Source: Branchiostoma floridae (taxonomy: Eukaryota; Chordata; Leptocardii; Amphioxiformes; Branchiostomatidae). Taken from it: 64,000 nt of DNA. Numbering within the stretch: position 1 is the first letter of the stretch; each line of letters starts with the position of its first letter. Location of the stretch: positions 12,228,957 to 12,292,956 of the forward strand of contig NC_049992.1 in the NCBI RefSeq assembly GCF_000003815.2, read 5' to 3'. The translations under genes and the position numbers were made by a program. Below, in pieces: positions 1-64,000 of this stretch. The notes below the pieces were generated by a model, which worked only from the letters and a program-made list of their open reading frames with translations, searched no databases and was not told where the DNA came from.

Positions 1-3000
1 GCCCATGTACTGTATTGTGCTTTGGGGAGGAATACCACCGGTACGCTACTCGTTCTCGTTGAAATGTAAAAAATGGCATTTTTTTGGTCGAAAAATAAAC
101 CGGCTTTATTTTCAGTGAAAACTGCCTGGTTGTTTAAGAAAATTCCTCTTTTTAACCATAGCCAAAAACGTATTAATTTCGGTCCTATTGGCAATATATT
201 ACTGGGCAGGTAACAAACGTTACCGGTAACGTTTGTTACAACAGTAAACTTAACCCCTTTTCTTCAAAATGATTAATATTATAATATATAACGAGCCTTG
301 AGTGTATGACGATGTGTGTATGACCTTCGGTGGCTGTTCGTTTTTTAATTATTCACATCATCATTGATGTTGTGTTTTCAGGAGCTGACGGAAACTACAG
401 GAGTTCAAGTTTTTACACAAGGACTCTGCGTGCCAAACACCTGTAACGATTCTGATGTTAGACTTCTCACAGGCACAGGTGAGAAGTTTAGACGTATTAC
501 CTGATTTCAATAAGGAATCCACTTTGAAGATTAGCTATTTCTTCTTGTTTTTATACATAAATCTACAGCTATTATTTGAAACTATTTTCTTGGCTGGTTC
601 TTCAGAAGTGTTGTCCACCTTTTACATAACATTATCTTTATTGACACGACAAAAGTACAGCGACTTTCGCAAGGTCTACATGTATAACAACTACTTACAG
701 TACATGACCAAACGGTCTACATAGTGATCCTGTATTGTCTTCATTCTGTTTACTGTTAGGTCTCCTTGGTATAAAACCAATGCCCAGTTGGATTCCGGGA
801 GTAGTTCTCTGTCAGCGGGAAGAAGAGTACGCTAGTTACAGTGTCGCTGCCATCGTTGCAATGTAAGATAACGTTAACATTTCTACATTTCCCAACAACA
901 ACAACGGCGATATCAGCACGCTTCATATAGTATATACCAATCATAGAAAACACCTGTCCAGCTTTTAGAATTGGAAAAGTAATTATAAGATATGAGGTTT
1001 AGTTTATACGTATGGACGCTATGTATATTGGATGAATATGAAGTCTATGGTAACTCATCTCATAAAAGGTAGACAGTTAATGATTAATGAAGACAATTTG
1101 TGTAACATACATTCGAATAATTCCACCAGGTGTCACTACACCGCCACCTCAAAAAACGTTGTTATAGAGGCCTTCTCAAGATTGTCTTCAACACCTAAAT
1201 ATCTGAATTGTGTTACTTTTAGGATATTTAACATTCGGTGTTCAAGGCAATCTTGGGAAGACCTCTATACTAACGTTTTTTGAGGTGGCGGTATTATGAC
1301 ACCTGGTTGAATTATGATAGTCGATGTTAACAGGTTGTCATATTGAATTGTAAAAGCCCCAACAGCGCAAAATGTCAAGCATGGCACAGGGCACGTACAT
1401 GAAGCGTATTTTTACACTTTCAGAACCATCGTCTCAGTCATACTTCTCATATTGTTCATCTCTACCCTGTACGAGCTCTTCATTAACGTCTGTTTCTCAG
1501 AGGAACGAATGAAAGCTTTTACCAGCAGTAAGTATAGTCAAATGTTAGTCTTCTATCAATTCATTTCTGCGTCGCATATTTCTACACCAATCGTTAGTGC
1601 GCACACTTGTCGCAGCGTTCTCCTTGTCAGTCAACTACGATATTCTTGCAGGTAAGACTGGTCGGTTCTTTCTGTCCTTCTCTGTGTACTCCAACACCAA
1701 GAAGGTGTTCAACACATACCAGCCGCCAGGGCAACTTCCGGCGCTTCACGGCATTCGGGTCATCAGCACTTTGTGGATCATCTATGGACACACGGACAGT
1801 TTTGCTTCTGCTTCAGCAACAAGTAAGATGGTTTTATCGATCACACACTTACACATTTGCAGTGTCGATCTACATCAGAACAAAATGGGCCTACCCTTAG
1901 CTTGCTTTTATACGAACTTTGCCGTGAAAACGGTACAATTTAAATCCCGTTTGAACACCTGATGAAGGATGTAGTATTACACGCCATTACCCCTACCTCT
2001 CTGCAGTTAACAACAGGGAGAAGGTAGAATTCTACTCGGAGTGGTGGGCGTTCATAAGACTGAGCATGGATAAGTCTGTGGACACATTTCTCCTCCTAAG
2101 GTAAACGAACAAATACTTCATGCTAGGGCTTTTCACATGAGGGTATTCACAGATCTCATCATCATCATCTTAAACTTGGTACTAGGAACCACATTTTGCG
2201 ACGAGCTCGGTAAGCTGTTAATCTTAAGTGTTGTGGAGGTTGTACGGACAGTAATGATATCCTGTTGTATCTGTGTCTAAATTATATGCATGAAATAAAG
2301 TAACAAAACAACCACATGCATGCTAATTTCAAGAGCCAACGCCCTTCAAATTCTTCAGAGCAATTATGACTGATTTACTTTGCACTGCAGCCAGATGTCG
2401 CTGTTAACAATGCAGTAAACGTAAAGCATTGTCACATATCAAGACACTGTAAAACATACCCAAGTGTCTTTGAACATGTTAAAATATAGAATTCTTGGTG
2501 TATCACAGTGCGCTGCTGGTGTCCTACCTGTTCATGAAGCAGCTGAAGAAGAATGGCGGCTCCTTTACTGGGAAGGACCTGCTTCTTCACTACCTGCACC
2601 GTTACTGGAGGTAAGAATCTTTTCCCGGCTGTTTTCTGGTCGTTAGAATGCATATGTGCTGGACTTTGGGGATTCCCTTTTTACGCATACAATTGGTGTT
2701 GTTGCCAGTTGATGATGTAAAATATTGATGCTTTATTTTGCACATTGATAAGCAGTCTTACGACACACGCTTTACGTCTTTCATATAGCGAGTGGACAAG
2801 CAAAATAGCTATTCAGTTTCCTATGTCCAAGTTATCTAAAGATCAATACTTACCTGACTTTGTCCTCTGTTCTCAGGTTGACTCCTGTGTACGCCTTCCT
2901 CATCATGATCTATGCTTGCCTACTGGACTACATGGGGACGGGACCCGCCTGGAAAAACTTCGGCACGGGGTGTGATACGTACTTCTGGCCAAATCTCTTA

Positions 3001-6000
3001 TACATCAACAACTGGTTCGGTGGTGGCTTGGAGGTGATTATGAAAAAAAGTTTATTTGGAATAATTGATCAATATTACAACTTTCTTTTAACAGAGCAAG
3101 TTGGAATGCTATCAATAGGTCTATCAACTCTCTGAGAACTTATATTCCTTAGCTTTGGTGCTAATTGTGCCAGTTAATTATAGTAATGAAAAACCCACAA
3201 CAGAAATGGTGGAAACAATGAGCAAACCTACGTACCGTGTACCATGTACTTTTTCTCTCGAAGAAATATATAATCCTCTTGCATGGAAATTTTATTGTAT
3301 AAATAGAACACAACTATTACAGTCGGTTGCTAATGATGAAAATGCAGGAAACCGGGATCTGTCACCACAATAAAATATTTTGTGCCCAATCCACAGTGTT
3401 TCGGCTGGGCGTGGTACCTCGGTGTGGACATGCAGCTGTACGTCATAGCTCCGGGCCTACTGATTCTACTCTACAAGTAAGAGTAATTAAGGGTCGCATC
3501 TTGGCATTGATATGGTCCAAACCTGGACGGTAATTGTTTAAAGAAGCAATACTCATTACCGTGATGTTAAAACTCTAAGATTTTGTCAAACCTCCTTGCT
3601 CAGAAAAAAACATTGTGCAGCCTTTCCAGAGACTCGTAATTAAATCTTCATACAGTTACACTTACAGACAGTTTCTCCCTGAATTTCAGAAAACCGAAGT
3701 TGGGGCTGGCTTTGATAATCACCCTTCTCACAGGAAGTATGGTTGCGTCCGGTCTCATACAGCATTTCTTAGTTAAGTGAGTACCTTTATACTTACTCAC
3801 AGCGATTGGCTCTTTATACGTTTAGCACGATAATTCGTTTATCGACCGTTTCTACCGTGCAAGTGACATTGCCTCGAGCAGTATTATCTCTTCATGTGCA
3901 GAAGCAGGACAGTAAGTTGATGACTTTTATTTTTATTAATCTCCAGGAATATCCTACGGTAGCATAAGATAGTATTAACAGCTGGCAGATGAGTGAAGCC
4001 GGCCTAGGAATGTGTTTGCTACCGGTGCCCGTCTGACTCCCTTTCGCCGGCTATACCCATTGACGAGCTTTAATGCTATATCTTATGGCACCGTAGGATC
4101 TGCATTTTGGAGATTAGTCTTTGGATGTGATGAATTAACACAGGTCACGGGCTTTCTATATAAACCGAGCGCTGTTAAATGGAAATAAAGATTTTGATGC
4201 AGCTGATGTTGAAAATAAACTCAGTGTGATGAAAGTACTTTCATCATTCAAAATTGCATTCATCTTTACGATAGTAAACTAAGTAAAGATACAAAAGCTC
4301 ATCATTTAGAGGTGATTTGTATTAAGTATTCCGTGGCAAGTAAAGTGTTGTTTCTTGTGTTAAGCTCCCAATATCCTCCACTCTAATGGTCATTTGCAAT
4401 AGAATGTTGGGCCAGGAGTATTTTACAACGGTGTACACTGTGACCTTCACCCGTATGGGACCATACATGGTTGGACTACTCATGGGCTACATCCTCTTCA
4501 AGACCGACCGCAAAGTACCCAACACACGTCGCACAAAGGTATTTCAGTTCACGCGTGCTTAAAAAAGGAATAATAATAATCATCACCATCTGGTGTATTT
4601 TGCTAGCAAGTAGGTAACCAAAGAATAGAAGAGCATTCCTTAGAATCCGATACCCTTTCAGAAAAGAGTAACGTTGGGAGGTGACTTTGTTAAATACGAT
4701 CTTGGATGAAGGTTTTTGTGAGCACATTATTGCGGACATGATTCATGTCATGAATTGTAATTTGAGGTATTTTGTACACTAACAACCTTTTTCTACTCAT
4801 ACGTGCCGACCTGAAGAAAATGATTAATCAGCGCTCTCATATAGAGATATTTTAGGCATTACAACGTTTTTCAATGTTAATATGTGAATAGATGACACCA
4901 TTGCTGCCAACGTTCCTTCACCAGGTGCTGATGCTGTTGGGTTGGGTCCTTGCGTCATCCACTGCCCTGCTGTTTGTGGTTCTCGTCGACCAAAGTCCGG
5001 CCTTCGTGACGTTTGACAGGACCATGTTTTCCTATGCTGTGGCCTGGGTCGTGTTTGCTTGTAGTGTTGGATATGGAGGTACGAGATTGGATACTTTTAG
5101 ATGATGGAGTGGAGATAAAAACAATTTCTCTACGTTGAAGACCAAAGCCATACATGGCCTCAACATACATCGACTACACATCGCAATTCCTCCATGTATA
5201 TGTATGTGGTCACAATATCAGCTAGTTAGCTGCCTAGTGACCGCATTGTATTGTTTTTGTTGCACTAATTTCAATAAAGTAAGTAACCTATAACCATAAC
5301 CATAACCATAGCATATACTGACTGGTGCAACAACATCAGAAAGACCTCTGACTTTACACATCATTACTGTCTCCATAGTCTCTCCAGGACATCTAGCCCG
5401 TGGGCATTGCCAGGTTAGCTTTAGTACTGGGCATCATTGACCAATGTACTTACTAGTATTTTGGCTTAATTTTAGTTTTAGTTTTCCTGTGCTGTGGCCT
5501 GGGTTGTCCAATGTTTAACAAAAGTAAATTGTACTTGTGTGTGATTAAGATTATCCATCCCACCCCGTCGTTAGGTATCATCACGGAGTTCCTGTCCTGG
5601 AGCGGGTGGGTGCCGTTGAGTCGCCTGACTTACACTGCGTACCTCGTGCACCCCATCATCATGCATGTCTACGTCATGTCCCTCAAGGCCCTGCTGCTCT
5701 ACTCGGCTACTAACTGGGTGAGACACCATGCCATCAACTAACACAACTCATTATTGAGTATGCTACTCAGATTACAACTGAAATTACCTTTGGAGCGACA
5801 CATATCATCAAAAATTTGTTTTAAAACGTTTCATACATGTGTTCCATTGATATCCATCATTCATTTACATTATGCAGTGGTTCTACTTCATTGCGTACTC
5901 CTTCATGGCCTTCCTGTGCGGCTTCGTTGCCTCCATCATGGTGGAGTTCCCGTTCTTCGGGCTTGAGAAGCTGATCTTCCCCCAGCGCAGAGGCAGGGAC

Positions 6001-6416
6001 AGATCTAAGGCATCAAACAACGTGACTAATGATGGACCTGGCAACCAAGATCTTGAACTCGGTACACTCGGAGTTTCCTGTATCGCGGCAAATCAGTCAA
6101 ATACTGTTCGCTATTAGCCTGGGTACCATCATCTTCTCCCATGCTAATCCGCGGTTCAGAAGTAAAATAAAATGAGTAGGTAAGTAGTAAACTACAGAGG
6201 ATGGTACCCAGGCCAGTTCGCTACTAAGCGTATTCCGTTGGCAATCTGTTGAGATTCTAACGTCGCCTATCGGTTCATGTGTTTTACATTTGTTTTTTTC
6301 CAGAAGAATGTGGGCGTCTGCATGACCACCCAGTCAATCACAACGATGTAGAAATCAAAGGACCGATGGCGGTAATAGAGAGCCAAGACCACCAGCCGAC
6401 GAACACTTCTTCTTAA
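1..6416 (+). CDS. NRF-6-like membrane acyltransferase, copy A (5' part outside window)
   Basis: Seen: 15 exons at 1-40, 382-478, 760-862, 1424-1527, 1652-1822, 2007-2100, 2509-2610, 2877-3033, 3397-3476, 3690-3776, 4403-4538, 4925-5078, 5575-5717, 5878-6061 and 6304-6416, all GT/AG. They join into one open frame of 587 residues ending in TAA. The first visible exon is the end of the second exon of the family, so the signal peptide and half of the NRF domain are missing. The NRF-domain signature CVPNTCND is in exon 382-478. Exon 1652-1822 carries R-X10-H (GIRVISTLWIIYGH), the acyltransferase_3 active-site motif. Hydrophobic membrane segments fill most later exons. Known: this family (C. elegans NRF-6/NDG-4) combines an extracellular NRF domain with a polytopic acyltransferase_3 domain; the animal substrates are poorly defined. 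Inferred: a multi-pass membrane protein affecting lipid handling. The last exon was placed by phase and by comparison with copy C. Exon lengths match copies B and C. Confidence 0.88.
210..239. repeat. Perfect 30-bp palindrome
   Basis: The half-site GTAACAAACGTTACC is followed directly by its exact reverse complement with no spacer. It lies in the first visible intron of NRF-6-like copy A and could form a cruciform or be a dimer-binding site. No function is evident. Confidence 0.8.
1119..1313. mobile_element. Foldback MITE, about 195 bp, in copy A intron
   Basis: The two halves are inverted copies of each other with arms of about 90 bp and roughly 85-90% match by eye. The outer ends read AATTC-ACCAGGTGTCA and TGACACCTGGTTGAATT, and both arms contain ACCTCAAAAAACGTT. 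It has no coding capacity. It sits between exons 760-862 and 1424-1527. The target-site duplication is not clear. Confidence 0.75.
3951..4099. mobile_element. Foldback element, about 149 bp
   Basis: Terminal inverted repeats begin ATCCTACGGT and end ACCGTAGGAT. The inverted similarity continues inward through TAGCATAAGATA/TATCTTATGGCA to a GCCGGC-containing core, so each arm is about 60 bp. It is non-coding and lies in the intron between exons 3690-3776 and 4403-4538. Confidence 0.7.
6117..6213. mobile_element. Short TIR insertion with flanking direct repeat
   Basis: Fourteen-base perfect inverted ends GCCTGGGTACCATC and GATGGTACCCAGGC bound a 97-bp segment. The flanks look like a duplicated target (GTTCGCTATTAG on the left, GTTCGCTACTAAG on the right). 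It lies in the last intron of copy A, about 55 bp after the donor of exon 5878-6061. Confidence 0.65.
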
Positions 6417-8685
6417 GCATAAGCACCAACAAAGAGTATCTTTATTTGAACCATAATCCCAATAGTGTGTTAGTACTATATGTGAAAGTGATTTCGATCC
6501 AGTTGAGCTCACTGAAGGGCTATATATATATTTTCTTCACTTTACATGATGGAGAAGAAAGACGCCATGTACAGTATTTACAGGTTAATTGTACCGGGGA
6601 AATTCCCCTCTCCGTCTCTTCGACAAGCACAATGAACAGTGAACCAGAGCTTAACGCCTCAAGGGCTTCCAGTCTTTTGGACGGGACGTTAAGCTGTGGT
6701 TCCGGTAGCGATACAGAAGGGATCGGACTAACGTCTTCTGTTTCCAGAGGCACTGGACCAGTGACGCACCTCTATGTCGGCATGTCGGTAACACCACATT
6801 ATGTTTCTATCATACGTCATTTCCAAACTTTTCTCTTGACAGTCAAGTACAGAATCTAACCACATGGAAGTTTGTTACTGACACTCCATGTCTATTTCTT
6901 GGTTTGCCCAGTTCTGCCGTTCTTGAGTTCAATTAAAACATAATATGCAAATAATAAGATGCAATAATCAGAATTTGTAAGTCAGCCGCAAAATGTTCAT
7001 ATGACTTTTTCTTACTTATGCAAGGTTAATATAACCTCCATGACTTAAGCACGTGTCTAGGTGCTAGTAATTGTTCAATTAAGATCACTTATTCATGCAT
7101 AAAAGTAATGAGGCTGATATAGAACCTCCTTAAGAAAAGGCTGACGTGGTATTTTTTTTGTGCTTCGCCTGGTGTTTTGACATTTTGTTTCCTGTGCTTG
7201 GGAAATATGATATTTGGCGTTATAACTCGTGCTTAACTCATATCTCGAGAAGTAAGCAGAGTTTGCAGCTTACAACTACGCACCAAGAGACCTTTTTAAT
7301 GATACCAAGTTTGACCGACAAGAACACACCCTTAGCCAAGTTGACTGACCTACAGATTTGGACCAAGCCTCTGATATAGAATCTGATGATTGCTAAATAC
7401 CTATAGCTAACGTTTTATTGATAGACCCGAGGAGAAACTTGAGACTACTATATTAATGGGTGGAGACAATGAGTCTGCAACTAAATCACAGAAGAGATTC
7501 ACAGGATGCACGTATATTAATTAAACGTTAGTCAACTTGATGAGAAAAACGTACAGAACTGAGGGGGAGTTGAAAGACAGGACGCGCCCATGGTGGCATA
7601 GGCTGCTGAGAGATCTGATGCAGTAGGGGGGGGGGGGGGGGGGGGGGGGGAAAAAAAAAAAAAGGAGGAAANNNNNNNNNNNNNNNNNNNNNNNNNNNNN
7701 NNNNNNNNNNNNNNNNNNNNNNNNNNNNNNNNNNNNNNNNNNNNNNNNNNNNNNNNNNNNNNNNNNNNNNNGGGGGGGGGGGGGAGAGACAGAAAGAGAG
7801 GAAGAGGAAGTTCCAACAATGCTGTACTTTCTCCGGAAATAAAGTTCGCCAATACAACTCTACTGCAATGGGACATGGACTCTGATTTCCAGTGGAATCG
7901 AAATTGTCACTCCTGTCTACTTGACTGTGAAGATTGGGACCGTGAAAGGAGATCGCGATCGATTGAATCTTTGCGGCAATCACTTTATGCCTCTATATTT
8001 TGATATATAATAACTATGCAAATGTATGCGTTACATGTCAATCTTCAAGTAACTGGGGTGGGAACCTGACGACATACGGGAAACAGTTTTTCTTGGTCAC
8101 ACGGCGGTCCGAAAAACGAACCTGAAATGTAACAGCACATATATTAAGGACTATGTACTTGTACCATTTCAGTTTTGACAGCCGAACAACTACACCACTG
8201 TGTGCCACTCTACCAGGCAATTTACTCTGTATACTAGTATATGTAACGTTAGAGTTTTAAACTAATTTTGTATTTTCTACAAGTTGTAAATGTGATTATG
8301 TCATTTTGTATGCACAAGCATAATTCAGGCTGCCTGCGAGGCTTTGTATGTAGTGTATGCATTTCTGAATAAACCAATTATTATTGAATAAAAACACTGT
8401 GGGTCGGATCCTTATTTAAGTCGCTTCCTTGCGGATCAGTCTGGAAGCAACTTTGCCTAGGCAGGGGTTACACGTTTGGGCGCTTACCGGTTCAAGAAAA
8501 GACCGAGTGAAGTAGAGTCGTATTCATAGTCATTTCTACCAAGTTTTTATAGTTAAACTTACAGAGCATAACGTTACACAAGGCTTCGGATCCGGATTTC
8601 AAAACCCCCAGTGGGAGTCGGCCGCGCGCTCAGGCCTCAGTTTGTACAAAAGGTTAAAGGTCAATAAAAGCCACACGGAATCAAA
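6417..8685. other. Intergenic: copy A 3' flank, gap, SDF4 promoter side
   Basis: This holds the probable 3' UTR of copy A, then AT-rich DNA, the homopolymer-flanked gap at 7672-7771, and the 5' flank of SDF4. Open frames around 6446-6859 on both strands have no recognisable domain and are probably chance. The final 100 bases before the SDF4 ATG are GC-rich (GGCCGCGCGCTCAGG). No TATA box at a convincing distance was seen. Confidence 0.5.
7672..7771. other. Assembly gap (100 N) flanked by G/A homopolymers
   Basis: Exactly 100 N. A run of 25 G followed by 13 A lies to the left and 13 G to the right, so sequencing or assembly probably failed in a G-rich tract. The true length is unknown. Confidence 0.95.
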
Positions 8686-11600
8686 ATGGCGGCGTCCAGG
8701 GGTTGTTTTGGCGTTTGTCGACAGCTTTGGACAATCTTGTGCCTTTATCTCGTCTCCACTGTGGCCTTTCTTGGACTCTGCAGTGTCGTAAGAGCCAGAC
8801 CTCTCGAAATGAAGAACAAAAGTACGTCTAAGAACGCCGAGGACGACAAGCTGAGCCCGCCCGACCACCTGGACGCTGTGCGTATGGAGAGAGACGGCCA
8901 CCTGAACAGAGATTTTCACCAGGAAGTTTTCCTCGGGGAAGAGAAGGATGACATCGAGCAAATCCCGCACCACGTCATCGACGACAGGCTGAAGGAGATA
9001 TTTAAAAGGTTAGGCGGATTTTAGAGTCGTAGCTACAATCTGGAGGATGTACTAGTAGATACATATGTAACGCCATATGCGTGTGTTACAATACAGGTTA
9101 CATCTGAGAAGTTGTTAGGTGAGTTACTATATATATATATCAAGGACGTTATATAAATTTCTATATAATGCCGACCTTGCTATATATGCCTTAGTAACCA
9201 CAGATAAGACATAAGAAGTTGACCGAAGCTATAGTATCAAATTCACAGGCAATAGATATTCGATTTATGGATATAACTTTATATACTAAAGAGCGATATA
9301 CTAAATTTATGATCGTAATTTGTTTGTACTACAAGTTGTAGTGGTACCAGGGCTCGAAATACCCACTTGCCCACTTGAAAATGCAACCACATTTTGCTTT
9401 GTGCAACTTTATTTTAAACCCATGTTGCACACTGCGCAACCTGAAATTTTGCAGTTGGAACACTGCTTTTCCCCACCTACTCAAGTACCTGCATAAGCTT
9501 TTGTATTTATTTTTCGATAACATAAAACATATTACATAGTTACATATAGCTATAAGAAAAGATAATGGATAAGTAGCTGATTTGAAGAAAGTAACAACTT
9601 GAAAGTGGGGCAACCTGAAATGTTGATGATGCAACCTGGCTTCTCCCCCGATCAGGTTTTCACTTGGACACCCTGGCTGAAAAAAGTACTGCTGTACAAT
9701 GAATTTTCCTTACTTGCATAACTATTATATCGATATACTGTACGTTTGTGTGTGCATTTTTAGCTACCTTGAAGATTAGACTTGATAGCTTGACTATGGG
9801 TCACCACCTAATCCTATTCCATATCAATCATTTGAATCAATGATTTCAAAGAATGAATCGAAGGCACTGTCTAGCCCTTGACTTACTACTACTAGTAATT
9901 AACAGTGTTTGGACTTCCTTGCTTTGGTTGAAAGAAGATGATGTTACCACTCAACTGTGGTGCTAAACCTCAAATTTTGCCTGCACTTATCTGTACATGC
10001 AGATGGTATTTTAAGCCGTTACTTTTAACCTGCTGAAACATGTGTAGTATACTTGTCCAGAAAAACGACCACTGGAATAGTCAGGCTTTTCATTTGATGT
10101 CATCTGTCCCATGTTGGATTACCTTGTGTGTCTATGTGAAACACAGGAAACTGTCATTGTTTGATCCAATTACCTGCCAACATGGTTGCTGGGGGATTCA
10201 AATTATAATCATTATGACAATGATATTAATGATACTGATGCACTTCATTATCATCTTTACCCTGAATCTTTACTTTGAGCCACAGCTAGTAGTAGTAGAT
10301 ACCCTCCTTCTGGGTAATGAGGCTGTCCTAGTTGCTTCAGTGGTAGCAGTTAGTAGGTGAAGCAGTGCTCGTACTGGTCTGGAAGATGTTTCCAGTCGCA
10401 TGCTAGTAGAGTTGAACTCGTGCACTGACTTGCTGGAGACTGTGCTAGATGAGAGTTTATTCCACACTGGGGTAACATGTTGGGAAGAAGTGTGTCATCT
10501 ATCCCAAAGTTTAAAGTTGGGTATATTTTTTTATGTCATACCTGTGACGCGAAAACATTCAATACGGGTGTTCCGGACCGGGTTTCCAAGTTGTATCACA
10601 CAGGCCTCCTTCGAGTAAATTAAACTATTTTAAATGGGCCGAATACGGCACAGTTGAAAATTCGAATGCCGGATTCGGACGTTAGAATTGCTGTTGTTAC
10701 AATATTTTGTTCGAGGACACAACATTATCTCAACTTCTGGTGCATTTCGCATCGAAATATGTGTTTTCTCAGGTGGGTATGACATGAATAAAATACAACA
10801 CAGTGTATTCCGTATCACCCGAGGTACCAGCCCGACCGCAGGAAGGATCGCCCGATTGCCAAAGGCTGGAGGGTGATCCAACCTGCGGCAGGGCCGGGAC
10901 CGTATTCTATATTTATTCCACACTGGGGTAACGTGGGGAAGAAGTGTGTCGTCTATCCCAAAGTTTAAAGTTGGGTATTTTTTTTACAGGATAGACGTGG
11001 ATACAGACGGCCTCCTGACCCAACAGGAGCTCCAGGACTGGATACTGAGGAAAACACAGGAACACTTCCAGGAAGCTGAACAGGAGAACAGCAAACACTT
11101 CCAGGAAGTGGACCAGAACAAAGATGGTAGAACAATCATTACTAACTTATATAGTACTGTAGAGTAAGTTAAAGTTATCATACAGCAGGGCTTTAGCCAG
11201 CTCGAAATTTTTTCTGTCAGCCAATTACAATCGTCGCGAAAACCGCGAAAATTAATTAGAAGGACTGAACTGAGACCTNNNNNNNNNNNNNNNNNNNNNN
11301 NNNNNNNNNNNNNNNNNNNNNNNNNNNNNNNNNNNNNNNNNNNNNNNNNNNNNNNNNNNNNNNNNNNNNNNNNNNNNNTACAAGTATGGGCAAAACTAGT
11401 ATCCAATGTCATAAAATTCAGACTGCTAGCAGATTTTGCTACTAATACTGTAAATGAAATGTTCGCGGTGGTTTTATGTTCGCGGTTTTTGCGTTGGCCA
11501 CTTCACCGCGAATTTAAACCACCGCGAAAAGTCCATTTTTCCGCTACCGCAAAATTAAATCCCTGCAAACTTTAATGCATTTACAGTACTTCAAATTTAG

Positions 11601-14000
11601 TGGCACTGATATGATATCTGAGTTTTATGTTTGCAGTAGGGTTTTAGTCACAGAAACACTGGTTTTGAGTCTGCAGTACCATGCACATAAAAATACAAAG
11701 TTTAACATATAACTAACACAAAAAAATTCAAGAATTACAGTGTTTAAATTGACACACAAATCTGTAGTTATTGAAGAGGAATGGTATTAATCAAGGGTGT
11801 ATGACTCAGTTGTAATATTGTGCCAAAGTTCTTGATAGATTTCTGAGATTTGTTGCAGTACACTGTGTATTTGACTGAACAAACATTTTATCTGACCCAG
11901 GTAACCTACACTGGGATGAGTACCGACTACAGTTCCTGGAGAGTCGGGGGTACGACAGGGACAAGATCATGGAGGTCATCCAACAAGACACTGAAATTGA
12001 GATGGATGTGGATGGTAGGAGAAATACAGCAACCACTTTGAAAAACGGCATAGTATTTAGTTTTGTGTTTCAATGATGTTATTGAGACTCTAACTAATAA
12101 AGCATCTCTGCTTTTGATTGTAATTTGATGAAAATAATTTGAATAGATGTAACATCTGTAACATATGCAGTCTAAACCATTGTCTAGATAGTCTTTAGTA
12201 TTAAAGTACTTGAAATAGGACAAAGTGTTTGAGACTCATCAAATTGGATATTCACAGCTGATACCAGACTACTACAGAGGCATGCTTCTTTTTATTACAA
12301 TGTCTGTCATAGCAACTATGCAATAACTGAAGACTGAAACTGGCTCTTTATTTGCACATGGTTTCAGATGAAGAGGATCTGGAGAGGGACCATGACAGGT
12401 TCCTCCAGGCAGATGAGGACCCGCGGGATGAGCTGTTGAATGAGAAAGAGTTCTTGGCCTTCCGCCACCCAGAACACAGCAGCAGCATGCTCAGTCTGAT
12501 GGTTCAGGAGATACTGCATGACTTAGGTAAGGATGGGATAATCTTAAGTTCTCTAAGCTTTACCCTTGTTGCATATTTGTGAGCTAACATGGATTGTGGT
12601 CAGAGCTGATAGCAACAATAGACAGGTGTTGCAGGAGACTTATCCAGTTTCAGTACACCTTCTGTTAGTTGATGAATTGTTTCTTAGTTGCTAAAGCATT
12701 TATGCCTTTGATACTTGCAAATGTAAACTCTGTATGTTATTTCAAAAATACAGTCAGACCTGGTTGAGCAACCATATGGCAGGCGACCACGTCCAGTCAC
12801 AAGCCACATATCCCCAGGAATCTTTGAAAAACACCAGACAGGCAACATGAAACCCTGGTTCAATAAAAACAAACAAAAAAACATAAAAAAGTTTTGTCCA
12901 TTTGTATATGGTTTACCTCACCCAGTCCTGAGTGACCATTTTTCCTCAGACTACAAAATGTAACTTGTTTGGTCCTGTCCTTGTGTGTTACAGATCAGAA
13001 CAGTGACCAGATCCTGACCCTGCTGGAGTTTGTGTTCATGCTGTAAGGAGAGTTGGTTGAGGAGTCTAAAAAATGTAATTTGGTCCTGTCCATGTGTGTT
13101 ACAGATCAGAACGGTGACCAGATCCTGACCCTGCTGGAGTTTGTGTAATTTGGTCCTGTCCATGTGTGTTATAGATCAGAACGGTGACCAGATCCTGACC
13201 CTGCTGGAGTTTGTGTCCATGCCGTAAGGAGAGTTGGTTGAGGAGACTAAAAAATGTAATTTGGTCCTGTCCATGTGTGTTACAGATCAGAACGGTGACC
13301 AGATCCTGACCCTGCTGGAGTTTGTGTCCATGCCGTATGGAGCGAAGGTTGAGGAGGTGGAGGACAGTAAGGACACCTGGGTGGTCGAGCGCAGGCAGGA
13401 GTTCAAGGAGGTCATGGACACGGACGGGGACGGCAAGGTCACGCTAACGGAACTAGAGGTCAGAAACAACAGAGTAACTAGTTGTTATAACTTGTATCTT
13501 TGGACTCTCATTTGATGTCTATTTTTTTCCTTTTAGATTTCTTCACTGTTCATCTCAATCAGGAAAAACCTCTACTTAAAAAACCAAAATTACTGAAGAA
13601 GCCACAAAGCAAATCATGTTTGCATGTTGGCACGAATAAAGCTCCAAATGGGGAATATGTTGTTAACGGTTCCAGCATCTTTTCTGAAGATGTGGCATAA
13701 GTGTGTGGGGTTGACTTGAGTTTGTCCTTTCCCACGTACTCTAGACTAGAGTACGTGGGAAAGGACAACCTCAAACCAACTGCACGTACTTATAACTGAC
13801 ACTAACTTGCACTATTTCCACAGGCCTACATGGATCCCCGCAGTGACCAGCAGGCACTGAACGAGGCACGCCAGATGATCAGGGTCGCTGACGCCAACAG
13901 CGACGGAAAACTTTCGCTGGCCGAAATCCTGGACAACTGTCAGTTTTTCATCGGGAGCAAGATGGCAAACTATGCAAAAGTTGTGCACGAAGAGTTCTGA
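8686..14000 (+). CDS. SDF4: 45 kDa calcium-binding protein (Cab45)
   Basis: Seen: six exons, 8686-9008, 10990-11126, 11901-12014, 12368-12526, 13286-13458 and 13824-14000, giving 360 residues. The ATG is in a good context (CAAAATGGC) and opens a signal-anchor-like hydrophobic stretch at residues 15-35. Then comes the block PPDHLDAVRMERDGHLNR and six EF-hand segments: DVDTDGLLTQQE, DQNKDGNLHWDE, a degenerate DEDPRDELLNEKE, DQNGDQILTLLE, DTDGDGKVTLTE and DANSDGKLSLAE. The C-terminus is HEEF. Known: Cab45 is a soluble Golgi-lumen CREC-family EF-hand protein that oligomerises with calcium and sorts secretory cargo. Vertebrate Cab45 is about 360 residues and also ends HEEF. Inferred: the same Golgi role here. 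The third EF-hand has an atypical loop, as in vertebrates. Odd: intron 4 carries three extra copies of the start of exon 5. Confidence 0.95.
9121..9199. mobile_element. AT-rich foldback element in SDF4 intron 1
   Basis: Imperfect inverted halves of about 38 bp. The left arm is GAGTTACTATA...CAAGGACG...TATATAA and the right arm is its complement ending TAGTAACC. It is non-coding and MITE-like. Confidence 0.55.
10456..10984. repeat. Direct repeat of the SDF4 intron 1 3' end
   Basis: About 73 bases ending at the polypyrimidine tract before exon 2 (10912-10984, starting TTTATTCCACACTGGGGTAA) also occur at 10456-10530 with few changes. About 380 bp lie between the copies. The upstream copy lacks the acceptor AG and the exon. 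A duplication or an insertion split the acceptor region. Confidence 0.75.
11279..11378. other. Assembly gap (100 N) in SDF4 intron 2
   Basis: Exactly 100 N between exons 2 and 3. The flanking exons join in frame, so no coding sequence need be missing. Confidence 0.95.
11446..11588. mobile_element. MITE with TACTGTAAAT ends
   Basis: Inverted ends TACTGTAAATG and CATTTACAGTA enclose an interior with inverted GTTCGCGG/CCGCGAA blocks. Part of the same family seems to lie at about 11230-11255 (CGCGAAAACCGCGAAAATTA). It is non-coding and lies in SDF4 intron 2. Confidence 0.7.
12994..13334 (+). repeat. Four tandem copies of the exon 5 acceptor plus exon start
   Basis: The same acceptor and the first 41-49 bases of exon 5 occur four times, with exon-like segments starting at 12994, 13105, 13175 and 13286. 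Spacings are 111, 70 and 111 bases. The short one is explained by a 41-base internal deletion in copy 2. Only the fourth copy continues into the full 173-base exon. Copies 1 and 3 end at GTAAGG, a good donor, where the real exon has GTATGG. This makes 49-base cassette-like exons (12994-13042 and 13175-13223). Each early copy, if read through, meets an in-frame stop. Confidence 0.92.
13722..13768. repeat. Perfect 23-bp inverted repeat with 1-base loop
   Basis: Left arm 13722-13744 (starts TTGTCCTTTCCCACG) and right arm 13746-13768 are exact reverse complements around a single A. It lies in SDF4 intron 5, 55 bases before the last exon's acceptor, and could form a strong pre-mRNA hairpin. Confidence 0.85.
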
Positions 14001-14183
14001 TAGGAAACCTTCACTGCAAAGAGATATCTAAAAACAAAACAAAAAGTTTATGTCAATTCACTCCCATCAGATTATGTTGAAAGAAGAGCACACTGGCTGC
14101 ATTGTGAAACCAAAAGTAGCAAAACAGAGCTGTACGTATTGAGATAGGTACTGCATGATAGGTGCTCTATTGGTGAAATTTGC

Positions 14184-14189
14184 AATAAA
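14184..14189 (+). terminator. Candidate SDF4 polyadenylation signal
   Basis: AATAAA 184 bases after the SDF4 stop codon. Other AATAAA hexamers occur near 15634 and 15836, so the true 3' end is uncertain. Confidence 0.35.
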
Positions 14190-16556
14190 TACGATGGTCA
14201 CAGAATGACCAACCAGAGTCAAAAAAGAGGGTTTGTGCTAAAATAGAGTAAGAGTCATGGCCACAACTTAAACATAGAGTTAAACCTTATGTGTGAGATA
14301 AAGGAAGGAGACGCCTTCTACACAGCCCACCAAAGAGCAAACAACATTTCACAGGTTTGTGGCAACTCGGCATGGTAACAATTCATTTGACAAGACACAA
14401 TCACTGTAAATTCTTTTGAAGTTGAGGCACTTAGATTTTTGGCGTGGTGAAATTCCGGAGTTTGCAGTATCTTTTGACTTTGTAGTTGAAGCAATAGTAG
14501 TGACTTAAGAAAAACAGACCCTTTTGTTCGGTGTGATGTCTATACAGTGAGAGGTCCCTATATACATTGTACATGACTATAGCGGCAAATATTTCGACCA
14601 CAGCACTAGCATAAGACCAAAATATATAGCCATAGAGGATAATTTATAACAGCAATGTTGGCTGTAGGTTTACATGGTGTTTGTTTATATTTTATAAAGA
14701 CTTGTTTATGGCTCTTCTCCACAAAGTTTCCCAACTTGGTTTACATCATGTGTGTTATAATGTTCTTCACTACCAAACTTCACTACCATACATGTTTCAA
14801 ACTGTTTTTTGAAAGATTATCTTTGCACATAATTTCCTTGGAATTAATCAAGACTCTGGGGCACAAAAAGATGGATTGTGTATGTTGGGCTTCAGATTTT
14901 CTTATTGTGTTCTCATGCAGATTATTTCCACTCATTCATCTTGTCAAAATATTATGTCTGTACTATGTCACCCCTTCCTAATCTTTTCCCATCGGAGAAT
15001 TTGTTGTGAAGGGATGGATCAGGTATTCTCTGGCCATGCCAACACAGCACTTAGGATAAAGGGCAGGAGATTGTACATAAGATTTCTTTCTTTCTTCTTG
15101 ATGTAATTATTGAATTTACATTTTTTTATATGCGAATTGTGCAATCATGTATATAAAAGAGTCTGCTTGGGCTTTTTTAGGTGGCATTAAGGGAGAGTTA
15201 ATAGCAAAAGTCTTGCCATAGTTAACCTTTCAGTAGATGAAATCAGTGTTTGTCCTGCAAGTTTATATGTTCTCAACCATAACAGCACATTTCTTGGACT
15301 TGCTTTGTTCTACAGAAGAGAAAGGTTTGGCATTACCCAACCTCAAAAGTGGAACTGATCACAAAAACGTATGACAGAAATGTCAATGAGTATAAGCCTT
15401 ATGAAATGTAGTTATTATGTAACTCTGTTCCTTCTGATGTTGTACAGATGCATGGGACTGGCATGTTAATATCCTTGCAAATGCATCATGTAACTGCTAT
15501 CTTATATGTAACTATTTTGAACTCTAACCATGATGGTAGTAGCTTGGTTTGTTTTTTGGGTGTAAAAAGATATGCACCTAAGAAAAGCACTTATATATGG
15601 GAAGGTAATGAAATGTTTCCACTATATGTTCAGAATAAATAGTACAAGAAGTGCTTTGATTGTGAAACCTGTTCACATATCTGTAACACATCATTATGCT
15701 CATCATAGTTGCACATCATATGTTGTATCAAAATTATGAAATCATATATCTACATAGAGTGTTTGTATGAAAGGACTATATTGGGGGTAGAAACTTGTAA
15801 ACTTTGCTAGTGATAATGGGGTTTTGAGATTTATGAATAAAAGAAGGCTGTGATGGCTTTTCGTTTAACCAGTGGTTGATGTGTTTTTTTACTGAAACAT
15901 TTTTGTTGTTTCTGTGTTTATATTTAGAACTTATATACTTAAAAAACTGCCAATCCCTTGATTGCTGTTGCCATATTAATGTAGGACATCCCTCAACATT
16001 TCCAGTTCGGATATTTGTGTTTGTAATCAAAGATGTACCATATTCACATGTTGTACATGCCGATTATAGAGATGCTACACAGAAAAAAGCAAATGCACTT
16101 TATTTTCTGATAAATCACTGGTAAAGTCTCTATAGTAGGAATACGCAATTAATTATCTGTAATGAGAGACATGGGCACAAATTGAAATATTTGCACAAAG
16201 GCCTATTAATAGTACCAAGGTGATACAGTAAGAATCTTGTACCATTTTGTCATTTCACTCTCATGTTTCGTACATGTATACATATACAATATACTGAAAA
16301 TACAATTACAAGTACCAATTGAAAGTAGATTAAAAATAGGCAAAGATCATACTTCAATATAACCGGTTTTCATATATGCCTGGTACACCTCTATGATTAG
16401 TTTTAAAAAAAAATTTTATCAAACAGTAGCAATAGATAATAGTATGTAAAATACGAAAACTTAATTGCAAAATTTAATTTTTCATTTGAATCAGGAAGCT
16501 GACTCATATGCACACATACAAACAAAAAAATACATCATACAGGTTGGTAGCACATA
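14190..16556. other. Convergent intergenic region between SDF4 and copy B
   Basis: AT-rich DNA of about 2.4 kb. Open frames at 14655-14981 and 15876-16124 have no recognisable features. It may hold a long SDF4 3' UTR. I see no RNA gene or element. Confidence 0.5.
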
Positions 16557-17003
16557 GGATATTGGAGTTTTCTCTTGCACATCCACTTATGTCTCTCATC
16601 TGCTTGTATTTCGATGCCTGTCAGACATCTTCCTCAGAGCTAATCTGACTGGAGTGCTGAATCTCGCTGCTATATGAATATATGTACCCGATGTAGGTGG
16701 CGCTTTTGCGACAAGAACACAATGCCAAAAGTTGCTAAGGAGGTGATCAAGGAGGCTGTCTGACTAAGAAAGCCAGCGATGAGCTTTGAAGAGGGTCTAC
16801 AAACTTAGCCAAGTCTGGGATTGTGCTCTCGTCGTACAAGCGCCACCTGATGTTCGTCCATTGGAAGTCGATGAGGACCTTGACTTCAGTTCAGTTCAGT
16901 CGCCCTTGTGGGTCCGGGCTATATATGCTTACGTTTCGATGCCTATAAGACGATAGCAACGTAAGCAGGCGAGAGAAATTACTAAATGAAAACTCCAATA
17001 TCC
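16557..17003. mobile_element. Foldback MITE (447 bp) abutting copy B 3' end
   Basis: Perfect 16-base inverted ends GGATATTGGAGTTTTC and GAAAACTCCAATATCC. Inside, GTAGGTGGCGCTT is mirrored by AAGCGCCACCTGAT, so much of the element folds back. It ends 19 bases downstream of the copy B stop codon, so it must form or replace its 3' UTR. Confidence 0.85.
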
Positions 17004-17022
17004 TTAAAGCCTGATCATGATT

Positions 17023-20000
17023 CTAAACTTTATTGTCGAATTGCTCCTTGTTCTTGGGGACAGCTCCAGCCAACTGTTCGTTACCCTCTCCATTGACCAG
17101 TTTGTCAGGAAAACTGCCAGCTTGTTCTGAAAAAAAGGGCAAGACGCGGATTCAGGCAAACAGGATTCACTGCGATTGGGAAAATAATAGCAGCAAAGTG
17201 GGGTTATAGAGAACGGAATTGCATCTATTTTCATACCGGGAAGCTGCAGTTCCAGAGCTTGGTTGTCATGTCCCTCGTTGGCCACGTTGTTTGATGCCTT
17301 GGAGCTCTCCCTGCCTCTGCGCTGGGGGAAGATCAGCTTCTCAAGCCCGAAGAACGGGAACTCCACCATGATGGAGGCAACGAAGCCGCACAGGAAGGCC
17401 ATGAAGGAGTACGCAATGAAGTAGAACCACTGAAGAATAAAAACGGAAGTAGACGCCAATTTAAATGTCAGCTATATGTCGTGCCAAAGGATATCTAATG
17501 TTAAATTATCTTTGGCTTTAAGGTTATGAGTTATGACATCTCACCCAGTTAGTAGCCGAGTAGAACAGTGGTGTCTTGAGGGACATGGTGTAGACATGCA
17601 TGACGATGGGGTGCACGAGGTACGCAGTGTAAGTCAGGCGACTCAACGGCACCCACCCGCTCCAGGACAGGAACTCCGTGATGATACCTAACGACGTCGA
17701 CGGTGCGGGATGGATTCTTTAATCACACACAAGTACAATTTTCTTTTGTTAAACATTGGGCGCGAATAGTATATAAATCTTATATAAACTGGTACATTTT
17801 ACGATTGCCCATGAGTGTGCATCATATACTAATAAATGCATGTACATGTACATGTACAGAACCTGCTGCCATGGCTAAAAGTAACTTAACTTAGCTACAG
17901 AGAGAGAATGCCAGAGAGCAAAGATTTCACATTATTGCAACTAATTTGTAGGTATGTGAAGCTGTACAGGTTTAAGTAAAAGGTACGATGTTTTGATGTT
18001 CGTACCTCCATATCCAACACTACAAGCGAACACGACCCAGGCCACAGCACAGGAAAACATGGTCCTGTCAAACGCCCTCCAGGCTGCAGAGTCATAGACG
18101 GCGTACGGGCGTCCCCCGATATACTCAGGGGCAGCAACAAACAGAACGGCAACGGCTGCTGCGCCGAACCATCCCGCCAGCATCAGCGCCTACACGCAGG
18201 GAGGTGTTAAGCAGCTTATAACCTGTGTCAGACGCTTTCGATATTCACATGTAATCAATGACAGTCAGTCTCTTTTTGCAATTGATCATGTCTTACTGTT
18301 GATATCCACAATGACTTTTTTCTTCAGCTTATTCTCTCTCTAATGAAAATTACTCTCCAATACGTGTATGAGGTGCAGGTGAATTGCTACAGTAGCTTAG
18401 CAGGCTCTAAGACTCTTTTTTTTTCTGATTGTATAGGAGTCCCATTTCACTCGGTTTCTATTGCACTCGGATTGTATTTGCCAACTGCGATCCTAGTGCA
18501 ATAGTTCAGTGGAAGTGATATTCCATCAGAAAAAAGACAGACTCTGTGCCTGCTAAGAAGGCTACAGCTAGAGTTCCTCTCATTTTTTGTAGTGCATTCT
18601 TTACTATGACTATTTTTCAACAGATCAGATCTAAAGACACATTTCTCATTGCGTACCTTAGTGCGAAGTGTGTTGGGTACTTTGCGGTCGGTCTTGAAGA
18701 GGATGTACCCCAGCAGTAGTCCCACCATGTATGGTCCCGCACGGGTGAAAGTGTTTGCGTAAACTGCACTGAAATACTGCTCGCCTCCCACCTGACTGAC
18801 GAGGAACACAAGGGAAGATTATTTCAATCCAACTCGTCTATGAGATGGATCTATTTTGATACTTCGTGTCCATCTGAAGAAAAAAAGAAGTACTGAGCTT
18901 GTCGTTTACAAATGTGATATCATTGTACCTATTTGACCTATCTCTCGTGATCTTTGCACCCAATGCTTCATGTGTCCGATACTCTCATGTAGGTAACTCT
19001 TAAACCCAAATCGAAGTAGATACAGCCGAGGACACGCTGACAAGTGTACTTACTTGACAAGGAAATGGTATATGAGGCCGGTGGCCATCATGCTGCCAGT
19101 GAGCAAAATCATGATAAAGGATAAACCCAGTTTCGGAAACCTGAAAAGTAGGAAGAAACAATATATCATAAGACAATGACGTTCTACATGGTTCGGTGCA
19201 GACCAGAAAAACAAAGCTCGTTAATGTTATTAATATTGCGTGTACTGTCGGTTACATATCATTTGTCCGGAAACATGGTCTTTATACGTTGCTAGTTATT
19301 GCTCAGACATACAGAGAACAGATACGTCAAGAGGTACGCACTTGTAGAGCAGAACCAGTAGGCCCGGAGCTATGACGTACAGCTGCATGTCCACACCAAG
19401 GTACCACGCCCAGCCGAAACACTGTGGGTGAGAAATTATGTACATTGAGACTTAATGCATGGAATTCATGGGTCTGGTATTATTGGTTGTATGCGTGGAG
19501 ACATGGCTAGGTCATCGTTTGGGTAAGAGTAATGTAGAACAATACTATAGGAAATACTAGCCTCTATTGCTGATAATATTGTATGAACTTAACGTGCCAA
19601 TAATGGATCACGTTTTACAGCATAATTTCTAGTGCTTTTCTTTCAGCAATGTTATTTCATATGATACATACATCACCAAACCAGTTGTTGATGTATAACA
19701 GGTTTGTCCACATCCACGACTGGCAGCCTCGCATGTTGCTCATGGCGATGTTGGAAGGACTAGCCCAGACGGGTCCCGTCCCCATGTAGAGCGTCAGGCA
19801 GACAAATATCATGATGAGGAAGGCGTACACAGGAGTCAGCCTAGAATACAAGTACACAGTCAATGTACGGGTATTGCTACAGCTAGTTAGCCAACATAAT
19901 GGTTATGGACAAAATCTGTTGGATATTGAACGTACGTAGATTTTCATTATGCTTGCATGTCTTATACAAAACATCAACATAGTATCATCATCATCGTTCG

Positions 20001-23000
20001 GCATAGTATATCCACGGCCTAAATCAAACATTAATCAAAGCCAAGAACGAGAAACGAAGTATACTCCATGCATCAATTTGTAATAACTACACAAAAAATT
20101 TGGAGAAGATCCCAACCTCCAGTAACGGTGCAGGTAGTGAAGAAGCAGGTCCTTCCCAGTAAAGGAGCCGCCATTCTTCTTCAGCTGCTTCATGAACAGG
20201 TAGGACACCAGCAGCGCACTGTGTAGGGACATGACGAACATGTTAGAAATGTTGTAAGCATGTTAGAATACAAAATCATTTGATGGTCTTTGAGATTCTT
20301 TATTCCATGTCACCATTTTTCTCTATAAGGTTGCCCGTTGTAATCCACAATAACACAAGATATCAACTACAAACTACTACGAGTTACCAAGTTAGCAATT
20401 CTAATCTTCGTTTTCCTTTGACCAAATTGATAATACTGTATCATGTTCGGAACCAAACAAGAGACATACTGAATTACATGTGTTTGGAGCGGGGATGAAA
20501 TAAACATTTGATGTTTGTCATGTAAAAGCGATTTTACCTAAGTAGGAGGAATGTGTCCACGGACAAGTCCATGCTTCCGCGTATGAAATACCACCACTGT
20601 GAGTACCATTCATTCTTCTCTCGTCTGTTCGCTGTGGAAAGACATGATTAACAGACTGAAAGTTTTCATCAGATGTCAAAAGATGTAACACTAACTTAGG
20701 AACTAGTTTGCAGTAAGTCAGTAGTGATTGCAACGTAGTTGGGAGTCACATTTGGCTCCCAATCACGGCTCGGCCACTGCTGACTTTACTCACAACCCAC
20801 CACCACCAGTCAACCAGTCTCCAACATATTCCAGACTTCTCGTCATCGTCTCATGCTGGATATGAATGTCTCATGACATTTGAAACATTCGGCTGGCGCA
20901 GTCAAATAGTAGCCGGCCGCACCGACAAACTGCCAACCACAGCCGACCTTGCCCAACCATGGGCCAACACCCAATCCGATGATGGTTGGAGGAAGGTTGG
21001 AAGTGGCCAGTAAGTAGCCTATGATCGCTTATGTGTAACGCGGCTTTATGTCACTCACCTTCGAACCGGTAAATGAAATAAAATATAATACAAAACATCT
21101 TACTTGTCAATGTGTTATCGGCAAAGAAGTCTGTGTGTCCATAGATGATCCACAAAGTGCTGATGACCCGGATGCCGTGAAGCGCCGGAAGTTGCCCTGG
21201 AGGCTGGTATGTGTTGAACACCTTCTTGGTGTTGGAGTACACAGAGAAGGACAGAAATACCCGACCAGTCTTACCTGGAGCAAAGCACGAAATTACATGA
21301 GTATAATAGTAGCTTAGAATACATAATATTTACATGTATGTGGCTCTTTCTGGATTCCTAATGCAATAAAGCAAGCTATGGAATAGACGGTGTAAGTGTA
21401 GGATAGTGCCACAGTTTTAGGGATGAATCATGCAATCATGCCACGCCTTTGTACAACTTGCCAGAGTAAACTTTATGTTTGTTGACGTCTACAGTATACC
21501 TGTCTTCCCTTTTTCGTTATCGGTATGATAAATGACGTTTTGCTTCCCAAAATTATGTTTTCATGGGGTTTAAACTAGTTTGTTAGTTTAGGGACACATT
21601 TACGCAATTACACAATGGGTCTTGCAAAAATATAGCGGTACAAAATTAAGTAAAAGAATTAAAGTATTGAGATGATGTATTTCTTTGTCGTTTTTCCCAA
21701 CAAGTAATCCGATCTATCAGATAGACAAACCACCAAAATGAATTCAACAAGGACTATGATAATTACACTTACTGCTGACTATAGATTTCATCTTCTCCTC
21801 CGTGTAAGATACGTTTATGATGAACTCGTACAGCGTACCGATGAGCAACATCAGCAGGATGATGGCGATGACGCATCTGAAACGATATACACCACATTTT
21901 AAAGTACCTCTTACGATAGAAATGATAGAAAACTGTAAATAACCCTATTTTATGCTGTTGGTAAATTTTAGAGTCCACACCTTTCTAACTTTTTAACGCC
22001 AGACGTACGATTTGACATCCTTTACAGACTAACAGTTGCCACTGTGACAATAGTTTTTCTGAATCTCTGCCTGATATGAGGTAACTATGCATAAGCTTGA
22101 CGTTTGAATCCTAAATGTTGTCAGCTTTTTCCAGATACACTAAGTTCTGTCACAAAAATCCATTCTATATATGTCGCCATGTATCTCACTCCATTATACC
22201 ATTACACAAGTGACATGAGACGACGCGGCAGTTTTGCTGATAGGAATGAGGAATATCTATGTGAGATTATATATCTTACATTGCAACAATGGCCCCAGTA
22301 TCAAAGCTGGAGTACTCTTCTTCCCGCTGACAGAAAAGACCTGCCACAGTCCAGCTGGGCATTGACTTTATACCAAGGAGACCTAAGAGGGAACAAAACA
22401 ATGTTTAAAGCCAATAAGGTTCAATTTCTGTACAGTCTGCTATCTGCTATTTTGTATGTTATATCCGCCCCTTTTCTATACATGTAATATCCGCTTTTGC
22501 TTATTACAAATGAGAGCATGGAAGCGGTGCAACGGGGAACTAGGATATAAAAAAATAGACCTTAGGGGGTTCGGAGCGAGGGGTACACTAAATACAAAAC
22601 TCATACCTGTGGTTGCAAGGAGTCCAACTTCAGAATCACTGCACGTGTTGGGTACACAGAGTCCCTGTGCGAAAACGGTATTACCACCTGCCAATTCCTA
22701 TATAAAAGAACAACAACAGCGTGAATATACGTACGAAGAACATAACTGATCATCTACGTGTACACCAAAAACACAAACTCCATTGCATCTTTACTTCGAA
22801 CAATTGTCCGTAGAGTGAAGTGCTAATTTCATGTTATACCGGTGGTATTCCTTCCCAGACGACAATACAGTACATGGGCTTCATGTCGGCCGGCATGTCT
22901 TCAGCGTATTTGACGCGGTCCCTGCAGCCTTTGAAGCTGCCGAAGTCGTTCCACTGTCCCTCAAACAGACCTGACGGGTGGAACTTGCCACTGCTGTCCA

Positions 23001-24108
23001 GCACTGGGAGAATGGACAACACAATTAGCAGGTTTGTTTCGCAAGGATCTAAAGTTAAGTGCACAAGAGATATCCATATTTCAACATCGATTGATAAATG
23101 ATTGCTGTCTTTTTTATACTTGGGCACATGCCCACGATGAAAACATTTTTCTACATTTTGGGATCCTCAGAAATGATGCTAATGGCAATAAAGGTACAGG
23201 CATGTGTTTTTGGTAATAACTGTAGCGTACACACTTGTCTGATACTATTTTGAACTGCACATTGAATGGATGTGGAAATAATTTCATCCCAAAATCATCC
23301 AGTTTCTCGTATGTCTTGTTTAATTGTAGCCTTTAATTATGCAAATAAAAACATAAAAGATGTGTTCCTATCACTTCTAATCGATGTCACAGTAAACATG
23401 ATTGACGCCGTATGGAAAATATTTGACAACGAAAACAGACCAAAATCAATACTCGTGAATAAGTACAGTGGTCTCTTCGATTGAACCAATTCCATGGACA
23501 GCTTGATGGAAACATCACGACCCTTGCCGCTGGGTAAATGTATAACGGGCCCCACTCATTTGAAAAGTTTGTTGAGTTTCAAGGACAGCTGGTGTAACGT
23601 TATAAGTTATTTTTCAGTGAGCCCTAGCTTGTCAGAATCTGCCATCATGGTTCGTCCTTAAAGTACTAAGGATATTCTAATATCCAAGTTTTAAAAAGCT
23701 TGTGTGATTTCCCATGCGTCAATGTTCTTTATTTGATAGCGCAGGTGTTGCAGGTAAGGCTGTATTTACACGCTATGTGCAATGAATGGAGACCCTTCAC
23801 ATGCCATGGTTGTTTTCGAAGATCTGGAGTGTAAACATAGCGCTTGACTTACTGGTGATCGCGTACTCCTTGGCAGCTGTCATGTCGGTATTAAGTTGTG
23901 CACTTTGACTGTAACAAGGCTCTTGCACTTCTCCAGTGACGTGCCGCAGGTATAAGGTGTAATTCCAGTCGATCGGCTTCTGTTCAGCCAGTCGGATGTA
24001 GAATCCCAATGTCTCGTAGAAGCTGGCAGAGAAGTCCTGCCCGGCTACAGGCACTGAGCAGCATGCTAGAGACAGCAGCGCGACGAGAACCCACACTTTT
24101 GTCACCAT
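17023..24108 (-). CDS. NRF-6-like membrane acyltransferase, copy B (complete)
   Basis: Seen: 16 exons in transcript order, 24108-23853, 23003-22840, 22697-22607, 22382-22280, 21876-21773, 21274-21104, 20631-20538, 20218-20117, 19840-19672, 19421-19342, 19140-19054, 18795-18657, 18189-18006, 17687-17545, 17429-17237 and 17126-17023. They total 2184 bases, or 727 residues plus TAG. A clear signal peptide covers residues 1-23 (ending CCSVPVAGQ). The NRF domain spans about 25-190, with cysteines around CRDRVKYA and CVPNTCSD. A membrane helix lies in exon 5 (VIAIILLMLLIGTLYEF). The acyltransferase_3 domain runs from about residue 270 to 660, with R-X10-H at about 275-286 and around ten hydrophobic segments. 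The tail is short and hydrophilic. Known: animal NRF-6/NDG-4 relatives have this layout; bacterial acyltransferase_3 proteins move acyl groups across membranes using this His. Substrate unknown. Exon 12's acceptor was chosen by phase; a second CAG lies 4 bases downstream but breaks the frame. Confidence 0.93.
17029..17034 (-). terminator. Polyadenylation hexamer inside the copy B last codons
   Basis: On the minus strand AATAAA overlaps the codons for the final Asn-Lys, just before the TAG. Cleavage 10-30 bases downstream would fall between the stop codon and the edge of the MITE at 17003. It is the nearest hexamer to the stop; use is not proven. Confidence 0.35.
18384..18570. mobile_element. 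Foldback element in copy B intron 12
   Basis: Inverted arms of about 45 bases: CTACAGTAGCTTAGCAGGCT on the left, with its imperfect complement through TGCCTGCTAAGAAGGCTACAG on the right. An inner inverted pair is CTATTGCACT/AGTGCAATAG. It is non-coding. Confidence 0.6.
20745..21043. mobile_element. Diverged relative of the 58.2-59.1 kb TIR element
   Basis: It starts CACATTTGGCTCCCAATCAC and ends ATGTGTAACG, similar to the ends of the element at 58219-59084. Between them are ATTCGGCTGG and repeated CCAACC/GGTTGG motifs. It lies in copy B intron 6, between exons 21274-21104 and 20631-20538. Similarity was judged by eye only. Confidence 0.4.
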
Positions 24109-24400
24109 CTTGTGCGCCGGGTGACCCCTCTCTGGGGTTGCTTTGCCCCTAGCTTTGAGATGAGGTGATGACTAATCTGGTGACTTATTGACCTCTCCAT
24201 GTTGACGTACAGTAACACATACATGCCTGTCACGTGACTGCTTAGCCCGGTAGAACGTTGACTTTACGCAGTCCTTTACACGTAGGCGTCGCCATGACTA
24301 CCGCATGGAAGGCTAAACATTGTTTTACATGCCTTTATTTCTGTCAACAACACGGCTCGAAAGTATATCATTATGTTTTATAACGGTTTACATTTTTTAT
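24109..24400. other. Copy B 5' flank
   Basis: Upstream region of copy B on the minus strand. No convincing TATA box at the usual distance from the start codon, unlike copy C. No other feature seen. Confidence 0.4.
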
Positions 24401-24907
24401 ATTTCAGCCATACATAGTATGGTGAAATATATTGTATTCGTAATGTTTCTTTCTTTCTTTCTTCTTTCTCCTGTCAAATCTTCAAAGTGATTCATCTCCG
24501 CCGTTCCTGGACCGAATGACCTGAAATTTGGCACAGGGGTAGAATGACCGAATACCTTGATGCTTTTTTCTCAGTTTTGTCATATCTGCCTCTAAAATGA
24601 TTTTATTGAGGTTTAAAGGTCATGTTTTGACCAAAATAAAATATATTGTCCCCCTGTACCCTGGTCTTACAATGGAATGGCCTGAAATTTGGTGTAGATA
24701 GGCATTAGATAGTTGGTAAAATGATCCAAGTAAAAGTTTTGACATAAACTACTTTAAAATAATTAATTTTGGCACTTTTCTGAGGGGTAATTTGTTTTCT
24801 TTTAGCCTCCTGGCGTGACCTTCCGTGACCCCGCACGGAGTCCACACCTGTGCGCGAAGAGCGAAGGCTAATTAATATTCATAAGCTGGGCCCCACGATT
24901 CCGTATG
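24401..24907. repeat. Dispersed repeat, unit 1
   Basis: It begins with a near-palindrome (ATTTCAGCCATAC...GTATGGTGAAAT), then a CTTT-rich stretch, then blocks such as GACCTGAAATTTGGCACA and GGTGTAGATAGGCATTAGAT. It ends near TTAATATTCATAAGC. Unit 3 (25501-26070) is a second full copy 1100 bases away, and unit 2 is partial. Confidence 0.8.
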
Positions 24908-25369
24908 TGTTCCCGCCAGAATTTTTTTCGGGGGCCGCCGAAGAACGCCGAAGGCCCCGGCCCGGCAGGGTCCAGGGGCAGAGCCCCGTTGGGGGTCCCA
25001 GGGGGGCGAAGCCCACCTGAAACTCTTGCACTTTAGGCTATTCAGAAGGCTTATTGTATCAGTTTTTAGGGGCATTTCTGTAAGAATCACAGCAGTCACT
25101 TAACTTCTCTTCGGGAGTTTAGCGTAACAGTATTTCAGGTCAAACCGTCAAAGGCAACTAAAAACAAACTTTAACGTTAATGACTTCAACAGTACTTATA
25201 ACTTTTGTCCCGTTTGCCATCCGAAGTTTAAGCGCTATCGATGGTATTTTCGCTGCACTGTTAGCTCCGTACGTTTTTAGAAGGTTCCGTTTATCACGTA
25301 ACTGCTGTTGTTTCAGAAATCTCACGGACTTATGCTTACAAACACGTAAATTTCTAACTTGTGTTTCTT
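24908..25369. other. Spacer between repeat units with GC-rich tract
   Basis: It starts with a GC-rich block (GCCGCCGAAGAACGCCGAAG, CAGGGGCAGAGCCCC) unlike the surrounding AT-rich DNA, then ordinary sequence. No gene seen. It may be internal sequence of the same repeat family. Confidence 0.45.
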
Positions 25370-25497
25370 CTTCTTCTTTCTTTCTCCTGTCAAATCTTCA
25401 AAGCGATTCATCTCCGTCGGTCTTGGACCGAATTAATGACTTGAAATTTGGCGAAAGGGTAGAGTGGACCAATACCCACGTGCTCTTTTTTCATTTT
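25370..25497. repeat. Dispersed repeat, unit 2 (fragment)
   Basis: This matches the early part of units 1 and 3: CTTTCTCCTGTCAAATCTTC through TTGAAATTTGGCGAAAGGGT. It is immediately followed by unit 3 in the same orientation. Confidence 0.7.
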
Positions 25498-25500
25498 TAT

Positions 25501-26070
25501 ATTTCAGCCATACCATATATGGTATGGTGAAATATATTGTATTCGTAATGTTTCTTTCTTTCTTTCTCCTGTCAAATCTTCAAATCGAATCATCTCCGTC
25601 GTTCCGGGACCGAATGACCTGAAATTTGGCACAAGAGTAGAGTGGGTCAATACCGAGGTGGTTTTTTCTCATTTTTTTCATATCTGCCTCTAAAATGATT
25701 TTATTGAAGTTTAAAGGTCACGTTTTGACCACAACGGTATATTTTGACCCCCTGTACCATTGAATTACAGTGGAATGACCTTAAATTTGGTGTAGATAGG
25801 CATTAGATAGTTGGTAAAATGATCCAAGTAAAATTTTTGGCATGAACCAATTTCAAATTATTAATTTCTGCACTTTTCTGAGGGGAAATTGGTTTTCTTT
25901 CGGCCTTCTCCCGTGAACTCCCGTGACCCCAGAGCCCACAGGTGCCAGGTGCCAGCGGTCTGGGGAGAGCGAGAGTTAATTACTTTATGGACGCCAGCCA
26001 ATCAGCGACGAGAAAGGCGAATGCTAGTTAATATTCATAAGCGGGGCCTTGCAATCCCGTTTATACACAA
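25501..26070. repeat. Dispersed repeat, unit 3
   Basis: Full-length second copy in the same orientation as unit 1, starting with ATTTCAGCCATACC and an almost perfect palindrome at 25498-25533. It ends near GTTAATATTCATAAGCGG. It is longer than unit 1 because of about 60 extra bases, including CCAGCCAATCAGCGACG. Confidence 0.8.
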
Positions 26071-26939
26071 ACAGATGCATATTACAGCCTTACAGTGGCC
26101 ATATGTTACCCTGTGCCCGGTTTGAAATTGTAGTTTGTGAGGATTTGGAGTTCAGACAGGGTCATTTGAGCGGTAGCGGACGGTACGAGTGCATTGAACG
26201 TCAGAATACAAGTCTGTGTCGATGAATTTACCAACATTCCGCATGGCACTATCAATCATTTTTGGCAGATTTGACTTTGGGGGTTAGTTGAGACAATCGA
26301 GAAAATGTTACTTGGCAGAAAACGCGGGAAAATTGGACAGTTTGCGTTTAGTTTTGATACGTAAGTTTGACAGTGGCGAGAATGCATGTATTTTTTTCCC
26401 AAACAAATGTAGGTACTTCTAACGTTAGTGTTGTTGTTGTTCTTTTTTGACGTAAACTTTGTACATTCAAATTGTAAGTAACTTTAAACTGCCAGAGTTT
26501 GAGCCCAATAAAACACCCTTAGTACCAGAGTATCACCACTGACCTCCGAAAAGAAACCCCCGAACAAGGTAGAAACTCCTATCCTCCAGGTCTCGCACGC
26601 TACGAGCAGGAAATTACAACACTCAGACAAGATTACGTCCGATGGCTGATTGCATACAAAGTAAAACAATTTAACAGTGGTATGCAGGGCATATACTTAA
26701 CAAAGAATTCGAAGGAAAATGAAATATATAGATAAAGCCAAATCAAGTTAACTTGTTGGTCCTGGGATTTTTCAGAAAAGAAATGAAGCGACAGGGTGGT
26801 AAAATTCTTGTAAAAATTCGAGACGTCTCCGTTTATGTAATGGCTCATACAAAACAAGAAGATTGAAGTTTTTAGCTTGAAAAAAACAACAACAACAACA
26901 CACTCCTACTACACAACACCTGCACCTGCTTGACAATTA
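26071..26939. other. Intergenic, no gene seen
   Basis: AT-rich DNA between the dispersed repeat and the LINE remnant. Open frames on the minus strand at 26484-26857 have no recognisable domain. Confidence 0.4.
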
Positions 26940-27604
26940 TTGTTGTTTATTTATTGTTCATTAAGAAACCTTTTAGCCCTTACGGGCTAATCTTCCAAGG
27001 TTCAATCAACATGAATCAACATGACAATCAACATGAATACATACATTTTAAAAATACAACAATCACAAAGTATTTACAATAGAGCACAGTGTCTAGAGGT
27101 CAAAGGTCTAGATGACAATGTTTGAGATGGCTTGTTTAAAACTGGACAATGTACACAGTGCCTTAATGTCATATGGCAATGAGTTCCAGAGCATAATTGC
27201 TCGGTACAAGAAGGTACGTTTTCCACTGTTTGTTTTAGGTTTAGGTAGTCTGAAGTTGTTAGATACAGAAAATCTAGTATTATACATGTGGGATGAATTA
27301 ACGTATGCCCTACTCTCGGAAAAATAGGAGCTGCCGCAATTCTAAAAGCCAATCAGTTATGCATAGGCGCTCCTGTGGAAGATTATATTCTTCCATGTGG
27401 GCCCGGTTCATATTGGGCAAGCTCTGTTTTGACCTGGAATCAATTCACAATATTAGTTCTCTTTTGGGGATAACTTACAGTTTAAATATTGCACTTTTGC
27501 GCAGGGGTGACTTGGAACAGTCCAATGTTGCGTGGGAATGGGTATGGCTGAAATATGCTGTATTTGCACCCAAGCAAATGTCGGCCTCTCTAGTTAATAT
27601 ATAA
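26940..27604 (-). mobile_element. 3' remnant of a non-LTR retrotransposon (LINE)
   Basis: On the minus strand a short frame reads RTFLYRAIMLWNSLPYDI then SSFKQAI and a stop near 27104. This is the typical C-terminal end of CR1-like LINE reverse transcriptase ORFs (WNSLP ... FK). Upstream sequence toward 27600 is frame-broken. A 3' tail with AATAAATAAA-like sequence lies near 26950, and AATCAACATG is repeated four times around 27005-27040. Clade assignment is inference. Confidence 0.7.
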
Positions 27605-29099
27605 ATCGGTTACAGAATGAAATGGGGGGGAGGGGGGGAGCTAGAAAAGTATACACCATATTGGGAGGTTAGTGTCGTTTAAGGTCTTTTGATATACTTC
27701 AAGAAAAAATGATGACCAAATTTCAATCCTACCCTGATTGATTCATCAGGTGTAAATGTTTTGAAATGACAAGTCCACTGTTACAGTTTACTCTGTTTAT
27801 GTTAAAAACTTTTTCTCTCCCACAAAATTTGCGATTTTAACAAGATGCAGAAATATGATATATGGTCATGACAATACGTTCTTGTTTGCATGCAGCAGAA
27901 AACTGCATGTGATAGCTCAAGTCATACGATTGCAAATATATAATAATTTGTATCTTTTATTTTGTCACTGATCAAAATGCTCTATATATACAGGACCACT
28001 GTATTGATGTATATGGAAACTGTACATTGAAACTTCCCTTCTACTATCCAGTACCTATGTGTATGCAAACAGTCTATTGTCGTCTTTTGAAAAGGCCAGA
28101 GAGTGAGTAGAACGCCTTTTAGTATACCTTAAGTAGAACTGTACAACATCATTGATTTCTGTCACGATGTACATACATTATTCTCCATTCGCACACTTTT
28201 GATAAAAACTCTGCAAAATACATCCGACGGAAACTATATGTATAAGTGTCAACCTCTACATTAAATGGCAATTATCATATAGCCAACGTTGACCAATCAG
28301 CAGGACTAATTTCATATGGCTAAGACTCCGTAACATCTTATAAGTGATACAAGGTGTGGAAAATGAATCTCAGCCGGGTATCTAATGACATTGACCAATC
28401 AGGATGAGGTGTCTAATGACATTGACCAATCAGAATGATGAGTATCTTTTTGAAGGAACAAATGTAATTGATAAAAAATTGTACAGCTTTATTTACATGT
28501 ACAGTGTCACATGAATTTGTATTTCTTATATTTATCAATTTCTATAGGCTATATGATAATAACGTGAATCACCCGCCCGTTTCTCGATGTATGTGGTGCC
28601 ATAAGTCTTCTATTCAGCGGTCATACCTCGGGCAGGTGATTAACCCATTATTGATCATCGCAAACACTGCAAAGTGCAACAATATCTATACCTTAATGTC
28701 TAAAGGCCGATGGAAAATACTTGCAGCCCAATGTGCCTTTCGGCACGGGAGGACCTAGGGTCTAAGGTAATGTCTCGTGCATCTGTTTCCAATAGCTTGG
28801 ACCAATTATATAATGTACAAAATTGAGAAATATCAGCCAATCATTGTTATTGTATTTGTATCAATATGCATCTAACTGGTTTCAAAAGTCAAAAACATGG
28901 TAAACTAGAGTTCCACGAACACATACCTTTGCCAAATAAACCAGGTTTGCTATGTAGAATGATGTCTGTAGACAAAAATGTGTTACTCATTACATTTTAT
29001 TTTATATACCTGGAGTTACTTAAAATCTTTGCCATTGATTACACAAATTAGATCCCTATCTACATAATTAATATCAAAGTGTATGAAGCATCACTTAAG
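27605..29099. other. Intergenic AT-rich DNA with CCAAT-type duplication
   Basis: No gene recognised. A 22-base unit beginning TCTAATGACATTGACCAATC occurs at 28381-28402 and 28412-28433, and a related GTTGACCAATCAG lies near 28290. A G-rich stretch is at 27624-27640. Confidence 0.5.
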
Positions 29100-30125
29100 C
29101 TATCAGCATACCAAAAAATCATGATGATCTTTTCATCCCTTCTTGATTTATTCTATTCCAAAGTCTGAAACTAAACCGGCTCCAGCTGTTCAAGAAAAGA
29201 CGTTAGGGGACCCAAACATACACCTCTTACTCTCGGCCATCTTCCTCAGTTACATATGTGACAAGTTTGAAAGTCCTATCACATAATGCAGTTAATTTAT
29301 CATTTTTCCTCATTAATCATGCAAATTAGCTGTTAATTTACATAATTAGTATCTTATTATGTAAGTTTTCACTTAGGCTACCTACATATCTCTTTCTCAG
29401 CTACAAATGTGACAAGTTTGAAAGTCCTATAATGGAATGCAGTGGATTTACAAACTTTCCTCATTAATTATGAAAATTAACTGTCAATTTGCATAATACG
29501 AATTCCATCATGTAAGTCTTCCCGTTGGCTATCTACATACCAAAAAGCATGACGATTCGTCAACACGTTCATATTTCTCATTATATATGCAAATGAGACC
29601 ATCATTTGCATAATCAATATGCAATGATATTTCTCTCTTTCTCATCTATATATGTGACAAGTTTGAAAGTCCTATCATGAAATGTAGTGGATTTACAAAC
29701 TTTCCTCATTAATTATGCAAATTAGCTGTTGATTTGCATAATTAGTATTCCATTATGTAAATTGTTACTTGGGCTATCTACATACCAAAAATCATGACGA
29801 TCCATCTACACGTTCTCGAGTTATTCTCGTCCAAAGTTTGAAAGGAAATCGGCGGCTGCAGTTCCAAACAAGCCGCTAGGGGATCCAAACTTACAGCACT
29901 TACTTTCTGCCCCAGGGGCTATCTACCAATCAAAAATCATGACCACAGCATGTCCATAACACGAGATATCAAAAATTGAGGTTCTGCTGCAGTACCTTAG
30001 TAAGCCGCTAGGGGGCCCATTATCGAACTTGACCTTCCTTTTCCCGACCCCTACCCACCTACCAAATATAATCAGGATCCATCCAAGGCTTCTCGAGTTA
30101 TGCTGTTAACACACACACACACACA
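29100..30125. repeat. AT-rich repeat family with tandem octamer-bearing units
   Basis: Three diverged units share GTGACAAGTTTGAAAGTCCT (near 29260, 29410 and 29655), each followed by a CCTCATTAATTATGCAAATT-type block. Outer sequence includes CTACATACCAAAAATCATGA and GCCGCTAGGGG, ending in an (AC)n run at 30109-30124. The octamer ATGCAAAT or its complement occurs about six times. A diverged relative lies at 47820-48300. It reaches to within about 100 bases of the copy C stop codon. Confidence 0.75.
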
Positions 30126-30229
30126 GACAGACTCACAAGCCCAAAACATAACCTTAGCCATTCTGGCAAAGGTAAAAATGCCACCATGGCATGTAGTTAT
30201 GGCAGTGTTCAGCACATGACAATGAAACT

Positions 30230-33200
30230 TTAAAGTTTCTGGTCGAAAGTCTCCTGATTCGCTGAGATGCTGACGGACCATTGTCCGTTGGCTTGTCCTG
30301 GTATCTTGTCGTTTTCGTCGTTAGTTATCGCCATTTGTCCGTTGGATTTTGCAGCTCTGTCATCGACTGGTTGCCTAGTTTCACCTGAAAAATAAAAAAA
30401 TGGCAACAACGTGTAAACAAAAATACGACAACAGTACGCTTGCCACAGCCGCAATCACTTGAAGTTTGCTACTCATACAGGAAATTCCCGTGCACGTACC
30501 GAGTTCAAGAGCTTGGTTGTCATGTGCCCCGCTGGTGACGTTGTTTGATGCCTTAGAGCTGTCCCTGCCTCTGCGCTGGGGGAAGATCAGCTTCTCAAGC
30601 CCGAAGAACGGGAACTCCACCATGATGGAGGCAACGAAGCCGCACAGGAAGGCCATGAAGGAGTACGCAATGAAGTAGAACCACTGAAAAAGACAGACGA
30701 TCGAGTGATGTAAGTGAATACCAATGGCAGCCATGTATGAACAAACATAGACCAATGTTTCATTTTATTGCCGTAACATATGTGGTTCCGAATCTCATCT
30801 AATGATCAATGGTTTTTAAGGTCATGAGTTAAAATGATGTCTCACCCAATTAGTAGCCGAGTAGAACAGTGGTGTTTTGAGAGACATGGTGTAGACATGC
30901 ATGATGATGGGGTGCACGAGGTACGCAGTGTAAGTCAGGCGACTCAACGGCACCCACCCGCTCCAGGATAGGAACTCCGTGATGATACCTGAAAAATGAG
31001 AATGGAATGTAAACGTCTCTAAGAACTGATAGAAAAAAATGCGTCTGCGCAGTTGAGATTGTTTTAGCGACAACAATAGAAATATTCTTTGTAAAGAACC
31101 GTAATCAAAAGATTTGATTTCTTGTATGGTTTCCCCTCCGCGTCTTGCATATGTGGATTTATGTGTGACTTTAATGTCTTATTGTTACGCATTTGTCGTT
31201 GGTCATAAACCGATGATTTCACTTGACGTAAACTACTGGCGCAATCTTTATATCTTTATCGATATAGCCCTATAACCGCCAATCGGCTTAAGACACCAGT
31301 TTGCACAGGCACGCGGCGCGGCCGCAGACGGTTATATTGCACTAAAAAACTTTGCACATTTCACTGCAAATGTTGTTTGAAGGTATCTAGTGAGGGTGCG
31401 CCTTGTTGTAAGACAATTTTGTAGGCATTTGAAGAAATGAGATCTGAGTAAAGAGATTGAAAAGTATGCAATCTCGTACCTCCATATCCAACACAACAAG
31501 CGAAGACGACCCAGGCCACAGCACAGGAAAACATGGTCCTGTCAAACGCCCTCCAGGCTGGTTGGCCCCAGATGGAGAACGGGGTCCCGATCCACCCGGG
31601 AGCGCCAACAAACAGAACAGCAACGGCGGTCGCACCAAACCAGCCCAGCAACATCAGCGCCTGGATGTAAGGAATCAGTGTAATACATGTAGTTTTAGAA
31701 CTGTAATGCTACGTTGATTCCATAATATGGATGACATCCACGCGCGTCAATTTTCCTCCATTAAAAAAAACGTTTCTGACCATACTATATAAATCGGATG
31801 CAATGCTGATGCAAAATGAGTTAATGAATAAAACCATATTTTCGGTCAGCTGCTTTTAAGATTTGTACTTTTCTTTAAATACATCGTCCGTACCTTTGTG
31901 CTGCCGGTGTTGGGCACTTTGCGGTCAGTCGTGAAGAGAATGTAGCCCATGAGTAGTCCAACCATGTACGGTCCCATACGGGTGAATGTGAACTTGTACA
32001 CCGTAGCGTAATACGATCCGGACGGAACACTAGAATGAAATAAAAGAAGAGCTGTGAGTCACAAGGACAGAAGATTCCAAAAAACGTCTCATAGAGAATG
32101 TAATCATGTCTGTTTTAAAGTGTAACTGAAATGGAATCGTCTGTAGCATTTTCTATCACTAATGTAAAAATTTGATCTTTACTGAAAAAGTCAATGCAAG
32201 TTTCAAATCAATTGTCCGTCCGGAAGTCCCTCAAACAGCGACATAAAAATGTGTACTTTGAGCTCTTTGCTGGAACTAATTAGGAACAGGCCGTGACGTC
32301 ATTTTAGTTAGTCCCCTACTAGCTGGTATGGTTGACTAGGGGAATAATATACATTTGATAGACCCATATCTTATAAAGGAAACATAATTGATTGACGAAA
32401 CTCGGCACGACTAAAGAACACATACTTCACTTCACTTGAAGAGAATTTCGTTTGTATTCACGCCACTAAAATATATCTTAGAGGCACTTGAAGTTGATGC
32501 ACGTACTAAGAGTGCGTAACGCAAGGGGGGAGAAAGTTCATTATTGTAGCGTGTGGAATAAGCGGAGACAAACAGTCATCGCTTCTTCTATACACAAATG
32601 ATAGCATTAACTTACATTATCCTCAGTAAGGAGGCAATGCTGTACATTAATTTGAAAATATTTTCTAGCGGAAGCGCAGAAGTTTGTGCCTCTTTGCGGT
32701 CCGACAGTCTGCAGCTTGTGTCTAGCGAAACCGGGGCTAAAGCTTCACTGTCGCGTACAAATATACAACAGCCAACTACGTACAATTCGCCAGGATTTAA
32801 ATCAGAAGCAACCTCATTGCCACAAGAAATGCTACTCAAAATAAATTCCCACTCAAAGTATGTGTTTGTTTACAAACCTGTAAGCTTTTATCGGATAGAT
32901 AGTACGTCGTAGACTGACTATTTCTAGTCGTGAGCACGGCCGATAGCTAAACGCCTCCAGATTTTGACGAGTCCGTGAAACATTTCGGGAGTGACTGTTC
33001 GTTCTGTCTCATATTTGTCTGCACAACAGACAGATTTCGTAAGCTCCCAGTGATTCGAGGAAAACACACAGACTGTTGTTTCCGTGATAGAAAATTCGAA
33101 AAGTGTGGTTAAATAATAGCGCATGGCACGGGGCCGCCATTTTAGTGTGAGGGATTTTTCTTTGTTGTTGACGACGAAAAATCCAAGATTCACTCGTAAG

Positions 33201-36200
33201 TAGGTTTTACGGAGACCATATCAGTACTACATATCAATGCTACAATATTCATGACAAACTCTAGCGACAAAAGTGCCAAGTTTGTAGCTACACGAGCAAA
33301 AAAAAACGAGTTATCGATGACATAGTAACGAGTCCGTACATGCTTGTGGTCCCGCAACCCCGATATATTTCCTTTGTTTACATGCTCAGGTTACGCTAGA
33401 AGTTTTTATACAAAACCAGACTATTTTAACTCATCTATCAACAACATGTCCACCGCTAAGACACTACACAACAGACAGATTTCGTAAGCTCCTAGTGATT
33501 CGAGGAAAAACATACAGACTGGTGTTTCCGTGAAAGAAAATTCGAAAAGTCTCCGGTTTTTAGCGCACGGCCGCCATCTTTTTTGGGGCCACTAAAGTTT
33601 TTCTTAGAGTTGTTGTTGTTGACGACGAAAAATCCCAGATTCGCTCGTAACTTGGTTTTACGGAGACCAAGAACTACAATATTCATAACAAAACCTATAG
33701 CTAGTGACAATTTTTCCAACGTATTTTGAATACGGTCAGCAAATTTTCGTGCTTGAAAATCTTGGGACAGCGTCGGCATCATTGCTGTTACGTGTTCGGT
33801 ATAAGCGGTTCACTTTGTTATGAAATCTATCCGGACGCCGACTGTGAAAGATGTAAAATCCAAGAATCATTTGTGCTGTTTTGTGTCGGAGTCTAAGCGT
33901 ACAAGTACTTCACAATAATGGCAACACAGTTATGACCAGAACAAGCGAAATACAAGGTAAATTTACAGGGCGAATTACTACTAGTATGTGACAGATAAAC
34001 GTCCTGCAGCTGTGATAAACTGTGGCGAATTCACCCTTCTCCGCGCGCGTTCCGTGACTGGGAGTCGGCAGACCAGCGGTGTCAATAGTTGGAACTTTTC
34101 CTGCGATAATCCTTCTGGTCCTCCCACAGCTCTCCCCAATATAATCTCAAGGTTCATGTTGAAGTACGAGGGCTCGAAGTGTGCAGAGCCATAGATGTCG
34201 CGGAAGGAACCATGCCGATGCCTCTGAACAAACTTGATACATAATTTTGTACACTGTTTTCTAGCTCGCTGAGACTCTCAATTTGTCAGCCGCAGTTCTG
34301 TCATTTTTAACTTTGGGGAATCTGTGCATAGATATCCCCTCGGTAGACTGACTATTCTTACAGCTAACGCCATGTGGGCCTCCTGCGACACAATAACTTC
34401 TACTGGACTTTGTACTAACACGACCTGTAGTACAAGACGCCATTACAGCGGACGGGGGTAGAGCTACTAGAAGAACGCGACTCTCTAAAATGACGTCATG
34501 CATATCATTTTAATTCGCCCTCGGATGCCCCAAATCGCACTTTTTGAAGACGTTTTAACATTACTTCCCGACCGAATTATCACATGGAAAATATTTCAAT
34601 CTAATAGCGAGGAAATGATCCTCTAGATCGTTAAAGAATAAATTGTATTCATTATTATTTCTGCAAGTCTTTAATGCTTTGACTTCTTTTCTTCCAAGTA
34701 GAAATAGTCTACAGCAGTGTTATATTCATTTTAGTGAATGAATGAATGAATTTATTGTACATTTTTGCCCAACCGAGCTAAGTACAGGTCACAACAAGTC
34801 AAAACATTTATATATATATATATATATATATCATCACAGATCTAACACAGAAGTTCGGCTTCTTCTCGTTTCTTGGTAATCGTGAAAATGTAGGACTGCA
34901 TGGGTTTAGCTTAATGGCCGGTTTATTAAAACGCATCTGGAATATAAACTTGTCAGTGCTACTCATCTGTCTAAAGTATGTAAACTAATCGCAGAAGAGG
35001 TTGATAAAGCCACATACTTGACGAAAAGGTGGTAGAGGATTCCGGTGAGGAACATGCTGAGGATGAGGAAGAAGGTCACCAAACCTACACCCAACTTCGG
35101 CTTCCTGAAAGATATGAATAAACAATCTATTGATTACAACCGTTCGCCTGCAAATCTTTAAAAAGCTGCTCTGAAGGCTCTAAAACATTTATGGTTAGAG
35201 AATGCTTCTGTAAAGCAGTTGTCGTTTCAGCTTTCTATGTAATGATATCCGCGTTAAGTATGTATCCTGTGTGAGGCAAGCTGACTTACTTGTAGAGCAG
35301 AACCAGTAGGCCGGGAGCTATGACGTACAGCTGCATGTCCACACCAAGGTACCACGACCAGCCGAAACACTGTGGATTGGAAAATTGACCCGTTATGAAA
35401 TGAGTGACTCTGATAAAGCATCACGTTAATTGAGAATCAGCGGTAGTGCTGATAACGTTTAAGCAACATTTTTTAGTATCTTAATACCTCTTGTTCACCG
35501 TTGAACCAGTTGTTGATGTATAACAGGTTTGTCCACATCCACGTTTGACAGGCTTTCATGTTCCCCGTGGCGAGGTTGATAGGACTAGCCCAGACGGGTC
35601 CCGTCCCCATGTAGACCATCAGGCAGGCAAAGATCATGATGAGGAAGGCGTACACGGGGGTCAGCCTGGAAACAAAGCACACAGTCAAAGTGTTATCTTA
35701 ACAAATTGCTTGGATGAAACTTGCCAGTGAAGTATATGGTCTAAATCCCCTATCAGATATCATATCAAGACCATTGTTATGGCACGGCCTAAACATAGTA
35801 CAGCCTAAAATTTACCTTACGTTTGCTAACATATCCACCAGTGAAAGATAGGGAACACGGTTAGAAGGAACCCTAACCTCCAGTAACGGTGCAGGTAGTG
35901 AAGAAGCAGGTCCTTCCCAGTAAAGGAGCCGCCATTCTTCTTCAGCTGCTTCATGAACAGGTAGGACACCAGCAGTGCACTGTAAAAAAATTCAATCAAC
36001 GAAGGCTAGAAATGTAATTATACAGGACCGTATTTGTGTTTGGTATGTACATACTCAACGAATATTTCAATTTTCCATTAAATGCAGTTTTTTTAAAAAG
36101 CTACTATTTGTAAAAACTTTAAAAATCATATGGGTAGCGATTCCACAACTGGATATGAACATGTTGGTGCAATGATTAGATAAAGTTTGATTGCTTGTAT

Positions 36201-39200
36201 AAATGTTTGATATAAGTTGTACCTTAATAGAAGGAATGTGTCCACGGCCATGTCCATGCTTCCTCGTATGAAATACCACCACTGTGAGAACCATTCATCC
36301 TTCTGTCTTTTGTTAGCTGTAGAAAAGCAGGATCAGTTACTAAAAGCTGTAAATCAGGTAACTGTACGCTTAAGTTGACAAAAAAGCTAGTCTAAAGGTA
36401 TATTTGAATCATATTGATTTGATGACGTCTTCTTTTGATCAGAATAGCAGAAAACATGAACAACAAACACGTCATCCTTTAAAGGTAATCTCCAAGTCGC
36501 TAGTGACACTCCTCTGCCAGCTTTGATACTATCTACTGCCACTGGCAAATCTGCCTGGAGTTTACTCCAAAGGGGCATCTTACTTGTAAGCGTATTGTCG
36601 GCAAAGAAGTCCGTGTGTCCATAGATGATCCACAAAGTGCTGATGACCCGGATGCCGTGAAGCGCCGGAAGTTGCCCTGCCGGCTGGTATGTGTTGAACA
36701 CTTTCTTGGTGTTGGAGTACACAGAGAAAGACAGAAAGAACCGACCAGTCTTACCTGGAGAACAAAAAACATCACATGAGAATCGCCGTATCGAGATCAC
36801 AATCATATCCTGATATGTGTTGTCAACCATTTCTTAGATACAATATTACATATCAAATATCACAACTACAAAAGACGTCCAACCTCAAACCGGAATCATG
36901 ATATAATGATGTATAGAAACATTATCATAATAAGAAAGGACGAGCAGCGCGAAAGGTGTGTCTGCATTAATGTTTAGAAAATTTCAATAAGACGCATCTT
37001 TAATAAATTGTACTTACTCTTAGTTATAGATTTCACCTTCTCCTCCGTGTAAGATACGTTTATGATGAATTCGAACAGCGTACCGATAAGCAACATCAGC
37101 AGGATGATGGCGATGAAGGATCTAGAACGGTGGTACATTGTCATTTTTAAAGATTCGGCGGTAAGGATTTCCTTTTTTTCTACAAGATTCGGCGGTAAGG
37201 ATTCTGCAGTTTAGCTTCAGCACAAGAGTATCGGCCATATGATATTCCCTACATTGGAGTAACATGTAGCAGATGTTCCCCGCAGTACATTTTAAACAAC
37301 TTCCAACAATGTCCCCATGAAGCTTATTTCTATTGGAATGTAAACTCACAGCTGATGGTGCAATATCAGTGTTATAATATACTTTTCTTGATATGATTGC
37401 ACAACTAATGTCTTACAATGCAACGTAGGCCCCTGTGTCGAAGCTGGCGTACACTTCTTCCCGGTGACAGAGAATACCTACCACAGTCCAGCTGGGCATT
37501 GGCTTTGTACCAAGGAGGCCTGAGGAGGAGCAGAATGATGCACCATTAAGAAAGACAGGTGTGTTGCGTAGTAAAAAGTGTTGAGCAGAAAATAGGTAGT
37601 GTTGCGCATTGTTGCTATCGGCCACGGTACGACCACACATTTGCTTCAGGTCAAGTAGCCGTAGCTGGCGCAGATTTACTCACTATTATAAATGGGAATA
37701 TAGGTTATGAAAGGGACTCATGAACTACGAGCGATGAGAAAGACGCTCAATATATTTTTCAAGAGCTGTCAAAACGACCTTATCCATCTAGAACATTAAC
37801 AGAAAATAAAGATAAAACGATCTGTCTGTAGGAGTTGGTCACAAGTAATACCTCAAATGTAGCTCTAACATACCTGTGTTTGCAAGGAGTGCAACTTCAA
37901 GATCGCCGCACGTGTTGGGTACACAGAGTCCCTGTGTGAAACTCTGTGCTCCTCCCGTCAATTCCTAAGTACAAGAACAACGGCAAATAGCAGTAACACT
38001 TTTTTTATATGAATGAATGACTTTCGGCAAATTTCCACAATCGCACAAGGTACGATGTATGGCAACCAATAACAACTACTAGCTATATAGGCAATGGTAC
38101 TACGAGGCTACATACAGAACAACAAAATATTATCAAAAACAGCGCAGCATATATAAGTGATCTGGTCTCGCATTTGGACTTAAGTATAGATAAACTGACC
38201 TACGTAGGCATATATATGAGTTGAACATTATATAGCAGCATATAAAAAAATATCTTTCTGTGTACCAGTAAGAGAGATGTGCGCTTTGGTTCTAATATTC
38301 TTTAACAACGCTTCTCTGTCTTTACTGTAGGTAGGACAGGTCATACTCATAACAAATTGGAATTCGTCTTCGACATTTTCATGGCAAGTGGGACACAGTC
38401 TCTGATTGGCTGGTGTGAATGATGTCATCTTCCTGAAAGAGTGATGATTTTGTCATGCCTAATGACCTACCGGTGCGATTCCTGTCCAGCCCAGTACACA
38501 GTACATGGCCTTCATGTCGGCCGGTATGTCTGGCGCGTATTTGACGCGGTCCCTGCAGCCCTTGAAGCTACCGAAGTCGTCATATCGACCTTCAAACAGA
38601 GCCGTTGGGTTGAGCTTTCCGCTACTGTCCAGCACTGGGAGGGCGGGGGAATGAAGAATGAGTTATAACCACGTGTTATTACAGAGGTTATCTATAGGTG
38701 CCAGTCTGATTTTATATGTATCAAGCTATGTGTCACAGTTCATACGAGTAAATCGGTATACATCGATTTGGCGGCCGATATGTTAGGTGGATATCTTTGT
38801 GCGAAAAATATCAAATTGATATAAGGTCTGCTCTAGCAACACTTAATGGAGCGGAAGGGCGAAACCAGTGCATGACGCCAAAAGGGGTTAATTGAGAAAG
38901 TCAAAGCATGGCCCTGTAGACAATTAGTTTTTAAAATTTGCTTTAAGACAGACGAGGACAATGCAGCACAGTACTCATTACAAGTTAATAACTTATTTCA
39001 ACAGTGCAGACAGGACAGGACAGACAGGAGATAAAGGTAGTCTTGTCGCCCTTTGAGGCTGCACGGACAGTCATGAGGTGTCTCGGGCACGGTAGGCTGA
39101 ACTCAACCCAGCTCACTCCTTCCACCTTTTACCTCCCCAGCCGAATTCAGGTGCCCATTTGTACATGTACATCTGGGTAGAGTAAGGAAGGTCGTACAAA

Positions 39201-41757
39201 GCGCCTTTTCTAAGGGCACGAAATCGGTGACATGACAGGATTCGAACCCGGGACCACTTGGTTCCAAGCCGAACGCTCTGTCGTTACGCCACACGACCCC
39301 ACAACGTTATCAGTAACAAGAACCGAAGGCCACTCCAAGGTTACGGGTTACATGAGCCACACTGGGACTGCATATCTTAATCCGCTTACAACAGGAATGT
39401 TGTTGTTGTCCTTGTTTAACATCTATTTCACCGCTAGACATGAAGAAGCGTACTTTTTTCGATGGGTATGGTGGATTCTTTATCGATCCATTTAACGTTA
39501 TCCACTCTTTTCCATCTGAGTGGAATTTTCCAAGAGCACAACATCAGGGTATGTTAGGGGATTAAATATAGGACCTCTTGACACCCAGGACCTCAACGAC
39601 GCCCAGATCCGAAAAAAAATTGTTGAAGTACGTGCAAATACGTATACGTGCTGTCCACGTGCCAAAACGTGGGAAATCTTTTGGGATCCGTAAGTGGTAA
39701 GTACTGCCTCCGTGCGAACTCGTAGGGAATCCGACGAATTTTGGAGCACGCAGACACGCCGTAGAACTTTACGTGCAGGCAAAACTCAGTGTGCCATCGG
39801 GCTGCAGAATCGCCCCACGTACGTGCCAGTACGGGCGACGAGCCTGCCCTGTACAGCCTGAACGTTTTCAGAAATACGTGGCGGACGTGGCCTCCCCAAA
39901 AAACGTACGGACAAATTGCACGTACGGCGGGTTGTGCCCTTAGCTTAAGGAAGGTCGTGCAAAGCGCCTTTTCCAAGTGCACGAAATCGGTGACATGGCA
40001 GGATTCGAACCCAAGACCACTTGGTTCTGAGCCGAACACTCTGTCGTTACGCCACACGACCCCACAATGTTGTCACTATGTAAGAAGAACCCAAGGCCAC
40101 TGCAATGTTACAGGTAACATGAGCCGGACTGGGACTGCATATCTTAATCCACTCACACCAGGAAGGAGCATGTTAACTCTTTTCGATTGTTATGGTGGAT
40201 TCTTTTAGCGATCCATTTAAACGCCGGTCCACCCACTTCCATCGGAGTGAAATTTGCCAAGAGCGCAACATCAGGGCATGTTAGGGGATTAAACCCAGGG
40301 CCTCTTGACGCCCAGGACCTCAACGACTCCCAGATAAAAAAAAATTGTTACAGTAACTGATACTCAAAGTCAACAGCCTACAGGTTGAAAACGAGAAGGC
40401 GCTTGAATAACGTAACATTTTTTTTGTGTGTATTGACATTATAACCGAAGGTCATAGCGTCTGTTTTGACCGTTGGTACATGTTTTTGTTGCGGGGATTG
40501 ACGCACACGTCAGGACTTGTTCAAAGGGCGTTGCGTAAATAAATTTAAACAGAATAAAATCTTGGTATGGCCAAAATATATCATAACGAATGACCAAGTA
40601 TGCTATCTTTTGAGGTCAACAAATGATCACACATTATGGAAAACACTTATGTATCAACGACTTTAGCTGGGCACACCTCTGCTGTCATTATTTACACAGT
40701 TAGGTCATCCATAGGTCATCTTTTAATGTTTGACAAACTTTTACTCACACTGTTTACCGTTGCCTAGCTAAACGCAAAAGAGTATACTGATTGATTTGTA
40801 GATAATACTGAAAAATATGCTTATTGAAAACAAGGCTAACTGTCGGACATTTGAAAGAAGAATGAAACCTCTGAATCAGAAGGTACAAACTTTTCCATGT
40901 TTGCTAGAGCAAACTATTTGAGAGTTGAATAGCCCACAATAGAAGTACTTAAGACCATGTTTATTCGATTATATGATGCTGATGCGAGCGTGCGGATAGA
41001 AAAAAGTACATTGCCTTCATTATGAAATCTAAGTGGTCAGGAGGGTTGAACAAACGGCAGACAATGGTCTATTTTATATAGAACAATTTCTTCCTCATTT
41101 TTGTTAATTCACATCTTCTGCTTAGACTTTTGATTATCTTTTGCATTCTCTGTGTTAGTATCCGTTTTCCGATATTTTTGTGTAATTTTCGGCATATATT
41201 TACTCGTTTGTAGCTGCTTTGTGCATTTTACAGCATGGTCGAGGTTTGTTTTTTAAATGGAAGAAAACTGACAATCCATATAATCGCAAAACATGGCCTG
41301 AGCAATGTTTAGAAGAGGCGGGGCAAATAAAGCTGTATGTACAGTGTGTACGAGCCCCGCCCATCTCGGAAGATTGTGATATTCAGGGCAACAATTGTCT
41401 GTGCACCAGCCAAAATCTATAAGTCGCTAAAAGTAGTTAGCATGTACTACAACAACAACTATCTGTACAAAATAAAACAGTTGAAAACATGTTGCTTATG
41501 ACTTACTCTGGATGGCGTAAGACTGGCCGGTCGTCATGTCGGTGTGAAGTTGTACACTCTGGTCATAACAAGACTCCTGAACCTGACCAGAATCCCGGAG
41601 ACCTATGGTGTCGTTCCAGTCGATGGGCTTGGTGGAGGCCAGCTGCATGTAGTGTCCCCATGTCTCCCAGAAGCTAGCAGAGAACTGCCCAGCTACAGTG
41701 GTTGAACAGCATGCCAGCGACAGCAGCGCGACGACCAACCTTACCCCTTGTAGCCAT
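30230..41757 (-). CDS. NRF-6-like membrane acyltransferase, copy C (start codon out of frame)
   Basis: Seen: 16 exons in transcript order, 41757-41507, 38634-38471, 37964-37874, 37519-37417, 37121-37018, 36754-36584, 36316-36223, 35979-35878, 35665-35488, 35369-35290, 35104-35018, 32029-31894, 31660-31480, 30988-30846, 30683-30500 and 30384-30230. Exon lengths match copy B almost throughout. The NRF signature CVPNTCGD, the R-X10-H motif and all acyltransferase_3 helices are intact. The tail ends NQETFDQKL. Odd: the exons sum to 2224 bases, one too many. The ATG at 41757 aligns with the copy B start, but a run of four G a few codons later puts it out of frame with the signal peptide LVVALLSLACCSTTVAGQ. 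In-frame ATGs at 41840 and 41852 lie upstream of or beside a TATA box. Either this is a one-base assembly error or a start-disrupted allele. Intron 11 is 2.9 kb and carries repeats and a THAP relic. Confidence 0.85.
31081..31479. other. Copy C intron 13, no feature
   Basis: Intron between exons 31660-31480 and 30988-30846. A short GC-rich palindromic CGCGGCGCGGCCGC lies near 31313-31326. Nothing else recognised. Confidence 0.4.
33023..33217. repeat. Intronic direct repeat, copy 1
   Basis: About 195 bases shared with 33468-33668. Both run from ACAACAGACAGATTTCGTAA to GGTTTTACGGAGACC and include GACGACGAAAAATCC and a GGCCGCCAT block. Similarity continues past the end (CTACAATATTCAT). Both lie in copy C intron 11. 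Confidence 0.8.
33468..33668. repeat. Intronic direct repeat, copy 2
   Basis: Second copy of the repeat at 33023-33217, same orientation, about 445 bases away, with scattered substitutions and a small insertion. On the minus strand it lies downstream of the THAP relic. An open frame of 96 codons (33782-33492) crosses it but matches no family I recognise. Confidence 0.75.
34010..34443 (-). pseudogene. THAP-domain relic
   Basis: Seen on the minus strand: from an ATG at 34443, a frame with SYCVAGGPHGVSCKNS and MHRFPK, the N-terminal half of a THAP (C2CH) zinc finger, stops at 34261. The C-terminal half follows in another frame (FVQRHR ... SAHFEPSYF) at about 34230-34110. A third frame then reads KVPTIDTA, which usually follows THAP domains in invertebrate proteins. 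The conserved Cys of the C..H pair appears as Gly, and the usual Trp is not visible. Known: THAP domains bind DNA and occur in cellular regulators and P-element-like transposases. Inferred: a decayed copy nested in copy C intron 11, same strand. An intron-containing live gene is less likely. Confidence 0.6.
34738..34832. repeat. TGAA tetramer run and (TA)n microsatellite
   Basis: GAATGAATGAATGAATTTATTG is followed by a perfect TA run of about 24 bases near 34809-34832. The GAATGAATG plus TTTATTG pattern resembles the tail of a degraded retroelement. Confidence 0.6.
38228..38428 (-). mobile_element. LINE reverse-transcriptase C-terminal remnant
   Basis: On the minus strand a 66-codon frame reads RLCPTCHENVEDEFQFVMSM then CPTYSKDREALL and stops. 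The C-x2-C ... E.QF ... CP.Y...R pattern is the zinc-knuckle-like tail of non-LTR retrotransposon ORF2 proteins. It lies in copy C intron 2. No upstream reverse transcriptase core remains nearby. Confidence 0.65.
39045..39300 (-). mobile_element. tRNA-derived SINE
   Basis: On the minus strand the head starts GGGGTCGTGTGGCGTAACGA (A-box-like TGGCGTAACGA at 39281-39291). It contains a B box GGTTCGAATCC (39238-39248) preceded by CCCG, then a non-tRNA body through CACGAAATC and CAGCTCACTC-type sequence. The internal Pol III promoter and absence of ORFs support a SINE. The 3' limit is approximate. Confidence 0.75.
39180..40350. repeat. Duplicated SINE-bearing composite with CACGTA-rich middle
   Basis: Two blocks of about 400 bases (39180-39610 and 39945-40345) share the SINE head, then GGGACTGCATATCTTAATCC, CGATCCATTTAA, and AACATCAGGG through CCCAGGACCTCAACGAC. 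Between them, 39620-39940 is unusually rich in CGTGC/CACGT/CGTACG motifs. It looks like a tandem duplication split by, or carrying, a separate element. Confidence 0.75.
39945..40063 (-). mobile_element. tRNA-derived SINE, second (truncated) copy
   Basis: Head and B box (40001-40011) match the copy at 39045-39300 with scattered changes. The non-tRNA body stops after the CACGAAATC...GCGCTTTGCACGACC part, so the 3' half is missing. Confidence 0.75.
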
Positions 41758-41812
41758 ATTGTGCACCTGGCGACTTCTCTCTGATGTGTGCTGTCGGCCT
41801 TGTTTGAACAGA

Positions 41813-41821
41813 CTTTATATA
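41813..41821 (-). promoter_or_regulatory. TATA box of copy C
   Basis: On the minus strand CCCTATATAAAGTCTG lies 56-65 bases before the ATG at 41757. Initiation about 30 bases downstream would give a short leader of about 30 bases. This argues that 41757, not the in-frame ATGs at 41840 and 41852, is the genuine start. Confidence 0.65.
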
Positions 41822-41852
41822 GGGCTACCTGGTGACTCATTGTCCTGTGCAA

Positions 41853-43000
41853 GGTCGGTGTTTGTGAGTGTGTTTGTGTGACGCGGACTCACACCTGAGT
41901 CTCGTGATTACGTAGTGCTGTAGGATGTTGACCCTTGGCCTTGTAAATCCTAGCGTCTGACTATGTTGGCATGGAAACAGTGACGAGTAAGCCAGTTTGG
42001 TCACCTAATCCCATTGTTCCATAGTGCGATGACCAGGAGCTAGGGGTCACTAAACAGTACCGTGATTCGGCAGGTGAACTGAACCGGATCTTTCCAAAAC
42101 CCTTGAGAAAATCCCATGCACAAAACACTCTTAACTCCGAACTGGCGTATTTAGCGTGATATATGTATAATGAGGTTACCAACTAGACACCCAGGAATTC
42201 TAGGTCTTGACAAACAAAAAGCAGGCAGTGGCCTCTAAGCAAGAATATGTCAAATAAGAGTCCTTATTCATTGTACACCCATCCCACTTCTCACTGCGAT
42301 TGAAAATTGTCCAGAGCGCCGATACACCATAGAAAGTTGCTCTTTCTACTTTCCGGCATGCAATCCCAGCGCTGTCTCAGCGCAACGAAAATTCAAATGT
42401 CAACTCTTAGGGGCTGCCAAAGATTGCTCAGCGAATTTCATAAATAAAGAACGAATTTTCTTCCCTTTTTGTTTTTTGTTTTCTTTCAATTCATTCATTT
42501 ACGTTTTACATTTATCAAATTCAATTTTGGCTGTAAACAAATTCAATTTTGTAAAGTGTACAGTAGCTCAGCGTGAGTCTCAGTTCATATATACAATAAC
42601 TTCGGCTTGCTGTTTTGTTCTTATAGTTGACATGTACCTTGTTCCCAATGCATATTTTATCATGCCACGTTGCTATCGTTAATCATAGAATACTGCGATC
42701 CATTGAAAATAAGACCAAGTCTTTGATCATCTAAATGTACAGGTTAAGAACATGATAACAAAACGTTATCGTGTCTAAACTCAAAGATAAGCTAAGAAAT
42801 GATAAAACTTTGTTCTCTTGTTTGTTCCACATCCGTTTGTTTTATCATAAATCATAAGAACGTTTTGAACATTTCTTCGAGTTCTATCTCGTAAATTTGT
42901 GTTATGTCTAATCTTAGGAGATCACATGGTTTGAAATCTTGAATAAAAGCATTATGTGTGTATCTTTTTAAAATCTATAATACCCATGATTTTAATTAGA
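41853..43000. other. Copy C upstream region, no gene seen
   Basis: AT-rich DNA upstream of copy C. Open frames at 41961-42182 and 42476-42682 show no domain. Confidence 0.4.
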
Positions 43001-43073
43001 AATGAGGTTCATGGCGCTTCCACTGCGCTCAGGCAAATCTGGCATCGCAGCGAGAGCGCCGTCCTCATTAAGT
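43001..43073. repeat. Small foldback (TGAGG...GCGCT)
   Basis: AATGAGGTTCATGGCGCTTC and its imperfect complement GAGCGCCGTCCTCATTAA form a 73-base inverted repeat around a TGGCATCGCAG loop. Confidence 0.5.
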
Positions 43074-43219
43074 GCATAATTTATATATAAGGCGGCCAGC
43101 AACCTGCAGGACGCCAAAGGCCAATTTGGTACCCTCTCCTTTGTTAGTCACCTCAATTAAACCAAAGAGCTAATCTCCAAGCAGAATTCCTCCGGTGGTA
43201 TAAAACAGTAACATAAGCT

Positions 43220-43319
43220 NNNNNNNNNNNNNNNNNNNNNNNNNNNNNNNNNNNNNNNNNNNNNNNNNNNNNNNNNNNNNNNNNNNNNNNNNNNNNNNNN
43301 NNNNNNNNNNNNNNNNNNN
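43220..43319. other. Assembly gap (100 N)
   Basis: Exactly 100 N, with a run of 14 G about 50 bases to the right (43376-43389). Intergenic. Confidence 0.95.
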
Positions 43320-44473
43320 CATCCGGGCTCTTTATTCATGTCGACAAAGTCATAGCAATCTGTCACGTTTTTTTGGGGGGGGGGGGGGGTACCATTTCAT
43401 AAGACAAATAAACATATGAAGCTATGCTGCAATTCTTCATATTGATTATTATTCATTTCCGGGATATGAGTCTGGAGACTTTGGCTAAAAATGCTCCAAA
43501 CTATCGGCGTCTCGCCCACACTGTATACATATTACCTATTTGCCTTGGGTCTTTGGGAAATTTGTCTGCCCTTTCTGCTTCTAGCTTTTCCGCAGCTGCA
43601 TATCAATAGTGTGTTATATATAAATGTATGAGTAGCCCACCACAGATCAGTAGTGCTGTTTATTTCCTTTTTTCAGATACGTATACATTGTACTGGTATG
43701 CCATCCATTGGAAACCTCTGTCTCCCCATCTCTCTCACCATGGGAGATTATGTTTTAGCTAGAAATATTAATGGCCGGCTATAGTAAGCTCCTCGTAATT
43801 CAGCCCCTGGCTCACCCAAAGAAGTCGGTCCACCCAATGACTAAAATCCCAACTCAAGAAATCCATGAAAATATAGCGAAAGTTTTGCCAGTCCAAACTG
43901 TTAACACCTCATTTATTAGTAAGCTGGAACTAAAATATTCTCTTACGATGCTCAAACTAATATACTAATAGCCGAGTACACGAGGAAGCGTCCTTTATTT
44001 GTGCTTTGTGCATTTTGCACCTCTTAAAGCCATTCTCAAAGTGGGACATTGCGCTCACTGCGACCATAGCTTGAGAGTGTTCCTTGAGCAATCGCTGTGT
44101 CCCTTGCGTGGTCCTTGGGTGCTCACTGCGACCGTTGTGTGCTATTTGGACCTCCATCGGTCACCATCCTCGTCGCTCGCGCTAGGACTGTTTTGAAACT
44201 GGTGAACAGTTCAGAATAGTCGCTGAAGTGATAGAGACCATGGCGATCCCTTAGCGCTCATGGTGCGACCTTGGCGATCCCTTAGCGCTTCCTGTGCGCT
44301 CAAAGAGTAATATTGGCGACCCCTCAGCGCTCGCTGCGCACTCTGACCTATTCTTAATTCTAGGTCGCTGGCCTAGTGGGATGGAGGGGTATGAAATAGT
44401 GATTCGTCCACAGGAAACAATATTCGTGGGGAAATAGTAAATATGCAGTTCATGTGATCAAGGTACAAAGGTT
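43320..44473. other. LRR-A upstream region with GCGCTC-type tandem repeats
   Basis: About 1.1 kb before the LRR-A promoter. From 44030 it has degenerate repeats of GCGCTCACTGCGACC, and at about 44240-44345 three units of TTGGCGATCCCTTAGCGCT with 40-45 base spacing. No gene recognised. Confidence 0.5.
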
Positions 44474-44501
44474 GATTGTCTGGGCTGCCGTCGCTATAAA
44501 G
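44474..44501 (+). promoter_or_regulatory. LRR-A core promoter (TATA) block
   Basis: GATTGTCTGGGCTGCCGTCG followed by CTATAAAG (TATA at 44495-44501), 227 bases before the LRR-A ATG. The LRR-B gene has nearly the same block at 50060-50089, which supports both as promoters. Confidence 0.65.
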
Positions 44502-44721
44502 CGGCAAACCTAGACCGACTACTTTAGTTTTGTTCGGCAACGTCTGCATTCGTGAAATCCCTGTATCGCCAGAATAACTTTGGTCTACAGCTGCAAACAA
44601 ACGCAGTGCTGTTTGGTTCAAGACCGAAGACGACAACTGGAAACAAAGGCCTGTGCTGGGGTAGAGGCGAGCTTCAACGTTTCGACTGTTTTGCCTTTGG
44701 CATCCGAATAATATCGCAAAG

Positions 44722-46750
44722 ATGATAGCTCACCAGCTGAAAACGGTAGTCCTTCTTCTATGGTTTCCGTTCTGTCTGGCACAATACAGTACTGGTGCTA
44801 CAAATCATTCGTGTTTGGTTACCACCACACCAGTACTGTTATGTCGAAATCAAACTGACAGATTTACATTTGCTTACTCCAGGTTTAAAATATTGGAGGA
44901 GTTGCATTTAAGCAGCAATCTACTTCGATCTTTTCCTAATTTTCCCTTCATGCCGAAGTTATCTAAAGTGTTTCTTAGACATAATCTGCTCGTAACGTTT
45001 CCTTGGTTTTCACTGGGAAATGTTTCCCATCTCCAAGAGTTGGTTCTAGACAGCAACAATCTAACATCTATCGACATAAGTGAGGACAATGCTCCAACAA
45101 ACCTGCGTAGACTTTCGGTGGATGAGAACAATTTGCAGTTCATCACACCCTTTCCAAACCTGCCATACTTGGAAGATCTTCTCCTGTCCAATAATAGACT
45201 TAGAGAGTTTCCGTGGGAATCTCTCCCTAACCTACCACGTTTGGTGAAACTAGATATCTCCTTTAATAGTTTAGCTCGGGTCGAGCCTGCAGGTATATTG
45301 GACACGGTCACCGATCTCCAGATACTGTTTTTTTTAGGAAACAACATGATGCGATTACCCGAGGCCTCTTTGCGTACAAAGTCCCCTGTTCAACTTCTAC
45401 TAGCCCATAACCCAGTACATTGTGACTGTAGCATATATTGGCTATTTGACATTGATTGTGATAAGAACTCGACGTGTTGTCAGGATAGCGACTACTGCAA
45501 TGGAAATGAATGCACCGTATGTTCAGTAGGACCAGAGGAGAAGAAGATATCAAATATCCTCTGTGAGACTCCCTTCGAATACAAAGCTAACAATGGACTG
45601 GAAGAATTCCTAAAGATATGTGAGCCTCCTCAGACCTCGACCATGTCCTTTGCTACAACCGTCCCAATCTCGACACAAGCTGCAGAGGAATTGACGAGCC
45701 TGACATTCCGTCCAGGCGGACTAAACGAGACATCCCTTTCAGGTGAGTAACCCTTACGTGACTGTGTGAAGTGGTCGGATTTTATAATACAGTGTATACA
45801 GCAGTGTCATCTATAATATTCTGTTAGTTATTTCATGGTACTATGAAATAGTCTTTTGACACGAGTATGTACCTATCACTTTGTTTGTCTATCTATCTGT
45901 CTGCTTGTCTCTATGCCTACTTTATCTCTTGCTCTCTTTCTGTCTCCCCCTATTCCTCTCTCTCTCTCTCTTATGTGAGATTATGTTTTAGCTCAAATTA
46001 TTAATGGCCAGGTCCATGTATGATTTTCCTCTAGCTCCAGATATCAAGTCTACGCCGGAGGCTTCCACGACATTCGTGCCAACGTTTGCTTCCACGGACC
46101 GTTCGCCACGTCCATCTCCAAGCCTTCACCCAGCGCTTTTCGTCCTGCCCCCGGTCGTTGTTGTCGTTGCTCTAGGTGTTTGCGTCACGTTTGGCTTAAA
46201 AAACGTACGCCAACGTCGCCAACGCCGTCCCAAACAGGCTCGAGGTCAGTGCGTCAACGCAAACTACGGGTACCAGCAGAGGAGCAGTTCTTCCTTTGAT
46301 AACGGCACAACGCAGCGTACGGCACAAAGAGAAAGTGCGGGGAGCGACCAGCCGGAGCCAGAGGACCCCCATGTTCAGGCTACACCCTCCTCTCTCTACA
46401 ACATGGCTTCAGTCTTCTCCTTCGCGACCACATATGGCGCGGCAGCCGCAGCTACATACTCTCCCAGCACTCAGATCAGAACAAACTATCAGACATACAC
46501 CAACGAAGAAGTTTTCTGCGGCACCCCAACTGTTGACGCACGGCCTATGTCGTTCTTCGCGGACAGCTCAGCGTACGGTCGCGCAGATCTGGCGGACAGC
46601 TCAGCGTACGGTCGCGCAGATCAGGCGTACAGCTCAGCGTACGGTCGCGCAGATCAGGCGCTGTCAGAAGATTCGTTACGACACGACAGTGGGTCCGTCT
46701 CCCCTCTGTACAAGACGGCTGGTGCCGTTATTAACGATACCTTTGGGTAA
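44722..46750 (+). CDS. LRR single-pass receptor-like protein A
   Basis: Seen: two exons, 44722-45742 and 46035-46750, 578 residues. Signal peptide about 1-20 (VVLLLWFPFCLAQ). About eight leucine-rich repeats span residues 50-225 (for example LEELHLSSNLLRSF, LEDLLLSNNRLREFPW). An LRRCT-like cap follows (NPVHCDCSIYWL, then several Cys). A Ser/Thr-rich stalk crosses the intron. The transmembrane helix is at about 374-395 (FVLPPVVVVVALGVCVTF), then basic NVRQRRQRRPK and a tail of about 180 residues. The tail contains SSLYNMASVFSFAT and three 11-residue repeats with SSAYGRAD. Known: this layout is typical of LRR cell-surface receptors, which expanded strongly in amphioxus. Ligand and signalling unknown. 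The gene is the tandem paralogue of LRR-B, with the same intron position and phase. Confidence 0.87.
46562..46660 (+). repeat. In-frame 33-bp minisatellite, three copies
   Basis: Units at 46562-46594, 46595-46627 and 46628-46660 are nearly identical (core AGCTCAGCGTACGGTCGCGC) and encode xSSAYGRADxA three times in the LRR-A cytoplasmic tail. LRR-B has one equivalent, RSAYGHTD, near 52245-52270. Confidence 0.9.
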
Positions 46751-47714
46751 GATCTCACTCGAAACAAGCCATCCTAACAAAGTAAGTGGTGCTCAGTCAC
46801 ATTGTACAATGAAAATGCAGAAATAGAATGAAGAAACCGCGTAGACGTAATAACGACAACACAAGACCAATGTCTGCAATGTGGTGTATGTGTAAGTACT
46901 CATTGTATTTGATCTTCATGTACTGAGCTATCTAATGACTTGCTCTGTCGAAGAGTCGGAGTGTATACAATTGTATTTGAAATTAATTTTTTATATAAAT
47001 CTTGATTTGAGGATATGTTATGTGAACATTGCAACATACTCCATATGGTACTACACATTTATTTCCCTTTGTGATTATGATGATTTAATCATGAGTATCC
47101 TGAATTGTAATATTTTTATTGCTCAGTACATTGCTGCATATGGCTGTAAAATTATTGAATTAATACTTAGATACTGTGATTTGAATGCTTTCAAAATGCT
47201 TTTCTTCTGCTTTGACTGACGTTAGCTTACTCTCCGTACTAGTAATGTGCTGCAGACATAGATTTACTCATGTTCTTGTTTTGCATAATTATTGATCTCT
47301 ATGACGACGCAAGTCAACACTTGCAATAGCTGTGAATGTTTACCTGTTGTGGTTGTGATTATTAAGCTTCAATCGTGTTACTGATGAAGATTGATTACTT
47401 GACTACCTTAGTTCGACAGCAATATTATATAGCTTTCAATATACCCATGGTGCCTCTACTTAATGCTTTGGCAACGTTCTGTGTATTTTCACGATGGCGA
47501 TTGAGTGTTATATAATCATGCTGTTATCATTCATTGACATTGATGTGTCAGCATTAACCTATACACGCATTATGTGGCATCTAAGTACAGTGATGGTAAA
47601 ACTTTGACTGTGCTGTTGTTCTAATGCGTTACCTGCTGCAATTCTGTAACAAAGTCTTCTATATGTAGTAAAGATAAAAGTTAATAAAGATAATCATAAA
47701 ATGTCTTTGACCTG
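46751..47714. other. LRR-A 3' UTR region
   Basis: AT-rich, ending just after a polyadenylation signal at 47683. The open frame at 46935-47219 is hydrophobic and AT-driven, with no family resemblance. Confidence 0.5.
47683..47688 (+). terminator. Candidate LRR-A polyadenylation signal
   Basis: AATAAA about 930 bases after the LRR-A stop, followed by TAATCATAAAATGTCTTTGACC. It resembles the arrangement after LRR-B but lies farther out. Confidence 0.4.
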
Positions 47715-47819
47715 GTGTTGTTTCAGTACATGTTATCTATACCAATGGTACGAGCTTACAGCATACCATGGGTAGACGCTTTCTACACAAAGCAAGCTAG
47801 TAGTTTACATAGCAATTAC

Positions 47820-48300
47820 ATAAATCATCACTCTAGCTATCTACATACCAAGAACATGATAATCTGTCAACCCCCTCTTGAATCATATTCTTCTAAGATA
47901 TGAAACAAAATTAAAATCGACCCCTCTAGTAAAAAAAGCCGCTTCGGTGGCCCAAACCGAAAACTTACTTTCTGACCCCAAGGGCTATTCAGCAAAGATT
48001 TTACCTCAACCCACTAGGAGGCCTATACACACACCAAAAATCATGAAGATCCATCCACAGATTCCCACGTCATACTCAGGGCGGCAAACACACAAACTTC
48101 AAGACAAGCTGCTGTATCGTAGAAAACCGCCAGGAGGCCCGCTCTCAAACTTGACCTGCGTCTCACCGACACCAACCCTACCAAATATCATGAAAATGCT
48201 TCAGAATCTCAAGTCATGCTATCTACATCCACATCCACTCCACCGTGGCACAATTGAAAACATAACCTTCTTGCGGAGGCAAGAACCAAAAAGCAACAAA
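47820..48300. repeat. Diverged copy of the 29-30 kb repeat family
   Basis: It shares CTATCTACATACCAAGAACA, ACTTACTTTCTGACCCC, CCAAAAATCATGAAGATCCA and CCGCCAGGAGG-type blocks with 29530-30060. A 163-codon open frame (47878-48369) across it is low-complexity and probably not a gene. Confidence 0.6.
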
Positions 48301-50059
48301 GTTAGCTTAGGAAACGTTTATTTGCCATATCCGTGCCTGAGGCGAAGAATGAGGAAACACGTGACATGACTAACATCTAGGGTAAGTTCTCTCAGGATAC
48401 TACACAAAATGACCGCTGTGCACTAGGAGACAATTACACATGTCGTGAGATAAAATGCGAAACCATAAGACTGGGACTTTAATAGGATGTAAAATTTGAT
48501 ATCGTGTAAATGAGTAAGAATACAATAACAAGAATACAATTGAAATTGAATATTGTTAAGTGAACACATATTTCTGAAATATAAGTAGAGTTTTCGATGA
48601 GACAACGATATTTACAGACATTCACTTTAATTTACTAATTCAAGAATACACGGTCGTACGAGTGATCCAATGTCTTGATCACAAAGTCTTGTACATGAAG
48701 CGGAAAATGATAGCACGTCTAATTTCATAACACACATATGGTGTAAATGAGCATGAAAGTTCATCTGTGTTGGTAGAATACATTATAGACTTTCTGATAC
48801 TTATGACCCCCTCCTGCAAAAGTGGCGTGTTCCTGACGTCACTGCTGGAGATAGAGAGGGTCATTCTGTGAACAAGGTCGGCGGAGTTTGACCGAAAATT
48901 TAGGGTAAGTCCCTATATTAATTTCAGTATTGGAAAGAAAGTTTAGCAATTTCTATAATGGTGTAAATAACTTTTAGACATTTCCCGTAAGGTTAAAAAG
49001 TTCGTTTCTTACACCTAGACAGGAACATCGCCATCATATACGTATAATTGGAAACTTGTGCTGCCCACTTTGACTGATTTTACCCGAAATTTTAGGGCGT
49101 AGGTGTAGGTCTGTTTCTTTGTATTAATGATTATGTATGACCAAAATATAAGTCTAGACTTAAGAATGCTTCCCTCACCGACACCTCGCCCACACACAGC
49201 GTCTGGTATTCATGTCGGCGGGAAATTTGTCTGCAATGTTTAGTTATAACCGTTTCTCAACTTCCTCTTAATACCGGAAGACTTTGGTCTGTTTTCAATA
49301 AATGATAAGTGGTCTTTAGTACCATATAAATCACAATTCATGAGCCTATGTTCTGCCGTATGGACAAATGATAAAACTGAGGAATGCGATATAAACCCAT
49401 ATAAAGTACAGCTGAATGCTTTAGCAATCGCCGTATATATACAGTAACTATGCTTTAAAATCCCTCGATAGTCAAACTTTTGTGCAAGTGATCAGATATT
49501 TACGAATGTGTTTACTGTCAGAGTTAACTGCAGCTCCCTTACCATCTTTTACTTAGTCGAGGAGGGGTAGGCAACGGAGAAGATGGAAGCATAATATGTA
49601 TAAAAATGGTTTTAAAAAGTCAAAACCTAAGAAGAACCGAGAAGGAGGAGAAAAGTGGCCACCAGGTTTTCTGTGGTGCCCCAAACATAGTGCAGGTATG
49701 TCAAACATACCTGCACTAAGAAATAGATAAGATGAGAGACTCAGCTGAGTCATTATTAGGTTCTCAGTCAAGTTCACAGACACACGATCTAGACATAGTC
49801 TATTTTATTCTTAATCTCTCGTCGCACATGGCACACAACTGGACTCCCTCCAGGAGTGCCCCTCGTCTCTCTGGCCCTCCGTTCCAGACTCCTGTCTGAC
49901 CTAATTCCTTCTCTCTCTGATCCCATTCCACATACGTAGTGGGGGGTTTCCACTCAACACACAACAGTCATGTTACACTGAAATTCGTACCTTAGCACAG
50001 ATAACTGTGTACTAAGATCTCATTTATATGCATTACTTCTCAGAAAGAGGAGAAATTTT
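48301..50059. other. Intergenic between LRR-A and LRR-B
   Basis: AT-rich with no recognised gene. It contains the short hairpin at 49688-49718. Confidence 0.45.
49688..49718. repeat. 14-bp perfect inverted repeat, 3-base loop
   Basis: Arms TAGTGCAGGTATGT (49688-49701) and ACATACCTGCACTA (49705-49718) around CAA. It is isolated and intergenic. The hairpin is too short for a typical pre-miRNA. Confidence 0.8.
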
Positions 50060-50089
50060 GATTTGTCTGGGATACCGTCGTTATAAAAT
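50060..50089 (+). promoter_or_regulatory. LRR-B core promoter (TATA) block
   Basis: GATTTGTCTGGGATACCGTC then GTTATAAAAT (TATA at 50082-50089), 312 bases before the LRR-B ATG. It matches the LRR-A block at 44474-44501 except for single-base differences. Confidence 0.65.
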
Positions 50090-50393
50090 CACAGACTGCA
50101 GTCACAGTCTACAGCAGACTATTCAGTGTTCTTCAATCAACATCCACAGTTGTCGTCCCCATCGGAGAACGCCTGTTTTCAACATGTACATGTCTAGGAC
50201 TGATCTGCGAATTTTTGAAAAACCTCGATCTTGTGCCGCGATGACGTATGGCTGACGGATACATACGATGCAGCTGAAGCAGGTCTTGGCGTTTCTACTT
50301 TAGTATAATATAAGTACTGACCTATCTAACCTATTCTGATATCAGGCTTGAAATGTTGAAACTTTATTTTGTTAAGTTCAAAATACTATTAGA

Positions 50394-51462
50394 ATGATGC
50401 ACATGCAGTCAGTAATATTACTGGCATTTCTTGAGGCCAGCTTTACACAATGCAGTACTGAAGGTGAAAATATAACGTGCAAGACAAGCGTTTGTTATCG
50501 ACCAAATGAACAAATTAAAAGCTTTACATTTTCCTCTTGCAGACCAGAATGTTTGGATTGGGTAGATTTGAGCAACAATGAACTTCGATCTTTTCAAAAT
50601 TTACCCTTCTTGCCAAAGTTATCTACCTTGTCTGTCTCTGGAAACTTGCTCGTGACTTTTCCGTGGCTTTCATTGAGAAATGCTCCACGTCTCGAATATT
50701 TGAGTGTGAGAAAAAACAATCTTACATATATTGATATGGCTGGATTCGATGTAGCAACAAACCTAAGTACACTTTTGGCAGATCAGAACAGAGTACAATC
50801 GATTACAGCGTTTCCAAATTTGCCGCGCTTGAAAAAACTCATTCTGTTCGCGAACAGGCTGAAAGAATTTCCTTGGGAATCCCTCCCGAATCTGCCGAGT
50901 TTGGAAGAGCTGGATCTCTCTTTTAATAGCCTGGCAAACGTCGGGTTTGCAGGTATGTTATCCAGTCTCAGGCATCTTCAGAATCTGAATCTGAAATATA
51001 ACAACCTGAGACGACTGCCCGAAGCCTCTCTGCGTACACGCCACACGGTTACCGTGATGCTGACAAACAACCCTGTACACTGTGACTGTGAGCTGACCTG
51101 GCTAGTGAAGTACCCCACGTGCGGTCAGAATTATGACAGCTATTGTGAAGTTACAGGGTGTAACGCATGTGCAGGACCAACTAAATCTTTATCAGATGTC
51201 GTCTGTGAAGCCACTGGCTCCAAAGGCCGCGTTGGGCTGCAAGACCTTCTGCAATTATGCAACTCTCAAAACTCGTCCATGTTCGGTGGTGCATCAACAG
51301 AATTCCCATCAACACAGTCCATAGATAACCTGGCGAGTCAGACGACCCTCTCACCGGGAGGACATGACGATGCCTCTGATAAAGGTGAGAGCATGTTCTG
51401 TACCTATCACTAACTGTTTATTTGTAAATACAGCAAAGTGTGTGCGTGCGTGTGTGTCTGTC

Positions 51463-51544
<82 letters not shown>

Positions 51545-52491
51545 TTTATGAGTGGTCTGTAATGTGCATGTTATATTAAGTCACTATAAAGTTTCCCTTT
51601 CATTTGAAACCTGGGTATGTACACTATTATTATGTTCTCACTACAGCTCCAAACGTCACAACGTTTACACGATCCTACACGTTCATCGACCGTTTCAAAC
51701 GGCCACACCAACACCTGCACCCGGCACTTTTTGTCCTGCCTCCGGTCGCACTGACCGTTGCCATTGGTATTTTTGCCACGATTGGCATTAGGATATCACG
51801 CCGACGTCAACCACGCCCCAAATTGCGCCGTGATCAGTGCATAAGGCAACGCTACAGAAACCGAGAGGACAGAAACTTGGACCACGTAGTGAACGTCACA
51901 ATGCAGAGCACTGCGCAGTTTACGTTGACAATGCGTGGCTGGCCACCGACGGACACGGCCCATGTTCAAGATTTCAGCTCTAGATCTTCATGCTACAATA
52001 TAGCTTCATCTTTCTCCTCCGCAACAAGGTGTGGCCTTGTGGCCGGTGCTGTAAACTCTGCTAATAACTCACATAGGTACATAGACACGGCTGCAGATGT
52101 CGCGATGAGTACCCGGATTACACAACCAGTAGGTACGTATCGAAACGTAAGCAATGCAAGTACCTACTTGTTGTGTACTAAGAATTCTCCTTCATCCGGT
52201 ACCCGGACTGTTGATACACTACCTACATCGTTCGCGGCCAACCGTCGTTCGGCGTACGGCCACACAGATCACACGCTGTCGGAAGGGTCACTCTGTCAGA
52301 GTACAACCAACATGACAGTCTCATCGCTCTACAGGGCATCTGATGACGCAGTGAATTTTGTATATGGTGACATAAATCGCTCGGGAGAGCAACGATCAGA
52401 GCAAGACCAGTCTGCGATGTATCACCCGACGGGAGAGGTGTGTCACCAGGGGACAGAGGAGGGCGACGACAACGAACTGTACTTGTCTTGA
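50394..52491 (+). CDS. LRR single-pass receptor-like protein B
   Basis: Seen: two exons, 50394-51384 and 51647-52491, 611 residues. A hydrophobic signal peptide (SVILLAFLEASFTQ) is followed by a short Cys-containing N-cap (CKTSVCY, CRPEC) and about eight LRRs (for example LDWVDLSNNELRSF, LKKLILFANRLKEFPW). The LRRCT-like cap starts NPVHCDCELTWLV with further Cys. The helix is ALFVLPPVALTVAIGIFATI, then basic SRRRQPRPK and a tail of about 210 residues. The tail keeps CYNIASSFSSAT and RSAYGHTD followed by LSEGSL, which align with LRR-A. The phase-1 intron falls at the same place as in LRR-A and exon 2 also opens Ala-Pro. Two ATGs at the start (MMHM) leave a 1-3 residue uncertainty. Inferred: a tandem duplicate of LRR-A and a cell-surface receptor with unknown ligand. 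Confidence 0.87.
51463..51541. repeat. (GA)n microsatellite in LRR-B intron
   Basis: About 75 bases of GA repeats with one GGG interruption, in the short intron of LRR-B. It creates long artificial Glu-Arg open frames. Confidence 0.95.
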
Positions 52492-52792
52492 TTCCGTCGC
52501 CCTAACACACTGTCATTGGCTCGTGTTTGCATCAGATCTGTTGAATGTACACGCGCGTACATTTATTGTTAGATATTTCAATTTTGCATGTGTATATATA
52601 AACCTGTAATGCTTTCGTCATGCTGTTGTGCAACGCCTCTGATCATCAGATGACGCAAGGTTGATACTATTAATATGCAATCCTTATAATGTTATTGATG
52701 AAATTTTGTTGTGTTGTATCTATATGTAGTTTAGTATCTGTATGTAGTGTAGTAGCCATTGCAATAGGTTGTATCTTGCACAATTGCCGAGT

Positions 52793-52798
52793 AATAAA
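52793..52798 (+). terminator. LRR-B polyadenylation signal
   Basis: AATAAA about 300 bases after the stop, followed within 20-30 bases by a GT-rich stretch (TATGTTGTGG), which is the expected arrangement of a cleavage site. Confidence 0.6.
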
Positions 52799-52990
52799 GT
52801 TTATTCATTCATTATGTTGTGGTTCGAATGCTCTGTAATTTTTTGAAGCGGTCAAAATCTATTGTCGGACTGATGCCTCTTGTGTTGATAGTTGTTGACA
52901 GCCATATACAATGCAAAATTAGCAGGACCAACGCGCAGCTATCGCGTGTCACAAAAACCATCCAACAACTTGATTTGAAATTGATATCCC

Positions 52991-53090
52991 NNNNNNNNNN
53001 NNNNNNNNNNNNNNNNNNNNNNNNNNNNNNNNNNNNNNNNNNNNNNNNNNNNNNNNNNNNNNNNNNNNNNNNNNNNNNNNNNNNNNNNNN
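52991..53090. other. Assembly gap (100 N)
   Basis: Exactly 100 N downstream of LRR-B. Open frames running through the N are artefacts. Confidence 0.95.
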
Positions 53091-55004
53091 TTGTAAGGTA
53101 TTATGTAAATTTCTGAAAGCCCCTTTCTCTGTAGTGCCCAATATCTCGCCACTACTGCACACTTAGCTTGGCATTTCTAGATCTGTTAGCTATTCTTCCA
53201 GTGATTCTATACAATAGACAAATAGAGAACAGCCCCATGATATTTCATGGAGGTATAAGACCTAACATTTTGATTGCTTCATGTAGTTAAGAAAAAAACT
53301 GAACAAACAGTATAACGAGAAGCTAGATAGTACAGAATGCAAAATGCCTATTTTTCGATTCATAGCCCTTGTTGCAAACATGTCAATCAAATTACTAAAG
53401 AGTGGAATCATAAGGTGAAAGAACACAGAAAGGTTAGGCAAGTAACCAGTGCATGGATCCGGCCTTCTGGGTTACAGTCCCAGGATCGAACCAGACTACA
53501 AACCTCGTCTCGACAAATGAAAGGAAAACATAGGTGGGAGATAGTGCGGTCCAAAAAGATGCCTACCTCCGTGGAGAGGGTTCTCAAGAGTCAAGTCCAA
53601 ATCGTATGCCGCATTCGTATCCGTACAAGATGCTCAAGGTCAAAACCACAGAGGGGCGTGATCATGTCTTTTACTGTACAGCAACATTCGAACCTCCTCA
53701 AAGTTGGGTTCTTTTGATCATTGAGAAATATCAGAGAACAGACCAATCAATGGGGGAAGGAGATAGCAGAACTCTACCTCCACCGGCCCTGATCAGACCT
53801 GTATTTTGTAGTTCTTTTGGGGCTAGTATCGTGCGCAAAGTAACCACCATGCCTCGGAGCTTTGCTCTGGCGTTCCCCTCGCCGACACTATGTATCTAAG
53901 CCCCCATGGGGATGAGGGGCCCTGGCGTTGTTGCAAGCCAAAATGTACATTGTCTGTTATTGAAGTCTTGAGTATTTTTCATTCCGGGCAAGTAGCCCGA
54001 ACCAGCATCATAGTCCTATATACAAGGCATATAATTTGGGTGTCCATACCCGGACTCGGGTGGTGTATAGTAGCCAAGGTTTGCACACATTGCCGAAATG
54101 ACTAAGTTGGCGTTAATGTACAGTAATAGATATGATCACTCCACTCTCTATGATCTTGACCTTTAGTACATAGTACGGAATCGAAAACAATACACGATCT
54201 AGACTTAGCTCTTCAGAACTCTCCTCAACGAAGATAAGTATCCTTCAGGACCACACGATCTCCTATCTATTATTTTCCTTTCACTTATTGAGACAACGTT
54301 TGTTGTCCAGTTCAATACCAGTAGTGTAACCCGCAAGGCTGGAGGTCCTGCCCAGGTTACTCGCCTAACGTTTCCTGTTTTTCCCCCCTTGCGATTGAAC
54401 TCATCGGCAAGTTGACTGACATGTTTGTAAAAAGACTATAAATCATAAAGTAGGCACTTTGTATTCTGTTCTAAGCTTACATCTCATTTTGCTTTTTCTT
54501 TGTTCAATTCTTTTGTAATCATAATCAAAACAGGTAACCAATTATTTCCTTCTGGCCAACTAACCTGTTTTAATTTTCTAATTAAACAGAAATGAAAGTG
54601 ACGCGACAGGTCGTTTTGAATTCCACAACAACATCTTTATTCTGAGAAAAAAATGTACATCCAGAATAATGTGATGGAGAGGTCTTTTTGATATACTTAA
54701 TCAGGCCGAAGTTTTTGTCGATAAGAGAACAATAACTGATGAGAAACAAGTCGATATGTCGAAGTGAGGCCAAAGTCAACTGTCAAGTAATGTCACAGTG
54801 TTGATGTGGTGTACAAAGTCCCATGGTTGGAGTTCTTGTCACACTTATATAATGTTCTTGTTGGCGCCACAATTTCTAACCACCCAACATAAGAAAGTCG
54901 CACAGCTGAAATTACATTTAGCCGACCACTATTTTGAAAAACGACACTAGGTGCTTCATTTCTATTGAAAATCGACAAGAATAATTTTCAGGCCTCAAGC
55001 TTAC
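53091..55004. other. Intergenic; unrecognised open frame at 53534-53899
   Basis: A + strand open frame (53534-53899, including YPYKMLKVKTTEGRDHVFYC) has a protein-like composition, but it lacks an ATG in good context, splice partners or a family match. A tRNA-like GGATCGAACC motif at about 53482 suggests repeat-derived sequence. Further exons of the minus-strand gene starting at 55093 would be expected here or below, but none was identified. Confidence 0.35.
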
Positions 55005-55093
55005 CTGCCTGGCACTGCACGCTTGTCACTTTTGTATCCGGAGTAATCCAACCGTTCATCCAAGCTCCTCACGAAACTTTGTCCGCTCATCAT
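55005..55093 (-). CDS. Candidate first coding exon of an unrecognised gene
   Basis: On the minus strand an ATGATG in good context (GGGCTATGATGAGC) opens MMSGQSFVRSLDERLDYSGY, then about 9 more residues, and reaches a consensus donor AG|GTAAGC at 55004. Upstream is a TATA-less promoter-like region. I do not recognise the protein and could not find a matching second exon at lower coordinates. It could be a lineage-specific gene whose later exons were missed, or a non-coding transcript start. Confidence 0.35.
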
Positions 55094-55258
55094 AGCCCAC
55101 GTTGTTCCAGAGGCTTTGCTCCGCAATATTTGGAAAATATCAGCGAAAATATGGACAAAATGTACATTTCTTTAGACATTTTGAGAGCCGAAGTCAGGAC
55201 CACATCCACGGACCACGCCACGGGAAGAATTCAGCACCTGGTGAACCTGTCGGTATCG

Positions 55259-55319
55259 TGGCGGGAAATTTGACTATCACGTGACGTGATTAGACAAGGC
55301 AAGGGCCAGTCGTGATTGG
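55259..55319 (-). promoter_or_regulatory. CCAAT / E-box / E2F promoter cluster
   Basis: Reading the minus strand: GCCAATCACG (CCAAT, 55315-55319), TCACGTCACGTGAT (E-box CACGTG at 55278-55283 with an overlapping CRE-like TCACGTCA) and TTTCCCGCC (E2F-like, 55259-55267). Order and spacing fit a TATA-less promoter firing toward the ATG at 55093. Factor binding is inference from consensus. Confidence 0.45.
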
Positions 55320-56714
55320 CTTAACTACTAAGGATGATCGAGTCAAATTACTTCAATACTTCATATTCTTGCGTAAATACATTTTATTTACTCTTTGTCC
55401 TTTTAGCCTATCCGATCAAAGCAAGGAACTCATGTAAGTCTGATCAAGCATAATTAAAACAACTTTTTCTTAGGATATCCATGCAAGTTACTTTAGCACA
55501 TGACGTTCCTCAGCTCTGCATATCTGTGAGCAGGGGCTGAACAAATGTATTGATAGATAAAAGAGATTTCGTATTTCTGACATAACAAAGTTACGTAGAA
55601 CTGAGTTTCCAGCCATATAGTATGGAAATTAGGCGATTTGCAGTTTCTAATAATATTCTTAGGTGAAGATATGGGGTCGTCAAACTTTTGTTCACTTTTT
55701 CCTTTCATTCGTTCATTAATGTTTACAATGATTCATTCACTGAACAATCACTTAGTTGAAGTCATTCTTCCATCAACTCATTTGTTCATCATGCATTTCA
55801 TTCATTAAGCTAAGATGTTCATTTCTTTGTTCAATCATTTTTAATTATGTACTAGTTACTCAGTGAACCGACTATTAAACACAAACACCAGTGGTATAGT
55901 TTTACAGCTTTTATTTGTTCTCAGCAAAATAACATAACATGTATGTTTGGATGATGACTAAGAAATTGGTGCAAATTTATGATATACCGCTTTTCTTACT
56001 AATAGTAACTACATGTAATACAATACACATAATATTTGTATGGACTCAAGACAACATACTCTTATTGTACAAAGCAAGCAGTCTGAATATGACTATCATA
56101 CAGAACTTGTTTTTATTTTTCATTATTTGACAATAGCTGATAGTATGCTTTGGCATCTGTGCCATACATAATAAAACTTTCAAGATTGGAGAAGGCCTTT
56201 CATTTTAATTCATCAAATCAATGAAAACAATAGATACACAATCATGTACATACGAATATGATACTGTCTGTCTTCAGCCATAACATTTGAAGCATCATGA
56301 TTTTGACTGGATCAACCATCCTCGAGTTACAAATTACATGTACAGGACTACTTGATCAGTACTCAGACAACATTATATACTATTTTTGATGTGTTCAAAA
56401 CAATGCAGATTATACTTTTTTTACACATGCAAAATGGCTTCAGGTATAGGACTGGACTTCACAAGAATTTTATAGCGTGAATACACATGTACATGATATA
56501 TCTTAGGGGACCAACTGCTTTCTTTGCAACATCTCTACTTACAAGTAGGAGTGCTCTATAATCTCCTGGTAGGATGGTCCTTAGTCTGGTATGTTGAAGA
56601 TCTGGTGCCTCAAATGACATCAATACAACATGATTGCCCAAGTGCAGCCAATAGGCCTATAGCACATGTACCTACATGTGTAAGTACTGTAGATTTTGAA
56701 GCTTTTGGGCTAGT
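55320..56714. other. Intergenic between candidate promoter and PIK3R4 3' end
   Basis: AT-rich, with TTCATTCATT-type simple repeats at about 55705-55850. No gene recognised. Confidence 0.45.
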
Positions 56715-56720
56715 TTTATT
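56715..56720 (-). terminator. Candidate PIK3R4 polyadenylation signal
   Basis: AATAAA on the minus strand about 140 bases after the PIK3R4 stop codon (56861-56859). Confidence 0.5.
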
Positions 56721-56858
56721 TCTTGATGACCTTGCGACATCACAAATATTTGTTTACAATGCATGTAAAGAAATATTTTTACCGTAAAGGTAAAACACTG
56801 CAATAACCTAGTTTTTCGAGAAATAAAACCATCGTTATAGGAGTTTACAGTTGCTGTA

Positions 56859-59800
56859 CTACTTCCAGACCTTGATGACCCCATCCCTGGAGCAGGACAG
56901 GATGAGGGACTGTGCCACCTGGCACACAGCGATGTCCGTCACCGTGTCCTGGTGCCCGGCCGGGGGCGTGTCCGGACCTCTCCTGGGGACGTCCTCGTTG
57001 GTCCCTCCCCTCGGCTTACTGCTGGCCTCCTGAACCACCTCCGTACCGTCTATCATTCGGGCTCTGTCATAAAAAAGACATGAAAAACACTTAATCAGAT
57101 ACGTGAACGAATGTCCCAACAGTACACACTGGAGGAGTCTTTCAGAATGTATTCCTTAACTTAAAAATGGCACAGGCTAAACGTTAATGTTTTGTTCCAG
57201 CTCATTTTAAGCTCTAAAATACAAGTTATTAGAACATCGTCTGAAGCACTAGTATCTAGGACCTTACATGTATTCGAGGCTTGATCACAGATTATACTTC
57301 ATTTATGGTTTTCATGATATATGTGATACATGATATCTAGCCAGTATTCTTGTAACATGCCGAATTGTAAAAAAAATTGCTCCTTCTGCAAACTCAAAAT
57401 TTTGGGGCTATGGTAAAATGAGCCCAGTACATGTTTGATATCTTGTAGAAACAAACTGTGCAGATGTACACTAAAATCACAGAGAGACTCACACATAAGA
57501 TGTTGACATGACTGGATCATTGGCAGCAGCTGCCACAATGTAGGACTTGTCAGGGTAAACCAAGTCCCACATCCGTATCCTCTGATCCGACCCTGCTGTC
57601 AGCAGGAAGGGGTTGCCGTCGCCAGGGCTGCAGTACATGCCGAACACTGAATGGTTGGAGGCCTGAAAATCAAATCAAGGAAATACTTTACTTCTTTTGA
57701 GTGTTCATCACCTGCATGTTCATATAGGCTGGGTTAAACACACGTTTCTCAAGTTGACTCGGATTATACACCGCCAGACTGTGTAAATAGAAATTTAAAG
57801 GGTTAACTAAAAGTCCCCTTTTCCTGGAATTGTCTTGAGTAACCATGCTCTAGTGAATGCACTTAGCACAGTGTTTTATGCAATATATGGGCGCAAAACT
57901 ACAGTGTATATGCCATAAGTTATTGGTATCTGTTGAAAATTTTGGGTGCCTTGCTGTGCAATTATGATCCAAAGCAAGGAAATACTGCAAGTATCACACC
58001 ACCAGTGTAGCTGGGCATTCCAAGTCACTTTGTAGCCTCCTTCGTAAATGGAAACTCCTAGGTCAACTCTGGCTTAGTGGACTCCAAGTCGACTCAAAAA
58101 CGTGTGTGTAAACCCAGGCATACATGTAGCCTTCACAAGTGCCCTTAGCAAATAAGTTTCTCCAAAAGTGCCAAAGAGAAACATTTGCTGTCTACTCACA
58201 GATTGCACAAACACAAAAGTTACACATAGCCGAATTTGGCTCCCGACTCTCTCCCGACTATGGTTTAGGAGTGATTCGGGACATAGTCGGCTGTAGTCGG
58301 CTGGCGTTTGGCTGAGTCGGATGGCATTCGGCTAAGTCGGCTGGTGTTCGGCTGCTCCATCCGAATGTTTTGAAATGTTCAAAACATTCGGCTCTGAACG
58401 GCAACTCTGGAATGGGTCGGTTGGTGGTCGGCTGGTGTTTGGCACGGTCGGCTAGTGTTTGGTTGGTGTTCGGGAGTAAGTCAGCAGTCAAATCAAATCT
58501 TAACCACGCCATAAACATTGCTGATTTACTCCCAGATTGTTTCCAACTTACCAATGATTCACCCCAAGACCTTAGACAAATCTCTGCTAACTCATTCCCA
58601 AGCAAAAAGACTATTGCCAGAACGTAGACGAATCACTCCCGAACTTCACACGACCGACATCCAGCCAAAAGCAAAAAGACCCATAAATGCCGCACTGGAG
58701 CTATATGTGATCTAAATTTGATCTCTTGGTGATAATAGAACAAAGGTGACAAATAGAACAAAGGACATTCTTGATTAAAAACAAAAATCAGCACTCTTTT
58801 GAAAATCGCTGATTATGTCTATTTCAAGTCGGAAAAGGGTCGGCAATCGGTTGGGGATCAGTCAGGAGTGATTCGGCAGTCTGCGGCTAGAGGTCGGGAT
58901 GGTTGGTAATAGGTTAGTTAGCATTCGGGACACAGTTGGGAGTAAGTCATTTACTGGTCGGGAGATGGTTGGAACATGTTCGGCGCTAAAAGATAGGCGT
59001 GGTCAGACTGCTCCCGAACACCAGCCGACCTGAGTCGGCTAAGGGTCGGCTGGTGTTCGGGAGCTAAATTCGGCTATGTGTAACCTAGGCATAAAGAAAG
59101 GGATTAATTTGGATTAGGAGGGAAGGTTCACTAATGCTACTGTGATGCGACAGGAAATGGCATGTATCTACCAGCTCTACCCACCTGTGATGTAGATAGA
59201 GGTGGAGCACTGCTGGCCCACAGTGTCATCTGTCTGGCTCCAGTCTCCATGTCCCACATGGACACCTCATTATTACCCTGCACGGCAGAGATCACCCACG
59301 ACTGCTGGGTCGGGTGCATGCACAGCTTTCTCACACGGGCACCTGTCATGGTAAATTACCATCATCATCTGTATCATCATCATCACCAATCACTAATGAG
59401 CATCCAAGGCAGACTTTTAGATAAAAAGACTATCATCATAATTGGACTTTGTACAACACATGCACGACTACTAGTATCCCAAGGATGTCCTACGTTTGCA
59501 ACAAACTTGACCAGCCCTTACTGTCAATGAGACCTAGGAAAAAACAACTGTTTGAACACTTCAATTCTGGGTTGATAACGCTGGTACACTCCTGTACATT
59601 TATACAGTCTCTCTATCTTGTTTAGCATCCGATGTTCCTCGTCTTGTGAGGGTTGGACATAGCGAGATGTCGTTCAGGTCTGATTGCTGACCTCAAGGAG
59701 ATCAGACAAAAAAAACACCTTGACTTATAAGGATTTGAAGCGGGGGTCTCATAGCCAGATACCCTTCCTGAAGCTAACTCCGTATGTTACAACCTCCGGT

Positions 59801-62800
59801 ACGTACAGTACATCAGGAAAAGGGAAGTCTACCATCAGATAACCAGAGTTACATGACTAACTTACCTGTGGGATGATTGACAGTTGAGATGGGTAATTGG
59901 AACCTGAGGTCCCAGCACACATGGGTACCACTGCTGGTACCGACACCCAGCCAGCACTGTTTGTGGTCCACAGCAAATGATGTGATCAGACCTGTGCAGA
60001 AAAAAACAACAAAAAAACATGTGAGACTAGACAAGCACAAACTGATGGACTTTGTTAAACAGCATTTTCAACAAGTCTTCCCAGCACTAAACTGTGAAAT
60101 AGCATAACCATTCTGCAGAGTACGTTAAAGTACAAAGACTCACCATATTTGGGGTCGTTCTTGAGCTTCCAGGCCTCGCCAGGAGCTCGGAGATCCCACC
60201 CCACCAGGTTCCCGTGGACAGTAGCGTACACCAGGATTGACTGGGAACCTGTAATGAAAACAACAAATTGTCTTTTGCTTGTTTTGATTCCGAAATCTGT
60301 AAGCTTGGAAACCAAGTTAACTAATAAATGTTTTAATTTAGAATATATAATTTGTGAGTTAAACTAACAGAATTTTATACACTTCCTGCAATTCAACACC
60401 TTTTTGAAATGGCACAACTTACATTTAATTTTGACACTGTTCACATTGGTCAATGGATTATCTGTATTCTAAATTGCATCATTACTATAGCAGTTTTTAC
60501 ATTTCTTTGCTTAAGAAACCATGCATAGTTGGGAAAAGGGCTTTTTTGTACTAATTTTTTACACTGCAGCCCTCATGACAAATTCCGACCCCAAAAGAGA
60601 ACCTTTCTTTTATATATTCATCATTTGGTTGGACCAAGCCAAGGATTCATTTCTCCTCTTACTACATTAAATCTATATCAAACTTCATGAAAGTGGCTGT
60701 AGCCAGTCCTGTCACACTTTAATTTTAAAGAATAGACAAAAAAACTGCAACTGCCTAGTACCTGTGTCAAAGTGGTTCATGTCCACCACACACCCCTCTT
60801 CCTGTAGGTCCAGTTCCCTCGAATGTAAGATGGAAATTCTGGGGGTCCCTGGTTCAACTCTGGAACATTCAACAAGTTGTGTAGATTGATAACTGGACAC
60901 TTTTTGTGGTTTACGTGATTTGAACATACAGAATGTGTTGTAACTTCTTATTTGCTGTACAGTATCAGTTTGTCATGGAGCCATGATCGAAGTCCGTCAT
61001 GTTTGGGATAGCATTCTGTAGACTACAGCAGCCACATGTTGCTGCTCTTCTAAGCGTGTAGCCCTGCCTATGGAACTAGAAGCCGTGAGTTTAATTCCGG
61101 CTGTGTCACTCTCCAACATTCTTCACTCTCTAGTTTGAATGAAGGTGAGAGACATCACAAAACATATTTGGAATGGTAGCTGAGGGGGGATCTTGAGAAG
61201 ATATCTTAAGGATCTTGAGAAGATATATATAAGGATCTTGGAGCCCAGGAACGAAACTAAAGCCAATATAGCATTGGATTGAGATGTCTGGGGAAATGCT
61301 ATTATCAATAATTTTCCATATGCCAGTACAAACTGTACCTCTATAAAAATTTGTGGGTTCTGGAACCCAAAATGACCATGGGTTTACTCAGGGTTCTGAA
61401 CCCTAGAGAACTTGAGCCTTCAGGGTCCAGTCTCCAGAACCTGTCTGGACCCACTGTTAAAATGGGTCCCAAGGAACGTTAACTACATGTACATATTGTA
61501 CGTCCAGGTAACTCCATGGTTTACCTGATGACCTGTATGGATCCGTTGTCAGAAGCTGAGGCCACGGAGTGGGATGATTGGCAGAAGGTGAGACACTTGA
61601 TCTGACCGCCCTGTCTGGTGTACGTCACCCTGGAGCGGTTGGTCACACCCTTCCCCTCCATCCGCTGGCAGTCCCAGATCTTCACCGTGCCATCGTTGGA
61701 GCATGTGCTGAAGAACTGGTGATCATGGCTGACTGAGATCCTGCATAAAATGGACAATATAATGCACAAAATAAAAGTAATGACTTTCTTTTTTATTTAT
61801 TTATTTATTGATCTTTAGGGTAGTCCCTTCAGTTAACGTGGTAACTGATTTCCAAGGGAGCCCTTTATTTCAACCTTTATTTATTAATGAAAGCTCAAAT
61901 CGGCCTGCAGGCCGCTTTTCATTGAGGTCATGGGGGAAGAGGCAAGGGTCAGACAAAGTATATATCACACTTTGTGAGAATTACTTCAGATAATAATTAC
62001 GTTAATAGTTTTGTAACACCGTTTGAATACTTTTGACAATTCCAACTGTTAACAGTACCCATGCAAAGGAAATGGCTACAGTTGATGGTTACGCTCAACA
62101 TAAAAATCATGACTTTGTGAGAATTAATACAGATAAAGATTATGTTAACAGTTTTGTAATGACATTTTAATTCTTTTGTATGCATTGTTCATTGTAATGA
62201 CAGTTAAACCTGTTAACAGTACCTGTGCAAAGGAAAAGGCCACAGTGGACAGGTATGCACTTCAGACAGAATTCTTAATGGTTGGGTCAATACGAAACGT
62301 TATCTAAAGGGACCACAAAGTGGGCACAATGGCCAGGAGGTTCTTATGAAGAGGTGGTCACTTGTACAGGTTGGGTTGGCCTAATGACTAGCATTCACCC
62401 TCTGAGGGACTATGAACATTGTATCCTAATAAGGCTGGAAGAATAGAAGAATACAAAAGAAGGAATAACAGGCTTTAAATTTTTTCCCTGAGCTCCCACT
62501 CAGCCCATGTTAATTTTCTTGCTAAATCTGTCATTTGAAGCTTAGTAAGACACCTTTTCATCAGTTATGAAGTTCAGATTTTAGGGGTGGATGGAGTGAA
62601 TTCTTTTTCCGTCCCAACAATCAAATTTCTGTCCTAAATTTCTGACGGAAGGACGGGTCCTTGAGACAGCCCCGAGGAATAACCGAACGTACCTGTTAAC
62701 CGAGGCCTTGTGTTCGTGCAGATGTGCGACCAGCTGCCCCTTAGGTCTCCACCCCAGGGGTGGGGACTTGGTCTCCCACACAGACGTCTCCATCAGAGTC

Positions 62801-64000
62801 TTTTTGGCCATGTCTGCAGCAAACTGTTCCCTCTTGTGCTGGACTAACCTTCGCAGTTCCATCTTACATGTGGCATGGCGAACTGTAAGGAGAAACAGTA
62901 CAAGCTTGCTTAAACTCAAAGACACAAACTCTAAGCACCTCAAACTTAAATAAAATTACAATGAGAATGGTCATGTGGTGAAACAGCAGGGCCATAACCC
63001 AGAGGTCCTGGGATCAAATCTGTTGACATGTTGCCGGCCCTGTGCCCTTGTGAATTGCGCTCAAAATGACTTTCCTCACTTTACTCAGGTTCAAATGAGT
63101 ACCAACTTTGGTTAGAGCCATCCCTTGGATGTTAAATGGAGGTCTTACATTTGAAGAATGCCACACCTTAAGCATGTAAAAGAGCCCATCACACTTATCA
63201 AAAAGAGTAGGGGTCCTGTGAGTGGATAATATAAATCTGTCTGAATATGCAGCTTGTACTCTTAAGTACAAACCTTGTGTGTTATGCCTTAAAGGTGTGT
63301 TACTAGGTTTGCACTTTGGACAGACATTCAAATAATGCCATCAAATTGTGCTTGAAAATGGCATTAGATTACAAGCATGTACATCCTATCTAAGGAAAGG
63401 AAATGCCTTTTAAGCATACTTTTTTGTTACTTTTACACAAAAAGTTTTCTAATTCCTTATAAAAAGAAGACTGTGACAGTCAGAATGGCATACCCTGTAC
63501 ATTGGTGCTTCTAGTTTCAGGAACTCTCTCTGTTGTTGGTGGTTGTTTTTTGGGAGATCCTCCGGCATCAGAACTGGCTTGGAGCTGGCTCATACTGATG
63601 GGGGCATTCACTGAGATTGTCTTGGTCTAAAAAACAAAGTTTGGTATAATCATATGGTCATAAACCAGTAGTAAAAGCTATCATGTTTTCTTATCTGTCT
63701 CAGCAATTGCAACAGAATTTTACCGTAGAATTATCTTTTGTCCAATATGTTGTCTACCTTGAACAATACGTTGTCTACATGGCAGTGCATCGGCACGAAC
63801 CCTGACATATGACTATGATGAGGACTATTCATACAGTATTTCAGATGACAAAATTTCGCAAATGAACGATGATTCCAACTGACCTGGTGCGTTGGCTGTG
63901 CCGCTCCCTGGGAAGCTGCTATTGGCTGGTTCAAACTCTGACTCAGCGGGTCCGGCTGGAAGGCAGGTTTAACTGTCTGTGCTGGGAGAGACTTGGGCTC
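56859..64000 (-). CDS. PIK3R4: PI3-kinase regulatory subunit 4 / VPS15, C-terminal part (5' part outside window)
   Basis: Seen: ten exons in transcript order, 64000-63884 (partial), 63626-63494, 62882-62693, 61740-61525, 60859-60762, 60248-60144, 59991-59866, 59342-59185, 57662-57493 and 57063-56859, about 505 residues, all phases compatible. They encode a Pro/Gln/Ser-rich linker, [20 protein letters not shown], then WD40 blades: [84 protein letters not shown] and stop. Known: these match the vertebrate PIK3R4 C-terminal WD40 propeller closely. The protein scaffolds VPS34-Beclin in class III PI3-kinase complexes on endosomes and autophagosomes. The N-terminal kinase and HEAT region should lie beyond position 64000. 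The 57662 exon donor was set at GTGAGT (57492) because only that keeps the frame. The 59184-57663 intron is mostly TIR elements. Confidence 0.95.
57723..58122. mobile_element. TIR element in PIK3R4 intron
   Basis: Left end TAGGCTGGGTTAAACACACG and right end its imperfect complement CGTGTGTGTAAACCCAGGCA; the arms of about 38 bases continue through TTGACTCGG/CCAAGTCGACTC. About 400 bp, non-coding, immediately before a second TIR element. Confidence 0.7.
58219..59084. mobile_element. 866-bp TIR element with internal GTCGGCTGGTGTTCGG arrays
   Basis: Inverted ends start GTTACACATAGCCGAATT and end AATTCGGCTATGTGTAAC (28 bases, one mismatch). Inside are many degenerate copies of GTCGGCTGGTGTTCGG on both arms in inverted orientation. 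Open frames inside (for example 58605-58258 on the minus strand) reflect the repeats. No transposase. It lies in the PIK3R4 intron before exon 57662-57493. Confidence 0.8.
61969..62253. repeat. Tandem duplication of about 143 bp in PIK3R4 intron
   Basis: ACTTTGTGAGAATTA...CAGATAA...GTTTTGTAA...CTGTTAACAGTACC...TGCAAAGGAAA occurs from 61969 and again from 62112. The copies have diverged by small indels. Confidence 0.75.

Follow-up and report, generated by a model that had tools for sequence, protein, structure and literature searches.

Four tandem copies of a splice acceptor and exon start in a presumed amphioxus SDF4 gene: very probably a functionless mirage

Intron 4 of a presumed SDF4 gene in amphioxus ends in a repeat of the acceptor and the first bases of exon 5, and the question raised by this locus is whether the extra copies act as decoys in regulated, unproductive splicing or are the product of local duplication at an exon edge. 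The window, by which is meant the whole 64,000-nt stretch of DNA that was analysed, is G000:C14:12228957-12292956, within a genome of 513 Mb and 431 contigs. A six-exon gene model (8686-9008, 10990-11126, 11901-12014, 12368-12526, 13286-13458, and 13824-14001) kept an open frame through all six exons and gave a product of 360 aa with EF hands, of which six loops were counted by eye, and with HEEF at the C-terminus. We take this gene to be SDF4/Cab45; the EF hands and the HEEF end of the product fit the original prediction, which had spoken of SDF4 and its EF-hand 4 exon, and the name itself is kept as our assumption. The available text of one review names both Cab45 and HEEF. A search of solved structures matched 177 distinct chains, and the 60 that were listed were calmodulins or calmodulin fusions, with no SDF4 structure among those 60; they support the EF hands and not the SDF4 name. 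Two further queries were directed at collections that are not expected to hold amphioxus: the SDF4 C-terminus found no relative in a viral contig collection, and the exact 27-base exon-start pattern gave 0 matches in a genome contig collection. Among the matches listed from the literature on poison exons, alternative splicing, and nonsense-mediated decay (NMD), there were 0 occurrences of Cab45 or SDF4.

A 501-nt query of the array had one reported place in the 513-Mb genome. Runs of N, exactly 100 bases each, lie at 7672, 11279, 43220, and 52991 and are probably gaps of unknown size; one of the four falls in SDF4 intron 2, and none touches the array. The array and the exons around it are made up as follows.

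12368..12526, + strand: SDF4 exon 4 of the gene model, upstream partner of the array, with donor TTAG/GTAAGG at 12527
12950..13064, + strand: copy 1, with 44 nt of intron end including an extra CTTG, decoy acceptor 12993/12994, and exon-like bases 1-71
13043, + strand: decoy GTAAGG of copy 1, with in-frame TAA at 13044-13046
13065..13146, + strand: copy 2, with 40 nt of intron end, decoy acceptor 13104/13105, and ~42 exon bases
End of copy 2, + strand: joint with TGT microhomology and a 70-nt step to copy 3, with in-frame TAA at 13146-13148
13147..13245, + strand: copy 3, with decoy acceptor TATAG 13174/13175 and exon-like bases 1-71
13224, + strand: decoy GTAAGG of copy 3, with in-frame TAA at 13225-13227
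13246..13356, + strand: copy 4, authentic, with 40 nt of intron end, true acceptor 13285/13286, and exon 5 bases 1-71
13286..13458, + strand: SDF4 exon 5, authentic, 173 nt, from EF-hand 4 onward
13824..14001, + strand: SDF4 exon 6, containing the stop codon, protein end HEEF

The acceptor and the start of exon 5 are present in four copies, starting at 12994, 13105, 13175, and 13286, and the proposed fourfold repeat with spacings of 111, 70, and 111 was confirmed in three ways. Tandem Repeats Finder reported 70 x 2 (13074-13216), 181 x 2 (12968-13327, 96% matches), and 111 x 1.9 (13144-13356), direct-repeat finding gave family D1 with a 179-nt copy at 97% identity, and a self-BLAST of the window gave 96.6% over 179 nt with an E value of 1.6e-80. 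The array is not a matter of chance. Its unit of ~111 nt takes in 40 nt from the end of intron 4 and 71 nt from the start of exon 5, and a limit of the homology to the first 41-49 exon bases, as earlier described, proved too short, since copies 1 and 3 track the exon to base 71, with four common mismatches at bases 53-61. Three further mismatches were found in copy 1, at exon bases 9, 43, and 49. Copy 1 differs most from copy 4 (8/97 positions), followed by copy 3 (5/97), and copy 2 differs at 1/69, a base at the joint. The microhomology at the joints, read by eye from the printed copies, is 2 nt (AG) and 3 nt (TGT).

Of the five positions at which copies 3 and 4 differ, four lie within 9 nt, at exon bases 53-61 (p = 0.007 for random placement), a pattern that plain drift without homogenisation does not predict. 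To judge from the letters of these copies (n = 4), the divergent tail is perhaps older, and the neighbouring part perhaps homogenised between copies. The unit is bounded by an acceptor-like TTTTTCCTCAG at 12949/12950 and a donor-like GAG/GTGGAG at 13356/13357, possibly by chance; a birth of the units by a splicing-linked process, which these left and right bounds would suggest, is unlikely.

In copies 1 and 3, exon base 53 is A instead of T, a change that turns GTAT into GTAA as well as the in-frame codon TAT into TAA. Two of the proposed consequences for translation were borne out: an in-frame TAA is met on read-through from each of the early acceptors, and translation of a chain in which a 49-nt cassette runs into the real exon gave a shifted frame with a stop four codons on. 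Among 18 exon chains assembled from the sites of the original prediction, the 360-aa protein was obtained from the direct chain only; all 17 alternatives lose the C-terminus, and the stop lies >50 nt before the last junction in 14 of them and not in the other three. Paths were also enumerated over all 43 GTs and the four acceptors, allowing up to two extra exons and a minimum intron length of 30 nt, and 7/456 were productive (the normal path, three in which a single 9-nt microexon is added, and three in which two extra exons are). The candidate of an in-frame new exon was dropped, as every productive path with one extra exon needs the 9-nt microexon. Boundary duplication was simulated in the SDF4 gene itself by duplicating one randomly sized boundary unit in 3000 trials per acceptor, and the share of trials in which read-through proved unproductive was 67, 96, 87, 75, and 99% for exons 2 to 6 in order. 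A complete set of dead routes is therefore not unusual, because simulated duplications at the acceptors of the same gene are mostly unproductive. Design, as read from the dead routes, was rejected on these same figures of 67-99%.

The four acceptors are identical from -26 to -1 except at -13 in copy 1 and at -3 in copy 3, and the copy 1 acceptor has one pyrimidine more than the true acceptor. Since the decoys are almost letter-identical to the true acceptor, core signals alone do not explain how the true site would be preferred. Donors were scored with an approximate matrix, and because this matrix and the U1 sequence are generic ones, only the ranking is meaningful. The decoy donors reached 5.0 and 3.6 bits, which places them 22nd and 46th among the 340 GTs of the gene that were scored, and their pairing with U1 has energies of -4.8 and -5.1 kcal/mol. 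The exon side of the decoys ends in CT or CC, which is poor. The five real donors cover 2.8-9.9 bits and ranks 2, 5, 7, 13, and 62; four of them (ranks 2, 5, 7, and 13) reach 6.0-9.9 bits with energies of -5.5 to -9.9 kcal/mol, the top score of all five belonging to exon 4, and the exon 2 donor, at 2.8 bits, rank 62, and -5.0 kcal/mol, scores under both decoys. The decoy donors are thus within the range of the gene itself. As to the consensus donor claimed for copies 1 and 3, GTAAGG is present at 13043 and 13224, but with the poor exon side and the ranks of 22 and 46 the plain claim was set aside after the scoring over 340 GTs.

Minisatellite-like tandem duplications of an intron-exon boundary, called mirages, have been described in amphioxus Adh3, globins, and PGBD5 in the available text of PMC3087553 and PMC3902484. 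The BflGb6 mirage repeats an intron's 3' end together with the 5' part of exon 2, in units of 150-160 bp that number 6 and 3 in two haplotypes, and in BflGb9 the opposite boundary is repeated in units of 157 bp (PMC3087553, available text). There it is also suggested by Adh3 data and globin RT-PCR that regular splicing is undisturbed, an intron-gain model is drawn, and mirages are called possibly general. In PGBD5, repeats of 60 and 108 bp lie over splice sites, their copy numbers being 2 and 3 in one assembly but 7 and 6 in a second, and the authors note scant transcript support for these mirages; Adh and troponin C mirages are cited in the same available text as yielding no aberrant mRNAs (PMC3902484). 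A dedicated literature search for troponin repeats at an amphioxus intron-exon boundary had no match.

The SDF4 array likewise consists of head-to-tail, minisatellite-like repeats, its unit spans the intron-exon boundary, its authentic copy continues into the remainder of the exon, and it lies in a cephalochordate genome whose own globin arrays fit BflGb9 and BflGb6 by unit length and position. Like BflGb6 as described in the available text, it joins an intron 3' end to an exon 5' part and places the decoy acceptors upstream of the authentic exon, and its 111-nt unit falls inside the published spread of 10-160 nt. SDF4 is outside the genes named as mirage carriers in the available text of PMC3087553 and PMC3902484. 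Unlike the published mirages, the array has one step shortened to 70 nt, and a single base change has given its copies 1 and 3 both GTAAGG and an in-frame TAA. The kind is already published, and SDF4 is one more gene with a mirage.

Exon edges were surveyed in the same genome using 69 of 150 Ras matches and the nine globin matches, a small sample of two families in which some matches have internal stops. Globin locus L006 has a 157-nt repeat across an exon end, agreeing with BflGb9, and L010 has an array of ~150-nt period running into an exon, agreeing with BflGb6, in both cases in unit length and position and not by comparison with published sequence; this agreement supports the species and the survey method. 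Near-tandem duplications span 11/102 internal exon edges (9/84 in Ras and 2/18 in globins, at nine loci, two of which are covered at both ends). At control points in the same loci the count was 427/13,928 (3.1%; binomial p = 3e-4, with edges that are not independent and control points biased low near locus ends, where a pair may be cut off). In the window, where that bias does not arise, 2.3% of positions lie in near-tandem duplications, the SDF4 array included. By eye, 10 of the 11 covered edges are clear boundary duplications, L025 being a 41-nt copy 596 nt away and no clear mirage. Coverage is 10-12% from the edge to ~300 nt outside and 2-5% beyond 700 nt, and this flat course means that the enrichment is near exons and not sharp at the edge. 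With 11/102 edges against a background of 2-3%, the SDF4 array is ordinary in this genome.

Other repeats were seen at the surveyed loci. Near-tandem repeats are also present in L005 and L009 and were not counted as edge-crossing. At 1501 and 1695 of L026 (G000:C7:25722596-25725790), a Ras-family exon has boundary duplications at both ends; the acceptor was seen in three extra copies and the donor in four, AG or GT being intact in all. In L043 (G000:C11:3534433-3538600), a Ras segment was matched twice (profile 27-68 and 27-67) with starts 204 nt apart, and one of the two matches has an internal stop; this is a possible duplicated exon.

The AG or GT is intact in 25/25 decoy copies (50/50 letters) of 12 arrays, namely SDF4 and the 11 edges, the reference for L025 being the partner copy and not the exon itself. 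Other aligned positions in these arrays are 91.6% identical (1536/1676; p = 0.03, with copies that are not independent), and the wider splice-site context is less kept (150/175, 85.7%; p = 0.01), a result that argues against maintenance of the splice signal as a whole. Retention of AG/GT may be due to chance or recency; going by the letters, it could also be what is expected of decoys that are used or maintained.

We consider it very probable that the array in SDF4 intron 4 is an amphioxus mirage that arose by microhomology duplication, is tolerated via exon definition, and is functionless. Briefly, a segment of ~111 nt would have been duplicated head to tail, with 2 nt (AG) of microhomology at the joint, and further copies would have been added by unequal exchange or slippage. 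One step would then have been cut by ~41 nt at the TGT microhomology, or a 70-nt duplication would have arisen there, and the copies may have become partly homogenised in their exon-start part. The innermost acceptor, the sole one directly joined to the whole exon and its donor, would be favoured by exon definition, and stray decoy products would be removed by NMD; the array would be tolerated because exon definition favours this innermost pair and most decoy use leads to a premature stop. We infer the order of these events, the part of exon definition, and the absence of decoy use. In the available text of work on Drosophila, NMD is argued to hide weak new introns from selection, and by analogy this would fit the mechanism. 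The alternative outcome offered by the original prediction, a minisatellite born at an exon edge, agrees with the published amphioxus kind and with the frequency of arrays in the exon sample from the same genome. Against a functionless mirage stand the decoy acceptors nearly identical to the true one, the exon 2 donor scoring below both decoy donors, the 25/25 intact AG/GT, and the clustering of most differences (four of five) between copies 3 and 4.

A poison-exon switch, in which regulated use of the 49-nt cassettes or the early acceptors would send SDF4 transcripts to NMD, is very unlikely, even though the loss of the C-terminus in 17/17 alternative chains, the 14/17 stops >50 nt before the last junction, the intact decoy acceptors, the decoy donors that outscore one real donor of the gene, and the intact AG or GT in 25/25 decoy copies of 12 arrays all point its way. 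As in poison exons (AS-NMD, e.g. PMC11357089, available text), the extra exonic sequence of the SDF4 decoys is predicted to bring a premature stop, but the decoys are plain copies of the neighbouring exon, and their donors have a poor exon side and ranks of 22 and 46/340. Simulated duplications at SDF4 acceptors are usually unproductive anyway, and amphioxus mirages elsewhere are reported as harmless to splicing in the available text of PMC3087553 and PMC3902484, so that the unproductive-splicing switch suggested at the outset gained no positive support. A broader version would require the sampled frequency of about one in ten exon edges to hold genome-wide and the intact decoy sites to reflect more than recency. 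The spliceosome would then recognise a layer of tandem decoy splice sites across amphioxus, which would act as sinks for unproductive splicing or provide proto-introns continually, SDF4 being one instance; this version is unlikely.

It is highly improbable that the array represents intron gain by tandem duplication caught early, in which a donor within the exonic segment of one copy would be paired with the acceptor of the copy after it, as the frame would be shifted by the 49-nt cassette and productive paths with one extra exon are limited to a 9-nt microexon over 43 GTs and four acceptors. The anatomy is nevertheless that of the potato RdRp gene (PMC4974935, available text) and of the amphioxus globin model (PMC3087553, available text): GTAAGG at 13043 and 13224 each has an inherited acceptor 62 nt downstream, and premature stops in unspliced forms would mask such an intron from selection, as is argued for Drosophila in the available text. 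In the potato gene, according to the same available text, an intron was gained by tandem duplication and is spliced, with 106 junction reads; potato and SDF4 share a duplication across an intron/downstream exon boundary, with GTAAG as donor inside the exonic segment of the first copy and an inherited acceptor in the copy that follows, but the equivalent splice in SDF4 is predicted to shift the frame. Equally improbable is an assembly artefact, in which two haplotypes or overlapping contigs would have been joined in tandem to give a false 181-nt duplication: joints with only 2-3 nt of microhomology and one shortened step are unlike an overlap join, N runs lie neither inside nor beside the array, and similar arrays were found at other exons, though in the same assembly. 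The 181-nt halves do differ by ~3%, which is within the range expected between amphioxus haplotypes. A precedent is given by BflGb6 haplotype 1, which seemed aberrantly assembled in the genome draft (PMC3087553, available text).

As a single locus, SDF4 adds one gene to the mirage list, and the more useful result is the frequency of 11/102 edges in a small two-family sample. Were this frequency to extend to the whole genome, amphioxus would offer duplicated splice sites in very large numbers as a natural experiment, in which ideas on exon definition, on the gain of introns through duplication, and on tolerance by NMD could be put to the test with existing RNA-seq. Array frequency and decoy-site retention are worth following, more so than the SDF4 locus itself.

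Further repeats were noted in and near the window. At the 3' end of SDF4 intron 1, a 76-nt stretch is repeated at 93% identity (10456-10531 and 10912-10985, with 380 nt between), and the second copy stops 4 nt short of exon 2. The intron 1 copies contain, by eye, a 10-nt inverted pair (ATGTCATACC / GGTATGACAT), which could be transposon ends, and a script found no exact inverted pair of at least 12 nt in them. More near-tandem duplications lie at 29240-29815, 25374-25676, 33019-33669, and 61969-62249, and no exons were recognised in translations of 29000-29920, 33000-33700, and 61800-62400. A 33-nt unit is repeated about three times at 46559-46660, inside an open frame (45992-46750) that adjoins a leucine-rich-repeat gene, and just past the right end of the window, at 1740-2075 of L012, lies an array of ~65-nt period that is roughly 90% identical.
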